NCBI GenBank assembly: GCA_016278485.1
Contig: JADQBT010000014.1
Location: forward strand, 62,001-126,000
Direction of reading: 5' to 3'
Source of the DNA: Halanaerobiales bacterium
GTDB taxonomy: Bacteria > Bacillota > Halanaerobiia > Halanaerobiales > Halanaerobiaceae
Length of the DNA: 64,000 bases
Below the pieces are notes generated by a model that had not been told where the DNA came from, searched no databases, and was given only the letters and a program-made list of their open reading frames with translations. Each line of letters opens with the position of its first letter. Position 1 is the first letter of the stretch. Both the position numbers and the translations under genes were made by a program. Shown piece after piece: positions 1-64,000 of this stretch.

Positions 1-476
1 ACCCAACTAACAATATTCTTACCCTTATCCTCTACTGTCAATAAAAAAGTATCATTTTCTTTAAGTTCAGTTACAATAAGTGCAAGAGCAGGATTTAAAT
101 ATATTTTTTCACCCAACTGCAAATTTTGCAACTCAGGTATGATACGTTCTGCTGACTTATCTCCTTCATAAAAATAATCATCTGCGGAAAGACGGTTTAT
201 GAAGTCCCAATTATACCAACCTGCTCTTTGATAACCAACCTGCACAAGATATTTCCAGACGATTTCTGCTGGTGCATTGATAGTTATAGCTTGAGTATAA
301 TTAAGTCCAGGCTTAGCAATTAATTTATCACTTCTTAATACCTTCTCTACTTCACTCTCAGTTGCCCCTGCCCTTAAAACCCAAGGTCTGATAAATATGA
401 AGTATAGCAATAACAGCACCAACCCCATTATCAATAAAGTAACCAGAATCTGCTTTAATCTTAACCATAAATCCAT
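1..476 (-). CDS. SRPBCC-family membrane-anchored protein, 3' end outside window
   Basis: About 158 codons are visible, read from an ATG at 476 to the window edge, so the C-terminus is missing. The N-terminus holds one strongly hydrophobic segment (roughly residues 8-30). A soluble part follows with 'INAPAEIVW' and 'YNWDFINRL', the usual opening of SRPBCC/polyketide-cyclase-like ligand-binding domains (established family pattern). The start is set by a GGGGAG ribosome site that overlaps the stop of the TetR gene six bases upstream, so the two are probably co-transcribed. The regulator likely controls this protein together with itself. The ligand is unknown. Family assignment is moderate because much of the domain is off the window. 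Confidence 0.7.
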   Translation of the reverse strand, partial: MDLWLRLKQILVTLLIMGLVLLLLYFIFIRPWVLRAGATESEVEKVLRSDKLIAKPGLNYTQAITINAPAEIVWKYLVQVGYQRAGWYNWDFINRLSADDYFYEGDKSAERIIPELQNLQLGEKIYLNPALALIVTELKENDTFLLTVEDKGKNIVSW

Positions 477-482
477 TTAAAC

Positions 483-1082
483 TTATTCTCCCCTCTCATT
501 ACATAATAAATTATTAAGCAAAATATCCATTAGTCTTTCCCTCTGCTTAGCGTCAAAAAAATCAAAACCAGTCTGTTCTTTAAAGACCTCTGACCTCAAA
601 AACATTACCTGAACGGTGGCTAATTGCTGATGTGCCATCATTTTTAATGTTATTTCTTCTTTGCTATCTCCAAAGATTTCTTTTAAAATAGCATAAATTG
701 AGTTAAATACCTGATAGCTATTATCATCAATGCTCCCCTTAGTAAGATTATTCAAGATAGATACTCTAGCTATGCCAGGATTGTTAACTATAAATTCTAC
801 TGCCTGTTTTAAATGGTTCTCCAGTTTAATTATTGGATCATCGGAAGTCTCTTTGGCTTTATCAGCGGCACCTCTCACAACTGAACTGATAATAGCCTGA
901 ACTGCTTTATTAATTAGATTTTCTTTTGTTTGAAAATGATAATTAATGACACTGACAGCCAGGTCGGCCCTTTTAGCGATTTCCCGCATTGTTATCTTTT
1001 TTACATCTTTTTCTTCACGTATAAGTTGTATGGTTACACTTATTATCTTTTCTTTGGTTGATTTACTTGCTTGATCAGTCAT
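483..1082 (-). CDS. TetR/AcrR-family transcriptional regulator
   Basis: A 199-residue protein of normal TetR length. Residues about 8-55 form the helix-turn-helix: 'KEKIISVTIQLI', 'TMREIAKRADLAVSVINYHF' and 'TKENLI' are typical of the family. The C-terminal part should bind a ligand and dimerise, but its sequence does not reveal the ligand. An AGGAGG site lies just before the ATG. A textbook promoter (1134-1162) and a perfect 15-bp palindrome (1108-1122) lie directly upstream, so autorepression is very likely. The next gene, an SRPBCC membrane protein, begins six bases after its stop and is the likely co-regulated partner. Confidence 0.92.
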   Translation of the reverse strand: MTDQASKSTKEKIISVTIQLIREEKDVKKITMREIAKRADLAVSVINYHFQTKENLINKAVQAIISSVVRGAADKAKETSDDPIIKLENHLKQAVEFIVNNPGIARVSILNNLTKGSIDDNSYQVFNSIYAILKEIFGDSKEEITLKMMAHQQLATVQVMFLRSEVFKEQTGFDFFDAKQRERLMDILLNNLLCNERGE

Positions 1083-1107
1083 ATTTTCCTCCTTTTATTA
1101 AATTTTA

Positions 1108-1122
1108 TAGTACATTGTACTA
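1108..1122. promoter_or_regulatory. Probable TetR operator
   Basis: TAGTACATTGTACTA is a perfect 15-bp palindrome (TAGTACA, central base, TGTACTA). It sits between the -10 box and the ribosome site of the TetR gene, where bound repressor would block transcription. TetR-family proteins usually bind such short palindromes next to their own gene. The link to this regulator is inference from position. Confidence 0.75.
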
Positions 1123-1133
1123 AACGCAGTTCG

Positions 1134-1162
1134 ATTATATATTTTAAAAATAATGTTGTCAA
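1134..1162 (-). promoter_or_regulatory. Sigma-A promoter of the TetR gene
   Basis: On the minus strand TTGACA (1157-1162) is followed after exactly 17 bases by TATAAT (1134-1139). Both boxes match consensus. The putative operator begins 11 bp downstream of the -10 box. Confidence 0.88.
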
Positions 1163-1214
1163 GGAATTATGTAAAATTTTTTTGAAATTTTTTTTAATTA
1201 TTTTAAAAAGCAAG

Positions 1215-1259
1215 CAAAAAAATGACCCTCCCCTAAGTTAATCTAGAGAAAGATCATTT
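1215..1259 (-). terminator. Terminator downstream of the aldose epimerase gene
   Basis: Read on the minus strand, AAATGATC pairs with GGTCATTT (one G-U pair) around a 24-base loop that can pair further internally. A run of T residues follows. It lies directly after the epimerase stop and probably ends the lactate-locus transcripts before the TetR promoter. Confidence 0.6.
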
Positions 1260-1262
1260 ATT

Positions 1263-2192
1263 TTACTTATTATTTGTTATTTTAAAAGCAATTTGCCCTG
1301 TGATTTTTTCGGCCGGTTCTAATTCAATCATCCCAGAATCTGCAATACCCTGGTCTGCCAAATTAAAACTATTATTTGCATTTGTAACAGGTTCAATGGC
1401 AAAAAAATCATTTCTATCTTCTGGTCGATAAATTACAATATGATTAAATATATTATCTTTTTCCATTGTTAACTTCAAGCCAGTTCCCGGCCATTCCAGT
1501 TGAATATCCCCATTTTTAGCCCGGAAACAACGATCCAAAAATTCTGTTGTGAAAATCCTTTTTTCATTGAAATTCAATCTTTCCGGTAAATCTATCCAAC
1601 CACTCTCAGGCATAACACTATCACCTGGATAATAACCTTTTAAAGGAATATGGACCCAAATTGTTTCATCCTGTTCAGTAATTTTTCTTTTAAAATAGGG
1701 ATGGACTCCCATGCCAGCAGGCATTTTTTCTAAACCTATATTTTCTAAAGATAATCCTATCAATAATTTATTAGCTACTAACTGATAAGTTACTTCTGCT
1801 TTAAAAGGAAATGGCCATTGCAAATCTGTAAATTTTTCACTAAAAAATGATAACTTAATCTTAAGCGGGCTCTGTTCTTCAATAGTCCAGGGGCGAAAAT
1901 ATGTTTCACCGTGTAACGCATGCCCATCATTTTCAGGCCTATCAATTGGCAGATGATAACTAATTCCCTGATATTTAAACTCTCCATTTTTCAAACGATT
2001 TGAATAGGGGAATAAATTAAACGAGCTAAATGAAAATAAATCATTACCTGCTAATGTTCTTTCAGGGGTTGATTTAAATACCTCAACCCAGTCAGGCTGT
2101 AAATAATATGAGAATTCACTAATAGAACCCCCAAGTTCTGGAACTACTTTTAACTTTAATTTGTCATTTTCCAATACTATTTCTTTAGTCAT
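1263..2192 (-). CDS. Aldose 1-epimerase (galactose mutarotase-like)
   Basis: A 309-residue protein of the galactose-mutarotase fold, which interconverts alpha and beta anomers of aldoses. Visible motifs are 'FPYSNRLKNGEF' near residue 62, 'DGHALHGETYFRPW' near 90 and 'GVHPYFKR' near 163 (the two conserved histidines), and 'FAIEPVTNANNSFN' near 267 (the conserved glutamate region). There is no signal peptide, so it is cytoplasmic. It starts only 35 bases after the racemase stop with no hairpin between, so it may be read through from the lactate operon, though it has no evident role in lactate use. The sugar is unknown. Confidence 0.88.
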   Translation of the reverse strand: MTKEIVLENDKLKLKVVPELGGSISEFSYYLQPDWVEVFKSTPERTLAGNDLFSFSSFNLFPYSNRLKNGEFKYQGISYHLPIDRPENDGHALHGETYFRPWTIEEQSPLKIKLSFFSEKFTDLQWPFPFKAEVTYQLVANKLLIGLSLENIGLEKMPAGMGVHPYFKRKITEQDETIWVHIPLKGYYPGDSVMPESGWIDLPERLNFNEKRIFTTEFLDRCFRAKNGDIQLEWPGTGLKLTMEKDNIFNHIVIYRPEDRNDFFAIEPVTNANNSFNLADQGIADSGMIELEPAEKITGQIAFKITNNK

Positions 2193-2227
2193 CTTCGCCT
2201 CCCTTTAGCTAAAAACATCTGCCCCGA

Positions 2228-3520
2228 CTACCCGGATTCAGCTGATTTAACTATTACTGAGACCCCATCTGGAATGACAGTAATTGCAGGATTTTTCTTT
2301 TCTATTAGTTCTTCTGCTTTTTTTACTGCCAATTTTAAATCTTTAGCCCAATACATACCCATTTCTTCTACAATTTTTTGCTGGGCTGGCTCAGTAATCA
2401 TAATTACCTTGAATTTAAGTAAAATCCTGGCTAGTATTTGAGTCTCCCACTGGTCTGGGACAGTCTCGTTCCGACCGCGATCTAAAATATCGTCCATTAT
2501 TTCCTGCACACTAGCAGCATCTCGGAAGGTCCTGTAGAATTCAGCTCCCCCATGCCCCTCAGCACATCCAGCTGCAATAATAATTACTCCATCTTCTTTG
2601 CAACTTGCTTCTGCTGCTGTCATTCCTTTTACAGCCTGATAAATATTTTGATCAAGAGGATAACCCCCATTAGTTGTAATCACTATCTCAGCAGGCTCTG
2701 CCTCAACTCCAGCCAGTGAAGAAACAAATTCTACACCTTTTAAATGAGCTTTTTCTCTATGACCGGCAAAGGCATTAATTACTTTCTTTTCTGAATCTAT
2801 TACAACATTTAAAATAAATGCCAATCCTGCTTTAGCAGCTGCATAAAGCATATCTTTATGCATTGGATTCCCTTTTAAATTCCCAGTTCTTGCATTTTCG
2901 CTGTCAATAAATTCAGCACAGTGATTAGCAAGCACAGTTGTTTTGCTAGCTACACCTGGCAACACACTTTTACGTCCACCAGAATAGCCCGCAAAGAAAT
3001 GAGGCTCAATAAATCCTTCCGCAATTAATAAATCTGCTTCTATGGCTCTCTTATTTAAAAACATATCACCGCCTGAAGGAAGTTTGCCTAAATTAACCAT
3101 CTGTGAATCATCACGGCTATTGTGCATTTCAATATTAACCTCATCAACAATCTTGTCGCCATATTTATCTCTAAGTTCGCCTTCAGTTGAGGCCCGATGA
3201 AAACCAGTTGCTACTAAAATTGTGATATTTGCTTGAGGATTAGTTGATTTAATTTCATCTAAAAGTAGTGGCATAGTAATCTGGCTAGGCACAGGTCTGG
3301 TATGATCACTTGAAATAATTACAATATCTTCTTTATGCCGGGCCAGTTCTGAAAGCTTTTTGCTTCCGATCGGATTGGAAATTGCTTCTTTTACAATTTC
3401 TGTCTCACTTTTTGAGGCCTCAAATTCATGAGCCCGCGAAAGCAAAATACCCTTAAGTCTTTCTTCATCTATTTCAATTTCTAGTTCTCCTCTTCCGAAA
3501 GGAAATTTTAGCTGCTTCAT
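2228..3520 (-). CDS. larA: Nickel-dependent lactate racemase (LarA/LctF family)
   Basis: Interconverts D- and L-lactate, so both isomers can feed the dehydrogenase encoded upstream. The 430-residue protein keeps the LarA residues at the same numbering as the Lactobacillus enzyme: Asp72 and Arg75 in 'SDHTRPVP', His108 in 'ATGFHR', His174 in 'EPHFFAGYSGGRKSV', Lys184 (anchor of the nickel-pincer cofactor) and His200. It follows the lactate dehydrogenase gene after 81 bases that include an AT-rich hairpin. The order matches the lctF position of the Acetobacterium lct operon. The cofactor makers LarB, LarC and LarE are not in the window and must be elsewhere if it is active. Other LarA-family members act on different 2-hydroxyacids, but the context favours lactate. 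Confidence 0.92.
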   Translation of the reverse strand: MKQLKFPFGRGELEIEIDEERLKGILLSRAHEFEASKSETEIVKEAISNPIGSKKLSELARHKEDIVIISSDHTRPVPSQITMPLLLDEIKSTNPQANITILVATGFHRASTEGELRDKYGDKIVDEVNIEMHNSRDDSQMVNLGKLPSGGDMFLNKRAIEADLLIAEGFIEPHFFAGYSGGRKSVLPGVASKTTVLANHCAEFIDSENARTGNLKGNPMHKDMLYAAAKAGLAFILNVVIDSEKKVINAFAGHREKAHLKGVEFVSSLAGVEAEPAEIVITTNGGYPLDQNIYQAVKGMTAAEASCKEDGVIIIAAGCAEGHGGAEFYRTFRDAASVQEIMDDILDRGRNETVPDQWETQILARILLKFKVIMITEPAQQKIVEEMGMYWAKDLKLAVKKAEELIEKKNPAITVIPDGVSVIVKSAESG

Positions 3521-3550
3521 AAATTTACTCCTTTCTATTAATCAATAACT

Positions 3551-3590
3551 TTTAAACTATAACTTTCAATAAAATGCTGTTTAGTTTAAA
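3551..3590. other. AT-rich inverted repeat between lctD and larA
   Basis: TTTAAACTA (3551-3559) and TAGTTTAAA (3582-3590) are perfect 9-base inverted arms around a 22-base loop. No T-run follows on the minus strand, so this is unlikely to be a strong terminator. It may be a processing or stabilising hairpin that sets the racemase level. Confidence 0.4.
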
Positions 3591-3599
3591 GATGAAAAA

Positions 3600-5018
3600 T
3601 TACTCCATCTCAAATATCTTACCTGGATTCATAATATTATTAGGATCAAAGACTTTTTTAATGCCTCTCATCAACCGTAATTCAACTGGATCCATAATCA
3701 TATCCATATATTTTTTACGCTTGGAGCCAATACCGTGCTCCCCACTGATTGTACCACCAAGTTCTTTGGTTGCCTTATATAAATCAAGCAGTGCTTCTTC
3801 TTCAAGCTCATACCATTTTTCCATTGAGTGGTCAGGATTTTTAACGAGAGTAGCATGTAAGTTACCATCACCGGCATGACCATAACAGGGAACCTTAATA
3901 CCATATTTTTCTGAGATATCAGCAAGATATGGCATCAATTTTGGAATATTGGCAGTTGGAACTACAATATCTTCTAAACTCTGATGAGGACTTACAACTT
4001 TAAAAGCCTCAGCAATATTTCGCCTTACACTCCAGATTCTTTCTCGTGTCGTGTGATTATCTGCTACATAAACTTCAATTGCATTATTATCCAGGCAGAG
4101 TTCACCGATAGTCTCACTATCAGCATTAACAACTTCTTCCTTATTACCATCAACTTCTATTAACAGCATAGCACCTGCTTTTTGATAAGGCAAATGCTCA
4201 TTTAAATATTCACAGGAAGTTTTAACAGAAAGTTTATCCATAAATTCAATACTTGTTGGAATAATTCTGCCGGCGGTCATTATCTTAGGAACTGTAGAAA
4301 TAGCTGTTTCTACATCTTCAAATAAGGCTAGCAAACCTACTCTCTGTGTTGGTTTAGGCAGAAGTTTTATAGTAGCTTTGGTTACAATACCTAAGGTACC
4401 TTCAGAACCAACAATCAGCTGTTTTAAATCATATCCGGTTACATCTTTAACTCTTTTACCACCAAATTGCACAATTTCTCCAGTTGGAGTAACAATTTCC
4501 AATCCCATCACGTAACGACCGGTAACTCCATATTTTACTGCCTTACCACCACCAGCATTTTCGGCAATATTACCACCTAGATAACAGGTTTCCACACTCA
4601 TTGGATAACCAGCAAAAAAGAGGCCGCTCTCCTCAAGCATCTCGTTAACATTATTAGTAATTACACCAGGCTCTAAAACCATCATTAAATTATCATAATC
4701 TATTTCTATAACTTCATCCATATTTTCTATAGAAATAACAATACCACCATGATCAGGGATAGCACCACCAGATAATCCACTCCGGGCACCTGATGGAGTA
4801 ACTGGAATTAGTTCTCTATTGGCAAGCTTCATCACCTGAGCAATTTCTGCTGCACTATTTGGCGTCAAAACTACCTCGGGTAGATGTGCATACTGCTCTG
4901 CAGGTGTTTCATCATGGGAATAAGCTTCTATTTTCTCTTCATCTGTCATTATATTTTTATCTCCAACGATTTTAGTTAATTCCATAAGAATTTCTTCTGT
5001 TACAGGATTATATTTCAT
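3600..5018 (-). CDS. lctD: FAD-linked D-lactate dehydrogenase, Etf-dependent (LctD/GlcD type)
   Basis: Oxidises lactate to pyruvate and passes electrons to the EtfAB pair encoded just upstream. The 472-residue protein has the FAD_binding_4 domain ('PSGARSGLSGGAIP' near 94, 'GGNIAENAGGGKAVKYG' near 147) and the FAD-oxidase C-terminal domain with 'YGHAGDGNLHATL' and 'GTISGEHGIGSKRK'. There is no CCG iron-sulfur domain, so the electron acceptor must be a partner protein. The ATG overlaps the etfA stop by four bases (ATGA), giving translational coupling. Related GlcD proteins oxidise glycolate; the neighbouring racemase and permease point to lactate. Confidence 0.93.
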   Translation of the reverse strand: MKYNPVTEEILMELTKIVGDKNIMTDEEKIEAYSHDETPAEQYAHLPEVVLTPNSAAEIAQVMKLANRELIPVTPSGARSGLSGGAIPDHGGIVISIENMDEVIEIDYDNLMMVLEPGVITNNVNEMLEESGLFFAGYPMSVETCYLGGNIAENAGGGKAVKYGVTGRYVMGLEIVTPTGEIVQFGGKRVKDVTGYDLKQLIVGSEGTLGIVTKATIKLLPKPTQRVGLLALFEDVETAISTVPKIMTAGRIIPTSIEFMDKLSVKTSCEYLNEHLPYQKAGAMLLIEVDGNKEEVVNADSETIGELCLDNNAIEVYVADNHTTRERIWSVRRNIAEAFKVVSPHQSLEDIVVPTANIPKLMPYLADISEKYGIKVPCYGHAGDGNLHATLVKNPDHSMEKWYELEEEALLDLYKATKELGGTISGEHGIGSKRKKYMDMIMDPVELRLMRGIKKVFDPNNIMNPGKIFEME

Positions 5019-6016
5019 TTGCTTACCTCCTCAGCCAGCTGTTTGTTCAGTTCAGGTATAATCTCAAATAGATCTCCTACGATTCCAAAGTCTGCCACTT
5101 TAAAAATATCTGCACCCAGATCTTCATTAACTGCAATTATATTTTCAGAAGTTTTCATTCCAGCTAGATGTTGAATAGCGCCAGATATACCAACAGCAAA
5201 ATATAGTTTAGGTGTAACAGTTTTGCCACTTAATCCTACCTGATAGGGATAAGAAATCCAGTCTCTATCAACTGCATCACGTGAGGCACCAACTGCTCCA
5301 TCAAAAAAACCGGCAAGCTCTCTGATCATGGCGAAGTTTTCACCTTTTTTGAGTCCTTTACCACCTGCTGCAATTACATCTGCATCCTGAATATTAATTG
5401 CATCTTCTTCATTTTTACGAAAACCTAACTTTTTAACCCGACCATCTAGCAATGACTTATCAAGCTCTAGGTGAACTATTTCTCCACTACGGCTTTCATC
5501 TTTTTGCGCTGCCTTGGTAGAGTGAGGTCTAACTGTCGCCATCTGAGGTCTGTGATTAGGTGTCTTAATTGTAGCCAAAATATTACCACCAATTGCAGGT
5601 CTTGTCTGCAGAAGGTTACCTGTATCTTCTTCAATATCTAAATCTGTACAGTCAGCTGTTAGACCAGTTTTAGTTTTGATTGCTAGATAGGGCATTACTG
5701 TTCTTCCCATTGTGGTTGCTGCTGCCAAAATAATCTCTGGTTTATATTTTTCTATTAAATCTGTGATAACATTACTATAATTTTCGACTATAAAATCTTT
5801 TAAAGCTGGATCATTGAGTAATAACACTTTATCTGCTCCACGCTTAATTAATTCTTCGGCCTGCTCTTCAGTAATTTCATCTCCTAAAATCAATGAAACT
5901 AATTCTTCATCCAATTTATCTGCTAACTTACGACCTCTACTTAATAATTCAAATGATACCTCTTTAAGTTCTCCATTTCTTGCTTCTCCAAGTGTCCATA
6001 CACCTTTGTAGTCCAT
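5015..6016 (-). CDS. lctC: Electron transfer flavoprotein alpha subunit (LctC)
   Basis: Holds the mobile FAD that shuttles electrons between EtfB and the lactate dehydrogenase. The 333-residue protein has the Etf-alpha N-terminal Rossmann half and the C-terminal FAD domain, including 'YPYQVGLSGKTVTPKLYFAVGISG' split across residues ~250-275 and 'LAGMKTSENIIAVNED'. It begins directly with 'MDYKGVWTLGE' and has no cysteine-rich ferredoxin extension, unlike the longer LctC of Acetobacterium woodii as I recall it. It lies 13 bases after etfB and overlaps lctD. How its electron path compares with the studied confurcating enzyme is open. Confidence 0.93.
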   Translation of the reverse strand: MDYKGVWTLGEARNGELKEVSFELLSRGRKLADKLDEELVSLILGDEITEEQAEELIKRGADKVLLLNDPALKDFIVENYSNVITDLIEKYKPEIILAAATTMGRTVMPYLAIKTKTGLTADCTDLDIEEDTGNLLQTRPAIGGNILATIKTPNHRPQMATVRPHSTKAAQKDESRSGEIVHLELDKSLLDGRVKKLGFRKNEEDAINIQDADVIAAGGKGLKKGENFAMIRELAGFFDGAVGASRDAVDRDWISYPYQVGLSGKTVTPKLYFAVGISGAIQHLAGMKTSENIIAVNEDLGADIFKVADFGIVGDLFEIIPELNKQLAEEVSK

Positions 6017-6029
6017 TTATATACCCTCC

Positions 6030-6827
6030 CTATACTAATTCTTTGCTTTTTAAGTAGTCGATCAACTGAGATACAGCCTTTTCAATACTAGCATCATTTC
6101 TAACATCAATGACTGTACCGCCTCTAGTAACCTTTGGATGGTCAATGTTTACAACTCTGGTTGGTGAACCATTAAGACCAAGGAAATCTTCTTTCATTTT
6201 AAGATTACTCAAATTCCACTGTGGAATCTCGACTTTACGAGAACGCTGTTTTCCTCTCAAAGTAGGTAGGCGGGGAAAACTAATTTCTTTAACAACTGTC
6301 AGTAAAGCTGGCAGAGGTAGCTGAAGTTTCTCATAACCGTCTTCTACCATTCTTTCAACTATGACTGATTTATCTTTAATATCGACTACCTTACTGGTAT
6401 AGGTGGAAAGAGTAAGATCAAGCCAGGACGCAATTCCCGGGCCAACCTGCCCTGTATCCCCATCTGTCGCTCTTTCTCCTGCCAGGATTAAATCAAACTC
6501 TCCAATTGCGCGGATTGCTTCCGATAAGGCGTAAGAGGTGGCCCAAGTATCTGAACCAGCAAATTCTCTACCTGAAAGCAAGATACCATCATCACAACCC
6601 ATGGCAATTGCTTCTTTTAAAGATTTATCAGCACTTGGAGGGCCCATTGTAATTACTGTAATTGTACCACCATATTCTTCTTTAATTTGAATACCTGTTT
6701 CAATTGCATAAAGGTCAAGAGGATTGATAATACTCTCTACCCCATCACGTTTCATTGTACCTGTTTCTTCATCCATTTTAACATTACTTGTCTCTGGAAC
6801 CTGTTTAATTGGAATAACTATATTCAA
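6030..6827 (-). CDS. lctB: Electron transfer flavoprotein beta subunit (LctB), bifurcating type
   Basis: A 265-residue Etf beta subunit that pairs with LctC. It opens with 'MNIVIPIKQVPET' and carries 'GERATDGDTGQVGPGIA' near residue 119. The DGDT-QVGP form is characteristic of electron-bifurcating Etf proteins that bind a second FAD and NAD, rather than the AMP-binding mitochondrial type (established knowledge). 'RLPTLRGKQRSRK' near 180 is the usual recognition-loop region. It is the first gene after the permease; a FadR-type operator lies 37 bases upstream of its ATG, so this half of the locus may have its own regulated promoter. In the studied system lactate oxidation with NAD is driven by reduced ferredoxin; the same is inferred here. 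Confidence 0.93.
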   Translation of the reverse strand: MNIVIPIKQVPETSNVKMDEETGTMKRDGVESIINPLDLYAIETGIQIKEEYGGTITVITMGPPSADKSLKEAIAMGCDDGILLSGREFAGSDTWATSYALSEAIRAIGEFDLILAGERATDGDTGQVGPGIASWLDLTLSTYTSKVVDIKDKSVIVERMVEDGYEKLQLPLPALLTVVKEISFPRLPTLRGKQRSRKVEIPQWNLSNLKMKEDFLGLNGSPTRVVNIDHPKVTRGGTVIDVRNDASIEKAVSQLIDYLKSKELV

Positions 6828-6863
6828 TTTCTTTACCTCCCAGTATAACTTTTAATTTAAATT

Positions 6864-6879
6864 GATGGTCAAGACCATC
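6864..6879. promoter_or_regulatory. FadR/LldR-type operator upstream of lctB
   Basis: GATGGTC-AA-GACCATC is a perfect inverted repeat of 7-base arms. The TGGTC...GACCA core is the usual half-site of GntR regulators of the FadR subfamily. It lies between the permease stop (6904) and the lctB start (6827). A near copy lies in front of the permease at 8696-8712. Confidence 0.72.
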
Positions 6880-6903
6880 TGAGCGATATTTATTTTTTCT
6901 ATG

Positions 6904-8574
6904 CTAGAATATACTTGGCATAAAGACTGTTGTTATAATCCAGGCGAGTGCCCCAGCCATTAAACCATAAAAAAGTGCAACTGGTAAATTTTTACGTATA
7001 ATAAGACCTTCTTTACCAACAAGTCCAACAGTTGTTGCGGCAGCAACAACATTGTGAATACAGATCATATTACCAGCTGCACCACCAATTGCCTGTAAAG
7101 CAAGGATAGGTGTTACTGCTGTGTTAGAAGCAACCGCTGTCCCATACTGAAAAGGTCCAAACATAATATCTGAAGTAGTATTACTCCCAGAGATAAATGC
7201 ACCTAAAATACCAACAAATGGTGCCACTAGATACCAGATATCTCCCAAAGTATTTGCAGCAAATTCTGCCATTACAAGTAACATTGAATTTTCTCCTGTT
7301 GCCCCACCAGAATTCATCATTATATAAACCATTGAGAGAGCAAAAAAGAGAGCAATAGCAGCCGGCTGAATCATCTTAAATGTTTCTTTCCAAGCTTCTT
7401 TAGTTTTCTCCCTATCTAATTTATGCAGGTATGGGATCAATAAAGCCACAAAAATAAAGGGAAAGACGCCAGGATTATATAAAGGAGTAATTACTTTTCC
7501 AATACCGGTACCAAAAATATCTGTCCAGCCAATGCTCCATGTTTTTAAAATAGGAGTTAAATTAAAAATTTCTAATCTACCAACTAATAAAATTAAGCCG
7601 ATTAAAGCATAAGGAAGCCAGGCTTTAAAAGTACTTACCTGAGCCTGTTTAGCATCTATGTCTTCTTCACCTGCTTTAATTTCACCTTCCCATTCTTCAT
7701 CCCATTCCTCATGAGCTGGAAAATCCCATTTTTCTTTAGGTACCAAAAATCCTTTTGAGACTGCAAAAATAAAAATTGGTAGTGCAAGCAAAGATCCCAG
7801 CAAAGAGGGTAACTCTGGACCAACAAAATATGCTATTGAGAACTGAAATACTGTAAAAACAAAACCCCCGAATAAAGCTAATGGTAAAACTTCTAATCCC
7901 TTTTTAAATGAACCATCTACAATTTTTGTCATTAATAATACTATAATTAGCGGAATAAATGAACCAACTAAAAAATGTAAGAGTGCAGAAAAGGCACCGA
8001 TATTGTGTAATAATTGTGCAAAACCTAGTGTGCCAGCAGCAGTTTCAACTGGAAATTCAATCAAATTTTGCAGAGCAGCAAATCCACCCCAGATAGGAAC
8101 GCCAACAGCACCAAAAGTTACAGCAGTACTATCTGCGATTAAAGCAGAAGTGGCTGCAATTAAGGGTGGAAAACCCATTCCTACCAATAAAGGAGCTGCA
8201 ACTGCTGCAGGTGTTCCAAATCCTGCTGCTCCTTCAAAAAATGAACCCATTAACCAGGCAATAATAATAACCTGTACTCTTCTATCTATAGATACAGAGG
8301 TCATAGAATGAGAAATACCATATACTCCCCCACTTATTTTCATTAATTGTAAAATAAGCAGAGCCCCAAAAACTATCAGTAAAATATCAAAAGCATTGAT
8401 TACTCCTCCAATTGTGGCTGCACCTAACCATTTTACCGGCATTCCCCAACCAATACCAGCTATAACTAATGCACTGAGCCAGCCAAATGGCATTGCCTTA
8501 CTTGCCGGCCACATGTAACCAATCATTAAAACACCAACAATAATAATAGGTAAAGCAGCTAAAAGAGCTAACAT
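6904..8574 (-). CDS. lctP: L-lactate permease, LctP family
   Basis: Takes lactate into the cell by proton or sodium symport; the LctP family also moves glycolate. The 556-residue protein is mostly membrane helices (about 12-14), with 'GSFFEGAAGFGTPAAVAAPLL' split near residues 112-132 and 'FISGSNTTSDIMFGPFQ' near 460, both typical of the family. A charged cytoplasmic loop rich in Glu and Asp lies near residues 278-300. It is the first gene of the lactate operon and starts with ATG after an AAGGAGG site. The promoter and operator in 8696-8725 point to control by the adjacent GntR regulator. Confidence 0.94.
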   Translation of the reverse strand: MLALLAALPIIIVGVLMIGYMWPASKAMPFGWLSALVIAGIGWGMPVKWLGAATIGGVINAFDILLIVFGALLILQLMKISGGVYGISHSMTSVSIDRRVQVIIIAWLMGSFFEGAAGFGTPAAVAAPLLVGMGFPPLIAATSALIADSTAVTFGAVGVPIWGGFAALQNLIEFPVETAAGTLGFAQLLHNIGAFSALLHFLVGSFIPLIIVLLMTKIVDGSFKKGLEVLPLALFGGFVFTVFQFSIAYFVGPELPSLLGSLLALPIFIFAVSKGFLVPKEKWDFPAHEEWDEEWEGEIKAGEEDIDAKQAQVSTFKAWLPYALIGLILLVGRLEIFNLTPILKTWSIGWTDIFGTGIGKVITPLYNPGVFPFIFVALLIPYLHKLDREKTKEAWKETFKMIQPAAIALFFALSMVYIMMNSGGATGENSMLLVMAEFAANTLGDIWYLVAPFVGILGAFISGSNTTSDIMFGPFQYGTAVASNTAVTPILALQAIGGAAGNMICIHNVVAAATTVGLVGKEGLIIRKNLPVALFYGLMAGALAWIITTVFMPSIF

Positions 8575-8695
8575 AAATTCCTCCTTATATAATTGTCTTT
8601 TTAATTACACAACTAAAATCAAAATAATTTGTCTAGTAAAAATTATAGACTATAAGGATTTTCTTCACCCCCAAAATGCCAAATGGGCTAATGTT

Positions 8696-8712
8696 TGATG
8701 GTCAGACCATCA
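8696..8712. promoter_or_regulatory. FadR/LldR-type operator in the lct promoter
   Basis: TGATGGTC-A-GACCATCA is a perfect 17-bp palindrome. It begins 8 bp downstream of the -10 box on the minus strand, so a bound regulator would cover the transcription start. It matches the TGGTCNGACCA pattern of lactate and pyruvate regulators of the FadR subfamily. The second operator (6864-6879) has one extra central base. Confidence 0.8.
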
Positions 8713-8719
8713 GTACTAT

Positions 8720-8725
8720 ATTATA
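8720..8725 (-). promoter_or_regulatory. -10 box of the lctP promoter
   Basis: Minus-strand TATAAT, a perfect -10 element, lies about 145 bases upstream of the permease ATG. No good -35 box is found 16-18 bases upstream, so an activator or weak basal activity is possible. The operator lies immediately downstream. Confidence 0.6.
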
Positions 8726-8847
8726 TAAGTTCACTATCAATTAACTGATTCCTGCTTAAAATTCGGACTTTTTTTAATTGTCTAATAATTAAAAATTTCA
8801 CAATACCTTTAATCGCTACAGACTCTACTTTTCATTATTATTATCAC

Positions 8848-9558
8848 TTAACCTTCTATCTCTTTATTAATCAACTTTTCTATATAATCAAGATGTATTT
8901 TCATTGCTTGGGCTGCACTTTCACCATTATGTTCTTTTATCGCTTTGAGAATATCCTGATGCTGATAAACAAATTCAGTCATTGTTTCTTCTTTTGAAAC
9001 CAATTTAGTTCGTGTATTTTTAATATGAAAATCCATTGCTTCAGAAATAGAACGCATAAAAAATAGTAAGACTTTATTCCCACTTGCTTTTGCTATAGTA
9101 TAATGAAACATTTTATCAGCTTTAATACTCTCTTTTTCATAACCAGAGCTAGCCAGCAGTTCTTCAATAAAATTTTCCATCTCTGCAATTTCCTTTTCGC
9201 TTGCTCTTTCAGCTGCTAGTTTAACACAATCTATCTCTAAGACTCTTCTTAATTCTAATAAATCTTCTGCAACATTATCATTTAAAAGCAAAATCAAAGA
9301 TAAGGGATTAAAAATATCTTCATCAAAACTGTCACGAATAAAAGTACCTTCTCCTGGCCTACTTTCAATTAAACCTATCATTTCAAGAGCACTAAAGGCC
9401 TCTCTAATTGAAGCTCTGCTAACCCCTAACTGTTTTTTTAATTCTCTTTCAGAAGGTAACTTATCTCTTTTTTTCAATTCACCCTCATAAATCATGCCTC
9501 TAATTTGTTCAATCACCTGTTCATATACCTTGTTATTTTTAATCGGCTTAAATTCCAT
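8848..9558 (-). CDS. lctA: GntR/FadR-family regulator of the lactate locus (LctA/LldR-like)
   Basis: A 236-residue regulator. Residues about 8-75 form the winged helix-turn-helix ('LPSERELKKQLGVSRASIREAFSALEMIGLIESRPGEGTFI' as separate motifs), and about 95-225 form the all-helical FCD effector domain with the metal-site pattern 'DKMFHYTIA' and later histidines ('HLDYIEKL'). FCD regulators of this branch sense lactate, pyruvate or related acids (established). It is encoded just upstream of the permease in the same direction. Two TGGTC/GACCA palindromes, before lctP and before lctB, are its likely sites. Lactate as inducer is inferred. Confidence 0.92.
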   Translation of the reverse strand: MEFKPIKNNKVYEQVIEQIRGMIYEGELKKRDKLPSERELKKQLGVSRASIREAFSALEMIGLIESRPGEGTFIRDSFDEDIFNPLSLILLLNDNVAEDLLELRRVLEIDCVKLAAERASEKEIAEMENFIEELLASSGYEKESIKADKMFHYTIAKASGNKVLLFFMRSISEAMDFHIKNTRTKLVSKEETMTEFVYQHQDILKAIKEHNGESAAQAMKIHLDYIEKLINKEIEG

Positions 9559-9631
9559 TATATATCCTCCAAATAATTAAATTCCAAATTCATCTCCGAG
9601 CTATTGGTTATTCTATCACTTCCGTAGACCT

Positions 9632-10996
9632 TTAACTTATAACTTTATTTTTCCATTTTCCTCTTCTAAACCATAACACTCCAATAATTGCACTAATAAA
9701 GTTAGAATAAAACATGGCCCACCAGATACCAGAAGTCTGCCAATTTAATTGGGAAGCAAGTAATTCCGCCAGAGGAACTCTTAATCCCCAGAGTGCAATA
9801 ATAGCTAGTACCATAGCTGCAACTGTATTACCTGCACCTCTAAACGATCCACCGATGACTATTCTAACACCTAGAAAGCCAAATGATAATGAGACAATTT
9901 TTAAAAATTCAACTCCATATTTTATTACTTCTGGATCATTATTAAAGATAGCAATAATTTGTTCTGGAAAAATATATATTATCAAACCAAATACTGACAG
10001 AATCACCATAATTAAAGCTGTAGCAGTCCAGGTTGTTTTCTCCGCTCTGCCAATTTTTTTTGCGCCAATATTCTGGCCTACCATGGTGGTTGTAGCCATC
10101 GAAAACCCTCGCGTAGGCATCATGACAACGGAAAGTATCCTATTTCCAATTCCATATGCGGCAACCACCATTGTGCCAAAATTAGATACAATACCCATTA
10201 AGACAGTCATGCCCAAAGCAATAATTGACTGTTCTGCAGCTGCTGGTGTACCTATTTTTAATATCATTTTTAGCATCTTAGGATCAGGTATCAGATCTCT
10301 TATATGTAATGATATTCCTTTTTTGCCTGTGAAAAGCATATATAGGCCGAAAAATCCTGCTAATGCCCGTGAGAATATTGTTGCATAAGCAGCTCCAGCG
10401 ACTCCCAGTTCCGGGAAAACACTCCAGCCAAAAATTAAAAAAGGATCAATAATTATATTTAATAATGTAGAAGCTACCATCATCTTCATTGGAGTTTTAG
10501 TATCACCATAACCACGCAATAATGATGAAAAGACAAAGAAAATAAACATAAATGTAACTCCACTAAAGAGTACATTTAAATATGCCAAAGCATCTTCCAT
10601 AATGTCTTCTGGTGCTCCCATTAATCTTAAAATTTCATCACTAAAAGCCAGACCCACAATTGAAAAAAATATTGCCAAAAAGGTAACAAACATTAATATC
10701 TGTCCAGCAACATGATTTGTTTTTCTTTTATCACCTGCTCCTGTATATTGTGCTACCAAAGTTGTTCCAGCAATAGTCATTCCTCCGCCAATTGAAATCA
10801 ATAAAAATATTAAAGGAAAGCCAACAGAAATAGCAGCTACTGCATCTGCTCCCAGTTTTCCTACCCAAAATGTATCAGCTAGATTATATAAAACATGCAT
10901 TGTATTACCTATCATGACAGGTAATGCTAATTTCCATAGTGTTTTGGTGATTGAACCTGTAAGTATGTTTTCTTGATATTTTTCTCTATTGTTAAT
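9632..10996 (-). CDS. MATE-family efflux transporter, apparent ATT start
   Basis: A 12-helix multidrug or toxin extruder powered by a cation gradient. The family N-terminal pattern 'LTGSITKTLWKLALPVMIGN' continues upstream of the first in-frame ATG (10915), which would cut off helix 1. The frame extends to an in-frame TAG with no ATG, GTG or TTG. The first codon after that stop is ATT at 10996, five bases after GAGGTGG. Starting there gives 454 residues, the usual MATE length. It follows the plsC stop by 14 bases, so the two are probably co-transcribed. The substrate is unknown. If ATT is not used, a sequencing error near 10990-11010 is the main alternative. Confidence 0.85.
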   Translation of the reverse strand: MNNREKYQENILTGSITKTLWKLALPVMIGNTMHVLYNLADTFWVGKLGADAVAAISVGFPLIFLLISIGGGMTIAGTTLVAQYTGAGDKRKTNHVAGQILMFVTFLAIFFSIVGLAFSDEILRLMGAPEDIMEDALAYLNVLFSGVTFMFIFFVFSSLLRGYGDTKTPMKMMVASTLLNIIIDPFLIFGWSVFPELGVAGAAYATIFSRALAGFFGLYMLFTGKKGISLHIRDLIPDPKMLKMILKIGTPAAAEQSIIALGMTVLMGIVSNFGTMVVAAYGIGNRILSVVMMPTRGFSMATTTMVGQNIGAKKIGRAEKTTWTATALIMVILSVFGLIIYIFPEQIIAIFNNDPEVIKYGVEFLKIVSLSFGFLGVRIVIGGSFRGAGNTVAAMVLAIIALWGLRVPLAELLASQLNWQTSGIWWAMFYSNFISAIIGVLWFRRGKWKNKVIS

Positions 10997-11001
10997 CTAA
11001 T

Positions 11002-11008
11002 CCACCTC
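11002..11008 (-). promoter_or_regulatory. Ribosome site that decides the MATE start
   Basis: Minus-strand GAGGTGG lies five bases before the ATT codon at 10996. The ATG at 11010-11008 overlaps this site but opens a different frame that stops after 27 codons, so it is not the pump's start. Confidence 0.6.
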
Positions 11009-11010
11009 AT

Positions 11011-11754
11011 TTATTTTTCAATCTTTCTCTTTTCTCTACCAGTAGGGATAATTAGATCATCAGCTCCTGTAAAAGGACGTAATTCTCCCTGACATAACCC
11101 GGTTAACCAATTTAAGCGATAAGGGTAAGGTCCATCTCCAGGGTAATCTGGCATTGTTTCCAGTATTGTTCTGGCCATCCTTCTGGCAAAATCTTCATCA
11201 CTTTCGTTCTTATGACAGTATTCAGGCTCTGCAAATCTAATCTTCACCGGTTTACGTAATGAAAGTTCTTTTGTACCTGCAATCGTAGCTGGTAATATTG
11301 GTATTTTTAATTTGCGGGCAACTGAAAAAACACCTACATGAAATGGGAAAAGCTCACCTTCTGCATGTCCAATTCTTCCTTCCGGAAAAATAGCTAAAAT
11401 ATTTCCCTCTTTCACAACCTTAAACATTGATTTCAAAGCAGTTATTCTAGAATGAGGATCATTTCTATCAATCGGAAGAATCGGCTTTCCCATTAAATCA
11501 ATAAACTTTTTTTTAAGAAATGTATCATAGATACCATCATACTCCGCAACAAAAATCAATTTAGTAATTGAAGCTGATGGCAAATAAGCATAATAATAAA
11601 AAGGATCACTCCAGTTAAGATGATTTGAAACTAAAATAAAGCGACCATCTTCAGGTATATTATCCAAACCTTCAACTTTAATATCAAGTATAATATCAAA
11701 AATTTTTTTAACAACTTTTCTTGCTAGACTATAGGGTAGGGATGGTTTTTGCAA
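11011..11754 (-). CDS. plsC: 1-acyl-sn-glycerol-3-phosphate acyltransferase (PlsC)
   Basis: Adds the second acyl chain to lysophosphatidic acid to give phosphatidic acid at the inner face of the membrane. The 247-residue protein has the HX4D catalytic motif in 'SNHLNWSDP' near residue 44, the 'FPEGRIGHAEG' acceptor-binding motif near 124, and 'LPATIAGTKEL' near 155. It starts at an ATG preceded by AGAAGGTGA. It leads a two-gene run with the MATE pump. A 140-base divergent region separates it from mnmH. Confidence 0.92.
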   Translation of the reverse strand: MQKPSLPYSLARKVVKKIFDIILDIKVEGLDNIPEDGRFILVSNHLNWSDPFYYYAYLPSASITKLIFVAEYDGIYDTFLKKKFIDLMGKPILPIDRNDPHSRITALKSMFKVVKEGNILAIFPEGRIGHAEGELFPFHVGVFSVARKLKIPILPATIAGTKELSLRKPVKIRFAEPEYCHKNESDEDFARRMARTILETMPDYPGDGPYPYRLNWLTGLCQGELRPFTGADDLIIPTGREKRKIEK

Positions 11755-11894
11755 TTAGTTCACCTTCTCTTCTATTAATATCCGATTATTTATTCCTAAT
11801 TACTTAAATTCTTGCTAAAATAGGATATTCCTTTATATTTGTAAGATTTCAATCAGTGGTGTATACTATTTAAGAAGGAGACTGATCAGATATC

Positions 11895-12959
11895 ATGCAC
11901 CAGTTAACATATCAACAATCACTTAAATTAGATAATAAATTATTTATAGACGTCAGAAGCCCAGGAGAATTTCAAGAAGCTACAATTCCTGGTGCTATAA
12001 ATATCCCCTTATTTAATAATAAAGAAAGAAAAACTATTGGTACTATTTATAAGCAACAATCACAGACAAAAGCAAGACTGAAGGCTGTTGAATTAGTTGC
12101 ACCTAAGCTACCAGAAATGATTTATCAATTAAATAATCTTTCACAAGATTACGATCATCTTCTCATTTTTTGTGCAAGAGGAGGTTTGCGTAGCAAGAAT
12201 ACTGCTATTCTTTCTGAAATGGCAGGTATTACTGTAAAACAACTAAAAGGTGGCTATAAATTTTATAGAAAATATATACTTGAAAATTTAAAAAAATATC
12301 AGCTCAAAAGCAAATTGATAGTTTTACATGGCAATACTGGCACCGGAAAAACAGACCTATTATACGAACTGAAAAAACTAAATCACAAAATTATAGACCT
12401 GGAAGGTATCGCAAATCATCGTGGTTCAGCTTTTGGTGGAATTGGTCTAGGCAATGCTAATAACCAGAAATTATTTGATTCTCTCCTCTATGAACAATTA
12501 CAGAAAAATGACTCTGGTGATTATATATTTCTAGAGGCAGAAAGCAAACGAATTGGTTATTCAGTCATCCCAAACTTTTTCTATAATAAGATGCAGCAAG
12601 GGGTACATTATCTCATAGAGGCTCCCTTAGAAAAAAGAATCGATAATATCTATCAGGAATATGCTGCAGATTTTACAAATGATAAAGAAAAATTTTTGCT
12701 TAGAGCAGAAGAATCACTCCAAGCAATTAAAAAATATATTGTTAAAAAGATTGGTAAAGCTAGTCATCAAAATCTGCTATATTTATGCCGCCAAGGAAAT
12801 CTCAAAGAGCTAATTAAAATTTTATTAGTAGAATATTATGATCCTCTTTATAATCATTCCCAAAAAAGAATCGATACTTATCAAAAAATATATGAAAATA
12901 GCAATCCAGCAGAGACTGCTGCCAAGATAAACGCAGATCTAACGAGCACCCTTGCTTAA
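11895..12959 (+). CDS. mnmH: tRNA 2-selenouridine synthase (MnmH/SelU)
   Basis: Replaces sulfur by selenium in 2-thiouridine at the wobble base of tRNAs for Lys, Glu and Gln, using selenophosphate. The 354-residue protein has an N-terminal rhodanese domain (residues ~10-130) with the catalytic Cys93 in 'FCARGGLRS', then a P-loop domain with 'GNTGTGKT' near 146. The ATG at 11895 is the first usable start; AAGGAG lies 14 bases upstream, longer than usual, and an in-frame TGA blocks any earlier start. It implies that the genome encodes SelD and uses selenium. It stands alone on the plus strand between minus-strand genes. Confidence 0.93.
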   Translation: MHQLTYQQSLKLDNKLFIDVRSPGEFQEATIPGAINIPLFNNKERKTIGTIYKQQSQTKARLKAVELVAPKLPEMIYQLNNLSQDYDHLLIFCARGGLRSKNTAILSEMAGITVKQLKGGYKFYRKYILENLKKYQLKSKLIVLHGNTGTGKTDLLYELKKLNHKIIDLEGIANHRGSAFGGIGLGNANNQKLFDSLLYEQLQKNDSGDYIFLEAESKRIGYSVIPNFFYNKMQQGVHYLIEAPLEKRIDNIYQEYAADFTNDKEKFLLRAEESLQAIKKYIVKKIGKASHQNLLYLCRQGNLKELIKILLVEYYDPLYNHSQKRIDTYQKIYENSNPAETAAKINADLTSTLA

Positions 12960-12973
12960 TTGCGGGTGCTTTA
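12945..12973 (+). terminator. Terminator overlapping the mnmH stop
   Basis: AGCACCC (12945-12951) pairs with GGGTGCT (12964-12970) around a 12-base loop that contains the mnmH TAA. Only three T follow on the plus strand, so efficiency is uncertain. It also separates mnmH from the convergent nitroreductase gene. Confidence 0.6.
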
Positions 12974-13471
12974 CCATTGGTCTTGATGAATTCTCTTTTC
13001 TAAAAATCTCTCTGCAGGTGCTTTGCTATTACCCGGATAGCCAACTGACACAAGCGCTAGTGGAATCACATTTTCGGGTATTTCAAGATAACTGCTTATC
13101 TCTTTAACCCTACTTTGCTCAGGATAAACCCCAAGCCAAACCGCTCCTAAACCAATATCCTCGGCCATAATTAAGATGTTTTGAGTTGCAGCTGAACAAT
13201 CTTGCACCCAAAAGCCTTCATACTTTTCTTGAGAAAGGTCTCCACAAACTAAAATCGCCAGGGGTGCCTCCTCTAACATGTGACCATAAGGATGGATTTT
13301 TGCTAATTTATTCAATTTTTCTCGTTTTTCTATTACAATAAAATGCCATGGTTGTTCATTCCCAGCAGAAGGAGCCGCCATGCCAGCCTGTAAAAGTTTA
13401 TTGATTTTTTCTTTCTCAACCTTTTTCTGCTGATAACGTCTAATTGATCGTCTTCTTAAAATAGCTTCCAT
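12971..13471 (-). CDS. Nitroreductase-family FMN protein, short form
   Basis: A 166-residue FMN oxidoreductase. The N-terminal 'RRRSIRRYQQKKV' gives the FMN-phosphate-binding arginines, 'AAPSAGNEQPWHFIVIE' near residue 33 is the classic flavin-contact motif, and 'MAEDIGLGAVWLGVYP' near 103 is the GLG-W region. Such enzymes reduce nitro groups, quinones or flavins with NAD(P)H; the real substrate is unknown. It is monocistronic, convergent with mnmH. A longer paralogue lies at 18780-19415. Confidence 0.9.
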   Translation of the reverse strand: MEAILRRRSIRRYQQKKVEKEKINKLLQAGMAAPSAGNEQPWHFIVIEKREKLNKLAKIHPYGHMLEEAPLAILVCGDLSQEKYEGFWVQDCSAATQNILIMAEDIGLGAVWLGVYPEQSRVKEISSYLEIPENVIPLALVSVGYPGNSKAPAERFLEKRIHQDQW

Positions 13472-13520
13472 AATTATTCCTCCACTTCTTAAAAAATCTA
13501 GCCATAATTATTTATAATAA

Positions 13521-15089
13521 TTATAATATTTTACCAGCTCTCTGTAAAGTATGTTTGTTTTTATCTAATACAATCTTCCCATTTACAATCACATATTTAA
13601 TACCTTGAGGATATTGGAAAGGATTTTGATAATCTGCTAAATCTTTAATCTGATTAAGATCAAAGATCGTTAAATCAGCAGCAAAGTTATCTTTTATTAA
13701 ACCTCTATTAAGTAGGTTAAGTCGCCAGGCAGGAAGCCCAGTCATTTTAAAAATAGCTTCTTCTAATTTAAGTACCTTTCTTTCTTTGACATACTTTTTA
13801 ATTATTCTAGGAAATGTACCGAAATTGCGCGGATGAGGTCTGCCTTCTGCCAATACACCTTCTGTAGCAAGAGAACTACCATCTGAACCAATCATAGTTA
13901 ATCTGTTCTTTAAAATGCGTTCAATATCTTCTTCACACATTGCAAATCTCACCATCTCAACTTCCCCTTTTTCTTCAATAATAAGTTGTATAATTGCTTC
14001 AACTGGAGATATATTTAGCATTTTGCTTATTTGCTCAATATTTTTCCCTACGAAAGCTTTGTTATGCTGATTGTTTAAAGCAGAAATGTATATATTATTA
14101 AAACCTCTTGGTTTTTGGGTTTTATTCAAATGAGCAATAATCAGATCTTTTATCTCATTATCTGCTAATCGTTTCAGTAAAGCAGAATTACCATCAGCCT
14201 GTGCCCAACTAGGTAATATAGAAACTAAAGTTGTTGAAGTTGCTTGATAAGGATAAATATCACAGCTTATATCTACGCCAGCTTCTCTTGCACTCTCCAT
14301 TAGGGAAAGAGATTTTTTACTCATCCCCCATAAATTTTTAATTTCTTGTTTGTGGTGGGAAATATGGACTGGCAAATTCGCTTTTTGTCCAATTTCAATT
14401 GTCTCTTCAATTGATAGTAATAAATTATTACCCTCATCTCGCAGGTGGGTTGTATAAATACCATCATATTGACTAACTACCTGGGCCAGCTCAATTAACT
14501 CCTCTTGATCAGCATAACTTGAAGGTGGATAAAACAACCCTGTAGAAAGACCAGTTGCTCCTTCCTGCATTTCCTGCTCTAATAATTCCTTCATTAACTC
14601 AATCTCTTTATTACTTGCTTTTCGTTCAGCATAACCAATTACCGATTTACGGATTGTTCCATGTCCTACCAAACCAACAACATTTAAAGCTATACCTTGC
14701 TTTTCTAAGAGTGAAAAATAGTCGCCGGGTGAAGTTAAGTCAATATCCAGCTTATACTTTCTAAAATTTTTGGCTAACTTATTTTTAAAACTACCAACTG
14801 CTGGTACAAGCGAAAATCCACAATTGCCGATAACCTCAGTAGTAACTCCTTGCCTAATTTTACTTTCGGCTAATCCACTTACTAGTAGAGGTAAGTCTGA
14901 ATGCGTATGCATATCTATAAAACCAGGTGTTACATATAAACCTTCTGCATCAATAATTCTATGAGCGGTAAGGCCTGGCCTAGGTTTAATAATAATTTTA
15001 CCTTGATGGCTAGCAATATCAGCCTTTTTCCAGGGAGCTCCAGTACCATCGATAATTCTACCATTTTTAATTAATAGATCATATTTCAT
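13521..15089 (-). CDS. N-acyl-D-amino-acid deacylase-like amidohydrolase
   Basis: A metal-dependent amidohydrolase of the D-aminoacylase family, 522 residues. Visible are the entry motif 'LIKNGRIIDGTGAPWKKADI', the metal site 'GFIDMHTHSDLPLL' near 57, the conserved 'GNCGFS' cysteine region near 90, 'PVHISHHK' near 245 and the catalytic Asp in 'IGSDGSSLATEG' near 400. Family members release D-amino acids from N-acyl forms, or act on dipeptides and hydantoin-like compounds; the true substrate is not shown. It is cytoplasmic. Its ATG overlaps the stop of the MBL-fold gene (TAATG), so the two are coupled and likely serve one pathway. Confidence 0.85.
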   Translation of the reverse strand: MKYDLLIKNGRIIDGTGAPWKKADIASHQGKIIIKPRPGLTAHRIIDAEGLYVTPGFIDMHTHSDLPLLVSGLAESKIRQGVTTEVIGNCGFSLVPAVGSFKNKLAKNFRKYKLDIDLTSPGDYFSLLEKQGIALNVVGLVGHGTIRKSVIGYAERKASNKEIELMKELLEQEMQEGATGLSTGLFYPPSSYADQEELIELAQVVSQYDGIYTTHLRDEGNNLLLSIEETIEIGQKANLPVHISHHKQEIKNLWGMSKKSLSLMESAREAGVDISCDIYPYQATSTTLVSILPSWAQADGNSALLKRLADNEIKDLIIAHLNKTQKPRGFNNIYISALNNQHNKAFVGKNIEQISKMLNISPVEAIIQLIIEEKGEVEMVRFAMCEEDIERILKNRLTMIGSDGSSLATEGVLAEGRPHPRNFGTFPRIIKKYVKERKVLKLEEAIFKMTGLPAWRLNLLNRGLIKDNFAADLTIFDLNQIKDLADYQNPFQYPQGIKYVIVNGKIVLDKNKHTLQRAGKIL

Positions 15090-15997
15090 TATTGCTTGCT
15101 CCAGACTAATTTGCTATCTGCTATCTCACATTTAACCAAATCATGATGGCTAAGATAACTTAAAAATGCATTAATTACAGTTTTTAAAATGAAATACTTA
15201 TGAATAGAATTTATCTCTATATCTCTTTGCTTAACTATTTTTTCATATAATTGTTCATCAGTTAATTTATTATTGAGGATTTGTAATATTTCACTCTCAA
15301 TCTCATTAAAGATAGCTTTGTTTTTTTGGATAAGACTCTTAATATCACTAACACCTTTACCATGCCCAGGGATATAATAATCATAGTTGCTTTCTAATAA
15401 AAAATTAAATGTTTCTAAAGAGCTATTAATATCTGTATAATATGGTATTCCATGTTTATCAATTAAATCTGGCGTAAAATAAGCATCAGCAGTAAAAAGA
15501 ACTCCTTCACAAGACAAACCAATTTGTTTTAAGGAATGGCCTGGTAAAGGCACAACCTTGATTGTAAAATCCTGAAAATTTAATTGATCTCCTTCACTGG
15601 CCAAAACCCGATCAACATTAGCTGGTTCTGCATTTAAAAACTTATTTTGCAACTCAGGTATTGGGTAAGCACCACCGTAAATAATAGCAGATTCTATCCC
15701 TGAATACTTGATAATAAATTCTTCTCCAGCCGGCGCAAGTGTTTCTAGCTCAAGTTTTTCCTGCAAGTATTTGTTACCACCAAAATGATCTGCATGACCA
15801 TGCGTGTTTATTAAATATTTGATTTTAATATCTTCTTTTTTAAGTATCCTTAATATTTTTCTGGCTGTACTTTCATCTAAACCTGAATCAATTAATACTG
15901 CTCCCTTCTCTGTTTTAATTAAACCAATATTTACTCTCTCATGCAAATAAGATACGTGTTCAGTTACTTTTATTAATTTCATTAACTTTTCCTCCAA
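15089..15997 (-). CDS. MBL-fold metallo-hydrolase
   Basis: A 302-residue metallo-beta-lactamase-fold enzyme. The dinuclear metal motif 'NTHGHADHFGG' (HxHxDH) lies near residue 65, a further ligand histidine is in 'PLPGHSLKQIG' near 153, and 'YIPGHGKG' near 210 supplies the last. A C-terminal helical region of about 80 residues resembles glyoxalase II-like or quorum-quenching family tails. No substrate can be named. It is translationally coupled to the downstream D-aminoacylase-like gene by a one-base stop/start overlap. Confidence 0.85.
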   Translation of the reverse strand: MEEKLMKLIKVTEHVSYLHERVNIGLIKTEKGAVLIDSGLDESTARKILRILKKEDIKIKYLINTHGHADHFGGNKYLQEKLELETLAPAGEEFIIKYSGIESAIIYGGAYPIPELQNKFLNAEPANVDRVLASEGDQLNFQDFTIKVVPLPGHSLKQIGLSCEGVLFTADAYFTPDLIDKHGIPYYTDINSSLETFNFLLESNYDYYIPGHGKGVSDIKSLIQKNKAIFNEIESEILQILNNKLTDEQLYEKIVKQRDIEINSIHKYFILKTVINAFLSYLSHHDLVKCEIADSKLVWSKQ

Positions 15998-16011
15998 AAT
16001 TGAGTTTTGAT

Positions 16012-16050
16012 CTAAAAAGAAAAATGAGAGCAGCCTAAACCGCTCTCATG
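16012..16050 (-). terminator. Rho-independent terminator after the PfpI gene
   Basis: ATGAGAGC (16024-16031) pairs with GCTCTCAT (16042-16049) around a 10-base loop. On the minus strand it is followed by TTTTTCTTTTT. It ends the PfpI transcript before the MBL gene. Confidence 0.85.
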
Positions 16051-16075
16051 AAATATCAAATAAATTCCTGCCTGT

Positions 16076-16597
16076 TTAAGCAAGATATTTTATGATCTCC
16101 ATCATGAATGCTGGTAGATCTGCAGGTGATCTGGAAGTAATTAAATTATCATCAATTACTACTTCTTTATTAACCCACTCTGCTCCTGCATTTTCCAGGT
16201 CATCCTTAATAGCTTCTGTTGATGTTAGCTTCTTATTTTTAATTATATCAGCTGAAGCAAGTACCCAACCACCGTGACAGATAGCAGCTACTAAACCTCC
16301 CGCTTCATTTATTTTTTTCACTAACTTAAGTGTATTATCACAACGGCGTAATTTATCTGGTGCCCATCCACCAGGAACAATAACTCCATCATATTCAGTC
16401 GGGTCTACTTCAGCCGCCATCTTATCTGCTTCGAGCGGGTACCCATGTTTACTCTTAGTTAATCTATTTACATTATCCGAAGCCACCACTGTTACATTAG
16501 CTCCATTTTCTTTTAAGCGTAATATTGGATACCAAGCCTCAAGGTCTTCATATTCGTCAGCGGTCAGAACAATTATTTCTTTCTGTTTAAGACTCAC
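16076..16597 (-). CDS. DJ-1/PfpI-family protein
   Basis: A 173-residue protein of the DJ-1/PfpI superfamily. The nucleophile elbow 'VAAICHGGWVLAS' near residue 105 carries the reactive cysteine followed by histidine, and 'VIVPGGWAPDKLR' near 72 carries the upstream pocket. Members act as glyoxalase/deglycase-like stress proteins or, rarely, proteases. It starts with GTG after a GGAGGG site. The gene has its own terminator and stands alone. The divergent region upstream holds tandem 13-bp repeats that may be an operator. Confidence 0.9.
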   Translation of the reverse strand: MSLKQKEIIVLTADEYEDLEAWYPILRLKENGANVTVVASDNVNRLTKSKHGYPLEADKMAAEVDPTEYDGVIVPGGWAPDKLRRCDNTLKLVKKINEAGGLVAAICHGGWVLASADIIKNKKLTSTEAIKDDLENAGAEWVNKEVVIDDNLITSRSPADLPAFMMEIIKYLA

Positions 16598-16660
16598 GAA
16601 AATCCCTCCTTTATTACCTTTATTTTAAGAGAAATCTTAGGAAAAACAAGTAAAGTAGAT

Positions 16661-16686
16661 TACAAGCTGTAAACACAAGGTGTAAA
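16661..16686. repeat. Tandem 13-bp direct repeats in a divergent promoter region
   Basis: TACAAGCTGTAAA is followed directly by CACAAGGTGTAAA; 11 of 13 positions match. Each unit is also partly palindromic (TTACA..TGTAA, ACAC..GTGT). The pair lies between the PfpI gene and the ATP-grasp promoter, just upstream of its -35 box, where a regulator would bind. Confidence 0.65.
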
Positions 16687-16691
16687 TTGAC

Positions 16692-16719
16692 TGGACATAT
16701 CTATATTTTAATGTATAAT
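16692..16719 (+). promoter_or_regulatory. Promoter of the ATP-grasp gene
   Basis: TGGACA (16692-16697), a 16-base spacer and a perfect TATAAT (16714-16719) lie about 33 bases before the TTG start. Confidence 0.72.
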
Positions 16720-16751
16720 AGTAAAAGAAAATATTAGAAAAGGTGATAGAT

Positions 16752-17558
16752 TTGGAACTAATAACATTTAACCCTTTCCGTACCATCGGGATCAAAGGGA
16801 TTAATTATATAAAAGCTGAAAATATGTTTGCTGAAGAACTCAAAATAAAAAGTGCTAACTGGATTCTTTTTCCTGAATACTGGCAGGTTAATGCGCTTGT
16901 TTATGCCTGGCAAAAAAATATTTTCCCTTCTATAAGTAGTTACCACCTCGGTCATAATAAAATTGAAATGACCAGATACTTTAAAGCAGTAGTTCCTGAA
17001 AATACTCCTGAAACCCTTATTCTTAATAGTAACTACCAAAATATTGCCTTTATTGAAGCTAGTTTATCTTACCCTTTTATTGCTAAAAAAATAAAAAGTT
17101 CTGAAGGTAAAGGCATATTTTTATTGAAAAATAAAAGAGAGCTTACAGAATATATTGAGCAAAATGATATTCTTTATCTCCAGGAATATCTTCCTACTAA
17201 TAAGGACTTGAGAATTGTCTACCTTGGTAATGATGTTTTTACCGCCTACTGGCGTATTGGTAAAGAAGATGACTTTCGCAATAATATCGCCTTAGGAGGG
17301 ACCATAAGCCGGGATCAGATTCCAGAAGAAGCCTTAAATTTAGTAAAATTTGTGGCAAAAAAAGCAAATATTAATCACGCCGGTTTTGATGTTATTTGTC
17401 ATCAAGGTAAATACTATTTATTAGAATTTAACGTTATGTTCGGAAATAAAGGTCTAAATGGTATGTCGAAAGATATATCAGCAAATATCATTAATTATAT
17501 ACAAGGCCAATATCGACCTGATAATTTTGATCAGACAAAAAGAAAAATAATTATTTAA
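16752..17558 (+). CDS. ATP-grasp ligase, RimK-like, function unknown
   Basis: An ATP-dependent carboxylate-amine ligase fold of about 268 residues. Seen are an N-terminal pre-ATP-grasp region, 'YPFIAKKIKSSEGKGI' near 105 (ATP lysine and glycine-rich loop), 'LYLQEYLPTNKDLRIVYLG' near 140 (adenine-binding strand and RimK-type 'DLR'), and the metal-binding 'YYLLEFNVMFGNKGL' near 222, where Glu and Asn sit in the usual E-x-N form. RimK relatives add glutamate or other amino acids to proteins or cofactors. TTG at 16752 is the better start, since AGGTGA precedes it by five bases and the upstream GTG lies inside that site. An rRNA/tRNA methyltransferase gene follows by 13 bases; substrate unknown. 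Confidence 0.82.
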   Translation: MELITFNPFRTIGIKGINYIKAENMFAEELKIKSANWILFPEYWQVNALVYAWQKNIFPSISSYHLGHNKIEMTRYFKAVVPENTPETLILNSNYQNIAFIEASLSYPFIAKKIKSSEGKGIFLLKNKRELTEYIEQNDILYLQEYLPTNKDLRIVYLGNDVFTAYWRIGKEDDFRNNIALGGTISRDQIPEEALNLVKFVAKKANINHAGFDVICHQGKYYLLEFNVMFGNKGLNGMSKDISANIINYIQGQYRPDNFDQTKRKIII

Positions 17559-17571
17559 AAAGGATGATAAT

Positions 17572-18741
17572 ATGGATTTAAGTAAAGAAAATCTCTGTCC
17601 CCATTATGAAAACTGCGGAGGCTGTAATACTCAGCATTTACCTTATAAGCAGCAACTAGAAGAAAAAAAAGCTATGGTTTTAGATCTATTTAGCAAAAAT
17701 GATCTACCGACTAATAATTATGAAGGAATCATTCCCAGTCCCTCTAATTTTAATTACCGCAATAAAATGGAATTTAGCTTTGGTGATCTCGAAAAAGACG
17801 GTGAACTACAACTAGGAATGCATCCCCGTGGCAGAAGGTTTGATGTAGTTACTGTTGATCAATGCAAACTAGTAGATGAAGATTTTGGTCTCATCTTAGA
17901 AACAATTTTAAGATTTGCTAGGAAAAATGAATTTACTAAATATCATATTAAAACTAGAAATGGTTTCTTAAGAAATTTAATTATCAGAAAAGGATTTTAT
18001 ACTGGTGAAATATTAATTAACTTAGTAACAACATCCCAAAATAATCATGACTTCCAACAATTAACTGAGCAGCTAAAAAATTTACAGTTAAAAGGCAGGA
18101 TAGTTGGTTTCCTCCAGACTATAAATGATGATTACTCAGATACTATCAACTGTGACAAACTGATCACCCATTTAGGTAGAGATTATTATTATGATAAACT
18201 ATTAGATACAGAATTTAAAATTAAAGTTTTTTCTTTTTTTCAGCCTAACACAAGAGGTGCTGAAAAAATTTATGAAGTGGCGCAAAAATATCTTGGCCAA
18301 GTTGCCAATAAAACTGTATTCGATCTTTATTGTGGAGCAGGTACTATTGCCCAAACTATAGCTAAAAATGCTAATAAAGTAATTGGTATTGAAATAGTTG
18401 AAGAGGCAGTTGCAATGGCTCGTGAAAATGCTAAGCAGAAACAGCTAACAAATTTTGCCTATATCGCAGGTGATATCTTAAATATTATATCAGAAATTAA
18501 TGACCAGCCTGATGTTATTATTATTGACCCACCTAGACCTGGTATTCATCCAAAAGTATTAGATGAAATTATTGATTTTAAATCTCCAGAGATTATCTAT
18601 ATTTCCTGTAACCCAAAGAGTCTGGTTAGAGATTTAATTCCATTAACAGAGACAGGTTATCAAATTAAATCATTTACTAATATAGATATGTTTCCCCATA
18701 CAAAACACCTTGAAACAGTAGTCCATCTAGTGAAAGCATAA
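17572..18741 (+). CDS. RNA (uracil-C5)-methyltransferase, RlmD/TrmA family
   Basis: Transfers a methyl group from SAM to C5 of a uridine in rRNA or tRNA. The 389-residue protein begins with an iron-sulfur cysteine cluster ('CPHYENCGGCNTQH', residues ~8-21), then the SAM site 'FDLYCGAGTIAQT' near 247, 'DPPRPGIHPKV' near 318 and the catalytic 'YISCNPKSLVRDL' near 342. The usual N-terminal TRAM domain is absent, so it is shorter than E. coli RlmD. It is co-transcribed with the ATP-grasp gene and ends at a strong terminator. Which uridine is modified cannot be told. Confidence 0.9.
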   Translation: MDLSKENLCPHYENCGGCNTQHLPYKQQLEEKKAMVLDLFSKNDLPTNNYEGIIPSPSNFNYRNKMEFSFGDLEKDGELQLGMHPRGRRFDVVTVDQCKLVDEDFGLILETILRFARKNEFTKYHIKTRNGFLRNLIIRKGFYTGEILINLVTTSQNNHDFQQLTEQLKNLQLKGRIVGFLQTINDDYSDTINCDKLITHLGRDYYYDKLLDTEFKIKVFSFFQPNTRGAEKIYEVAQKYLGQVANKTVFDLYCGAGTIAQTIAKNANKVIGIEIVEEAVAMARENAKQKQLTNFAYIAGDILNIISEINDQPDVIIIDPPRPGIHPKVLDEIIDFKSPEIIYISCNPKSLVRDLIPLTETGYQIKSFTNIDMFPHTKHLETVVHLVKA

Positions 18742-18778
18742 AAAAGGGACTGGTGTTAATAGCCAGTCCTCTTTTTTA
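18741..18778. terminator. Bidirectional terminator between convergent genes
   Basis: GGACTGG (18747-18753) pairs with CCAGTCC (18763-18769) around a 9-base loop. A T-run follows on the plus strand and an A-run precedes it, which serves the opposite strand. It separates the methyltransferase from the convergent nitroreductase. Confidence 0.88.
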
Positions 18779-18779
18779 T

Positions 18780-19415
18780 CTATTTAAGCCAGGTTACTAC
18801 TTCTGCTAAATCTTTTTTTGGTGGACTTGTCGGCTCTTTAGCCGGTACACCAAGAGGTGTCATCATCGCCAATTGATAACCATCTTCATTAAAACCAACA
18901 AAATTTTCTATTTCTGTAGCTGCATAGTTTTGACTTGTCATCCAACAGGTTCCATAACCTAATTCAGCTGCAGCTAATAGCATGTTCTCCACTGCTGCAC
19001 CAATATTTTGGATGCCTGGTGCTGCCTTTTTAGCTTTTAATATCTCTTCTGCAGGAAGATCAGCTTCCTCCATAACTTCCAAACCTGTGATTGGATAATC
19101 ACCAACAAAGACCAATATTAAAACAGGTGCATCTTTAAAATGGGTCCCAAAACGAAGATAACGGGTAAAATGTTCTTTTTTCTCCTGGTCAGCAATCTTA
19201 CTCGCTAATAATTCATTCTTTTTGGCAATAATAGCAGCTATCTGCTTAATCTTCTCCTTATTCTCGATTACGACAAAATGCCAATTCTGTATATTTTTGC
19301 CTGAAGGAGCCTTGATCGCTGCTTCCATTATTTTTTTTAGATCTTGCTCAGGTATTTGCTCGTCTTTAAATTTCCGGACACTGTGTCTTTTTTCGAATAT
19401 TTCTAAATTATTCAT
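18780..19415 (-). CDS. Nitroreductase-family FMN protein, long form
   Basis: A 211-residue FMN oxidoreductase with 'FEKRHSVRKFKDEQI' at the N-terminus (FMN-phosphate contacts), 'AAIKAPSGKNIQNWHFVVIE' near residue 31 and 'LAAAELGYGTCWMTSQNY' near 145. Compared with the shorter paralogue at 12971-13471 it has an inserted charged helix (residues ~60-90). Role and substrate are unknown; NAD(P)H-dependent reduction of nitro compounds or quinones is typical. It starts with ATG after GGGAGG and is followed by the shared terminator. Confidence 0.9.
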   Translation of the reverse strand: MNNLEIFEKRHSVRKFKDEQIPEQDLKKIMEAAIKAPSGKNIQNWHFVVIENKEKIKQIAAIIAKKNELLASKIADQEKKEHFTRYLRFGTHFKDAPVLILVFVGDYPITGLEVMEEADLPAEEILKAKKAAPGIQNIGAAVENMLLAAAELGYGTCWMTSQNYAATEIENFVGFNEDGYQLAMMTPLGVPAKEPTSPPKKDLAEVVTWLK

Positions 19416-19433
19416 GAAAAAACCTCCCGAGTT

Positions 19434-19976
19434 TTATAATATCATATTTAAACCAAGTAATACTAGAATAATTCCACCCATATAATCAGCATACTTTTCA
19501 ATAATGCCAATGTTTTTTATATATTTTATGATCATAAAAGAAAGTAAGGTTAAAAAAGTCGTTATAATGCCAATTATCAACGAATATTTTAACATAATGG
19601 GAAATGGTGTTGTATATAAAACAGAAAAACCAACTCCAAGTGCATCAATACTAACACTAATTCCCAAAATAATAATAGTTAAAAGATTCAAGCGGCGATA
19701 AATACACTCTTCTTCCTGTTTATAACCTTCCTTCAATAATAAAAAACCTAGAATTAAAATTATCAGACCACTAAATAGATCTGATATTTGAAAAAAATTT
19801 TGATCTATGTAATTACCAAATAACCCTCCTAATAAAGCAAATAGAAATTGAAAAAAACCAAATGATAATATTACTAAGAATTTTTCACTATACCGAGGAT
19901 TAGCACCACAGCCAATACCCATAGTCACTCCAGAAGCATCTAAAGAAAGTGCTACAGCAATCATTAAAATATTAAT
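19434..19976 (-). CDS. MntP/YtaF-family membrane protein (manganese efflux-like), possible ATT start
   Basis: About 176-180 residues with six predicted membrane helices in two repeats. Each repeat keeps the family Asp motif: 'VALSLDASGVTMGIG' at the start and 'ISVSIDALGVGFSV' near residue 105, which are the metal-translocation aspartates of MntP. YtaF of sporulating Firmicutes is a close relative, so the exact role is uncertain. The ATG at 19964 has no ribosome site at proper distance. ATT at 19976, four codons earlier and right after an in-frame TAG, lies six bases from GGAGTG and is the better-placed start. It follows the RsbW-like gene by 56 bases and may belong to the same transcript. Confidence 0.8.
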   Translation of the reverse strand: MNILMIAVALSLDASGVTMGIGCGANPRYSEKFLVILSFGFFQFLFALLGGLFGNYIDQNFFQISDLFSGLIILILGFLLLKEGYKQEEECIYRRLNLLTIIILGISVSIDALGVGFSVLYTTPFPIMLKYSLIIGIITTFLTLLSFMIIKYIKNIGIIEKYADYMGGIILVLLGLNMIL

Positions 19977-20032
19977 CTAAATCACTCCAGACCTTATGCG
20001 ATATTTATATTAATTATAGTTTAAACTTAAAC

Positions 20033-20473
20033 TCATTTATGCATACGATTCTTTATTAAGATAGCTTTATTACCTTGCTTATTATACTTTATTTCATCAA
20101 ATGTTTGTTTTGCCAAAAAAATACCTCTACCCCTTTCAGAATAAAGTTGATTTAGTTCTTGGTTTGCCGCTTTATCAAACTTCGAAAGTGTATTTTGCCA
20201 ATCAAAGCCAGAGCCTTGATCAACAATTTCTACTTTGATAATTTCTTTTCTAATGATAATTTTTATTGAAACAGTTTTAGCCGGATCCAGTTTATTACCA
20301 TGCTCTACAGCATTACTTATCATTTCATGAATACCAATAAATAAAAAATCAGTATCCCCTGTATAATACTTATCTAAAAATAAAGCCATCTCTTTTTCAA
20401 CTTGTGATAACCTTAAATTACTATCTAGATTAATCTTATATATATCGATCATATCTTCAATCTCTTCAGGCAT
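20033..20473 (-). CDS. Anti-sigma-factor kinase-like protein (RsbW/SpoIIAB type ATPase)
   Basis: A HATPase_c protein of about 146 residues, of the serine-kinase anti-sigma class. Motifs are 'GIHEMISNAVEHGNKLDP' (N box, Mg and ATP contacts), 'EIVDQGSGFDW' (G1 box) and 'SERGRGIFLAKQ' (lid and G2 box). In known systems it binds a sigma factor and phosphorylates its RsbV-type partner, which is encoded 28 bases upstream. AGGAGG seven bases before the ATG at 20473 sets the start; a longer frame from a TTG lacks such a site. No sigma factor gene is nearby, so the target is unknown. Confidence 0.88.
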   Translation of the reverse strand: MPEEIEDMIDIYKINLDSNLRLSQVEKEMALFLDKYYTGDTDFLFIGIHEMISNAVEHGNKLDPAKTVSIKIIIRKEIIKVEIVDQGSGFDWQNTLSKFDKAANQELNQLYSERGRGIFLAKQTFDEIKYNKQGNKAILIKNRMHK

Positions 20474-20501
20474 TGGCTTTCCTCCTTGCCAGAATAGAAC
20501 A

Positions 20502-20816
20502 TTATTCCATTCCCTCAATTTCTATTACCTTATTTAAATGAATCATCTTAAACATTTTTTTTACATAATCACTTTTAATATTTACTAATTTCAATTTACC
20601 ATCAGTTTCTTTTAATTTTTTATGAAATAATAATAATTTGCCTAAACCAGAACTATCTATACTACTAATTTTACCAAAATCAATAACTACATTAGTAAAA
20701 CCATCTCTATAAAATTCCATGAGATCTTCTTTTAACGTTTGGGAATTTGAAATATCAATTCTCCCTTCCGGATAAACAGTAACATCTATATCATTATATT
20801 TTTTGGATCTCAACAT
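20502..20816 (-). CDS. Anti-anti-sigma factor-like STAS protein (RsbV type)
   Basis: A 104-residue STAS-domain protein. 'VVIDFGKISSIDSSGLGKLLLFHKKL' (given as two adjoining motifs near residues 44-70) contains the serine normally phosphorylated by the RsbW-type kinase. Unphosphorylated protein would trap the kinase and free its client. It leads a two-gene unit with that kinase. Partner-switching is well established for the family; the output here, whether sigma factor or other protein, is not encoded in the window. Confidence 0.9.
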   Translation of the reverse strand: MLRSKKYNDIDVTVYPEGRIDISNSQTLKEDLMEFYRDGFTNVVIDFGKISSIDSSGLGKLLLFHKKLKETDGKLKLVNIKSDYVKKMFKMIHLNKVIEIEGME

Positions 20817-20916
20817 TATAACAACTCCTCTTCTTATTTATACAAGTTAGATTACAATTCTTAAATAAATATATTAAACATATCTAGTTCATTTCCTCCT
20901 TTTTTTCTGAATTATC

Positions 20917-20954
20917 TATAACAAACATTTACCTGTTGAATAATATTTGTTATA
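20917..20954. repeat. Inverted repeat across the hutP promoter
   Basis: TATAACAAA (20917-20925) and TTTGTTATA (20946-20954) are perfect 9-base inverted arms spaced by 20 bases. The right arm overlaps the -10 box of hutP and the -35 lies between the arms. A regulator or a symmetric bidirectional promoter could explain it. Confidence 0.55.
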
Positions 20955-20956
20955 AT
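20928..20956 (+). promoter_or_regulatory. Promoter of hutP
   Basis: TTTACC (20928-20933) is followed by a 17-base spacer and a perfect TATAAT (20951-20956), 38 bases before the hutP ATG. Confidence 0.7.
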
Positions 20957-20993
20957 TAAATTAATTAATTTTTTGAAAGGGGATTTTCTCAAA

Positions 20994-21401
20994 ATGCAGC
21001 ATAATAGTTTAGAAACAGCCAAAGCAGCCATAAAAATGTCAATATCAAGTCGCCAGGAAGAAAAGGATCTCAAAAAAGCCTTTAAAAAAAGTGATATAAA
21101 TACTGCTGCTGTAGATTTTGGTGGTGAATTTAATAAATCCGTTCCAACTATTATTGAAAGAGCTGTCATAGCAGCTAAAAGGGAAGGTATCATTACAGAG
21201 TCACATGTTGAACAGGGTGCCGTTGCCGGTGCAGCCCATGATGCAATAACACAAATAATGCCAAGAACGCTTGGCCTAAATGTGGGCGGAAAAGTTGGAA
21301 TAGCTAGAAGTGGTGAACATCTTGTCGTTGCAGTTTTCTTTGGTGTTGGTATGTTAAATTTAAATGAAGTAACGATTGGACTAAGCCACCGCTCATTTTA
21401 A
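20994..21401 (+). CDS. hutP: HutP-family RNA-binding antiterminator
   Basis: A 135-residue protein that matches HutP over its length. In Bacillus HutP is a hexamer that, with L-histidine and Mg2+, binds UAG triplets in the hut leader and stops terminator formation. Here 'ESHVEQGAVAGAAHDAI' near residue 68 and the near-invariant end 'GKVGIARSGEHLVVAVFFG' (as adjoining motifs), 'LNEVTIGLSHRSF' hold the histidines expected for metal and ligand binding. AAAGGGG before the ATG at 20994 sets the start; an upstream in-frame TTG lacks a site. No histidine-use gene is present. The next unit is an ABC transporter with an attenuator leader, the likely target. Confidence 0.92.
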   Translation: MQHNSLETAKAAIKMSISSRQEEKDLKKAFKKSDINTAAVDFGGEFNKSVPTIIERAVIAAKREGIITESHVEQGAVAGAAHDAITQIMPRTLGLNVGGKVGIARSGEHLVVAVFFGVGMLNLNEVTIGLSHRSF

Positions 21402-21444
21402 CTTGTAAACTATCTTTTGTTAAAAATATAGTTGGTTTAACAAG
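21402..21444. other. Hairpin just after hutP
   Basis: CTTGTAAACTAT (21402-21413) can pair with ATAGTT-gg-TTT-a-ACAAG (21428-21444). No T-run follows, so it would be a weak terminator at best; it may protect the hutP mRNA end. Confidence 0.35.
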
Positions 21445-21471
21445 ATAAACACAAATATATGCATTTTTCGT

Positions 21472-21500
21472 TTGACAATTCTTTGTTTTAAGTATATAAT
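21472..21500 (+). promoter_or_regulatory. Consensus promoter of the ABC transporter operon
   Basis: TTGACA (21472-21477), exactly 17 bases, then TATAAT (21495-21500). Both boxes are perfect, so initiation should be strong and control likely falls on the leader that follows. Confidence 0.9.
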
Positions 21501-21519
21501 AATAAAAAATTAAATAACT

Positions 21520-21543
21520 GGTAGCATGGTAATACGGTAGGAG
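21520..21543 (+). repeat. Three 8-base GGTA repeats in the leader
   Basis: GGTAGCAT, GGTAATAC and GGTAGGAG follow one another without gaps. The first four bases are identical each time. In RNA this gives UAG, UAA and UAG at 8-base spacing, which suits a multimeric RNA-binding protein. Confidence 0.7.
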
Positions 21544-21603
21544 TAAGATAGAGGGTTAGCTATATCCATTTTTTACGGGATATCTATACCCATTTTTAAG
21601 TAA

Positions 21604-21630
21604 ACACTCCTGGTAGGGGTGTTTTTTTTA
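21604..21630 (+). terminator. Leader terminator before the ABC transporter genes
   Basis: ACACTCC (21604-21610) pairs with GGGGTGT (21616-21622) around the loop TGGTA, followed by a run of eight T. It lies 35 bases before the first structural gene, so it works as an attenuator. Confidence 0.88.
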
Positions 21631-21664
21631 TTTTCCATGACCAGTTGAAAGGGGAAATTGTATT

Positions 21665-22642
21665 ATGGTAAAGAAGTTCATTGTTCGTAGTAGGCTCATT
21701 CTCTTATTGATGGTTTTTATGTTAATTATGTCAGTCCCTGTTCTCGGAGCTGATCTTCTCCAAATTGGTATTTCACAGTTTGTTGAACATCCAGCTCTAG
21801 ATGCAGCCAGAGAAGGTTTTAAAGCTGGTCTTGCAGAAGCAGGTTTTCTAGAAAATGAAAATGTTGAATTTATTGTAGAAAGTGCCCAGGCAGATTTTGC
21901 AACTGCACAGACGATTGCGCAGAAATTCAGACAAAAAAATCTTGATCTAATTCTTGCAATTGCAACTCCTTCAGCGCAGACTGTCGCAAATTTAATCAAA
22001 ACTACACCAGTATTAATCACTGCTGTTACTGATCCTGTCGAGGCTGGAATCGTTGATAATATGGAAAAACCAGGCAAAAATATTACAGGTACTACTGATA
22101 TGAATCCTGTCAAAAGACAATTACAACTTATAAAACAATTTATTCCAGATGTGAAAACAGTCGGTATCTTATATAATGCAGGAGAAGTCAACTCTGTTGT
22201 TCAGGTAGATATTGCTAAAGAAGCTGCTACTGAACTCGGAATTGAATTAAAAGAAGCTACAGTTACTAATACAAGTGAAGTTGCACTGGCCACTTCAACA
22301 TTAGTTAATAAAGTAGATGCGATTTATGTGCCAACTGATAATATTATTGTTTCTGCCATGCCTTCTGTCTTAAAGGTTGCTAATCAAAATAATATTCCAG
22401 TTTTTGGCTCTGAAAATAGTCAAGTAGAAAAAGGCGCAATCGCAACACTTGGTTTAGATTATTTCTTACTCGGTAAACAAACAGGTAAAATGGCAGCTGA
22501 AGTATTAAATGGTAGTTCCCCGGCCGAAATGAGTATTCAAGGCTCGTCTGATTTAAAATTATATATCAACCAAACAGCAGCAAACAACTTGAGTTTAGAA
22601 ATCCCGGCGGACCTACTGGAAAAAGCAGATAAAATATACTAA
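21665..22642 (+). CDS. ABC transporter substrate-binding protein, ABC_sub_bind (TrpX-like) family
   Basis: A 325-residue periplasmic binding protein of the family that includes the tryptophan-type TrpX proteins. A signal peptide covers about residues 1-28 and ends at 'SVPVLGAD', a signal peptidase I site with no lipobox cysteine. Family motifs include 'QFVEHPALDAAREGFKAGL' near 37, 'TPVLITAVTDPVEAGIV' near 116, 'ITGTTDMNPV' near 140, and 'AIYVPTDNIIVSAMP' near 216. The ligand may be an aromatic amino acid or another amino acid. If HutP controls the operon, histidine or a related compound is a candidate; that is inference. Permease and ATPase genes follow at short spacing. Confidence 0.88.
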   Translation: MVKKFIVRSRLILLLMVFMLIMSVPVLGADLLQIGISQFVEHPALDAAREGFKAGLAEAGFLENENVEFIVESAQADFATAQTIAQKFRQKNLDLILAIATPSAQTVANLIKTTPVLITAVTDPVEAGIVDNMEKPGKNITGTTDMNPVKRQLQLIKQFIPDVKTVGILYNAGEVNSVVQVDIAKEAATELGIELKEATVTNTSEVALATSTLVNKVDAIYVPTDNIIVSAMPSVLKVANQNNIPVFGSENSQVEKGAIATLGLDYFLLGKQTGKMAAEVLNGSSPAEMSIQGSSDLKLYINQTAANNLSLEIPADLLEKADKIY

Positions 22643-22657
22643 TTGAGTTGGTGAATT

Positions 22658-23524
22658 ATGAATTTGATATTCGCAATTACTTCACTTGAACAAGGACTTG
22701 TTTTTGGAATAATGGCACTTGGAGTTTATATAACATTTCGTATTCTTGATTTTGCAGATCTAACTGTGGACGGTAGTCTCCCTCTGGGAGCTGCCGTATC
22801 TGCAAAGCTAATTAGTTCAGGCATGAATCCTATCTTGTCACTTGTTTTTGCTCTAATTGCTGGTGGATTAGCTGGGTCTATTACTGGTTTTTTGCATACA
22901 CGTTTAAAAATAGCTCCCTTGCTTTCAGGTATTTTGACTATGACTTCACTTTATTCGATTAATTTAAGAATTATGGGAAGACCTAACATACCATTAATTA
23001 GTCAACCAAATGTATTTTCTCTTTTTGAACAACTGGGTATTAATTACCTCTGGAGTACTATAATTTTACTTTTAATTATTATTTTATTAGTTAAAATTTT
23101 ACTTGATAGTTTTTTGAAAACTCAATTGGGTTTTGCCTTAAGAGCAACAGGTGATAATCCTCAAATGATTAGAAGCATGGGAATTAGTACAAATACAATG
23201 AAAATGTTTGGACTTATCTTATCTAATAGCCTGGTTGCCTTATCGGGTGGTTTGGTAGCTCAATACCAGGGATTTGCAGATGTAAGTATGGGAGTTGGAA
23301 CAATTGTAGCTGGGCTAGCTTCAGTTATAATTGGTGAAGTTATTTTTGGTGAAAAATCTATCTTTATAATTACAGCCGGTGTTATAGCTGGGTCAATTTT
23401 ATATAGATTTAGTATTTCACTTGCTTTAAATCTGGGCTTTGCTGCCTCAGATTTAAAATTACTAACTTCTCTACTAGTAATAGTTTTTCTTTCAACTCCA
23501 CGTATTAAAAAAATTATGAGGTGA
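22658..23524 (+). CDS. ABC transporter permease (TrpY-like)
   Basis: A 288-residue integral membrane protein with about eight or nine helices, of the branched-chain-amino-acid type permease fold. 'GIMALGVYITFRILDFADLTVDGSLPLGAAV' (adjoining motifs near residues 17-47) and 'GFALRATGDNPQMIRSMGI' near 157 are the usual contact-loop motifs of this subfamily. It follows the binding-protein gene by 15 bases and precedes the ATPase by 5, forming one operon. Confidence 0.9.
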   Translation: MNLIFAITSLEQGLVFGIMALGVYITFRILDFADLTVDGSLPLGAAVSAKLISSGMNPILSLVFALIAGGLAGSITGFLHTRLKIAPLLSGILTMTSLYSINLRIMGRPNIPLISQPNVFSLFEQLGINYLWSTIILLLIIILLVKILLDSFLKTQLGFALRATGDNPQMIRSMGISTNTMKMFGLILSNSLVALSGGLVAQYQGFADVSMGVGTIVAGLASVIIGEVIFGEKSIFIITAGVIAGSILYRFSISLALNLGFAASDLKLLTSLLVIVFLSTPRIKKIMR

Positions 23525-23529
23525 TTTAA

Positions 23530-24327
23530 ATGTTAGAGATTAATAATCTTTCAAAGATTTTTTATAAAGGGACTTATAATGAAAATAAAGCTCTAACTGA
23601 GCTTAGTCTTAAAATTAATGAAGGTGACTTCATTACAATTGTTGGTAGTAATGGTGCAGGGAAATCTACCCTGTTAAATTCTATTGCTGGTGTTTTCTCC
23701 ATTGAGTCTGGTTCGATATTACTTGATGGTCAGGAAATATCTAATCAGGCAGAACATGTAAGAGCAAAATCAATTGGTAGGGTTTTTCAAAACCCTTTAG
23801 CTGGAACTTCTCCAGAAATGACTATTGAAGAAAATCTTTCCCTGGCCTTAGCCAAATCTGAAAGTCTTTCATTACGCTGGGGATTGTCAAATTATAAAAG
23901 AAAGATAATGAAAAAAAAGTTGAGTAAACTAGATATTGGCTTAGAAAACCGTTTAACAACTAAAGTAAAGTTGCTTTCAGGTGGACAGCGCCAATCACTT
24001 ACTCTTTTAATGGCAACATTAACTAATCCCAGTCTCTTATTGTTAGATGAGCATACAGCAGCTTTAGATCCAGCAACTGTTATTAAAATTAAAAACCTTA
24101 CTAATGAATTAATATCAGAGAATAATATTACAACTCTCATGGTTACTCACAACATGGAGGATGCTATTAAAATGGGAAATAGATTGATTATGATGGATAA
24201 AGGACAGATTATTTATGATATAAAAGAAACAGATAAAAAAGACTTAACAGTAGAAAAATTGCATAAAATGTTTGAAATTAAACATGGTAGTAAATTTACT
24301 GATGATCGTATGCTTTTAACTGTTTAA
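23530..24327 (+). CDS. ABC transporter ATP-binding protein (TrpZ-like)
   Basis: A 265-residue ATPase that powers the transporter. Walker A 'VGSNGAGKST' near residue 37, the signature 'LLSGGQRQSLTLLMA' near 147, Walker B 'LLLLDEHTAALDP' near 171 and the switch 'MVTHNMEDA' near 204 are all intact. A 20-residue basic stretch before the signature ('NYKRKIMKKKLSKL') is longer than in most ABC proteins. A hairpin terminator follows at 24361. Confidence 0.92.
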   Translation: MLEINNLSKIFYKGTYNENKALTELSLKINEGDFITIVGSNGAGKSTLLNSIAGVFSIESGSILLDGQEISNQAEHVRAKSIGRVFQNPLAGTSPEMTIEENLSLALAKSESLSLRWGLSNYKRKIMKKKLSKLDIGLENRLTTKVKLLSGGQRQSLTLLMATLTNPSLLLLDEHTAALDPATVIKIKNLTNELISENNITTLMVTHNMEDAIKMGNRLIMMDKGQIIYDIKETDKKDLTVEKLHKMFEIKHGSKFTDDRMLLTV

Positions 24328-24360
24328 TTTAAATTAGTTTTTTACCCTCCTTATATATAT

Positions 24361-24385
24361 GAAGCCCCGATAAATTCGGGGCTTC
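24361..24385. terminator. Hairpin between convergent operons
   Basis: GAAGCCCCGA (24361-24370) and TCGGGGCTTC (24376-24385) are perfect 10-base arms around TAAAT. The T-run is weak on both strands, but its position between the convergent ABC ATPase and GH65 genes fits a shared terminator. Confidence 0.75.
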
Positions 24386-24391
24386 TCTATG

Positions 24392-26692
24392 TTAATATTT
24401 AATTTTTAAGACCTTATCTACTCCACTTATTTGATAACATCTCTTATTGACTTCAATCTCAACTTTATTATAAATTTCTATAGCTCTTATTTTTAATTCT
24501 TCTTGATTGATAATAATATTCAAATGGTTATTTTGATAAACTATATTAAAACTTAATTCCTGCCACATCTCTGGTAGATTAGGTGAAAATGAAATTCCAT
24601 TTTTTCGAAGTCTAAAGCCAGCAAATCCTTTTACTACAACCTGCCAGGCTGCCCCAGCTGCAGCAGTATGAATTCCCCCTATAAAGGTACCTCCACTTAC
24701 AGCTTTATTTGTATTATAGATATCAATTAGAACTGATTTTTTAAAATATTGATAAGCTTCTTTAATATTTCCTAATTTACACGCAATAATTGCATATTGG
24801 GAAGGACTTAATGATGAACCATGTTGGGTACGCGGTTCATAATAATCGTAGTTGGCTTCTAATACCTCTTTTGGAAAAATATCATGTAAACAGAATAATT
24901 GTATTAGATCAGCCTGTTTAATAACCTGGGTCTCAACCGCAACTCCATTGGGCCAACCCCAATACTCGTTTTTATCAATTAATCTACTTTCCAATACATT
25001 AGGAGTTGTATCTTCTAAAGAGAAATAACCAGTGAATTGTTCAATTAGCTTAGAATCTTCAGCTGGCTCTGGTAAATATATTTTTTCAGCCATCTCCTGC
25101 CAATTAGTAATTTCAAATACTTTGAGATTTATTTTATCCTTAATTTTTTTAAATATATCTGGAGCGTCTTCTTTTAAGCGATAATAAATATACAGAGCTT
25201 TTTCCATAGCAAATTGTGCCTGATAATTTGTAAATGCATTATTGTCAACATTTTCATGATATTCATCAGGTCCTAACAATCTAATAAATTCGAATCGATC
25301 TTTATCTTTTTTATAATATGAGTGTGCAGACAAAAATCTTGCTATCTCAAAAATTAGTTCAGCCCCAAAGTTTAAGATAAACTCCCAATCATCTGTAGCC
25401 AAATAATAATTCCAGACCGCATATGCTATATCAGGCGAAACATGGATCTGCCAGTCATTAAAATGATTATGTATTTTTCTGCCGCTAATTACATCCCTAA
25501 AAAAATAAGCTGGACATAACTCCTCACCTGTTTTGCCACTAATCCAAGCAAAAAATGCTCCTCTATAACCTAAATTAGTTGCTTTTTTACGTGCTCCAGC
25601 AAGAGTATGATATCTATATTTTAAAATATTTCTGGCTATTTCTGGTCTAGTATATAAAAACATAGGTAAATTAAAAATTTCTTGATCCCAAAAAGCAGAC
25701 CCTTGATATGCTTGACAGGACAACCCACGCGCACCAATCGGCAATCGTTCAGAATGAGCAGGAGTTGCTATGATATTATGATAAAGGTTAAATCTAAGGG
25801 CTAGCTGATCTTCCAAATTACCTTTAATTTTGATATCTGATTTACTCCAAATTCTCTGCCAGACTAGATTATGCGCTGCTAATAAACTCTGGTAGCCCTT
25901 GTCTAAAGCAAATTCTATTGATTTTTGCACGTTTTTTAATGGTTTTTCACAATCATTCGCTGAATTCACAGTCATTATTCTTTCAACTATACACTTTTCT
26001 CCTGCTTCTAATTGTAGAGTTATATCTAGATATAACTCTTTATCTTTTCTTATAAAACTTTTATCTCTAATTATACCACCATCTAAATTATAACCTGATG
26101 CCACAGCTATCTCCAATTTAGATTCTGTAGTAATCGCCTGACAATATAAAGTATCAGACTCATTATTAAAAGTTGTTTTTGCTAGATGTTCTCCATTTAA
26201 GTTCCAGACTTCTCCGTCTATCCCAAGCCGTAATTTCAAGGTAAGATTATGATCCGTTTTAATTTGATAACTTGCTACTAAAGTATTTAATTGCTTAAAA
26301 CTTGCAAAACGACTGCTAGTAATTTTTAGTATTCCACCTTGAAGTTTGTAATCTGTCTTTCTTTGCATAACTCCATTTTCAAAATTAAAAGATAGAGTTG
26401 TTGCACCATCTTTAATACCATTGAGAACTTTCTGGCCAACCTTAACTTCAGTAAAAAGTCCATTTGGCAAATTAGCTAATTCTCGCCATTTGCCATCTGC
26501 CCGATCATAAGTATCAGTTACAATACAAGCGACATAATCTTCTTTCCTGCCTTCAAGCAATGTACCGCGATAACCTAGATACCCATTACCACATAATAAA
26601 TTACTTCCATATGTTATCATTTTGCTTTGATCAATTTTTTCTATATTTAAATTCCAACCGTTTTCAGTAGACATAGTTTCATTTAATTTCAC
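24392..26692 (-). CDS. Glycoside hydrolase family 65 disaccharide phosphorylase
   Basis: Splits an alpha-glucoside with inorganic phosphate to give beta-glucose 1-phosphate. The 766-residue protein has an N-terminal beta-sandwich (to about residue 270), an (alpha/alpha)6 barrel and a C-terminal sheet. 'AFWDQEIFNLPMFLY' near 333, the catalytic acid Glu in 'LLGPDEYHENVDNNAFTNYQA' near 474 (given as motif), 'VIKQADLIQLF' near 588 and the phosphate-binding 'QHGSSLSPSQYA' near 625 are visible. Members act on maltose, trehalose, kojibiose, nigerose or glucosylglycerol; the sequence alone does not decide. It is the last gene of a LacI-controlled sugar uptake operon, so it probably handles the imported sugar. 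No beta-phosphoglucomutase gene is adjacent. Confidence 0.9.
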   Translation of the reverse strand: MKLNETMSTENGWNLNIEKIDQSKMITYGSNLLCGNGYLGYRGTLLEGRKEDYVACIVTDTYDRADGKWRELANLPNGLFTEVKVGQKVLNGIKDGATTLSFNFENGVMQRKTDYKLQGGILKITSSRFASFKQLNTLVASYQIKTDHNLTLKLRLGIDGEVWNLNGEHLAKTTFNNESDTLYCQAITTESKLEIAVASGYNLDGGIIRDKSFIRKDKELYLDITLQLEAGEKCIVERIMTVNSANDCEKPLKNVQKSIEFALDKGYQSLLAAHNLVWQRIWSKSDIKIKGNLEDQLALRFNLYHNIIATPAHSERLPIGARGLSCQAYQGSAFWDQEIFNLPMFLYTRPEIARNILKYRYHTLAGARKKATNLGYRGAFFAWISGKTGEELCPAYFFRDVISGRKIHNHFNDWQIHVSPDIAYAVWNYYLATDDWEFILNFGAELIFEIARFLSAHSYYKKDKDRFEFIRLLGPDEYHENVDNNAFTNYQAQFAMEKALYIYYRLKEDAPDIFKKIKDKINLKVFEITNWQEMAEKIYLPEPAEDSKLIEQFTGYFSLEDTTPNVLESRLIDKNEYWGWPNGVAVETQVIKQADLIQLFCLHDIFPKEVLEANYDYYEPRTQHGSSLSPSQYAIIACKLGNIKEAYQYFKKSVLIDIYNTNKAVSGGTFIGGIHTAAAGAAWQVVVKGFAGFRLRKNGISFSPNLPEMWQELSFNIVYQNNHLNIIINQEELKIRAIEIYNKVEIEVNKRCYQISGVDKVLKIKY

Positions 26693-26707
26693 ATAAATTA
26701 CCCCTTT

Positions 26708-27574
26708 TTACCCTTTTACTGCTCCGGCAGTTAGTCCAGCGACAATTTTCTTTTGAAAAACAAGTACTAATACTACAATTGGTATTGTAACAATAACTGC
26801 TGCAGCCATAATTGCTCCAAATGGTTCTTGTCTGGCAAATTCTCCTGAAAATAACTGAATAGCAACTGGAACAGTTCGGGCTTTAACATCTATTGCTGTA
26901 AATGTGAGTGCAAATAAATATTCATTCCAGGCCTGTATAAATGATAATAAACCAGTAGTCACTAAAGCTGGTGCTGTTAAAGGAAGTAAAATCATTCTAA
27001 ATGTCTGAAAGGGAGTAGCTCCATCGACTTGGGCAGACTGCATAATCTCTATCGGTAATTCTGAAAAAAATGATGTCAAGACCCAGGTTGTAAAAGGTAA
27101 AGTGAACAATAGATAGGTAATAATCATACTTAAACGAGCACCCATATTTAAAGTATTAATTACTGCATATAATCCAGTTAATACAGTTACCTGAGGAAAC
27201 ATAGTCATGGCCAAAATAATATATAATGATGGTTGTTTACCTTTAAATCTTAATTTTCCTAATGCAAAAGCTGCAAAAGAGCCTGCTAGTAAAGCTAAAA
27301 AAGTTGTACATGTAGCCACGATAGTACTATTGACTAAGCCTCTCATAAACTGTGCATCACTAAAAACCTGTTTGTAATTACCAAAATGGAAATCTAAATT
27401 GCCTGTTTCAGGATCACGTGGCACAAATGTTGCCGGTGTCATAGATAATTGAGGCTCTGTTTTTAAAGAAGAATTTACCGCCCAATAAAAAGGAAACAGA
27501 AGATAAAAAACTATTACCAGGAGTACAAGATAAAATAATGTCTTTTTAATTAAATCAGCTGACTCTCTACTCAT
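26708..27574 (-). CDS. Sugar ABC transporter permease (MalG type)
   Basis: A membrane permease of about 288 residues with six helices. The EAA loop that contacts the ATPase reads 'EIMQSAQVDGATPFQTFRMILLP' (motif near residue 195-217). The ATG at 27574 is chosen because AGGAG lies nine bases before it; an upstream in-frame TTG touches that site. It overlaps the MalF-type gene by eight bases. The operon has no ATPase gene, so a shared MsiK-like ATPase encoded elsewhere is likely. Confidence 0.9.
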   Translation of the reverse strand: MSRESADLIKKTLFYLVLLVIVFYLLFPFYWAVNSSLKTEPQLSMTPATFVPRDPETGNLDFHFGNYKQVFSDAQFMRGLVNSTIVATCTTFLALLAGSFAAFALGKLRFKGKQPSLYIILAMTMFPQVTVLTGLYAVINTLNMGARLSMIITYLLFTLPFTTWVLTSFFSELPIEIMQSAQVDGATPFQTFRMILLPLTAPALVTTGLLSFIQAWNEYLFALTFTAIDVKARTVPVAIQLFSGEFARQEPFGAIMAAAVIVTIPIVVLVLVFQKKIVAGLTAGAVKG

Positions 27575-28628
27575 CTGTATCAACTCCTAGCATTTTAATG
27601 TAAGTTACCGCAAAAATAAATATCACAATAAAAATGATGACTCCAACAGCAGAAGCCAGACCCATTTTTCTGGCTTGAATTAATTGAAAATAATTATAAC
27701 TGGCCATAGAATATCTTTTTTGAGATAATAAAACTTGGAAAATATCAAAAACTCTTAAAGCATCTAAAGTTCTAAAGACTAAGGCCACTGCCAAAGAAGG
27801 TTTTAATAAAGGAAGTGTAATTGAGAAAAATTGTTTTACTTTATTAGCACCGTCCACCCTTGCCGCCTCATATAATTCATTAGGAATAAGCTGCAATCCT
27901 GCTAAAATTAATAATGCCATAAATGGTGTTGTTTTCCAGACATCTACTGCTATTAATGATGGAAGTTGTAATTCAGTTGTTGTCAGAAAGGAAAAATTCC
28001 CATCACCAACACCCATTCTCTCAAATATCATATTAAAGAAACCAGTACGGGTAGGCTCAAACATCCATTCCCACATGCGAGCAGATACAACAGTAATTAC
28101 TGCCCAGGGAACAAGCATTACAGCTCGCATTGCACCTCGCCCTTTAAACTCACTATTTACAACAAGTGCAATTCCCAGACCAATTAAAGTTTCAAAAAAG
28201 ACGGAAAAAACTGTAAAAATTATAGTATTCCAGACTGCAGTTAAAAAATCAGGATTAATTGCACCCACTACAAAACGGTTAGAAAAAAAGCTAAACTCAA
28301 ATACTGGTCGATATAACTCTGGTCTGCGGGGTAAAACTCGAATCGGTCTTTCAAAAACTGGTTGCCCATCTTCACCAATTTTTTGTTCACCAGTATTTTC
28401 ATCAACAACAGGTGGAAGCTCCTTGATAGTAACAGATAATAATGTTTTATAATTTTCTAAACCAATAAATGATGCTTCTCTGCCTGTAGCAAAAGTCTTA
28501 TCAGTAAAACTAGTATAAAAAACCTGACCAAGAGGATAAACAGCAATTGTAATTAATATTAAAAAAGCCGGTATTAATAATTTATAGGCAAGTTTTTGTT
28601 CTTCTCTAGCTAGATTACCACTACTCAA
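27567..28628 (-). CDS. Sugar ABC transporter permease (MalF type) with enlarged periplasmic loop
   Basis: A 353-residue permease with the EAA loop 'ELYEAARVDGANKVKQFFSITLP' (motif near 250-272). Between helix 1 and helix 2 it has a long hydrophilic stretch of about 90 residues, with 'VVDENTGEQKIGEDGQP' and 'RVLPRRPELYRP'. Typical MalF-like partners of this size class have a much shorter loop there, so it may contact the binding protein. It is preceded by an attenuating hairpin after the binding-protein gene and overlaps the MalG-type gene. Confidence 0.9.
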   Translation of the reverse strand: MSSGNLAREEQKLAYKLLIPAFLILITIAVYPLGQVFYTSFTDKTFATGREASFIGLENYKTLLSVTIKELPPVVDENTGEQKIGEDGQPVFERPIRVLPRRPELYRPVFEFSFFSNRFVVGAINPDFLTAVWNTIIFTVFSVFFETLIGLGIALVVNSEFKGRGAMRAVMLVPWAVITVVSARMWEWMFEPTRTGFFNMIFERMGVGDGNFSFLTTTELQLPSLIAVDVWKTTPFMALLILAGLQLIPNELYEAARVDGANKVKQFFSITLPLLKPSLAVALVFRTLDALRVFDIFQVLLSQKRYSMASYNYFQLIQARKMGLASAVGVIIFIVIFIFAVTYIKMLGVDTDE

Positions 28629-28652
28629 TTATATACCTCCTTTTTATTGATG

Positions 28653-28682
28653 AAAAAAGAGTGACCCCTTGGGGGGGCCACT
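28653..28682 (-). terminator. Attenuating terminator between binding-protein and permease genes
   Basis: On the minus strand AGTGGCCCC pairs with GGGGTCACT (one G-U pair) around CCCAA, followed by CTTTTTTC. Such hairpins commonly let the abundant binding protein be made in excess of the membrane subunits. Confidence 0.82.
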
Positions 28683-28705
28683 TCCCAATTAATAATAATT
28701 TAAAA

Positions 28706-29998
28706 CTATGGTTGTCTTGGTTCACCAATTTCATAACCTAAAAGATCAACTAAATCAAGTTCTAGATATTCAATAGCAGTTCTAGCTTCCATTTCATCAG
28801 TCAATACAGAGTGGACTGCCTGGAAGAATAAACGTGAAACTTCATTATATCTAGGTGCAGTTGCAGTTGAAGGACGAGCGACTGCATTAGTAAATACTTC
28901 ATAAAGACTACCAAAGAAAGGACTAGCTTCTAAGACTTCTTCGTCTTGGTAAAGACTCTTGATAGTTGGATTAAATGAACCTTTGACTGCACGTAACTTT
29001 TGCACTTTAGGACCAGCCATAAAGAGTGCAAAATCAGCAGCTACTTCGGGATGTTCACTATATTTACTGACTGCTAAATTCCAGCCACCCAGAGTTGCAG
29101 CAGATTTACCACTATCGCCTGCTGGTAAAGGAGCAACATCATATTTACCTTTGATTGCACTACCTTCAACATTACCTAATGGGTATGCATATGGCCAGTT
29201 ACGCATAAATGCAGCATTGCCAGCTTCCCAAATTTTACGGGCACTTTCTTCAGCTAATCCTGTAACACCAGGAGGAGAAATATAACCTACCCAGTCTGAT
29301 GCCATATCAATAGCTTCAATAGCTTTTTCATTATTAATTGTAATCTTCTTGTCAGGACTAACAATAGTACCTCCACCATTTGAGTAAATAAATTCAAGTG
29401 CATTACATGTTAAACCTTCATAGGCATCTCCCTGCCAGACATAACCATAAAAGTCTTGGTTGCCAGCAGCTCTTTCGCCTTCTTGAATTGCTTTAGCAGT
29501 TCTTTCAAACTCTTGCCAAGTTTGTGGAACGTCATATCCATACTTATCAAGCAAGTCTTGACGGTAATAAAGTAATCCTGCATCTGTAAACCATGGCATA
29601 GCTACTAATCTACCATCAACAGTATTATTTTCTACTATAGCCTGAAAATGGTCATCTACCATATCTTTGGCTCCATAATTATAAAGATCTAGAAAATGCT
29701 CAGCAAGATCTCCAGGCCAGATAACATCTACTTGGTAAACATCAACTTTAGGACTTTCTGCCTCTAAAAATTGTAAGTATAGGCCTAATCGGTCTGTTGC
29801 TAGATCAGGTGTATCAAGAACGTTAACTTTCACATCTGGATGTTCTTCCATATACATTTGCGCTGCTTCTTTTGTTAATTCTAACTCCTGGCCAACACTA
29901 CCACCAGCTATAGTAATTTCTGCTTTCTCGGCAAATACACTTCCACTTACTACTAAAATCATAGATAAAAGTAAAGCTAAAACTAAAGATTTTCTCAT
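28706..29998 (-). CDS. Sugar ABC transporter substrate-binding protein
   Basis: A 430-residue extracytoplasmic solute-binding protein of family 1. A signal peptide ends near residue 23 ('SGSVFAEKA') with no lipobox cysteine. The first strand 'EITIAGGSVGQELELTKEAA' and 'FEKTAKAI'-like 'WQEFERTAKAIQEGERAAG' are typical, and 'AAFMRNWPYAYPLG' and 'AATLGGWNLAVSKYSEHPEVAADFALFMA' (as motifs) line the sugar-binding cleft of the trehalose/maltose-type group. It is encoded downstream of the LacI gene and upstream of the two permeases. The sugar is probably an alpha-glucoside, given the GH65 gene. Confidence 0.9.
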   Translation of the reverse strand: MRKSLVLALLLSMILVVSGSVFAEKAEITIAGGSVGQELELTKEAAQMYMEEHPDVKVNVLDTPDLATDRLGLYLQFLEAESPKVDVYQVDVIWPGDLAEHFLDLYNYGAKDMVDDHFQAIVENNTVDGRLVAMPWFTDAGLLYYRQDLLDKYGYDVPQTWQEFERTAKAIQEGERAAGNQDFYGYVWQGDAYEGLTCNALEFIYSNGGGTIVSPDKKITINNEKAIEAIDMASDWVGYISPPGVTGLAEESARKIWEAGNAAFMRNWPYAYPLGNVEGSAIKGKYDVAPLPAGDSGKSAATLGGWNLAVSKYSEHPEVAADFALFMAGPKVQKLRAVKGSFNPTIKSLYQDEEVLEASPFFGSLYEVFTNAVARPSTATAPRYNEVSRLFFQAVHSVLTDEMEARTAIEYLELDLVDLLGYEIGEPRQP

Positions 29999-30092
29999 TA
30001 ATTTTCTCCCCCTTTTGCTAGATAAACAAAATAAAATGCAAATATTCTGTCTTGCTCAGCTATCACCTCCTTAAAATTTATTAGCCATTATC

Positions 30093-31091
30093 TTAAATTG
30101 TACTCTCTCTATAAACAAGCTTATGCGGAATAAAAATTTTATTATCTTCTATATGATTTTTATTGATTATATTATGCAATAATTGGATGCTCTGAGCACC
30201 TAACTCATAGCCTGATTGAGAGACAGTACTTATCGAAGGTTTTACATACTCTGCCAATGGAATATCATCAAAACCTATAACTTCGATATCATCTGGAACT
30301 TTCTTCCCCATCGCTTCAATTGCCCTAATTGCTCCTACAGCCATCTCATCATTAAAGGAAAATATAGCTGTTATATCAGGAGTTGCTTCTAAAAGTTTCT
30401 GGGTACCAACATAGCCTCCTTCAAAAGTAAAATCCCCTTCAATTTGAATTTTATTACTATATATTTTATTGTGAACACTGTAAGCTAAACGAACTCCCCT
30501 AATCCTTTCTTCACTTGCAACTAAATCTGAGTTAGGACCTCTGATAATACCTAGTTTTTCATGACCTTTTTGAAAAAAATGATCAACTACATCATAAGCT
30601 GCAGCTACATTATCTACTGTAACACATGCTACATCACGGTCATTAATATAACCTGAGGCAAAAACAATTGGAATCCCACTTTCTTTAACCATTCTTAAGA
30701 TATCTGTATAAACATTTGCTGAAATAATGACAATACCATCTATTTTTTTTTGCTTCATAATATTCAGATAAATTTTTTCTTGCTCATACTCTCCATCAGA
30801 ATCACCCAGCAAGATGCTGTATCCTTGTTCTCTTGCTTCAGTTTCAAGTCCTTTCAAAAGTGAAGCTAAAAAAGGGTGCTCCATACCTGCACCAATTACA
30901 CCGATAAGATTACTTGTATTAGTCCGTAAGATTCTAGCAGAATCATTGACTTGATAATCTAATTTTGAAACAGCTTTTCTGACTCTGCGAGCAGTCTCTT
31001 CTTTTACTAGTGAACTTTTATTTAAAACTCTGGAGACTGTACTTAAAGAAACTCCAGCTAATTTGGCTACATCCTTCATTGTTACATCCAT
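30093..31091 (-). CDS. LacI-family repressor of the sugar operon
   Basis: About 332 residues. The N-terminal helix-turn-helix and hinge helix are clear: 'TMKDVAKLAGVSLSTVSRVLN' (motif) then 'SARILRTNTSNLIGVI'. The periplasmic-binding-like core follows, with 'IIRGPNSDLVASEERIRG' and 'AIFSFNDEMAVGAIRAIE' typical of sugar-responsive members. The ATG at 31091 lies eight bases after GGGG and is preferred over an in-frame GTG at 31100. A near-palindrome at 31116-31131 may be its own operator. The sugar operon follows in the same direction after 94 bases. Confidence 0.9.
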   Translation of the reverse strand: MDVTMKDVAKLAGVSLSTVSRVLNKSSLVKEETARRVRKAVSKLDYQVNDSARILRTNTSNLIGVIGAGMEHPFLASLLKGLETEAREQGYSILLGDSDGEYEQEKIYLNIMKQKKIDGIVIISANVYTDILRMVKESGIPIVFASGYINDRDVACVTVDNVAAAYDVVDHFFQKGHEKLGIIRGPNSDLVASEERIRGVRLAYSVHNKIYSNKIQIEGDFTFEGGYVGTQKLLEATPDITAIFSFNDEMAVGAIRAIEAMGKKVPDDIEVIGFDDIPLAEYVKPSISTVSQSGYELGAQSIQLLHNIINKNHIEDNKIFIPHKLVYRESTI

Positions 31092-31115
31092 TTTCTGCAC
31101 CCCATCTGGATATTA

Positions 31116-31131
31116 ATGAAAACCATTTCAT
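31116..31131. promoter_or_regulatory. Possible LacI-family operator
   Basis: ATGAAAACCATTTCAT has inverted arms ATGAAA and TTTCAT. It lies 25 bases upstream of the LacI ATG and resembles the TGAAA-N-TTTCA shape of LacI/CcpA sites, though the usual central CG is missing. Autoregulation is inferred. Confidence 0.45.
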
Positions 31132-31250
31132 AAATATATTTCTAGGAAAAAATTGCTTCTCCTGCTTTATAAATTAATTTTTTATATCTTTTTCTAAATT
31201 ATGTTAATACCAACAATAGTTAGCTATATATATTATGTAAATCTAACAAA

Positions 31251-31649
31251 CTATTTAACAGTTTCACATAATTCAATTAAAACTCCCTGTGTTGATTTCG
31301 GATGTAAAAAAGCTATTTTAGTATTTCCTGCTCCACTTCTAGGAATTTCATCAATTAATTTTACACCTTTTTCTTTTAATCTTGCTAATTCACTGGCAAG
31401 GTCATCTACCTCTAGTGCAAGATGTTGTATTCCTGGGCCATACTTACTGATATATTTTGCAATTGGACTGTTTTCATCTGTTGCAACTAATAACTCAATT
31501 TCACTTTCACCTGTAGGAATAAAGATCGTTTTGACCCCTTGTTCTTCCACTACTTCTGTTTTTTCAATCTCTAGACCAAGAATATCCCTATAAAAATTTA
31601 CAGCTTCTTTTTGATCAGAAACCGCAATCCCAACATGATTAATTTTCAT
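31251..31649 (-). CDS. mce: Methylmalonyl-CoA epimerase
   Basis: Interconverts the R and S forms of methylmalonyl-CoA so that the mutase product can be used. The 132-residue VOC-fold protein has the metal ligands His in 'INHVGIAVSD', 'EIELLVATD' and 'IQHLALEVDD', and the closing 'GVLIELCE'. It is the last gene of the kor-mcm operon, three bases after meaB. Length and motifs are standard for the family. Confidence 0.94.
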   Translation of the reverse strand: MKINHVGIAVSDQKEAVNFYRDILGLEIEKTEVVEEQGVKTIFIPTGESEIELLVATDENSPIAKYISKYGPGIQHLALEVDDLASELARLKEKGVKLIDEIPRSGAGNTKIAFLHPKSTQGVLIELCETVK

Positions 31650-31652
31650 TTG

Positions 31653-32645
31653 TTATTTCCCCTCCAGGATAGCTGCTAAGATTTGGTTTTCTTCTGCTAG
31701 TTCTGTTAAAGCAGAATAAGGCTCTATCTCTCTTTTAGCAAGCTTATTAAGTAAATTTTTAAACTGATCACTTTCTTTTATTTTGACTAAAGTTTTATTT
31801 GCAAAATGATTCTTAATGATATCAAATAGCATTAACTCTAATAAAGCTTTTTTTCTTTTTAATAATTTCCCAGTAACCTGAAATTCATGATAATGATTAT
31901 CTAAGACTTCAATTAACTCATCAATTCCTTGAGACTCACTTGCTACTGTTTTAACTACATTTTTGTCGGTTAAATTCTCATTATTAGAATGTATCATTGA
32001 TTTTAATAAAATTTCCATTTTATTTGCACCAGGCCTGTCTGCCTTATTTACTACAAAAACATCTCCAATTTCCATAATACCAGACTTTATAACCTGAATA
32101 TCATCACCAGCTTCTGGTACAGTAACCAAAATAACTGTATCTGCCACTTTTACAATATCAATTTCAGATTGTCCGACACCAACTGTTTCAACAATGATCT
32201 TATCCATGCCGGCAGCATCAAGAATTTGCATTGCTTCTCTAATATGTGGTGATAAACCACCTAAAGCACCACGAGTTGCCATGCTCCTTATAAAAACATT
32301 TTTTTTAGATGAAATGGTTTTCATTCTGATTCTATCACCCAGAATAGCTCCACCAGTAAAAGGGCTTGACGGATCAACTGCAATTATCCCAATTTTTTTA
32401 CCTTCTTGTAGCCAATGGTTGGTTATTTTTTCAATTAATGTACTTTTACCTGCTCCAGGTGGACCAGTAACGCCGATTAATTGTGCATTTCCAGTCTTAG
32501 TAAAAACCTGATCTAAAAGAACTGCAGCTCCCGGCAAATCATTTTCAAGAATTGTGATTGCCTTTGCTACAGCCCTTTTATTACTGGCTAAAATACCTGA
32601 AACAAGCTTATCAATCCCAAGCTTGTCTGTGGGCATTAAACTCAC
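31653..32645 (-). CDS. meaB: MeaB-type GTPase, methylmalonyl-CoA mutase chaperone
   Basis: A 330-residue G3E GTPase that loads and protects the B12 cofactor of methylmalonyl-CoA mutase. The P-loop 'GVTGPPGAGKSTLIEK' lies near residue 58, 'VDPSSPFTGGAILGDRIRM' near 95, 'ETVGVGQSE' near 153 and the base motif 'VVNKADRPGA' near 198. It is encoded two bases after the mutase small subunit, the usual neighbour. The family was once annotated as ArgK. Confidence 0.94.
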   Translation of the reverse strand: MSLMPTDKLGIDKLVSGILASNKRAVAKAITILENDLPGAAVLLDQVFTKTGNAQLIGVTGPPGAGKSTLIEKITNHWLQEGKKIGIIAVDPSSPFTGGAILGDRIRMKTISSKKNVFIRSMATRGALGGLSPHIREAMQILDAAGMDKIIVETVGVGQSEIDIVKVADTVILVTVPEAGDDIQVIKSGIMEIGDVFVVNKADRPGANKMEILLKSMIHSNNENLTDKNVVKTVASESQGIDELIEVLDNHYHEFQVTGKLLKRKKALLELMLFDIIKNHFANKTLVKIKESDQFKNLLNKLAKREIEPYSALTELAEENQILAAILEGK

Positions 32646-32647
32646 CT

Positions 32648-33040
32648 CTATTTAATATTTGTTTTAATAAATTCTACTATCTCGCCTGTGGGTGTACCAG
32701 GTGTAAATAACTCAGCGACACCTTTTTCTTTTAAAACGAGCTGATCAGCTTCTGGTATAATTCCTCCACCAATCACAATTATATCGTCAGCATTTTCTTC
32801 TTTAAGTAATTTCACTACTTCAGAAAACAAATGCAAATGAGCACCTGATAAAGCACTTAATCCTATTACATCTACATCTTCTTGAATAGCTGCTACTACA
32901 ATCTGTTCTGGTGTTTGACGCAGACCAGTATAAACTACTTCCATCCCTGCATCGCGGAGAGCTCTTGCAACTACTTTTGCTCCCCGATCATGTCCATCTA
33001 AGCCTGGTTTTGCTACCAGAACTTTAATTTTCTTTTCCAT
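32648..33040 (-). CDS. mcmB: Methylmalonyl-CoA mutase, B12-binding subunit
   Basis: About 130 residues making only the cobalamin-binding domain. '[18 protein letters not shown]' near residue 9 contains the DxHxxG signature whose histidine ligates cobalt, and '[12 protein letters not shown]' and '[13 protein letters not shown]' build the rest of the cofactor pocket. The catalytic domain is a separate gene just upstream, so this is a split mutase as in archaea and some Firmicutes. ATG at 33040 follows GGAGG by 11 bases; a longer frame from 33085 would overlap the large-subunit gene. Confidence 0.93.
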
Positions 33041-33056
33041 GATCTTCTTCTCCTCC

Positions 33057-34661
33057 CTATAAAGTACTTGCTCTATATTCACCATAAATATCTCTTAATA
33101 TATCAGTAATTTCTCCTAAAGTTGCATAGACTTTAACAGCATTTAAGATATAAGGCATTAGGTTTTCATTCCCCGATTCAGCTGCCGCCTTTAATTCCTG
33201 TAAAGACTTAGTAACTTTTTGATTATCTCTGTTTTCTTTTAACCTTTTTAGTTTCTTGCTTTGTTTTTCTTCTACCGCAGGGTCAACTTTTAAAAGATCA
33301 GCTTCACGTTCGACTTCACTCTGATATTCATTAACCCCGACTACAACTTGTTTGCCTGATTCAACATCTAATTGATATTGGTAGGCAGTATCTTGAATTT
33401 GCTGTTGCACATAACCTGCTTCAATTGCACTCGCCATGCCACCGAGTTCATCTATCCGTTTAATATAATTTTTTACTTCTTTTTCTATTTTATCTGTAAG
33501 TTCTTCAATATAATAAGAGCCTCCCAGTGGGTCAATAGTATCAGCTACGCCACTTTCATGGGCAATAATCTGCTGGGTGCGCAAAGCTATCTGTACAGAC
33601 TTCTCTGTTGGTAGACCAAGTGCTTCATCATAAGAATTTGTATGTAATGATTGGGTTCCGCCAAGAACTGCAGCTAAAGCTTGTAATGCAACTCTGACAA
33701 TATTATTTTCTGGTTGTTGAGCTGTTAATGCTGCTCCTGCAGTCTGTGTATGAAAACGGAGCATCATTGATTTTTTCTTCTTCGCATTAAATCTATTCTT
33801 CATAATATTTGCCCAGAGTCGACGAGCTGCCCTGAATTTGGCTACTTCTTCTAAAATATTCATCTGTGAATTAAAGAAAAACGAGAGTCTTGGCGCAAAT
33901 TTATCAACTTCCAGACCTGCTTTTTCTGCTGCTTCAACATAAGCAATACCATCAGCAAGTGTAAAGGCAAGCTCCTGGACTGCATCTGACCCGGCCTCTC
34001 TAATATGATATCCACTGATAGAAATCGTGTTCCAACGCGGTAAATTTTCTGAACAGTAAGCAAAGGTATCAGTAATTAATTTTAAAGAAGGTGTAGGAGG
34101 AAAGATATAAGTACCTCTCGCAATATATTCTTTTAAAATATCATTCTGAATTGTTCCTGATAACTCTTCTAAGGATACACCTTGTTTTTCTGCAAGTGCC
34201 ACATACATTGCAAGTAATATTGCAGCAGGGGCATTAATTGTCATTGATGTACTCACTTTATTAAGTGGAATTCCAGAAAATAATGTTTCCATATCTTCTA
34301 GTGAATCAATAGCAACTCCAACCTTACCTACCTCTCCTCTGGCCAGACTATGGTCTGAGTCATAACCAATCTGGGTTGGTAAATCAAAAGCTACACTTAG
34401 TCCAGTCTGACCCTGTTCCAGCAAATATTTATATCTCTGATTTGATTCTTCTGCACTACCAAAACCTGCATATTGGCGCATCGTCCAGAGTCTACCTCGA
34501 TACATGGTTGGATATACTCCCCGTGTAAATGGAAATTCGCCGGGCAAAGCTGTTTCATCCAAAAATTCTACATTTTTTTTCTGTTTATAAAGCCTCTTAA
34601 TTATTTCTCCTGTCGAGAGTGTGAATTCCTCTTTTCTCTCATTATATTTACTGTCTTTCAT
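33057..34661 (-). CDS. mcmA: Methylmalonyl-CoA mutase, catalytic large subunit
   Basis: Rearranges succinyl-CoA to (R)-methylmalonyl-CoA by a B12 radical mechanism. The 534-residue protein has the TIM-barrel substrate domain: '[22 protein letters not shown]' (motif near residue 47-68), '[17 protein letters not shown]' near 92 and '[22 protein letters not shown]' (motif near 302). It ends without a B12 domain, which is encoded by the next gene. A GGGAGG site precedes the ATG. Upstream genes encode 2-oxoglutarate:ferredoxin oxidoreductase, whose product is this enzyme's substrate. Confidence 0.95.
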
Positions 34662-34676
34662 TACAATTATCCTCCC

Positions 34677-35216
34677 TTATTCCACAATGAAACGATAACC
34701 AGCTGAAAATGCCTCTAAATTTAATTCAACTGTATCTGTGGGAACTCTTTTTGCAATTACTTTTTCTATTTCTCCTTTATCTATAAAATCAAATAACGCA
34801 GTCATAGCACCAAGCGCAACCATATTTGCAGTTATTATTTTACCGACTTGATCTCTAGCAATCTTAAAAATAGGTATTTTTATAACTTCTTTTGGTAATA
34901 AATCCTTATCTTGGATAAACACTTCCTCATCAATCAATAGACTGCCTGTCTTTTTAAGGTCTGGCAAATACTTTTTTAAAGCAGAATCTGTGAGTGCTAA
35001 TAAAAAGTCTGCTTTAGTTACTTTAGGATAAGCAATTACCTTCTCACTTACTATTACTTCAGCTTTACTGGCACCACCCCTTGCCTCCGGACCATAGGAC
35101 TGAGTTTGAGCTACATTGAATTTATCCGCTTTTGTAATTGCATCAGCTAAAATAATACCAGCCAGAATTGCTCCTTGTCCGCCTGCACCACTTAATCTAA
35201 TTTCATATCTATCCAT
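34677..35216 (-). CDS. korC: 2-oxoacid:ferredoxin oxidoreductase, gamma subunit
   Basis: About 179 residues of the catalytic gamma domain. 'IRLSGAGGQGAILAGIILADAI' (motif near residue 5-26) is the family hallmark and 'QTQSYGPEARGGASKAEVIVS' near 38 forms the CoA-binding region. ATG at 35216 follows AGGTGA and is preferred over an upstream start at 35228; the gene still overlaps korB by eight bases. It is the last of four kor genes and lies 15 bases before the mutase large subunit. Confidence 0.92.
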   Translation of the reverse strand: MDRYEIRLSGAGGQGAILAGIILADAITKADKFNVAQTQSYGPEARGGASKAEVIVSEKVIAYPKVTKADFLLALTDSALKKYLPDLKKTGSLLIDEEVFIQDKDLLPKEVIKIPIFKIARDQVGKIITANMVALGAMTALFDFIDKGEIEKVIAKRVPTDTVELNLEAFSAGYRFIVE

Positions 35217-36042
35217 TCTTTTCTTCACCTGCCTGCACTTGCTTAATTAACGCCAGATATTTATCTGTATATTCTTCTCGCTCTTCTTCCTTCAATAAAC
35301 CTCTAGTTTTCTTAACTTCTTTTTCTGCTGCTGAGAGTTTAGCCCAGGCTTTAACTGGAATATAATTTTCTTTCTGCCATTCCATCATCTCCATCGGTCC
35401 ACCTAAATCATTTTTGCGACCAAATTGAGTATGACAATGTGTGACAGCTTCAATAAATGAAAAACCTTGATGTTTGATACCATTAGTTATTAAATCAATC
35501 AACTCTCTAACATGATAGGAAGTGCTTCTTCCCACATAAGTCGCTCCAGCAGCCATTGCTAGATTAGAAACATCAAATTGTGTATCAATGTTCCCATAAG
35601 GAGCAGTTGTAGCTAGACTTCCTGTTGGAGTTGTGGGAGAGAACTGACCACTTGTCATCCCATAAATACTATTATTATACATTACTGTTGTAATATTAAT
35701 ATTACGACGGCAGGCATGAATTAAATGATTCCCGCCAATGGCAGCACCATCTCCATCCCCAGTAATCACTATTAAATTTAATTCTGGATTTGCCATTTTA
35801 ACACCAGTCGCAAAAGCAAGTGCTCTACCATGAGTAGTGTGTAAAGTATCAAATTTTAAATAACCAGGGGCCCTACCAGAACAGCCGATACCTGAAATTA
35901 CTACTGTTTTATCCTGATCAAGACCGGCTTGGTCAATAGCCCTCACTATAGCACCTGTAATAATACCATGTCCACAACCAGGACACCAAATATGTGGCAA
36001 CTTATTACGCCTATAATATTTATTAATATCTGGATTCGCCAT
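35209..36042 (-). CDS. korB: 2-oxoacid:ferredoxin oxidoreductase, beta subunit
   Basis: A 277-residue thiamine-diphosphate subunit. 'WCPGCGHGIITGAI' near residue 19 holds iron-sulfur cysteines, 'ISGIGCSGRAPGYL' near 49 adds another, and 'TGDGDGAAIGGNHLIHACRRN' (motif near 94) is the TPP site. 'IYGMTSGQFSPTTP' near 125 follows the KorB rather than the pyruvate-enzyme pattern. It overlaps korA by one base. Assignment to 2-oxoglutarate rests on this pattern and on the methylmalonyl-CoA genes downstream. Confidence 0.92.
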   Translation of the reverse strand: MANPDINKYYRRNKLPHIWCPGCGHGIITGAIVRAIDQAGLDQDKTVVISGIGCSGRAPGYLKFDTLHTTHGRALAFATGVKMANPELNLIVITGDGDGAAIGGNHLIHACRRNINITTVMYNNSIYGMTSGQFSPTTPTGSLATTAPYGNIDTQFDVSNLAMAAGATYVGRSTSYHVRELIDLITNGIKHQGFSFIEAVTHCHTQFGRKNDLGGPMEMMEWQKENYIPVKAWAKLSAAEKEVKKTRGLLKEEEREEYTDKYLALIKQVQAGEEKNG

Positions 36043-37178
36043 TAATCTTCCTCCTCGATCATTTCTTTAATAGTAGCTGGTGAAATTAATTGGCCAGCGA
36101 ATCTATTTAATGGTATTACCTCTGCCATTCCACCAGCAGCTCGTGTTACCTCTCTAACATATTGCCCATAATTTAATTCCGGTACTATAATCTTATCAAC
36201 TTTTTGGGCCAGTTCAGCAACCTCTTTTTCTGGAAAAGGCCAGACAGTTTTAATTTGCATAAAACCAACCTTAATTCCATTATTTCTAGCCATCTCAACA
36301 GCGCTCTCTGCAGATCTTGCGACTGAACCGTACGCAAGCACTGCTATTTTTGCATCTGAGAGATATTTTTTCTCAACCAATGTTATTTCATCCCGATAGT
36401 AATCTACTTTATGCATAAGTCTTAACATTAATTTTTCAGCATCTTCTGATTTTCCGCGAGGAAAGCCAGTTTCATCATGGTATAAGCCAGTTGTATGATA
36501 ATGATATCCCTGACCATAATCCGGCATCGGTGGTACGTGATCATGGCCTTTAACTTCATATGGTTTAAAATTGGCTTTATTTCCATCTGGTCTTTTTCTA
36601 TCGATTATTTCTATTGCATCAGCAGCAGGCAATAATACATTTTCTCGCATATGACCAACTACTTCATCTAGCATTAGAATAACAGGTGTCCTTAGCATTT
36701 CAGAAAAATTAAAGGCTTTAATAGTTAAATCAACCGTATTACTTACAGTCGACGGGGCTAATACAACAGCGGGATGATCACCATGTGTACCCCATCTAGT
36801 CTGCATTATATCACCTTGACTAGGAGAAGTTGGCAGACCAGTACTTGGCCCTGTACGACTAACATTTACAACCACACAAGGAGCTTCAATCATTATCCCA
36901 AAACCAAGATTCTCTTGTTTTAATGAAAAACCAGGTCCACTTGTGGCAGTTATTGATTTTAATCCAGCCAAAGAACCACCAATAGTTGCTGCCATAGCAC
37001 CTAATTCATCTTCCATCTGAATAAATTTCCCACCAACTAAGGGAAGTCTCCTCGAAAAACCCTCTGCAATTTCAGATGAAGGTGTTATTGGATATCCAGC
37101 AAAAAATCTGACTCCAGCCAACAGAGCACCTTCAACTACAGCTTCATTTCCCTGTAATAAAACTTTCTCTGTCTTCAT
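36042..37178 (-). CDS. korA: 2-oxoacid:ferredoxin oxidoreductase, alpha subunit
   Basis: A 378-residue alpha subunit. The substrate-binding motif 'FFAGYPITPSSEIAEG' near residue 25, 'QMEDELGAMAATIGGSLAG' near 54 and 'TATSGPGFSLKQENLGFGI' near 77 are typical of KorA. 'SRTGPSTGLPTSPSQGDIM' near 105 favours 2-oxoglutarate or branched-chain acids over pyruvate. The C-terminal domain (from about 275) forms the transketolase-like third domain. It overlaps the ferredoxin subunit gene by four bases. Confidence 0.92.
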   Translation of the reverse strand: MKTEKVLLQGNEAVVEGALLAGVRFFAGYPITPSSEIAEGFSRRLPLVGGKFIQMEDELGAMAATIGGSLAGLKSITATSGPGFSLKQENLGFGIMIEAPCVVVNVSRTGPSTGLPTSPSQGDIMQTRWGTHGDHPAVVLAPSTVSNTVDLTIKAFNFSEMLRTPVILMLDEVVGHMRENVLLPAADAIEIIDRKRPDGNKANFKPYEVKGHDHVPPMPDYGQGYHYHTTGLYHDETGFPRGKSEDAEKLMLRLMHKVDYYRDEITLVEKKYLSDAKIAVLAYGSVARSAESAVEMARNNGIKVGFMQIKTVWPFPEKEVAELAQKVDKIIVPELNYGQYVREVTRAAGGMAEVIPLNRFAGQLISPATIKEMIEEED

Positions 37179-37369
37179 TTTTCCACCACCTTTAAAACAA
37201 AATCAGGACAAATAAGTTCACACATTTCACACCCAATACAATTATCAGGCTTAGTTATTGCTATCTTACCTTCTTTTAGCTCTAAGACATCTACAGGGCA
37301 GCGGTAAATACATATTCCACAACCTTTACACCAATCAGGGGCATCAATCTCAACTTTCTTATTTGGCAT
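37175..37369 (-). CDS. korD: 2-oxoacid:ferredoxin oxidoreductase, ferredoxin-like delta subunit
   Basis: A 64-residue protein with two 4Fe-4S sites, 'CKGCGICIYRCP' and 'CIGCEMCELICP'. It passes electrons from the TPP subunit to free ferredoxin. It is the first gene of the eight-gene kor-mcm-meaB-mce operon. The ATG has a GGAGATGA-type site. An AT-only stretch upstream probably contains the promoter, but no box can be chosen with confidence. Confidence 0.93.
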   Translation of the reverse strand: MPNKKVEIDAPDWCKGCGICIYRCPVDVLELKEGKIAITKPDNCIGCEMCELICPDFVLKVVEK

Positions 37370-37488
37370 CCTATCATCTCCTGAATAAACATAATAAATA
37401 TATATTATCTAAACATATATATATTATTTAAATTCAACAAATATAGTTAATACCCTGCATTAATTATTAGTTCTTATCTTTTTAAGGC

Positions 37489-37513
37489 AAAAAAAAAGCT
37501 GCCATATGGCAGC
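37489..37513 (-). terminator. Rho-independent terminator after the first twin regulator gene
   Basis: GCTGCC (37498-37503), loop ATAT, GGCAGC (37508-37513), followed on the minus strand by nine T. It isolates the regulator gene from the kor operon downstream. Confidence 0.92.
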
Positions 37514-37520
37514 AAAAATC

Positions 37521-38201
37521 TTAGATAACAATTTCACCAGGAAACTCAACCCTTGTCAGATCTGCACTAATATGCAAAAACTCTTCTCCAATCGGTATCT
37601 TGTTCAATAAAACAGTTCTGCGACTGGTTAACAAGTATTCATCAGATTCAAACAAATCTAATAAATTTTGGTCCGGTTCTTTTAAGAATAGATAATTTTT
37701 CATGAATTTTAGGTGATGAATTCCTCTTCTACCTAAAAGATCATAAACATTTTCTAAATCATCAAGACGTTCTTTATTAACATCACTACCAAGATAAGTA
37801 TATAATTCATGTAAACAATATGGTTTATTATTTACATATTGCATCTGATAGACTCGATATGGTTTATCATCAATTTTAAACTTTTCAATAACATCATAAG
37901 AAAATTTATCTATTTTCTCAACAATTACTTCACCACTTGAGAGATGTTGAGAACTATATTCATCACGCAATCTAACTTTTGCCTGTAATTCGGGTGGTGA
38001 ATGTTTTGCTAATCTCTTTTCAATATTCCTTGCATACCGCTCTCTCAGTTTCATCAAAGAAATATTAGCTTCAGATAAAATTGTCCTAACATAACGAGGG
38101 GTCGTTCCCACCTGTTCAGCAATATCACTAATCTTCAGAAACGGATCACTCTGCGCAAAGTTAATAATCTTCTCTTTTTTGGTTAATTCATTAATAGCCA
38201 T
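37521..38201 (-). CDS. Uncharacterised transcriptional regulator, twin 1
   Basis: A 226-residue protein. Residues about 8-55 form a helix-turn-helix ('KISDIAEQVGTTPRYVRTIL' as motif) followed by 'SEANISLMKLRERYARNIEKR', a conserved block shared almost word for word with the next gene upstream. The remainder (about 70-226) is a mixed alpha/beta domain that may resemble the UTRA/chorismate-lyase-like effector fold of GntR/HutC regulators, with 'YRVYQMQYVNNKPYCLHELYTYLG' (motif near 120). That fold call is tentative. It has its own promoter and terminator and lies just upstream of the kor-mcm operon, which it may control. Confidence 0.7.
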   Translation of the reverse strand: MAINELTKKEKIINFAQSDPFLKISDIAEQVGTTPRYVRTILSEANISLMKLRERYARNIEKRLAKHSPPELQAKVRLRDEYSSQHLSSGEVIVEKIDKFSYDVIEKFKIDDKPYRVYQMQYVNNKPYCLHELYTYLGSDVNKERLDDLENVYDLLGRRGIHHLKFMKNYLFLKEPDQNLLDLFESDEYLLTSRRTVLLNKIPIGEEFLHISADLTRVEFPGEIVI

Positions 38202-38257
38202 AGATTATTCCTCCTCAAATTTTTGTTCTATGACTATTATTGACTACCCTTAGTTAT

Positions 38258-38286
38258 TTTATACAGTTTAAACCAAACTAATGTAA
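38258..38286 (-). promoter_or_regulatory. Promoter of twin regulator 1
   Basis: On the minus strand TTACAT (38281-38286), 17 bases, then TATAAA (38258-38263), about 57 bases upstream of the ATG. It overlaps the end of the other twin gene's intergenic region, so the two regulators are separately transcribed or at least separately boosted. Confidence 0.65.
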
Positions 38287-38293
38287 GATTTTT

Positions 38294-39007
38294 TTAACCT
38301 GTGTTACTTTTTTGATTAATAATTAAACCATTTCTAGATGATAGAGAAAAAGTTATGTGTTTTGTATTAAAATAACTCATAAATAACATGGTTACTTCAT
38401 TATCTCTTTCTACCCATTGTTCAGCTCTAAATAAAGGTGAAAGAGGTTGAATTTTCAAAACATTAGCGATCTGACTGGTAGCTAACTCAATATCAAAACA
38501 AATATCTGATAACCAGAGACCATCACCAGTAATTTCTTTACCAACAAGCTTAAAAAGTTCCTCAGGTATCTCTATTTGTTCTTTGTTCTCAACTATATCT
38601 TTATTAATTAAAACTGTACTAATTGACCAGGTTACTTTTTTTATTGCATGTAAAAATGAAATATAATAATAATTATTTTCAATATTACCATGTAATTTAT
38701 TTAAATCATTAGGGTTATTAAATAATAATTCCTGGCATATCTCTATTTGATCATTTCTGGCAAAGGGAGCTTTTAACAGCTGACCCAATAAAAGCCGCTC
38801 ATCTATACTATTATAACGTTTCTCCATTTTTCTGGCATACTCTCTTCTCAACTTCATTAGTGAAAGATTTGCCTCTGACAAGATAGTTCTTACATATCTT
38901 GTTGTTGTGTTTGCTCTTTTTGCCAGCTTATCTATTTTTTGAAATGGGTCACGGCGAGCATCCTCTAGAATCTTCTCCTTTTTAGTTTTCCACTCTAAAT
39001 TACTCAT
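38294..39007 (-). CDS. Uncharacterised transcriptional regulator, twin 2
   Basis: About 237 residues. The N-terminal block 'KIDKLAKRANTTTRYVRTIL' and 'SEANLSLMKLRREYARKMEKR' matches twin 1 closely, while the C-terminal domain differs a lot, so the two have probably come to sense different ligands. The end 'AEQWVERDNEVTMLFMSYFNTKHITF' (motif) is compatible with a UTRA-like strand pattern; this is tentative. The ATG at 39007 is chosen because longer frames run through the hairpin at 39045-39073. The ligand and targets are unknown; neighbours are the opp operon upstream and kor-mcm downstream. Confidence 0.68.
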   Translation of the reverse strand: MSNLEWKTKKEKILEDARRDPFQKIDKLAKRANTTTRYVRTILSEANLSLMKLRREYARKMEKRYNSIDERLLLGQLLKAPFARNDQIEICQELLFNNPNDLNKLHGNIENNYYYISFLHAIKKVTWSISTVLINKDIVENKEQIEIPEELFKLVGKEITGDGLWLSDICFDIELATSQIANVLKIQPLSPLFRAEQWVERDNEVTMLFMSYFNTKHITFSLSSRNGLIINQKSNTG

Positions 39008-39044
39008 TTCTTCAACCCCATTCGTCCCATTCATATTTATAGAA

Positions 39045-39073
39045 GTGATCCTGAATAGGAAATCCAGGATCAC
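39045..39073. terminator. Hairpin after the opp operon
   Basis: GTGATCCTG (39045-39053) and CAGGATCAC (39065-39073) are perfect 9-base arms around 11 bases. It lies 19 bases past the oppF stop. The following T-run is poor, so termination may be partial and the twin-2 regulator could be read through. Confidence 0.65.
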
Positions 39074-39092
39074 AATCTATTTATCAGCCTAA

Positions 39093-40073
39093 TTATTCTT
39101 CCAATAAATGACAGGCTGCAAAATGGCCGTCGCCGTAATCTTTAAATACAGGTTCTTCAATAGAACACTTATCAAATGCTTTTGGACAACGAGGATGGAA
39201 ACGACAGCCAGATGGAGGGTCCACCGGACTAGGCACATCACCCTCAAGAATAATACGATCTTTTTTAGCAGTAGGATCAGCTACTGGAATAGCAGATAAG
39301 AGAGATTGTGTATATGGATGTAATGGATCTTCATACAACTTTTCTTTATCTGTTATTTCAACGATTTTACCAAGATACATAACCGCAACACGATCACTAA
39401 TGTGCTTTACAACACTTAAATCATGTGCAATAAAAAGAAATGTCAGACCAAATTCATTCTGTAGATCCTGCAAAAGATTGATAACCTGGGCCTGGATAGA
39501 AACATCCAGAGCAGATACAGGCTCATCCGCAATTATTAATTTCGGATCAACAGCCAGAGCACGAGCTACACCAATTCTCTGTCTCTGACCACCACTGAAC
39601 TCATGTGGATAGCGGTTCATATATTCTTCACCAAGTCCAACTTTCTCCAGGATATCTTTAACTTTTTCATTTCTTTCTTTTTTATTGCTGACCAATTTGT
39701 GAATATCAAGCGGTTCACCAATAATATCAGCTACCGTCATTCTTGGATTAAGAGAGGCATATGGATCCTGAAAAATAATCTGCATTTCCTTACGAATTCC
39801 TCTTAATTCTTTTTTATCCATCGCCAAAACATCTTTTCCATCAAAAATAACCTCACCAGCTGTAGCTTCAAGTAGACGTAAAATAGTACGTCCAGTTGTA
39901 GATTTACCACAGCCTGATTCACCAACAAGGCCTAATGTTTCACCATTTTTTACTGCAAAAGATATATCATCAACAGCCTTTACATGTCCAACTGTTTTTT
40001 TGAAAACCCCTGCTTTAACAGGGAAGTATTTTTTGAGATTTTTTATTTCTAATAAATTTTCATTCGCTGCCAA
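39093..40073 (-). CDS. oppF: Oligopeptide ABC transporter ATP-binding protein OppF
   Basis: A 326-residue ATPase with Walker A 'GESGCGKST', signature '[15 protein letters not shown]', Walker B '[14 protein letters not shown]' and the oligopeptide-type C-terminal cysteine region '[18 protein letters not shown]', which binds an iron-sulfur cluster in relatives. TTG at 40073 lies five bases after AGGTGA and is preferred over a GTG at 40082 that is part of the ribosome site. It is the last gene of oppABCDF. Confidence 0.93.
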
Positions 40074-40089
40074 ACTTCTCACCTCCGCA

Positions 40090-41109
40090 CTATTTTATTT
40101 TAGCAGTTTCAGCTCTTTCATTTTTTAATCTTTCAAGTTCTTTATAATGCCAACATCTTACCTGATGCCCTTCTGAAATTGTTTCCAGCTCAGGCTCAAT
40201 TTCTCTACATTTATCTGTGGCAAGTGGACAGCGATTATTATACTTACATCCACTAGGGAAATTAAGAGGACTTGGTACACTACCAGGAATTGCCTCTAAA
40301 CGCTCCACAGTCTGATCTAATTTTGGTATTGAATTCATCAATCCCCAAGTATATGGGTGTTCTGGATCTTTAAAGAGTGTTTCAACATCTGTATACTCAA
40401 CAACTTTACCTGCATACATAACAGCAACTCTATCTGAGACTTCAGCAATAACACCAAGATCATGTGTAATCATCATAATTGCCATACCATAACTTTCTTT
40501 CAGATCATTCATTAACTCAAGTATTTGAGCCTGAATGGTAACATCAAGAGCAGTTGTTGGTTCATCAGCAATCAATAATTGCGGATCACAAGATAATGAC
40601 ATTGCAATCATAACACGTTGTCTCATACCACCACTTAATTGGTGTGGGTATTCATTAACACGCTGTTCTGGAAGTGGGATACCTACTTTCTCCAGCATTT
40701 CAATTGATTGACGTTTTGCCTCTTCTTTATTAACCTTTTTATGCAGCATGATTGCCTCAGAAATCTGATTTCCGATTGTGTAAACCGGATTCAGTGAAGT
40801 CATTGGTTCCTGAAAAATCATTGAAATATCATTACCTCTAATTTTTCTCATTTCTTTTTGAGATAATTTGGTCAGATCAGTCCCTTGAAAATTAATTTCA
40901 CCCTCTACAATTTTTCCAGGGGGAGATTCAACCAACCCCATAATTGAAAGTGAAGTTACACTCTTTCCACAACCAGACTCACCTACAACACCCAGAGTTT
41001 CTCCAGGATTAATTTCAAAATCTACTCCATCAACAGCTTTCACTACTCCTTCTTCAGTAAAGAAGTGAGTCTTCAAACCTTTTACTTGCACAAGTGGTTC
41101 TTTACTCAA
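40090..41109 (-). CDS. oppD: Oligopeptide ABC transporter ATP-binding protein OppD
   Basis: About 339 residues. Walker A '[11 protein letters not shown]', signature '[15 protein letters not shown]', Walker B '[14 protein letters not shown]' and the C-terminal '[18 protein letters not shown]' region are intact. TTG at 41109 follows AGGTGA by five bases; the GTG at 41118 overlaps that site. It forms the transporter's ATPase pair with OppF, seven bases downstream of this gene's stop. Confidence 0.93.
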
Positions 41110-41170
41110 AAAATTCACCTACCCTCTACTAGTTTTGCGAACCATTATTGTTTAATTATTGTTTAAACAT

Positions 41171-42055
41171 TTAGCTATTATCTTGCAATTTAGGATCTAA
41201 AATATCACGGAAAGCATCACCAAGTAAGTTCCAGGAAAGACTGAAAAGCATAATAGCTGAACCTGGAATTATAACTGTATACCAGTACTTAAGTGCTGAA
41301 TCTCCGCCACCTAAAATCCAATCTCTTGCAAATGAAATCATCTGTCCCCAGTCAGCATAACCTTCTGGAGCTCCGACACCAAGAAAACTTAGAGCTGCCG
41401 CGGTAATTACCATAGATCCCATCCGCATAAAAGCCTGAATTAAAACAGGAAAAATACAATTTGCTAAAATATGTTTAAAGATTATCCGGCCATCATTTGC
41501 TCCTAAGGCAACTGAAGCCTGGACAAACTCTTCATTTTTTATTTCCAGCACCTGTGAACGCATAAGTCGCGCCGTACCCATCCAACCAAAAACCACCAAA
41601 GCTATCATAACATTATTTAAACCTTTACCCAAAATAGTTGTCATAACCATGGCAGCCACTAAAAATGGTATTGACATAAATACATCAGTAATACGCATAA
41701 ATATTTCATCAATTAAACCACCATAATAAGCTGAGATAGTTCCGACACTAATCCCTATAAAAGAACTAATACCTACAACTATAAAACCAATTCTAAAGGC
41801 TGTTCTGGTTCCCCAGATCATTCCATAAAAAATATCATAGGAACCCTGTGAAGTTCCAAAAGGATATCCTTCACGCGGAGGCTGTGGCTCCATAGTCCAG
41901 CCAGCCCGAGGTATTTGATATACTTCATCAGCATCTGCTGGTGGAGCAATTACTGGTGCCAGGATAGCAACCAGTAGAAAAAAAGCAATTATTATTAGTC
42001 CAATTAGAGAAAGCTTGTTTTTAAATAAACGCGCTATGATCTCATTCCATTCCAC
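41171..42055 (-). CDS. oppC: Oligopeptide ABC transporter permease OppC
   Basis: A 294-residue permease. An N-terminal helix ('LSLIGLIIIAFFLLVAIL') and five more helices are seen, with the EAA loop 'EFVQASVALGANDGRIIFKHILAN' (motif near residue 180). It follows oppB by six bases. The family imports oligopeptides or, in some members, nickel or sugars; the binding protein here looks like a peptide binder. Confidence 0.93.
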   Translation of the reverse strand: MEWNEIIARLFKNKLSLIGLIIIAFFLLVAILAPVIAPPADADEVYQIPRAGWTMEPQPPREGYPFGTSQGSYDIFYGMIWGTRTAFRIGFIVVGISSFIGISVGTISAYYGGLIDEIFMRITDVFMSIPFLVAAMVMTTILGKGLNNVMIALVVFGWMGTARLMRSQVLEIKNEEFVQASVALGANDGRIIFKHILANCIFPVLIQAFMRMGSMVITAAALSFLGVGAPEGYADWGQMISFARDWILGGGDSALKYWYTVIIPGSAIMLFSLSWNLLGDAFRDILDPKLQDNS

Positions 42056-42061
42056 TCACCA

Positions 42062-43093
42062 TCACTCCAATCTAATACGGGGGTCAATTACAGCATAAGA
42101 AACATCAACAAGGAGATTAATCAATATTAAGAGAAAACTAAAATACATCGCTACACCAAGAATACCTGAATAATCCAATTGGGCAGCTGCTTGGGCAGCA
42201 TATTGTCCAAGTCCCCGGTAACCAAATACTGTTTCAGTAATTACTACTCCACCTAATAGGCCAAGTACCATTGGTCCAGCAACGGTAACAACAGGTATCA
42301 ATGCATTTCTACGAGCATGCTTATTAATAACAACATTCTCAGAAACACCTTTCGCCCGTGCTGTTCTGATATAATCTTTACTTAATGTTTCTAACATACT
42401 TGAACGTGTAATACGTAAAATAAATGACCACCATACAATTGCCAGAGTAAATATCGGGCCAATTAAATGTCTAAATGAATTAACCACTATATCAAAATTA
42501 CCATTTAAGATACCATCTAAGACATGCATTCCAGTATATTCAGTAAAACCATCTGACATAACAACCGTTAAAGCCCAGTTATCTAACCTACCCGGCGGGA
42601 ACCATCCTAATATTCCATAGAACACCATCAGAACTAACAGTCCAAAAACAAAAGTTGGAAATGACCAACCTATAGTGGAAAAAATTCTTATTGTGTGATC
42701 TAATTTATCATTATGATGGACTGCCGAGAGCACCCCGAGCCAGATCCCCCCCATTACAACAGGTATTACCGCAAATATTGCCAGTTCAAATGTAGCAGGG
42801 AATCTACTGGCTATCGCTTCTGTGACGGGTTGTCCAGCTGATTCAGACCAACCTAAGTCACCCTGTAATACTCCACTTACCCATCTACCATACTGTTCAT
42901 ACCATGGATCATCAAGTCCATATTTAGTAATTAATTGATCAACATCTCCACCTTTTAATTGGGATGGATCTTCAATATAGGTACTTAATCTCTGATATGG
43001 ACCTAACATCATTATCATACTGAAAATTAATATTGTTACCCCAAATAATATAAACGGGAGAATCAATAAACGCCTTAATATATAGTTAATCAA
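42062..43093 (-). CDS. oppB: Oligopeptide ABC transporter permease OppB
   Basis: A 343-residue permease with six helices. The EAA loop reads 'DYIRTARAKGVSENVVINKHARRNALIP' (motif near residue 239), the common OppB/DppB form. A periplasmic loop of about 60 residues follows helix 1 ('STYIEDPSQLKGGDVDQL'). It is separated from oppA by 145 bases that include a perfect hairpin. Confidence 0.93.
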   Translation of the reverse strand: MINYILRRLLILPFILFGVTILIFSMIMMLGPYQRLSTYIEDPSQLKGGDVDQLITKYGLDDPWYEQYGRWVSGVLQGDLGWSESAGQPVTEAIASRFPATFELAIFAVIPVVMGGIWLGVLSAVHHNDKLDHTIRIFSTIGWSFPTFVFGLLVLMVFYGILGWFPPGRLDNWALTVVMSDGFTEYTGMHVLDGILNGNFDIVVNSFRHLIGPIFTLAIVWWSFILRITRSSMLETLSKDYIRTARAKGVSENVVINKHARRNALIPVVTVAGPMVLGLLGGVVITETVFGYRGLGQYAAQAAAQLDYSGILGVAMYFSFLLILINLLVDVSYAVIDPRIRLE

Positions 43094-43180
43094 ATATTAC
43101 ATCTCCTTTCTTTATGTGATTTAAAACTTTTTCTGGTATCACATGTAAATTTTTAGAAATAACTTTCATAGACATAAGTT

Positions 43181-43206
43181 ACCAGGGAGGGTTATCCCTC
43201 CCTGGT
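43181..43206. other. Perfect GC-rich hairpin between oppA and oppB
   Basis: ACCAGGGAGGG (43181-43191), loop TTAT, CCCTCCCTGGT (43196-43206): 11 perfect base pairs, mostly GC. No T-run follows on the minus strand. It probably stabilises oppA mRNA and lowers downstream expression rather than ending transcription outright. Confidence 0.8.
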
Positions 43207-43238
43207 TAAATTTAAACTAATTTAGTTAATAACTAAAT

Positions 43239-45056
43239 TTACTCTGCTACTTTATCCATAATATAGAAGTCTACACCAGGACGCATTGAGTTTGGATACC
43301 AACCAGTTACCCAAGAACGTCTTACATTAGAACCTGTAGCCTGATCAACCCAAAGGTCAATTGCTTGGTCAATAGAAATCTGCTGAATTTCTTTATAGAT
43401 TGCTTCACGTTTAGCCTTATCTTGAGTGGCAATACCTTTAGCAATCATATCATTAAGACCTGTTTCTTCTGCCCAATCCTGATAAGCCTGACCTCTTTTA
43501 CCAGCATAATAACCATCACTGTGTAGGAAAGGCTGTACGAAGTTATGAGGATCTGGGAAATCAGCTAACCAACCACCAAAGGAAGCTGGCAGAGTACCTT
43601 TTACAGAAGCATCAAGGTATGTTGACCATTGTACACCACGTACATCAATATTAAACTTAGGATTAATCTGTTCAATATAACTCTTCAACATATCAGCGGC
43701 AACTTTACGGCCATCATTACCAGAGTTATATACGAGAGTCATTGAGAAACCTTTCTCCCATAATTCTCCACCGAAAGCTTTCTTGAAGTGCTCTTCAGCT
43801 TTTTCTAGGTTAAGAGAATATACTTCAGAATCTGCATCATAACCTAAGAGTGGGCTAACAATTGGACCGCGAAGTTGAATTGCTTCTCCCATTCTTACCT
43901 GTTCAATATAGGCTTGATAGTTAAATGCATAACTAAATGCTTTTCTAACATCTAGATCGTAAAAGAAGTTAGCAGGAATACCATTGCCATCTAATTCTCC
44001 ACTACCAATATAGTCATTACCCTTTGTATTAATATCCCAGTTAAAGACCATATTCATGTTTTGGAGTTCTGGATAACCATCAGTAATAGTTACTCCTTCT
44101 TCTCCTCTGATCTGACTCTTATACTGTCTTGGTACAAAGACCATATCTGCATCTCCACGGAGAAGCATTAACTTACGAGTACTCCACTCATCAATATTTT
44201 TGATAACTGCAGTTTTAAATGGAGCAGGTTCTCCCCAATAATTATCATTACGTCTAAAGATAACATGCTCACCATTAACCCATTCAGTAAGAATGTATGG
44301 ACCAGTACCCATCATTTTATCGTATAATGGATCATCTTCTTTTAATGGATCATGAAATTCTGCAATTGTTTCAGGACTTCCACCCCAAGCACCTTGTGCT
44401 ATTGACCATTCTTTATCAAGAATAGAAGACCAAGAAGCACCTTTTGCTAGAATATTTAAGAATGGAGGATAAGGAGCAGCCAGATGGAAAGTTACATTAT
44501 TACCATCAATAGTAATCTTCTTATCCAATTCAGCATAAACTTTAGCTGATTGTTCAGCAGTTAATGTTTTTGGATCTTTAACACCAACTACTTTCTGAGT
44601 CAAGTCACTAAGACCGGACATACCAAAAAGTGGTTCGTAAAGCATCCAGATTGGTCCACCTGAACGATCATTAATCATACCTCTAATAATACTATATTTA
44701 ACGTCTTCTGGTGTTAATGGATTACCGTTACTAAATTCTACACCTTGACGAATTGGGAAAGTATAAGTTGTACCATCTTCTGATATTAAACCATTTTCAG
44801 CTGAAGGAACTTTAGTTGAAAGAAGTGGTAAAAAATCATTTACACTTTCACCATCATACTGGATTAAAGATTCATATGTTTGATAAATTACTTCAGAACT
44901 ACCAGTATCATAAGCAAAATGAGGGTCCAATGTACTCTGATCACCTAAAGTAACAAAAGTAAAGGTATCTGGATTCTTTACTTGTGCACCTGCCACTGAA
45001 AATGCGGCAAAAACTAATACTAAGGAAAGCATTAAAACTACTACTCTTTTATTCAT
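43239..45056 (-). CDS. oppA: Oligopeptide ABC transporter substrate-binding protein OppA
   Basis: A 605-residue family-5 solute-binding protein. The signal peptide ends near residue 24 ('AFSVAGAQV') and has no lipobox cysteine. 'DQSTLDPHFAYDTGSSEVIYQTYE' (motif near 38), 'TYTFPIRQGVEFSNGNPLTPEDV' (motif near 101) and 'GTGPYILTEWVNGEHVIFRRNDNYWG' (motif near 250) are typical. It is the first and probably most expressed gene of oppABCDF, with a long leader upstream and a hairpin after it. Peptide supply fits the D-aminoacylase and other amino-acid genes in the window. Confidence 0.93.
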   Translation of the reverse strand: MNKRVVVLMLSLVLVFAAFSVAGAQVKNPDTFTFVTLGDQSTLDPHFAYDTGSSEVIYQTYESLIQYDGESVNDFLPLLSTKVPSAENGLISEDGTTYTFPIRQGVEFSNGNPLTPEDVKYSIIRGMINDRSGGPIWMLYEPLFGMSGLSDLTQKVVGVKDPKTLTAEQSAKVYAELDKKITIDGNNVTFHLAAPYPPFLNILAKGASWSSILDKEWSIAQGAWGGSPETIAEFHDPLKEDDPLYDKMMGTGPYILTEWVNGEHVIFRRNDNYWGEPAPFKTAVIKNIDEWSTRKLMLLRGDADMVFVPRQYKSQIRGEEGVTITDGYPELQNMNMVFNWDINTKGNDYIGSGELDGNGIPANFFYDLDVRKAFSYAFNYQAYIEQVRMGEAIQLRGPIVSPLLGYDADSEVYSLNLEKAEEHFKKAFGGELWEKGFSMTLVYNSGNDGRKVAADMLKSYIEQINPKFNIDVRGVQWSTYLDASVKGTLPASFGGWLADFPDPHNFVQPFLHSDGYYAGKRGQAYQDWAEETGLNDMIAKGIATQDKAKREAIYKEIQQISIDQAIDLWVDQATGSNVRRSWVTGWYPNSMRPGVDFYIMDKVAE

Positions 45057-45297
45057 ACTCTACATTACCTCCTAGAATTTTAGTGAAACTAATTAAGAAA
45101 CTACATAATCATACCATTCTTTTTACTACCTACTTGACTACCTTAAAAGCATCCTCCTAACGAGCCACCTCCCCTCCAATTGATCAACGAGAACTATTAT
45201 TGGTGAAATAAACTCACATCTTTAATGATAACTAATAAAAGTTTCCCACCAATATATTAATATTTCTCGAATAATAAAAGAAATCCTGCCTCAAATG
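45057..45297 (-). promoter_or_regulatory. Long purine-rich 5' leader of oppA
   Basis: About 235 bases lie between the predicted start point and the oppA ATG, with no gene of its own. On the minus strand it holds several AGGAGG-like tracts (around 45148-45180) and eight TAG triplets within about 100 bases, two of them 8 bases apart. ATTGGTG and CACCAAT arms can pair near its 5' end. The proper oppA ribosome site is AGGAGG at about 45068-45073. Confidence 0.45.
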
Positions 45298-45325
45298 TTT
45301 ATAATTGTATTTAAAAGCAGGTAAA
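45298..45325 (-). promoter_or_regulatory. Probable oppA promoter
   Basis: Minus-strand TTTACC (45320-45325), 16 bases, then TATAAA (45298-45303). It is the best box pair in the 322-base gap between the transglycosylase and oppA genes. Confidence 0.6.
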
Positions 45326-45378
45326 TAATATACTAATTTATAATTAATTATATATCCCATTTACAAAAAAATCAAGTT

Positions 45379-45948
45379 TTAATCAAGTTCGTAAAGATTT
45401 TTATAAAAATCATAACTATGGCTTATCCGCTCTAAATAAGTGCTTGTTTCCTTAAATGGCAGGATTTGACCAGTTTTAAATTTTCCATCCCAACCTTCCT
45501 CCATCCAATCATTTACATTTGTCCGGCCTGCATTATAAGATGCCAGAGCCGGAATTAAGCGTCCATCAAATTCTTCAATTAATTTCGCTAAATACCAACT
45601 TCCAAACTCTATGTTCACCTCTGGTTTAAATAATAATCTTTGTTCATAATCTCTCCAATGCAAATTTTCTGCTATCCAGGCTCCTGTTTCTGGCATAATC
45701 TGCATTAACCCAATCGCTCCTTTAGGAGATACAGCCTTTTCATTATACTTACTCTCTACATAGATAAGTGTAGCTAACAAGTAAGGATCTAGTTCATTTT
45801 TTTCAGCAAAATTAGTTATCTTTTCTTCATAATTGATAGGATAAATAAATTTCAAAAATAAATCTGATTGAACCAGAGTATAAACCATTATTAATATCAC
45901 AAATATAACTAAAAAAGAATTTTTTCTTAAAAAATTCACAACTGGCAC
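45379..45948 (-). CDS. Membrane-anchored lytic transglycosylase (SLT domain)
   Basis: A 189-residue protein that cleaves peptidoglycan. One N-terminal helix (residues ~12-32) anchors or exports it. The SLT domain follows: 'YLLATLIYVESKYNEKAVS' carries the catalytic glutamate, 'GAIGLMQIMPETGAWIA' and 'ALASYNAGRTNVNDWM' complete the family motifs. It faces the periplasm. It is smaller than classic Slt70 and resembles the stand-alone YjbJ/MltE-like type. Confidence 0.9.
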   Translation of the reverse strand: MPVVNFLRKNSFLVIFVILIMVYTLVQSDLFLKFIYPINYEEKITNFAEKNELDPYLLATLIYVESKYNEKAVSPKGAIGLMQIMPETGAWIAENLHWRDYEQRLLFKPEVNIEFGSWYLAKLIEEFDGRLIPALASYNAGRTNVNDWMEEGWDGKFKTGQILPFKETSTYLERISHSYDFYKNLYELD

Positions 45949-46006
45949 AAACTTTCCTCCTAAACTACAATCTTAATATATATAATAAATCTATTTGAAA
46001 AATTAG

Positions 46007-46384
46007 TTAATTATTACTTTCAGCTAATGTATGGATAATAATTTCGGCGGTTGCAATATTAGTGGCCAGTGGGACCTCATGTACATCACAAACTCTCATT
46101 AAAGCAGAGACATCTGGTTCATGTGGTTGAGCTGTCAATGGGTCACGCATAAATATGATGCCATCTAAATTATCCTTGGCAACCTCAGCACCAATCATCT
46201 GATCGCCACCAAGTGGGCCTGACGCCATCCGCTCAACATTTAAGCCAACTTCTTCTATCAACAATTTACCAGTTGTACCAGTCGCAATCAACTCCATTTT
46301 TTCTAAATAAAGCCTGTGCTTTTTTGCAAATTCAATCAACATTGGTTTTTTTTCATCATGAGCTATTAAAGCAATTCTCACCAT
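46007..46384 (-). CDS. mgsA: Methylglyoxal synthase
   Basis: Turns dihydroxyacetone phosphate into methylglyoxal and phosphate, a bypass of lower glycolysis. The 125-residue protein has '[15 protein letters not shown]' near residue 6, the phosphate loop 'ATGTTGKLL', the catalytic aspartate in '[12 protein letters not shown]' near 55 and '[14 protein letters not shown]' near 78. Its ATG directly follows the coaE stop. Length and motifs are standard. Confidence 0.95.
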
Positions 46385-46978
46385 TTATAAACTCTCCTTA
46401 ATTCTCTGCCATTGCTTACTAATCTGCTTTCTTAAATCAGCCGGTTGTTTATTATTCTTTAAAACGCAATCAGCCATTTCACATTTTTTTTGCAGAGGCA
46501 GCTGGGCATTAATCCTTTTTTTTGCTGCCTCTAAAGAGATATCATCTCTTTCTTTTAATCTCTCCAATTGGGTTTCTTGATTAATATCAATCACCCATAC
46601 TTCATCACATAATTTATCTAAATTTGTCTCATAAAGGAGTGGAGCCATTAAAAATACAATTTGATTAGTTGCAGACCCTATTGCAATCTTTTCTTTTATC
46701 TGAGCATTTATTAAAGGATGGAGTAAAGCCTCTAATTCTTCCCTGGCTTTATCATTATTAAAAACAAGCTTCCCTAATTTTTTTCGATTAATTTCTTCAT
46801 TTTCTTTTAACATTTCTCTGCCAAAGTGGCTAACAACTGCTTGCCAACCAGGTTGGCCTTTTTTGGTTATTTGATGAGAAATATAATCAGCATCAATTAT
46901 ATATGCCCCGAACTCTTCTAAAAATTGAGCTGCTGTGGATTTACCAGAGGCAATGCCTCCTGTCAGTCCTATTATCAT
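46385..46978 (-). CDS. coaE: Dephospho-CoA kinase
   Basis: Catalyses the last step of coenzyme A synthesis, phosphorylating dephospho-CoA. The 197-residue P-loop kinase opens with 'MIIGLTGGIASGKST', then 'IDADYISHQITKKGQPG' near 33 and the lid 'LERLKERDDISLEAAKKRI' near 142. It lies 15 bases after mutM in a polA-mutM-coaE-mgsA run, a gene order common in Firmicutes. Confidence 0.95.
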   Translation of the reverse strand: MIIGLTGGIASGKSTAAQFLEEFGAYIIDADYISHQITKKGQPGWQAVVSHFGREMLKENEEINRKKLGKLVFNNDKAREELEALLHPLINAQIKEKIAIGSATNQIVFLMAPLLYETNLDKLCDEVWVIDINQETQLERLKERDDISLEAAKKRINAQLPLQKKCEMADCVLKNNKQPADLRKQISKQWQRIKESL

Positions 46979-46993
46979 CTAAAATGACCTCCA

Positions 46994-47818
46994 TTATTTT
47001 TGACAACCTGGACAATAATAACTAGATCTCCCGCCAACCTTTTTCTTAATAATCTCTTCACTACATCTTTCACAGGCTTGACCAGACTGCTGATAAACTA
47101 AAAGTTCTTCCTGAAAAGAACCTTTTTCACCCAGTCCATTTACATAATCACTAAAACTAGTTCCTCCAAATTTAATACCAGCTCTGAGGATTTCTCTCAT
47201 AATATGATATAACTCTACTTGCTCTTGCTCACTTATTTTATCTGCCTTACGTTCCGGATCAATACCAGCCCTATATAATATTTCATCAGCATAAATATTA
47301 CCTAAGCCAGCAATGAATTTTTGATTCATCAATAATGACTTAATAACACCGTGGCGACCTTTAAAAAGTTTTTTAAAATCTTTTTCTGTGAAATCCTCAG
47401 ATAATGGTTCTGGCCCAAGTTTTGCTAGCCCACCAGCCTGTTCTGGATGACCATTATCTATTAAATATAGTCTACCAAATTTCCTAATATTATTAAACCT
47501 TAATTCTTTTCCAGATTCTAATTTCATGATAATATGGGTATGTTTATCCAGTTCCTGATCACTTTCTTTAATTAACAACTTACCTGTCATCCGTAAATGT
47601 ACAATCAATGTTTTATTATCATTTAATTTAATTAATATATATTTTCCTCTACGTGCTAAAGCAATAATTTTCTTGTTAGTCAATTCGTCTATAAATACAT
47701 CTACTTCTGGATAAGCAACTAAATTTTTGACCTTTACGTTTACAGAAATAATTTCTTGATTAATTAAAAATGGTCTTAAGCTATTTATTACTGTTTCTAC
47801 CTCTGGTAGTTCAGGCAT
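46994..47818 (-). CDS. mutM: Formamidopyrimidine-DNA glycosylase
   Basis: Removes oxidised purines such as 8-oxoguanine and nicks the site. The 274-residue protein begins 'MPELPEVETV', where the proline after processing is the nucleophile and the glutamates are catalytic. The helix-two-turn-helix 'NQKFIAGLGNIYADEIL' lies near 168 and a C-terminal zinc finger 'CERCSEEII...YYCPGCQ' ends the protein. It overlaps polA by eight bases. Confidence 0.95.
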   Translation of the reverse strand: MPELPEVETVINSLRPFLINQEIISVNVKVKNLVAYPEVDVFIDELTNKKIIALARRGKYILIKLNDNKTLIVHLRMTGKLLIKESDQELDKHTHIIMKLESGKELRFNNIRKFGRLYLIDNGHPEQAGGLAKLGPEPLSEDFTEKDFKKLFKGRHGVIKSLLMNQKFIAGLGNIYADEILYRAGIDPERKADKISEQEQVELYHIMREILRAGIKFGGTSFSDYVNGLGEKGSFQEELLVYQQSGQACERCSEEIIKKKVGGRSSYYCPGCQK

Positions 47819-50432
47819 TGCAGTCTACCTCCAGATCACTTTTATCTCGCCAATTATCACCCTGCTGCAGGTCAACTGTTACTGGTACATCGAGTTGAAC
47901 TGCCTTTTCCATCTTATCTTTTAATAAACAAGCGGCAGCTATAAGATCTTTTTTTGCCACTTCAAATACCAGTTCATCATGAACCTGTAATAAGATATTG
48001 ATCTCTAAGTCAGTTTCTTTTAACGCCTGATAAACATCAATCATTGCTTTTTTCATAATATCTGCTGCTGTTCCCTGGACTGGTGTATTAATTGCTGTTC
48101 TCTCTGCAAATGAACGACGATGAAAGTTTTTGCTATTAATTTCTGGAATATAACGTCTTCTGTTAAAAAGTGTTGTTACATATCCGTTTTCTTTACAAAA
48201 TTCAATTGTTTGATCCATATGTTTTTTTACACCTGAAAACTCTGCAAAATACTTATCTATATAATTTTGTGCTTCATTCCTTGATATACCAAGATCCTGG
48301 CTTAAACCATAAGCACTCATCCCGTAAGCAATACCAAAGTTAATAACTTTAGCATGTCGCCTCATATCTGAAGTAACTTCAGTAGAATCGACTTCAAATA
48401 TTTCACTGGCAGTCTCGGTATGAATATCTCTACCACAATTAAATGCTTCACTTAAATCTTGATCACCACTTAAGTGAGCAAACACTCGCAATTCAATCTG
48501 TGAATAATCTATTGCCAATAAGACCATATTTTCTTTTCTAGGTACAAAGGCTTTACGTATCTCCCGTCCTTCTTCTGTTCTAATCGGTATATTCTGCAGA
48601 TTTGGATCTGTTGAACTTAGTCTGCCAGTGGCAGTAACCATCTGATTAAAACTAGTATGGATTCTACCTGTTTTTTCATTTATGAGAGGTGGTAAAGTAT
48701 CCACATAGGTAGATTTTAGTTTAGCCAAAGTTCGATAATCCATTATTAACGGTATGATTTGATGTTCTTCTTCCAATTCTTCTAAAACACTAATACTTGT
48801 TGAATAACCTGTTTTTGTTTTTTTAATAACTGGTAGACCAAGCTTGTCAAACAAAATTTCCCCTAACTGCTTAGGTGAGTTTAAGTTAAATTCTTCACCG
48901 GCAATTTCATAGACTTGATCGGTAATTTTATCTAGGCGACTACCAAGCTTTTCAGATAAACTATTTAGCCACTCTTTATCTATCTTTACACCATTATACT
49001 CCATCTGGGCCAAAACTGGAATAAGTGGTAATTCAATCTCTGTAAATAATTTATCTACCTCAACATCTTTTAACTTGTTGTTCATAATCTTTTTCAACTT
49101 AGGCAATTTTTCAATATATACAATTGATTTTTCTTCTGCTGATAGATCCGCAAAATCAATATTTAATTCCCTGGCATATATATCTTCCAATTCAGGTAGT
49201 TGATCAGATGGATGTAGAAGATATGAAGCTAATAGTGGTGCAAAAGTCAGCTTATTAATCCTTATATCATGACATAAAAATGCCGTATAAATTCTTTTTG
49301 CATCAATTATTAACTTTTCATTATCTGATTCTAATAGATCTTTTAATAGAGCTGGATCTATTTCTGAAAAAGAAAATTTATATAATTTTTCTTCTCCACC
49401 AACCAATAAAAACTCAAATTCTGATTGAAGTGGTTTATCAGGTTCAGCTAATTTTAGAAATAGACTTATTTGATCAAAAGCTAATAATTTTTCTAGAGCT
49501 GGCTGTAATTGTTGCTGCTGATTAATTTCTATTATTTCTATTTCTTCCATTTCAATTTCGATTTTATCTTGAAATCTATCCAACATACTATTAAAACCTA
49601 GCATTTTAAATTGTTTTACTACTTCTTCAACATCATATCCCTCAAATATACAGTCCCCAAAATCTATTTCAAGTGGGACATCTGTCAATATTTTTGCTAA
49701 TTTATAGCTCATTCTTGCTTGATCAGCATATTTTTTTAAATTTTCTTTTCTTTTCTTTCCCGAAATATTCTCAATGTTAGCCAGAACATTTTCTAAAGTT
49801 GCAAACTCTTTTAGTAATTTAGTAGAAGTCTTCTCACCAATTCCTGGCACTCCGGGTATGTTATCTGAACTATCTCCCATTAATCCCTTCATATCGATAA
49901 TTTGTTCAGGTGATAGCTCATACTTTTCTTTTACTTTCTCAGGATCATAGAGCACTATATCTGAAATACCTTTTCTTGTATACATTACTTTAATATTTTC
50001 TGTAACTAGTTGTAAAGTATCCCGGTCTCCAGAGACAATAACTACTTCAAAGCCTGCTTCCTCAGCTTTACGAGCTAGTGTACCCAGTACATCATCTGCT
50101 TCATATCCTTCTTTGGCTATCACTGGTATATTTAAAATATTAAGCGTTTCCTGAATCATAGGAAACTGTGGTGCCAACTCATCTGGCATCTTTTTTCGAT
50201 TAGCTTTATATTCATCATATTCTTCATGGCGAAAAGTAGGTGCCTTTTTATCAAAAGTAACAATAATTCTATCAGGTTTTTCCTCATCAAGCATACTAAA
50301 AAACATACGCATAAAACCAAAAGCCGCGTTTGTATATTCCCCTCTGTCATTTGTTAAAGGGGGCAAAGCATAAAAAGCCCTGTGTGTAAGGCTATGACCA
50401 TCTAGTAAAAATATACGCTCTTTTTTTTCCAA
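47811..50432 (-). CDS. polA: DNA polymerase I, proofreading domain degenerate
   Basis: An 873-residue repair polymerase. The N-terminal 5'-nuclease domain (1-~290) keeps its acidic residues ('LLDGHSLTHRAFYAL', 'GYEADDVLGTLA', 'VSGDRDTLQLV', 'DSSDNIPGVPGIGEK'). The middle 3'-5' exonuclease region has lost the DxE motif ('QISLFLKLAEPDKP' in its place), so proofreading is probably absent, as in the Bacillus enzyme. The polymerase domain has 'AIDYSQIELRVFAHLSGD', 'AKVINFGIAYGMSAYGLS' and 'LLQVHDELVFEV'. It starts with TTG, 10 bases after GGAGGGAG. Confidence 0.95.
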   Translation of the reverse strand: MEKKERIFLLDGHSLTHRAFYALPPLTNDRGEYTNAAFGFMRMFFSMLDEEKPDRIIVTFDKKAPTFRHEEYDEYKANRKKMPDELAPQFPMIQETLNILNIPVIAKEGYEADDVLGTLARKAEEAGFEVVIVSGDRDTLQLVTENIKVMYTRKGISDIVLYDPEKVKEKYELSPEQIIDMKGLMGDSSDNIPGVPGIGEKTSTKLLKEFATLENVLANIENISGKKRKENLKKYADQARMSYKLAKILTDVPLEIDFGDCIFEGYDVEEVVKQFKMLGFNSMLDRFQDKIEIEMEEIEIIEINQQQQLQPALEKLLAFDQISLFLKLAEPDKPLQSEFEFLLVGGEEKLYKFSFSEIDPALLKDLLESDNEKLIIDAKRIYTAFLCHDIRINKLTFAPLLASYLLHPSDQLPELEDIYARELNIDFADLSAEEKSIVYIEKLPKLKKIMNNKLKDVEVDKLFTEIELPLIPVLAQMEYNGVKIDKEWLNSLSEKLGSRLDKITDQVYEIAGEEFNLNSPKQLGEILFDKLGLPVIKKTKTGYSTSISVLEELEEEHQIIPLIMDYRTLAKLKSTYVDTLPPLINEKTGRIHTSFNQMVTATGRLSSTDPNLQNIPIRTEEGREIRKAFVPRKENMVLLAIDYSQIELRVFAHLSGDQDLSEAFNCGRDIHTETASEIFEVDSTEVTSDMRRHAKVINFGIAYGMSAYGLSQDLGISRNEAQNYIDKYFAEFSGVKKHMDQTIEFCKENGYVTTLFNRRRYIPEINSKNFHRRSFAERTAINTPVQGTAADIMKKAMIDVYQALKETDLEINILLQVHDELVFEVAKKDLIAAACLLKDKMEKAVQLDVPVTVDLQQGDNWRDKSDLEVDCNA

Positions 50433-50483
50433 AAAGAATCAACTCCCTCCTTCTTTTTATTCCCTAAAAATATAAAAATTCCT

Positions 50484-51851
50484 TTAAAAAATAACTTTGA
50501 TTTCTGTACCTTGATTTAATGTACTTTCTACTTTTACTCTTCCCTGGTGAAGATCAATTATCCAGCGTGCAATTGACAGCCCCAGGCCTGACCCACTATT
50601 AAATCTATTCCGCGATTTATCTGCCTGGTAAAATCTTTCAAAAATGTGAGGAAGATCTTCTTTAGTTATGCCGACTCCATTATCTTTGATAACAATTTCA
50701 AAACCATTCTCTTTTTTGGCAGAATTAATAATTATTTGACCATCTTCATTTGTGAATTTAATACTATTATCAATAAATATCCTTAATAGTTGTTTAATCA
50801 GTTTAGGATCACCATAAAAATAGATATCCTCATTATTTTCAGATCTAATCTCTTTTTTTTCACTTAATAATTTACTTTCTTTAATAACCTCATTAATAAT
50901 CATTTTTAAAGAAAATTCTTCTTTGTTAACCTCTATTCGTTCACTTTCTCCCCGGGCCAGAAACAGCAAGCTCTCTAGAAGTCTATTCATATTATGAGCC
51001 TCATTCTTGATCGCAGCAATCGCTTCATCTCTAACCGCTTCTTCATTTTTCCCCCAGCGATCTAGCAGATTAATATAGCCCTGAATTACCGAAACAGGAG
51101 TCCTTAGCTCATGTGAAGCGTCAGAGACAAATTGTTTTTCCCTTTTAAAAGAATTCTCCAAGCGGTCAAGCATAGAATTGAATGTATGAGCTAAATTATT
51201 TAACTCATCATCAGTATCATTGACCTCTAACCTTTTTCCTAAATCAGTAACACTAATCTGACGCGCAGTTTTACTCATAGCATCAATAGGTTCTAAAGCC
51301 TTTCTGGTAACAAAATATCCCACAATCACAGCACCAACAGCACCAACACCCCCGGCTATAAACAATACAATTAATAATACTTCCAAAAACCTAGCCTCAA
51401 AAGTGATATCTCTGACAACCTGGAAGTATCCATTTAAAAAACCGAATCTGGTTACAGTCACACTCTTGACAGCAAACTTTTTTTCCTCTGTACTAAACTG
51501 ATAGACACCTGATTTCACAGGTAACTCTACTCCATTTAAAATCTGCGACTGGGCAGTTACCTCTCCTTTATTATCTACAATCCGAAAATAGATATTACCT
51601 CTAGTTTTACTGATATCCTGTAAGAACTCAGCTTCATCATAGTTAAAACTTAATCTGTCAAGTCCACGCAATTTAGGAAGTACAAACTGAATAGTATTAT
51701 TAAGACTATCATTTATATTATCCTTAATATAATTGCTTAAAACAATATAAATAGCACCATTTAATAATGAAAGTACCAGCACAAATAACAATGTATAGAC
51801 AGTTGTAATCTTCCAGGAAATTTTTTTATTATTTATAAAGGGGAGGTTCAT
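50484..51851 (-). CDS. Sensor histidine kinase, HAMP-containing
   Basis: A 455-residue kinase. Helix 1 (~15-37), a periplasmic sensor of about 115 residues and helix 2 (~160-185) lead into HAMP ('RKALEPIDAMSKTARQI'). The phospho-acceptor histidine is in 'FVSDASHELRTPVSVIQGY' near 245; 'LLRIFIDNSIKFTNEDG', 'IVIKDNGVGITKEDL' and 'GSGLGLSIARWI' form the ATP site. It overlaps the response-regulator gene by four bases. The signal is unknown; the HtrA protease downstream in gene order of the locus hints at envelope stress. Confidence 0.93.
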   Translation of the reverse strand: MNLPFINNKKISWKITTVYTLLFVLVLSLLNGAIYIVLSNYIKDNINDSLNNTIQFVLPKLRGLDRLSFNYDEAEFLQDISKTRGNIYFRIVDNKGEVTAQSQILNGVELPVKSGVYQFSTEEKKFAVKSVTVTRFGFLNGYFQVVRDITFEARFLEVLLIVLFIAGGVGAVGAVIVGYFVTRKALEPIDAMSKTARQISVTDLGKRLEVNDTDDELNNLAHTFNSMLDRLENSFKREKQFVSDASHELRTPVSVIQGYINLLDRWGKNEEAVRDEAIAAIKNEAHNMNRLLESLLFLARGESERIEVNKEEFSLKMIINEVIKESKLLSEKKEIRSENNEDIYFYGDPKLIKQLLRIFIDNSIKFTNEDGQIIINSAKKENGFEIVIKDNGVGITKEDLPHIFERFYQADKSRNRFNSGSGLGLSIARWIIDLHQGRVKVESTLNQGTEIKVIF

Positions 51852-52531
51852 AAATTATCCTCCCTTAATACATAGCCAACACCTCTTACTGTATGAATTA
51901 ATTTATTAGCAAAAGGTTCATCTATTTTACTACGCAAATATCTAATATATACGTCAACAATATTTGTCTCTCCACTATAGTCATAACCCCAGACATTGCT
52001 GAGTAATTTTTCTCTGGTGTTAACTATTCCTTCATTAATTAATAAATAATGGAGTAAATCAAACTCCTTTTTGGTAAGCTCTATCTCTTCATTATTCCTT
52101 TGTACTTGATGTTTATCGAGATCCATCCTTAAATTATCTGCTCTTAAAATATTTTTTTCTTCAGCTGGTTCTTTTCGTCTTAAAAGAGCTCTGATTCGAG
52201 CCAATAATTCCTCAATCGCAAATGGCTTTGTGATATAATCATCAGCTCCCATATCAAGTCCTTCTACTTTATCTTCAATATCATCTCTGGCAGTAACCAT
52301 GATGATTGGAACCTGAGAAAATTTTCTGATTTCATTACAGGTAGCTATCCCATCTATGCCAGGTAACATAATATCTAATAAAACAAGTGAAAATTTATCA
52401 TCTTTAAGCTTATCGATACCAGAACTACCATCACCTAATACTTCTACCTGATAACCTTCGTGAATCAACTCTAATTCAACAAACCTGGCTATCTGCTTAT
52501 CATCTTCAATAACTAATATTTTCTCCTCCAT
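51848..52531 (-). CDS. OmpR/PhoB-family response regulator
   Basis: About 227 residues. The receiver domain has 'ILVIEDDKQIARF' acidic pair, the phospho-acceptor Asp in 'LVLLDIMLPGIDG' near 50 and the switch lysine in 'DYITKPFAIEELLARI' near 100. The winged helix follows with 'LTKKEFDLLHYLL' and 'VDVYIRYLRSKID'. ATG at 52531 lies five bases after GGAGGTGA and is preferred over the GTG inside that site. It forms one unit with the kinase. A terminator separates it from htrA. Confidence 0.94.
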   Translation of the reverse strand: MEEKILVIEDDKQIARFVELELIHEGYQVEVLGDGSSGIDKLKDDKFSLVLLDIMLPGIDGIATCNEIRKFSQVPIIMVTARDDIEDKVEGLDMGADDYITKPFAIEELLARIRALLRRKEPAEEKNILRADNLRMDLDKHQVQRNNEEIELTKKEFDLLHYLLINEGIVNTREKLLSNVWGYDYSGETNIVDVYIRYLRSKIDEPFANKLIHTVRGVGYVLREDNL

Positions 52532-52582
52532 CAATTTCACCTCCAGGATTCATTTACATTATACCAATTAAAACATCTATTT

Positions 52583-52612
52583 AAAAGAAAAAAGCCGGGA
52601 AAACCCGGCTCT
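52583..52612 (-). terminator. Terminator after htrA
   Basis: AGCCGGG (52593-52599), loop AAAA, CCCGGCT (52604-52610), followed on the minus strand by TTTTTTCTTTT. It separates the htrA transcript from the two-component genes. Confidence 0.93.
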
Positions 52613-52638
52613 AAAGATTCATGATTATTAATTAATCT

Positions 52639-53784
52639 TTAAACATCATGTGGCTTGTTGCCGATTCTACCAAAAATAATCTTTGTATTACCATTTCTGA
52701 TTACCTTTAGCATTATCTTATCGCCAACTTTTTTATCTTTAATAATCTCTGAAATTTCTTTTAAGTTATCTATTTCTTCTTGATCAACTTCTTTGATAAT
52801 ATCATATGCTTGTAAGCCGGCTTTTTCAGCAGGGCTATCTGGATATACCTCTATAACCATCACACCTTGCTTGTTTTCAAGATTAAAATATTCCTTCATC
52901 TGTGGGCTAATCTGACTGAAGGCAATACCAAGCCATGGTTGAGTGACTTCCCCTTCTTCTTTCAGTTGTTTAATGATTCCTTTAATCTCATTAGCAGGGA
53001 TTGCGAACCCAATTCCCTGGCCCTGTCTACTTACTGCAGTATTAATACCAATAACTTCTCCGTCAATATTAAGCAGTGGTCCACCACTGTTACCAGGATT
53101 AATCGCAGCATCAAGCTGGATTAAGTTCTGATAAGTACGCACTCCACCGCTTTCTGGTATCTGAATTGGGCGTCCCAGTGCACTAATTACACCCACAGTC
53201 ACTGTATGTTCAAAGCCAAATGGATTACCAATTGCAATTGCCCATTCTCCAGGCCTTAGTTGATCCGAATCTCCTAAAGGAATAGGGCTTAACTCTTTAT
53301 CAGTTTCAACTTTTAATACAGCTAAATCCAGACTATGGTCAGACCAAGCTACCTTAGCCTTAACAGGCTCTTCAATCCCATTAATACTTACTCTAATCTC
53401 ATCAGCTCCATCAATCACATGCTGATTTGTAACCACATATCCATCTTTAGAGACTATAAAACCAGAACCAAAACCCTGTCTTTCTCTAGGTTGTTCAGGC
53501 TGTTGGAATTGATCACCAAAAAAGAACCTAAAATATGGATCCTCGAACATAGGTGGTAGTTGTTGTGTTCCCTGCATTTTGATTGTACTGGTAACTTTAA
53601 CAACACCATCATCTACCTTGCTTGCAATATCGGCAAAATGATTAGTTGCATAAATGTTTTGCTGATTTTCCGCTTGAGCTAAGACCTGACTCTGAAAACC
53701 AACTCCAGCTACAGCAAAAAATAGGAAAACGGTCATTATAGAAATAGCAACTTTTTTCTTTGTACCTCTAATTAAACTGTACAT
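52639..53784 (-). CDS. HtrA/DegP-family serine protease
   Basis: About 381 residues. An N-terminal signal anchor (residues ~10-32) puts it in the periplasm. The trypsin-like domain has His in 'VVTNQHVIDGADEI', Asp in 'SDHSLDLAVLKV' and Ser in 'NPGNSGGPLLNIDG'. One C-terminal PDZ domain follows ('LENKQGVMVIEVYPDSPAEKAGL' as motif). It degrades or refolds damaged envelope proteins. ATG at 53784 follows AAGGAGTGA. It is monocistronic with its own terminator, next to a two-component system that may control it. Confidence 0.94.
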   Translation of the reverse strand: MYSLIRGTKKKVAISIMTVFLFFAVAGVGFQSQVLAQAENQQNIYATNHFADIASKVDDGVVKVTSTIKMQGTQQLPPMFEDPYFRFFFGDQFQQPEQPRERQGFGSGFIVSKDGYVVTNQHVIDGADEIRVSINGIEEPVKAKVAWSDHSLDLAVLKVETDKELSPIPLGDSDQLRPGEWAIAIGNPFGFEHTVTVGVISALGRPIQIPESGGVRTYQNLIQLDAAINPGNSGGPLLNIDGEVIGINTAVSRQGQGIGFAIPANEIKGIIKQLKEEGEVTQPWLGIAFSQISPQMKEYFNLENKQGVMVIEVYPDSPAEKAGLQAYDIIKEVDQEEIDNLKEISEIIKDKKVGDKIMLKVIRNGNTKIIFGRIGNKPHDV

Positions 53785-53884
53785 TAATTTCACTCCTTCT
53801 TTAGTTAGTACTTTTTTACTCTGCTTTTATTGTAGCAAGTGATAATTAAAAATTTATTAAAGAAAGATTAAAATTAAATTAGAA

Positions 53885-55846
53885 TTAATTTACCCGCAAT
53901 AATTTAGCGTTGATTGCAACAATCACCGTACTGAGTGACATCAGAACTGCTCCAACTGCAGGTGAAATCATAATACCATAATTATATAAGACACCTGCGG
54001 CGAGAGGAATTGCAAAAGCATTATAGCCTGTTGCCCAGATTAAATTTTGTATCATTTTATTATAAGTTGCCTGACCAAAATCAATCAGTGATAAAACATC
54101 ACGGGGGTCACTTTCTACTAATATAATATCTGCCGTCTCTGCAGCTACATCTGTACCAGAACCAATGGCAATTCCTATATCTGCTTTTGCCAGAGCTGGT
54201 GCATCATTGACCCCATCACCTGTCATGGCAACAAATTCACCATCAGCCTGTAATTCTTTAACTTTATCTTGTTTTTGATGAGGAAGAACTTCCGCAAAAT
54301 AGCCATCTAATCCTAACTGTTCACTAACATATTTTGCTGTCTGTTCATTATCACCTGTTAACATCCAACAGCTAATTCCTTTTGCATGTAACTCCTCTAT
54401 CGTTGCCTGAGAAGAATCACGAATTTGATCTGCCAGAGCAATAGAACCTATTATATTTTCTTCTGTAATCAGAAAGACCTCAGTGACAGGACCAGATTTT
54501 TTTTCATATGCTGCTGGCAGCTCAAGCTTGTTTTCATCTAAATAACCAGGGCTGACAACTAAATATTTTTGTTGATCGATTATTCCTTCTACACCTTTGC
54601 CCTGAATTGCTGAAAAATCTTTAACTTGCAATAAACTGATTTCTTTTTCAACGGCCTGGTCCTCTATCCCACGAGCAATAGGATGTTCTGATTCTTGTTC
54701 AAGAGAAGCGGCTAATTGTATTATTTTATCTTCAGAATAATCTTCATGATAGCTACTAATCTCCTCTACACCAAATTCACCTCTGGTAAGAGTACCTGTT
54801 TTATCGAAAATAATAGTAGAAATTTTTCTGGCATTTTCAAAAGCTGTACGATTACGTATCAGCAATCCATTTTGAGCAGAAAGAGTTGTTGATACAGCCG
54901 CAACCAGAGGAATTGCAAGACCTAAAGCATGAGGACAGGTAATAACCATAACTGTGGCCATTCTTTCGATAGAGAAGGCAAGATCTCTCCCACCTATTAA
55001 AAGCCATGAAAATAAAGTTATTAAACCTGCTGAAATAGCAATCACAGTTAACCAGAGTGCTGCTCTATCTGCCAGTCCCTGTGTTTTGGACTTATCCTGC
55101 TGAGATTCTTCCACCAAATTTATAACTCTGGATAAATAGCTGTCTTCACCTGCACTAGTGATTTCAACTTTAATCGAACTGTCCCCATTTACAGAACCAC
55201 CTATTACTTGATCATCTTCATTTTTTTCAACTGGTTCCGATTCACCAGTCAGCATAGATTCATTAATATAACTGCTTCCTTCAATTATACTACCATCTGC
55301 AGGAATTTTCTCACCAGGGCGGATTAAAATAGTGTCTCCCACTTTCAGCTCTTTGATCTCTACATCCACTATTTCATCATCTTTAACCAGATGAGCTTGA
55401 TCAGGCATTAAGCGGGCTAATTCTTCTAAAGCCCGGGAAGCTCCCATCACTGACTTCATTTCTATCCAGTGTCCTAAAAGCATAATTAAAATTAAAGTAG
55501 CAAGTTCCCAGAAAAAATATCTACCTTCTAGACCAAAAACAACTGCCGAACTATAAAAGTAGGCTACTGAAATTGCCAAAGCTATCAAAGTCATCATACC
55601 TGGTTGTTTTTGCCTCAATTCATCATATAGACCACTGAGAAACGGCCAGCCACCATATACGAAAATTAAGGTTGCAAAACTAAACATCAGATAGTTGCTA
55701 CCAGGAAAGGAAAAACTATAATCTAAAAATTGCTGAATCATTGGAGATAAAATTAAAACAGGAACAGATATAATTAATGATATATAAAATCTTTTGCGAA
55801 AATCTTCTACCATTTTCTGATGATGATTTTTTTCATGATTTGACAT
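53885..55846 (-). CDS. CopB-type copper/silver-exporting P-type ATPase
   Basis: About 653 residues. The histidine-bearing N-terminus ('HEKNHHQK') replaces a heavy-metal-associated domain. The metal-site motif in the sixth helix is CPH ('VITCPHALGLAIPLV') instead of CPC, which marks the P1B-3 group that exports copper or silver. 'NESMLTGESEPVEK', the phospho-acceptor 'IFDKTGTLTRGEF' and 'AMTGDGVNDAPALAKADIGIA' (as motifs) are intact. ATG at 55846 follows GGAGGAG; a longer frame lacks a site. The gene stands alone between htrA and a BtuF-like gene. Confidence 0.93.
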   Translation of the reverse strand: MSNHEKNHHQKMVEDFRKRFYISLIISVPVLILSPMIQQFLDYSFSFPGSNYLMFSFATLIFVYGGWPFLSGLYDELRQKQPGMMTLIALAISVAYFYSSAVVFGLEGRYFFWELATLILIMLLGHWIEMKSVMGASRALEELARLMPDQAHLVKDDEIVDVEIKELKVGDTILIRPGEKIPADGSIIEGSSYINESMLTGESEPVEKNEDDQVIGGSVNGDSSIKVEITSAGEDSYLSRVINLVEESQQDKSKTQGLADRAALWLTVIAISAGLITLFSWLLIGGRDLAFSIERMATVMVITCPHALGLAIPLVAAVSTTLSAQNGLLIRNRTAFENARKISTIIFDKTGTLTRGEFGVEEISSYHEDYSEDKIIQLAASLEQESEHPIARGIEDQAVEKEISLLQVKDFSAIQGKGVEGIIDQQKYLVVSPGYLDENKLELPAAYEKKSGPVTEVFLITEENIIGSIALADQIRDSSQATIEELHAKGISCWMLTGDNEQTAKYVSEQLGLDGYFAEVLPHQKQDKVKELQADGEFVAMTGDGVNDAPALAKADIGIAIGSGTDVAAETADIILVESDPRDVLSLIDFGQATYNKMIQNLIWATGYNAFAIPLAAGVLYNYGIMISPAVGAVLMSLSTVIVAINAKLLRVN

Positions 55847-55931
55847 TATATTATCTCCTCCAAACAAAATCTTCTGTCTAAATTTCAATCTAACATTTCC
55901 GATTAATATTTTCAATTTTTATCTTAAGTTT

Positions 55932-56861
55932 CTACTCCTCAACTATTTTATTTACCTCATCTGCAAGCTCAGGATGCAATGCTTTTACAAATTCGCGCAG
56001 TCCTTCAATAATTCGAGGTCCAGCTCTACTTACTAAATCTTGATTAACTAGATAAATCCTATTATTTTTGACTGCTTTAAGTTGTTGATAAATCCTTCTC
56101 TCCTTAATTGTTTCAATTGTAACTTTCTGGGGAGCACTATGGTAACTACTTATAAATACAGCTGGATTTTCTAAAATTAACTTTTCTAAACTATACTGTG
56201 GCCACATTCCTTGAGCATAAGCTCCAATATTTATACCTCCAGCCATTTCTATTAAATCATCGATAAAAGTATTTTCACCTGCAGTTATAAGTGGGTCACT
56301 CCAGATTTCATAAAATATCTTCTGTCTACCTTTTTCTTCAACCTTTTTTTCTACTAAATTCATGATCTCTGACATCTCAACAAATAACTTGCCAGTCAGT
56401 TTATTTGCTTCCTCGTCCTTACCAGTTAATTTTCCTATATCTTTAATTGTCTTAAAAATATCATTTACTGTCTGCGGATAAAATCCGGCTACTTGATAAC
56501 CTAGCTCTCTCAATTTTTTTATCGTTTCTATCCGATTAATGCCTGAGGCAACTATTAGATCAGGCTTTAATGCTACCACTTTCTCTAAATTGACTTCTGT
56601 AATTGAACCTATTTTTTCCTTTTTGGTAGCAGGTTCTGGATAATTAGCATAACTGCTAACTCCTACAATTTCATCAGCAAGACCTAGTGCAAATAAAATT
56701 TCTGTATTAGCTGGTGCTAAAGATATAATCCTATTTGGTTTTTCGGCAAGGGTAATTTGCTGATCCAGGTCATCTTCCATTTCAACTGGGAAATCAGCCT
56801 TAACCAGATTTACAGGTGTAATTATCAACAATAAAACTAACAAAAATAGATATTTTTTCAA
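55932..56861 (-). CDS. BtuF-like periplasmic binding protein, orphan
   Basis: A 309-residue cobalamin- or siderophore-type binding protein. The signal peptide ends near residue 23 ('VNLVKADFP') without a lipobox cysteine. 'PNRIISLAPANTEILFALGL' near 42, 'ITEVNLEKVVALKPDLIVAS' near 85 and 'TFIDDLIEMAGGINIG' near 200 are typical of BtuF. No permease or ATPase gene adjoins it, so it must work with a transporter encoded elsewhere. B12 is an attractive ligand because the window encodes a B12-dependent mutase, but iron chelates are possible. Confidence 0.87.
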   Translation of the reverse strand: MKKYLFLLVLLLIITPVNLVKADFPVEMEDDLDQQITLAEKPNRIISLAPANTEILFALGLADEIVGVSSYANYPEPATKKEKIGSITEVNLEKVVALKPDLIVASGINRIETIKKLRELGYQVAGFYPQTVNDIFKTIKDIGKLTGKDEEANKLTGKLFVEMSEIMNLVEKKVEEKGRQKIFYEIWSDPLITAGENTFIDDLIEMAGGINIGAYAQGMWPQYSLEKLILENPAVFISSYHSAPQKVTIETIKERRIYQQLKAVKNNRIYLVNQDLVSRAGPRIIEGLREFVKALHPELADEVNKIVEE

Positions 56862-56876
56862 TAATATCTTCCTTTC

Positions 56877-59800
56877 CTATACCTCAATAAAGTATGTTTC
56901 TATTTTATATTCTTCCCCTAATTTATTCGCAATTATCTTTTTATAATTAGCTAACTGTGCTTCCTCGTAATAACTTCCAGTTTTAAAATCAATAATAATC
57001 AATTTCTTCTCATCTCTATCTAATAATAATCTATCGATCCTGTATATTTTATCATCTGTTTTAAGCTGATATTCATTAAAGACATCCCACTTCTCAGTAA
57101 AAAATTGAGCCTGATTTTTTATCATTTTATCTGCTTTATTAAATACTAAGTTGATAGATTCAGAACCTAAAATATTTCCATAACGAGCATAGACAAGTTT
57201 TCTGGCTAATGTTTTTTCTTTTTCATTTCCATATTTAATCTGTTCCAGATAATAGTGAACCGCTAACCCTATCAATTTTTTCTCAATCTGTTCTAGGTTG
57301 ACCTGTGGAGAATATTCATGATTAATTCCTTCTATATTTATAATATCATCTTTAAAGTATTTGTCCAATTCTGGAAGATCACTTGCCCGAGTATCAACTT
57401 CATTTGCAAAGACAATCTTCTGACCAAATTCTTTAGCAACTGTTAATTCTTTTAAAGAAACAGTATTTGTAGCTGCTAATAAGGCTTCTTCATAAAAACT
57501 ATAACTATCATTATTTTGCCAGCTTAAATCATCATTAAAATTAATTTTACAGGGACTTTCCACCAATAGGTAAAGGTTATCTGCTGGCCTTGTCAGAGCA
57601 ACATAGATATTATTGATTTCTTCTTGTAATTCTTTCTCTGAATTTTTTTCGTGGTAGTCTATATCTAAATACGGAAATAATTTTTCATATTTACTACTTG
57701 TCAGTAAATATTCATCTACTTGTTGATAAGATTGATCAAATTCCAGGAATAATTGTAACTCATCAGTATTATTAATTTTTCTGTGGCCTGGTTTCCAGTA
57801 GAAAAATTCAGTTTGAAAAGATAATCCTTTGGCCTGATGAACTGTCATTAATTTAACGGCATTATCTCCTTTAACACTAACCTGCTTTAACTCATCCTGT
57901 TCACGGTTTTCTGCTAAAAAATTCATGAATTCAGCTAAGTTAGTATGATTTTGCATCAATTGATAAAAACGATATAGGTTTTTACTAGCTCCTTTATTAT
58001 GCCGATTATATTCCATAACACCAGTTTCTTTAAAAATATAATTTTTTAACTGCTGATAAGAAAATGTTTTTAATCCTCTTAATTTCTGTAAATGACCCTT
58101 TAATCTTTGCCCACAATTAAGTTCATGAGAATTGAGTAAATACCCTTTCACTTGCTGCTGATTTGTTAGTAAAAACCGTAATTCTGATTGATTAATGCCA
58201 ACAAGATCACTTCTTAAATATTTAAGTAAGTTAAAATAATCTCCATAACTGAGGTAATTTAGCAGATAATAGATAGGTTGAATTGCCGGATGATCAAGCA
58301 GGCTATGCTTACTTTCCTGTAAATATGGAATTTTTCGTTTATCTAATTCTTCAGCAATTTTATTTAAATCAGAATTTGTTCTTGCTAAGATGGCAATCTG
58401 CTCATAATTTGTAAACTCATCCGCAATTATGTTAGCTATTTCTGCTTTAAGATCTTTTTTCACTCTTGCATTAAAACTCAAAATTGCTTCTTTTTCTGTT
58501 TCTGACTTCTTAGCAAATTTTTTAGTTTCAGTATTAATAATCAAATTCTGACCGCCCAGGAGTATCCTGGTATAACCTGTATTCTTTGCCGGCAGATGTG
58601 CTACAGATTGATATTTCCATTCCAGCGCTAAATTAGTGAAAAAACTATTCACAAAATCCAGAATACATTTCTGACTGCGGTAACAGGTAGTAAGGTCTTC
58701 TACTTCTGCTTTGATCATATTCTCTAAATTTGCAAATAGTTCTTTTTCTCCACCCCGCCAGCCGTAAATAGATTGCTTACTATCACCTACAGCAATAAAT
58801 TCTTCACACTCTTTAATTAGAGGTAATAATATTTTCCACTGTAGAATACTTGTGTCCTGAAATTCATCAATATATAAAACTTTACTCTTGATTCCAAGGA
58901 GATCATGAAAATATGGAGTTAAATCACCATCATCTAATAGGCTTAATTCAGTCTCTTTAAAATATTGAAATGTATAATTACTTAAATCTGCATGTGTAAA
59001 CTTTTTTTGCGTAAATTTTAATCTATCATATATGTCATAAATTATCTCAATAAGTGCAAAAATTTGCTCCTCATATTTGATCATTTCCAGATTAAAAACT
59101 CTTGCAGCTAGCCTTTCTAAAAATCTTTCGTATGTTAACTCTAATTCTTCTTTTTGAGCAGCATATTTTTTCCCTCTAGTTTTATGCCCATTCCAGGGAC
59201 TTTTGTTATAAAAATCTTGATAAAAATTGATAATGAGTTTTTCCTTAGTAATTTTACCTTCTCTCCCCAGATAATCAATTATAATACTGCGATAATTTTT
59301 AATAAAATAATCTTCATTAAAATCCTCATCGCGAGCTCTGGCAATCTCTTGCAATATTTCTATCATTTCAGAAAATGGTTCTATAAAATCATCGTCAGTT
59401 TTAAAGGCTCTTTTATTATGTTTAAATAATAAAAATTTCCAACGATTAGCCAGTAAATATTTGATTAATGCAAAGTATTTATCTAAATCTCTTTCTGTAT
59501 TATTTTGCATAAATAATTCTAGCAACTCAATATTATCAGAATCATTCAACATTTCTCTGAAAACTTCTTCAATAATTTCTTTGTTTTTTTCACTATTAAT
59601 TATTTGATAGTTATATACACCTAAATAAGGGGCGATTGCTGCTTTAAAAATTTTATTGATAAAACTATCTATTGTATAAACATTTATCTGATCTTTATTT
59701 AAGAGCATTTGTTGATACTTTTGTTGAAGGTCATTAAAATTAATTTTCAGGTCAGGATAAATTTTATGCAAACTTATTAATATTTCACTCTCATTTTTAT

Positions 59801-59981
59801 TTTTTATAATATCTTCCAAATGAGAAATAATTCTTTCTCTAATCTCTGCCGTAGCTTTTCTCGTAAATGTCATAACTACAATTTCCTGATAGTCTATACC
59901 TTGGCTAAGGGAAGCTACATATTCTAAAGAAAGTCGATATGTTTTTCCTGTGCCTGCACTTGCTTTTAATATTTTATTCAC
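56877..59981 (-). CDS. addA: ATP-dependent helicase/nuclease AddA-like subunit
   Basis: A UvrD-family helicase with nuclease, about 1034 residues, for double-strand break repair. Walker A 'KASAGTGKTYRLSLEYVA', 'VVMTFTRKATAEIRERI', Walker B 'VLYIDEFQDTSILQW', 'AVGDSKQSIYGWRGGEKELF' and 'LTTCYRSQKCILDF' form the motor. The C-terminal PD-(D/E)XK site is 'KLIIIDFKTGSYYEEAQLANY'. GTG at 59981 overlaps the addB stop (GTGA), which argues for it over an ATG six codons earlier. It is somewhat shorter and more divergent than Bacillus AddA. Confidence 0.9.
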   Translation of the reverse strand: MNKILKASAGTGKTYRLSLEYVASLSQGIDYQEIVVMTFTRKATAEIRERIISHLEDIIKNKNESEILISLHKIYPDLKINFNDLQQKYQQMLLNKDQINVYTIDSFINKIFKAAIAPYLGVYNYQIINSEKNKEIIEEVFREMLNDSDNIELLELFMQNNTERDLDKYFALIKYLLANRWKFLLFKHNKRAFKTDDDFIEPFSEMIEILQEIARARDEDFNEDYFIKNYRSIIIDYLGREGKITKEKLIINFYQDFYNKSPWNGHKTRGKKYAAQKEELELTYERFLERLAARVFNLEMIKYEEQIFALIEIIYDIYDRLKFTQKKFTHADLSNYTFQYFKETELSLLDDGDLTPYFHDLLGIKSKVLYIDEFQDTSILQWKILLPLIKECEEFIAVGDSKQSIYGWRGGEKELFANLENMIKAEVEDLTTCYRSQKCILDFVNSFFTNLALEWKYQSVAHLPAKNTGYTRILLGGQNLIINTETKKFAKKSETEKEAILSFNARVKKDLKAEIANIIADEFTNYEQIAILARTNSDLNKIAEELDKRKIPYLQESKHSLLDHPAIQPIYYLLNYLSYGDYFNLLKYLRSDLVGINQSELRFLLTNQQQVKGYLLNSHELNCGQRLKGHLQKLRGLKTFSYQQLKNYIFKETGVMEYNRHNKGASKNLYRFYQLMQNHTNLAEFMNFLAENREQDELKQVSVKGDNAVKLMTVHQAKGLSFQTEFFYWKPGHRKINNTDELQLFLEFDQSYQQVDEYLLTSSKYEKLFPYLDIDYHEKNSEKELQEEINNIYVALTRPADNLYLLVESPCKINFNDDLSWQNNDSYSFYEEALLAATNTVSLKELTVAKEFGQKIVFANEVDTRASDLPELDKYFKDDIINIEGINHEYSPQVNLEQIEKKLIGLAVHYYLEQIKYGNEKEKTLARKLVYARYGNILGSESINLVFNKADKMIKNQAQFFTEKWDVFNEYQLKTDDKIYRIDRLLLDRDEKKLIIIDFKTGSYYEEAQLANYKKIIANKLGEEYKIETYFIEV

Positions 59982-62545
59982 TTGACCACCACCCTGCAAA
60001 TTTCATAATATGGACAACTTTTACATCTGGATTTATAAATTCTGGTATATTTATCACTATTTACAAGTGTTAGAATCTGTTCTTTTAAAGCAGCAGCAAA
60101 TTGTTCCACATCATTCAGACTATGTTTTAATCTTTCCTCCAGTATCTGATAAATAGATTTCTTAACTGACTTATAAGCTTCACTTTTCTGATCAAGCATT
60201 AATTCATAAAAGCTAAGCTGTTCTAGATCACCTTTACCTGTTTTAAAATCAATTAGATAGCTCTCAGCACTTGTCTTAATAATCAAATCTAATCTACCAT
60301 TTAAATAAAAATTTGCGATATCAGTTGTCAAAAAGATTTCTTTATTATTTCTGGAAGGTTGCCATTCAGTATTTATTACTTCAATTTCGCCATTTACATA
60401 AGCTTTTAAATCATTTGTTAATCTGACAAAAGAACGCGATAATTTGTTAATTATAAACTTCTCATAAAATTGATAGTAATATTTATCTATTTTTAATTCA
60501 TAATCAGATAATAGCTGATTTGCAATCACTTTAATACTTTCTTCATCTAACTTAAGATTTTTATCAACTTTCTGGAAAAGTCGCTCATAAAAATCATGTG
60601 CAAAATTACCAAAAATTCTATTGCTCATACTTTTATTGAATTCTGGTATTTCTTCAGTTAGTTTGATAATGCTTTCTAAATAAAAACGGTAATAACAGTC
60701 CTTTATTTTTTTATATTTATAGTAAGATAGTGAAAAAGGCTTTTCCCCAAAATCAGTTTTCTCAATAACAAAATCATCTTCTTCACTAATTCCAAGCAAT
60801 TTTTCCGGACATGCTTGTCCACTATTAAATATTTTACTTAAAATAGGTAATAAATCATTAGAATCCAGGGAACTATCGTTATAAGGAAGATTATATTTAA
60901 AACGTAATTCTTCCAAAAAACCACCTGGAGTTAAATTTTCTTCTAGATTATTAATAGCAAAAATGGATACTTCCTTACTACTTAAAACACTTCTGAAAAA
61001 AATATATTTATCAAACAATTTTTGCTGTTTATAAGTTAAAAGACCATTTTTTTCTTTCTGCTTTTCATTGAGAAGAAATTTTTCATTTTGCTTTGCTGGT
61101 AATATACCATCAATTGCATTGAGTATTATTAACTTATTTCTCTGCGAATCTGCAGCTTTATAAAAATCTTCACAAATAATATCCGCACTTACCTCATTTT
61201 CTCGTTTAATTTTTTTATACCTTAAATAATTTATAATAATCGAAAATATTCCCTGTGGCTTATCATTAAAGATAGTTGCCCAGTCAGAAACTAAATTCAT
61301 TTTATTGATAGCTTTTAATTCCAGTAAGCTATCAAGTAATTTTTCTTTTTCCCCAGTAAAATTCCTTTCCTGTATAGAGTCTAAATTTAAACCTGTAATA
61401 AAATTTATAAAATCTTCAATTGTATTAATTTGTCTTATTAATTGCAAGTCATTAAGTAAAGGTAATAATGATGATAATTGATCATTTAGTAGTCTTTTAT
61501 CTAAATATACGTACTCTTCACTGGCTAATTCTTTTAATATCTCTTTATCTAATAGAGACAATCGATAGAAATGAGAAAATACTTTTTGATTTGCAGCAAG
61601 TAAGATATCTTTTACAGGTAATTTAATATTTTTTTCATGTTTACTATTATTATATATCTGCTGTAATAAGCTTAAAAATTGAAAAATCCTAGTTTCTGTA
61701 AAACTATAATCTTGACAAAAATTAATTTCCTGACTGGATAAAAATCTATGATAATTATTATTATTAAAATTAGGATCCAGAATAGTTACTTTATCCTGGT
61801 CTTCAATTTCATTTAATAGATTGAAGACCTGAAAAATATCTTCCTCAACTTGATTAATTTTTATTTCATTAACAATTTCCTCAGGAAAAGTTAATTGAGT
61901 TATTTCTAGGTCACTTTCATTATAATCCTCTTTAAATAATTGAAGCACTATTTTAACATTCTTCAGAAAATTAATCTCTCTTATTATCATTTTCTCAAAA
62001 GGAGTAAAGTGCCTGATATTAATAAATTTAATTACTGAATACTCTTCTAGCAGATCAAGATTAAGAGAAGGGGATAACTTGATAAGAGTCTGATCAGTAA
62101 ACCCTTCTCTATCTAAATAGTCCTGATATCGCTGGTAAATATTTTTTAATAACTGAAAACGTTCTTCCTGCCAAGATTCAAGATAATTCAATTTTTCGAT
62201 TTGATATTCAGCTAATTCATTAAAAAAATTCAAAAACTTAGCTGAAAATTCAATTACATCAGCATAACTGTTTATTTTCAATTGTTCTTTTTCATTATCT
62301 TTTAATAATTGATAAATTAGCAGCGGTAATTTTTCTTCACGTAAAATAATTTTTTCTTTAGCGAGTAATTTTTCTTTAAAATCACTTAAGGTCATAAATT
62401 GACTTTCTAATTGCAAAAATGGTTTTTGATAATGTTTTTTTGCCTCCAGTAGATTATTGAAATTAGAAAAAACGTAAATTGCTGGCTTATTTTCTATAGA
62501 ATTTGCAAATAGATCTTCATTATAATCATAATACTCGAACTTCAT
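59978..62545 (-). CDS. addB: AddB-like nuclease subunit without an apparent P-loop
   Basis: An 855-residue partner of AddA. The C-terminal PD-(D/E)XK nuclease motif is 'YLIDFKTGKGDLEQLSFYELM'. An iron-sulfur cluster is indicated by Cys in 'IKDCYYRFYLESI' near residue 625 and 'CKSCPYYEIC' at the end. The N-terminus starts 'MKFEYYDYNEDLFANS' and shows no GxxGxGKT loop, unlike Bacillus AddB. It is translationally coupled to addA by a four-base overlap. The assignment rests on the cluster, nuclease and position; the middle is poorly recognisable. Confidence 0.85.
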   Translation of the reverse strand: MKFEYYDYNEDLFANSIENKPAIYVFSNFNNLLEAKKHYQKPFLQLESQFMTLSDFKEKLLAKEKIILREEKLPLLIYQLLKDNEKEQLKINSYADVIEFSAKFLNFFNELAEYQIEKLNYLESWQEERFQLLKNIYQRYQDYLDREGFTDQTLIKLSPSLNLDLLEEYSVIKFINIRHFTPFEKMIIREINFLKNVKIVLQLFKEDYNESDLEITQLTFPEEIVNEIKINQVEEDIFQVFNLLNEIEDQDKVTILDPNFNNNNYHRFLSSQEINFCQDYSFTETRIFQFLSLLQQIYNNSKHEKNIKLPVKDILLAANQKVFSHFYRLSLLDKEILKELASEEYVYLDKRLLNDQLSSLLPLLNDLQLIRQINTIEDFINFITGLNLDSIQERNFTGEKEKLLDSLLELKAINKMNLVSDWATIFNDKPQGIFSIIINYLRYKKIKRENEVSADIICEDFYKAADSQRNKLIILNAIDGILPAKQNEKFLLNEKQKEKNGLLTYKQQKLFDKYIFFRSVLSSKEVSIFAINNLEENLTPGGFLEELRFKYNLPYNDSSLDSNDLLPILSKIFNSGQACPEKLLGISEEDDFVIEKTDFGEKPFSLSYYKYKKIKDCYYRFYLESIIKLTEEIPEFNKSMSNRIFGNFAHDFYERLFQKVDKNLKLDEESIKVIANQLLSDYELKIDKYYYQFYEKFIINKLSRSFVRLTNDLKAYVNGEIEVINTEWQPSRNNKEIFLTTDIANFYLNGRLDLIIKTSAESYLIDFKTGKGDLEQLSFYELMLDQKSEAYKSVKKSIYQILEERLKHSLNDVEQFAAALKEQILTLVNSDKYTRIYKSRCKSCPYYEICRVVVK

Positions 62546-62560
62546 CTAATTCACCCTTTT

Positions 62561-63121
62561 TTAATCAATAAATAATGCATCTACCGCTTTTATAAACTCT
62601 TGATAAAGTGGAAAATCTCCTAAGCCTCCTAAACTTATTACTAAATTTTGATAATACCATTTCTGCTCTGGATACCCTCTGTTAAACCTTTCCCATAATT
62701 CAGCACCAATTTTTTCATAATCTCTGAGCATACTCCAGATATTACTTAATTTATCTGCACAGGCGACTATTTTAACATTCCGAGATGCATCTGCAAGCTG
62801 TTTTATTGTATGTTCTTTACGATCTTCCCAGGAACGTTCATCCCTATTTTCCAATCTTTCTGAAGCTCCTAATACTAACTGAAGGATATCTTCTCCAAAT
62901 TCTTCAAAAATATCTTCTTCTTTAATCTCTGTATCTTCTAAAGTGTCATGTAATAATCCGGCCACAATTAGTTTATCTGGCTGACCAGCTTTTTGCAAAA
63001 GTAGGGCAACTTCATAAGGATGAACAATATAGGGAAGGTCAGAGGCTTTCCTCTGACCTTCCTCATGTGCCTGGGTTGCCATTGCTAGACCATCTGCAAT
63101 TAATCTATTATACTTTAACAT
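62561..63121 (-). CDS. HD-domain alarmone hydrolase-like protein (SpoT/MESH1 type)
   Basis: A 186-residue protein made only of the HD domain found in SpoT. 'DLPYIVHPYEVALLLQKAG' near residue 25, 'VAGLLHDTLEDTEI' near 53 and 'IVACADKLSNI' near 118 supply the metal-binding histidines and aspartates. Stand-alone proteins of this type hydrolyse (p)ppGpp in known cases; other nucleotides are possible. It lies between an aldo/keto reductase gene (11 bases) and addB (15 bases), probably on one transcript. Confidence 0.85.
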   Translation of the reverse strand: MLKYNRLIADGLAMATQAHEEGQRKASDLPYIVHPYEVALLLQKAGQPDKLIVAGLLHDTLEDTEIKEEDIFEEFGEDILQLVLGASERLENRDERSWEDRKEHTIKQLADASRNVKIVACADKLSNIWSMLRDYEKIGAELWERFNRGYPEQKWYYQNLVISLGGLGDFPLYQEFIKAVDALFID

Positions 63122-63132
63122 TTAATATCACC

Positions 63133-64000
63133 CTACTTTGGTATTGGATATAATTGTCCTCCATCAATCTCAGCATATTCTTTCAATTTAGCTAATTCTT
63201 CAGCAGATAGATGTGCTGGTCTATCGTATTTATCAATTATCTCAAGTCCTTTTTCCAACATTCTTACATCACCAGGACTAACCGCTGTAGCTATCTCTTG
63301 TGAAAGAGTGAATCGCAGAGCCAAATCTGCTAATTCATCATTATCAAATAACGGTTTATACCAAGTATTATAATCATTTTTAGCTTCATCTGCTTGCCAA
63401 CGCCGATGGGCTAATGCTTTGATAGCTATTATACCTTTATCAGTCTCTTTTGCCTTTGCTATTACCTTTTTACCTTGATTATAATTATACCAATAGTTCC
63501 AATTAATTGGAAACATTACTGTATCAAAATCAAATGAATTCATTAGTTTTAATGCAGCCCATTCACTATGTGCTGAAAAACCGATATATTTAATAAGTCC
63601 TTCCTCTTTTGCTTCAAATATTGCTTCTAAAGCTCCGCCTGGAGAAAGGGCATTCTCTAAAGCAGATTCATCTGTTACTTCATGGAGTTGATATAGATCA
63701 AAATAGTCAGTTTCCAAAAAAGATAAAGACTGTTCTATATCAGCTCTAACTTCTTTTTTAGTCTGACCTGGTTCAGTTTTACAACTTAAAAAAACTTTTT
63801 CACGAAAAGGCCTGAGGGCAGGTCCTAAAATATTTTGAGCATTACCATAAGTTGGACCAACATCAAAAAAATTAATACCGCTCTCAACTGCTTTTGCAAC
63901 AACCTGATCAGCCTTTTCTTGCGGTGTATTATTTAACATAATTCCACCAAAAGAAAATGTAGAAACTTCAAATCCTGTTCTTCCTAATCTTCTCTTCTCC
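63133..64000 (-). CDS. Aldo/keto reductase, 5' end outside window
   Basis: The open frame runs past the first internal ATG (63939) to the window edge, and the added residues 'RRLGRTGFEVSTFSFGGI' are the usual AKR N-terminus. So the true start lies beyond 64000. 'NFFDVGPTYGNAQNILG' holds the catalytic Asp and Tyr, 'LSCKTEPGQ' the Lys, and 'YQLHEVTDE' the His. It reduces aldehydes or ketones with NADPH. A substrate cannot be named; removal of methylglyoxal is conceivable given mgsA in the region. Confidence 0.9.
   Translation of the reverse strand, partial: EKRRLGRTGFEVSTFSFGGIMLNNTPQEKADQVVAKAVESGINFFDVGPTYGNAQNILGPALRPFREKVFLSCKTEPGQTKKEVRADIEQSLSFLETDYFDLYQLHEVTDESALENALSPGGALEAIFEAKEEGLIKYIGFSAHSEWAALKLMNSFDFDTVMFPINWNYWYNYNQGKKVIAKAKETDKGIIAIKALAHRRWQADEAKNDYNTWYKPLFDNDELADLALRFTLSQEIATAVSPGDVRMLEKGLEIIDKYDRPAHLSAEELAKLKEYAEIDGGQLYPIPK

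Follow-up and report, generated by a model that had tools for sequence, protein, structure and literature searches.

A periodic GGUA(R) array in the leader of a transporter operon, and a HutP-fold protein as its proposed reader in the control of aromatic amino-acid genes

The sites of Bacillus HutP are made of triplets placed at 7-nt steps. The HutP hexamer reads clusters of three NAG, and TRAP wraps 11 G/UAG triplets that lie 2-3 nt apart (PMC7430163). In the window, by which is meant the whole 64-kb stretch of DNA that was analysed, the leader of an ABC transporter operon carries GGTA at 21520, 21528 and 21536, and a re-reading of the coordinates found them exactly where the first-pass annotation had placed them, with the triplets TAG (21522), TAA (21530) and TAG (21538) in register. 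Two more UAG triplets that had been added to this series, at 21549 and 21557, are present in the sequence. They are out of register, the first 11 bases past the third unit and the second 8 further, and they were dropped as array units because no fourth or fifth unit stands in register and conservation across 50 distinct leaders stops at three. A fourth GGTA (21612) is also out of register and is found in the terminator loop. The window has a single occurrence of GGTA-N4-GGTA-N4-GGTA and 100 dinucleotide shuffles of it have none, and the 2.86-Mb genome likewise has a single match to a slightly longer, very similar pattern even with two mismatches allowed. The triple GGTA array is a functional sequence. 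It starts about 20 bases 3' of the sigma-A -10 box (21495-21500) and precedes the intrinsic terminator by about 60 bases, and a gene of the HutP family, whose subfamily is called HutP-a here, lies directly upstream on the same strand (Table 1).

Table 1. Coordinates in the window of the leader elements and of the genes on either side
Feature	Position	Strand	Basis
HutP-family gene (HutP-a), likely binder	20994..21401	+	PF09021; fold; conserved N-terminus
Leader promoter, TTGACA / 17 nt / TATAAT	21472..21500	+	sigma-A consensus match 12/12
Array of three 8-nt units (GGTAGCAT, GGTAATAC, GGTAGGAG), proposed HutP-a site	21520..21543	+	uniqueness in window and genome; conservation in orthologues and 399 genomes
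AGGAGT, 5' strand of the antiterminator; overlap with third unit	21539..21544	+	pairs with 21606-21611 in nascent-RNA fold; covariation
Hairpin in the spacer from array to terminator, variable among relatives	21553..21591	+	predicted fold
Intrinsic terminator, 10-pair stem and U run	21602..21629	+	5' arm with ACTCCT (21606-21611), the antiterminator 3' strand
ACCAGTT (complement of AACTGGT, 21516-21522), then Shine-Dalgarno GAAAGGGG	21640..21654	+	duplex energy against shuffles
Aromatic amino-acid substrate-binding protein (TrpX-like)	21665..22642	+	PF04392; closest solved relatives
ABC permease	22658..23524	+	PF02653; synteny
ABC ATPase	23530..24327	+	PF00005; synteny

The order of hutP, leader and transporter is kept in about 20 relatives, and so is the triple repeat, which ends in GGTAGGAG or GGTAGGGG; in one of these leaders (L023) the first unit is AGTA. 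Among the orthologous leaders compared none had kept the terminator and lost the periodic repeats, the case that the first-pass annotation had singled out as speaking against its proposal. The conserved unit is GGUAR among the relatives of the window and broader elsewhere, GGNAG. In 23 non-redundant transporter leaders the pairs of GGTA number 43 at lag 8 and 18 at lag 16, with no more than four at each other lag in the range 4-20 and none at lags 5, 6, 7, 9, 11 and 13. Among 78 regions that lie upstream of hutP in other lineages the counts are 19 at lag 8, 11 at lag 16 and at most five at the others, and the 8-base periodicity is thus seen in the leaders of two independent gene arrangements. 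In these other lineages the HutP-a subfamily heads operons that continue with the chorismate mutase gene aroH and then hisC, aroF, tyrA and aroA, or with trpE and trpD. Moreover, in the related transporter operons of Clostridium the repeats also span the Shine-Dalgarno sequence and the start codon (AGGAGGATGGTAGCATGGTAGG).

The RNA pattern GGTAGNAYGGTANNAYGGTAG was searched in 399 genomes with one mismatch allowed, and the reversed pattern served as control. It gave 92 matches in 75 genomes, against 12 for the reversed pattern. Sixty-one matching loci, all from outside the family of the window, were read, and 45 of them precede aromatic amino-acid genes. The first gene downstream encodes DAHP synthase at 25 loci, an aromatic binding protein at eight, AroH at four and an aminotransferase at three, and it is tyrA, pheA, aroK, hutP or a gene resembling those of tryptophanase and tyrosine phenol-lyase (L151) at one locus each. 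The remaining loci comprise a DctP transporter (eight), a sodium symporter (two), an AMP-ligase (one) and five that are unclear or due to chance. The DctP-type binding protein of a TRAP transporter that follows the triple repeat (L150, L155, L179, L180, L181, L201, L203 and L205) may have an aromatic acid or amino acid as its substrate. Of 50 distinct arrays that were aligned, 43 have three units and no more, and nothing beyond the three is conserved; the search pattern required three units and permitted a fourth. This number matches one trimeric face of the HutP hexamer and not the eleven triplets of TRAP.

HutP-a matches PF09021 with an E value of 5.6e-46 over profile positions 2-128 of 128. 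Its start is set at 20994, where the conserved N-terminus begins, the other candidate being an in-frame TTG at 20973. The AlphaFold2 model has a mean pLDDT of 91.5, and all eleven Foldseek matches at E <0.001 are HutP structures, with TM scores up to 0.81 and the RNA-bound structure 1wmq among them; phmmer and a profile search against the PDB sequences had missed HutP, which was found by the fold search only. HutP-a (E at most 1e-35) is encoded in 70 of the 75 genomes with the motif against 153 of the 324 others, with a p value (9e-15) that overstates independence because the genomes are related to each other. The five exceptions are a genome whose HutP-a gene is split by a frameshift (G107), one that is 80% complete (G177) and three in which the matches do not precede aromatic genes (G059, G080, G209). 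Many of the 399 genomes encode HutP-a and have no match to the strict pattern.

Two other HutP paralogues are found in most relatives. One of about 265 aa (L038, at G000:C22:11976-12344, with relatives L040 and L042) has, in front of its HutP domain, an N-terminal stretch that by eye resembles paired CBS domains. The other, of about 165 aa (L037, at G000:C9:144911-145297 on the minus strand, also L039 and L041), keeps a histidine at the position of H138 of Bacillus subtilis HutP and has none at H73 or H77. Beside hutP, on the opposite strand, the stretch 20033-20816 of the window (minus strand) holds a STAS anti-sigma-factor antagonist gene and, after it, one that resembles a gene for a kinase of the RsbW/SpoIIAB type.

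In the leader, AGGAGU continues the third repeat and pairs with ACUCCU in the 5' arm of the terminator. A transcript still lacking the 3' arm is predicted to take the antiterminator fold, and when the repeats are blocked in folding the spacer hairpin and the terminator alone remain. In a set of 60 leaders, pairing between the last repeat and the terminator arm of the same leader has a mean of -10.1 kcal/mol against -8.8 for permuted combinations (sd 0.25), an effect diluted by a few leaders in which the script chose the wrong terminator. None of 10000 permutations was as good, either in this set or in a thinned subset of 32 leaders, about one per family, and these permutation statistics are inflated by kinship among the genomes. 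The whole-leader fold shows no unusually high stability. At equilibrium the terminator is stable with the antiterminator present or absent, so the switch must be kinetic. The spacer hairpin varies in both length and sequence across the orthologues. The loop and 3' arm of the terminator (21612-21621) hold GGTAGGGGTG, which nearly copies the third repeat, so that it competes with that repeat for ACUCC; the relatives do not conserve it.

The first repeat, AACUGGU, can also pair with ACCAGUU beside the Shine-Dalgarno sequence, with a cognate duplex of -16.1 against a shuffled mean of -8.0 and only 2 of 500 shuffles as good. This pairing is strong in the family of the window and in one locus outside it (L077) and weak elsewhere, and for this reason it was rejected as a general feature. 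It is perhaps a second, translational layer of control that is limited to this lineage.

These results point to a HutP-fold, TRAP-like attenuator that would sense an aromatic amino acid through the three GGUA(R) units, a reading to which a probability of roughly 0.7 is given. The array, its conservation, its aromatic regulon, its co-occurrence with HutP-a and the covarying alternative pairing come directly from the computation, and from them we infer the binding, the ligand, the stoichiometry and the sign. The three units at 8-nt steps would be the RNA-binding site of the HutP-a made from the adjacent upstream gene. An aromatic amino acid, with tyrosine slightly favoured, would charge the HutP-a hexamer, and one trimeric face of the hexamer would then grip the three NAG-like units. 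Bound HutP-a would mask the last unit and keep AGGAGU from ACUCCU, so that the terminator can form and shut the transporter operon off. If the amino acid ran short, the last repeat would pair with the 5' arm of the terminator and allow readthrough. In some lineages the array would also control translation, by overlapping the Shine-Dalgarno sequence or start codon or by pairing nearby.

The identity of the ligand is suggested by the regulon and by the transporter. The aromatic regulon and the absence of the histidine ligands from HutP-a argue for an aromatic amino acid as the natural ligand. The closest solved relatives of the binding protein are CD0873 (6hni), 3lkv and 3lft, and these hold tyrosine, phenylalanine and tryptophan (PMC6816091). 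Glu-263 and Tyr-279 of CD0873 are said to set its specificity (PMC6816091), and in an alignment with the solved relatives the window protein has Glu and Tyr at these positions, which favours tyrosine as the substrate of the transporter. Tyrosine is also the favoured ligand of HutP-a on the strength of these residues, and tryptophan and phenylalanine are candidates too. The genome of the window, which is 96% complete, contains aroC and has neither tyrA nor trpB above the cutoff, so that it probably relies on import for tyrosine and tryptophan. This genome, with no trpB above the cutoff, does encode TRAP (MtrB, PF02081, at G000:C22:150649-150852). The catabolic or unclear loci (L151, the DctP transporters and the symporters) are awkward for a simple end-product repression, and they count against the proposed reading together with the unremarkable stability of the leader fold, the equilibrium stability of the terminator and the genomes that encode HutP-a and have no strict match.

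The sign of the control is the point on which an alternative survives best. Ligand-loaded HutP-a could instead act as an antiterminator or inducer and turn uptake or catabolism on, as known HutP is an antiterminator (PMC7430163, PMC8934654), B. subtilis HutP acting so with histidine, and as some of the loci are transporters or the tryptophanase/tyrosine phenol-lyase-like gene. However, the array overlaps the antiterminator strand and not the terminator, so that binding is expected to lead to termination in the manner of TRAP. Moreover, the repeats of Clostridium lie over the ribosome-binding site and start codon, so that binding there should also repress, and the targets are mostly biosynthetic, DAHP synthase foremost. 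Induction is accordingly considered unlikely. The layout predicts that binding leads to termination or to blocked translation, with a logic like that of TRAP and opposite to HutP antitermination, and this amends the first-pass proposal of a HutP-type site.

Much less probable is a HutP site of the canonical kind, answering to histidine but differently spaced, that governs histidine uptake, which would account for the adjacent HutP-family gene and for the NAG-like triplets. B. subtilis HutP holds its metal and L-histidine through H73, H77 and H138, and in an alignment with its chain none of the three is conserved in HutP-a. In addition, hutH is absent from the genome of the window and from 12 of the 13 other genomes of its family, the targets are aromatic amino-acid genes and the relatives of the transporter bind Tyr, Phe and Trp. 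Control by histidine or of hut genes was rejected on the missing hutH, the missing metal ligands and the aromatic regulon. HutP-a and the HutP of B. subtilis are deep paralogues, and HutP-a is without the metal-histidine ligands of the latter. It belongs to the HutP family by sequence and fold, yet it is not the canonical histidine HutP: its ligand residues, its gene context and the spacing of its proposed site were each tested, and none agreed with one. The first-pass proposal, a multimer site of the HutP type whose spacers are five bases long, is well supported in its general form, by the adjacent gene, the co-occurrence across genomes and the exactly three NAG-like units, and fails where it would imply a HutP of the histidine type or histidine genes.

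Equally improbable is a protein-free riboswitch or structured leader in which the repeats serve base pairing alone. Alternative terminator and antiterminator pairings are indeed present, but it is a linear run of three repeats that has been conserved, the spacer being variable, as is usual where a multimer binds single-stranded RNA, and the motif co-occurs with HutP-a. The Rfam covariance models, T-box included, gave no match in the window, and in 11 relative loci nothing fell on the repeats, the sole match being an unrelated minus-strand c-di-GMP-I riboswitch (L083). A known Rfam element was thus rejected as the explanation.

TRAP, which the first-pass annotation had offered as a possible recogniser, is the least credible reader of all and was rejected on phylogenetic distribution and repeat number: it is encoded in 48 of 61 relatives, the genome of the window included, it recognises G/UAG repeats (PMC7430163) and trp genes are among the targets in some lineages, but it needs about 11 triplets 2-3 nt apart (PMC7430163) where here there are three at 8 nt, five genomes without TRAP keep the array (G018, G021, G024, G027 and G030), and in families f3-f5 and f7 nearly all genomes have TRAP but lack both HutP-a and the motif.

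Held a little less firmly than the attenuator at this locus, and still considered probable, is the reading of a widespread system of the Bacillota in which a HutP-fold hexamer would sense an aromatic amino acid, read three GGNAG at 8-nt steps and shut off DAHP synthase, the genes of the chorismate branches and aromatic transporters by attenuation and by masking of start sites. Such a system would be a TRAP-like device for aromatic amino acids that evolved a second time, independently, and that often occurs in genomes with TRAP as well. If this is true, a large HutP subfamily, named only HutP in the family libraries searched, gains both a function and an RNA target, and the fold of the histidine antiterminator has been re-used with another ligand, another spacing and probably another sign. 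It would also predict the control of aroF and related genes in many Clostridia and their relatives, and provide a natural parallel to TRAP for the way in which ring-shaped proteins read periodic RNA. A search of the open-licence literature, with most subscription journals outside its coverage, found no prior description of such a system.

Compared with HutP and the hut operon of B. subtilis, the locus shares the protein family, the fold, the three NAG-like units near a terminator and the regulator gene beside its target. It differs in its 8-nt steps in place of 7-nt ones (lag 7 is empty in the transporter leaders), in the metal-histidine ligands, which are not conserved, in its aromatic regulon, in the predicted termination and in being found in a genome without hut genes. 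The resemblance to TRAP (MtrB) at the trp operons lies in a ligand-bound ring protein on periodic repeats that overlap an antiterminator, suggested here by layout and covariation, in the blocking of ribosome-binding sites and in an aromatic amino-acid regulon, whereas the fold is unrelated, three units 8 nt apart stand against 11 G/UAG and the distribution is not that of TRAP. With the T-box-controlled trpXYZ of Streptococcus suis (PMC9382623) the locus has in common the transporter family and a leader terminator that answers to an aromatic amino acid; the leader of the window differs in having no T-box, and protein-binding repeats would, as proposed, take the place of tRNA sensing.
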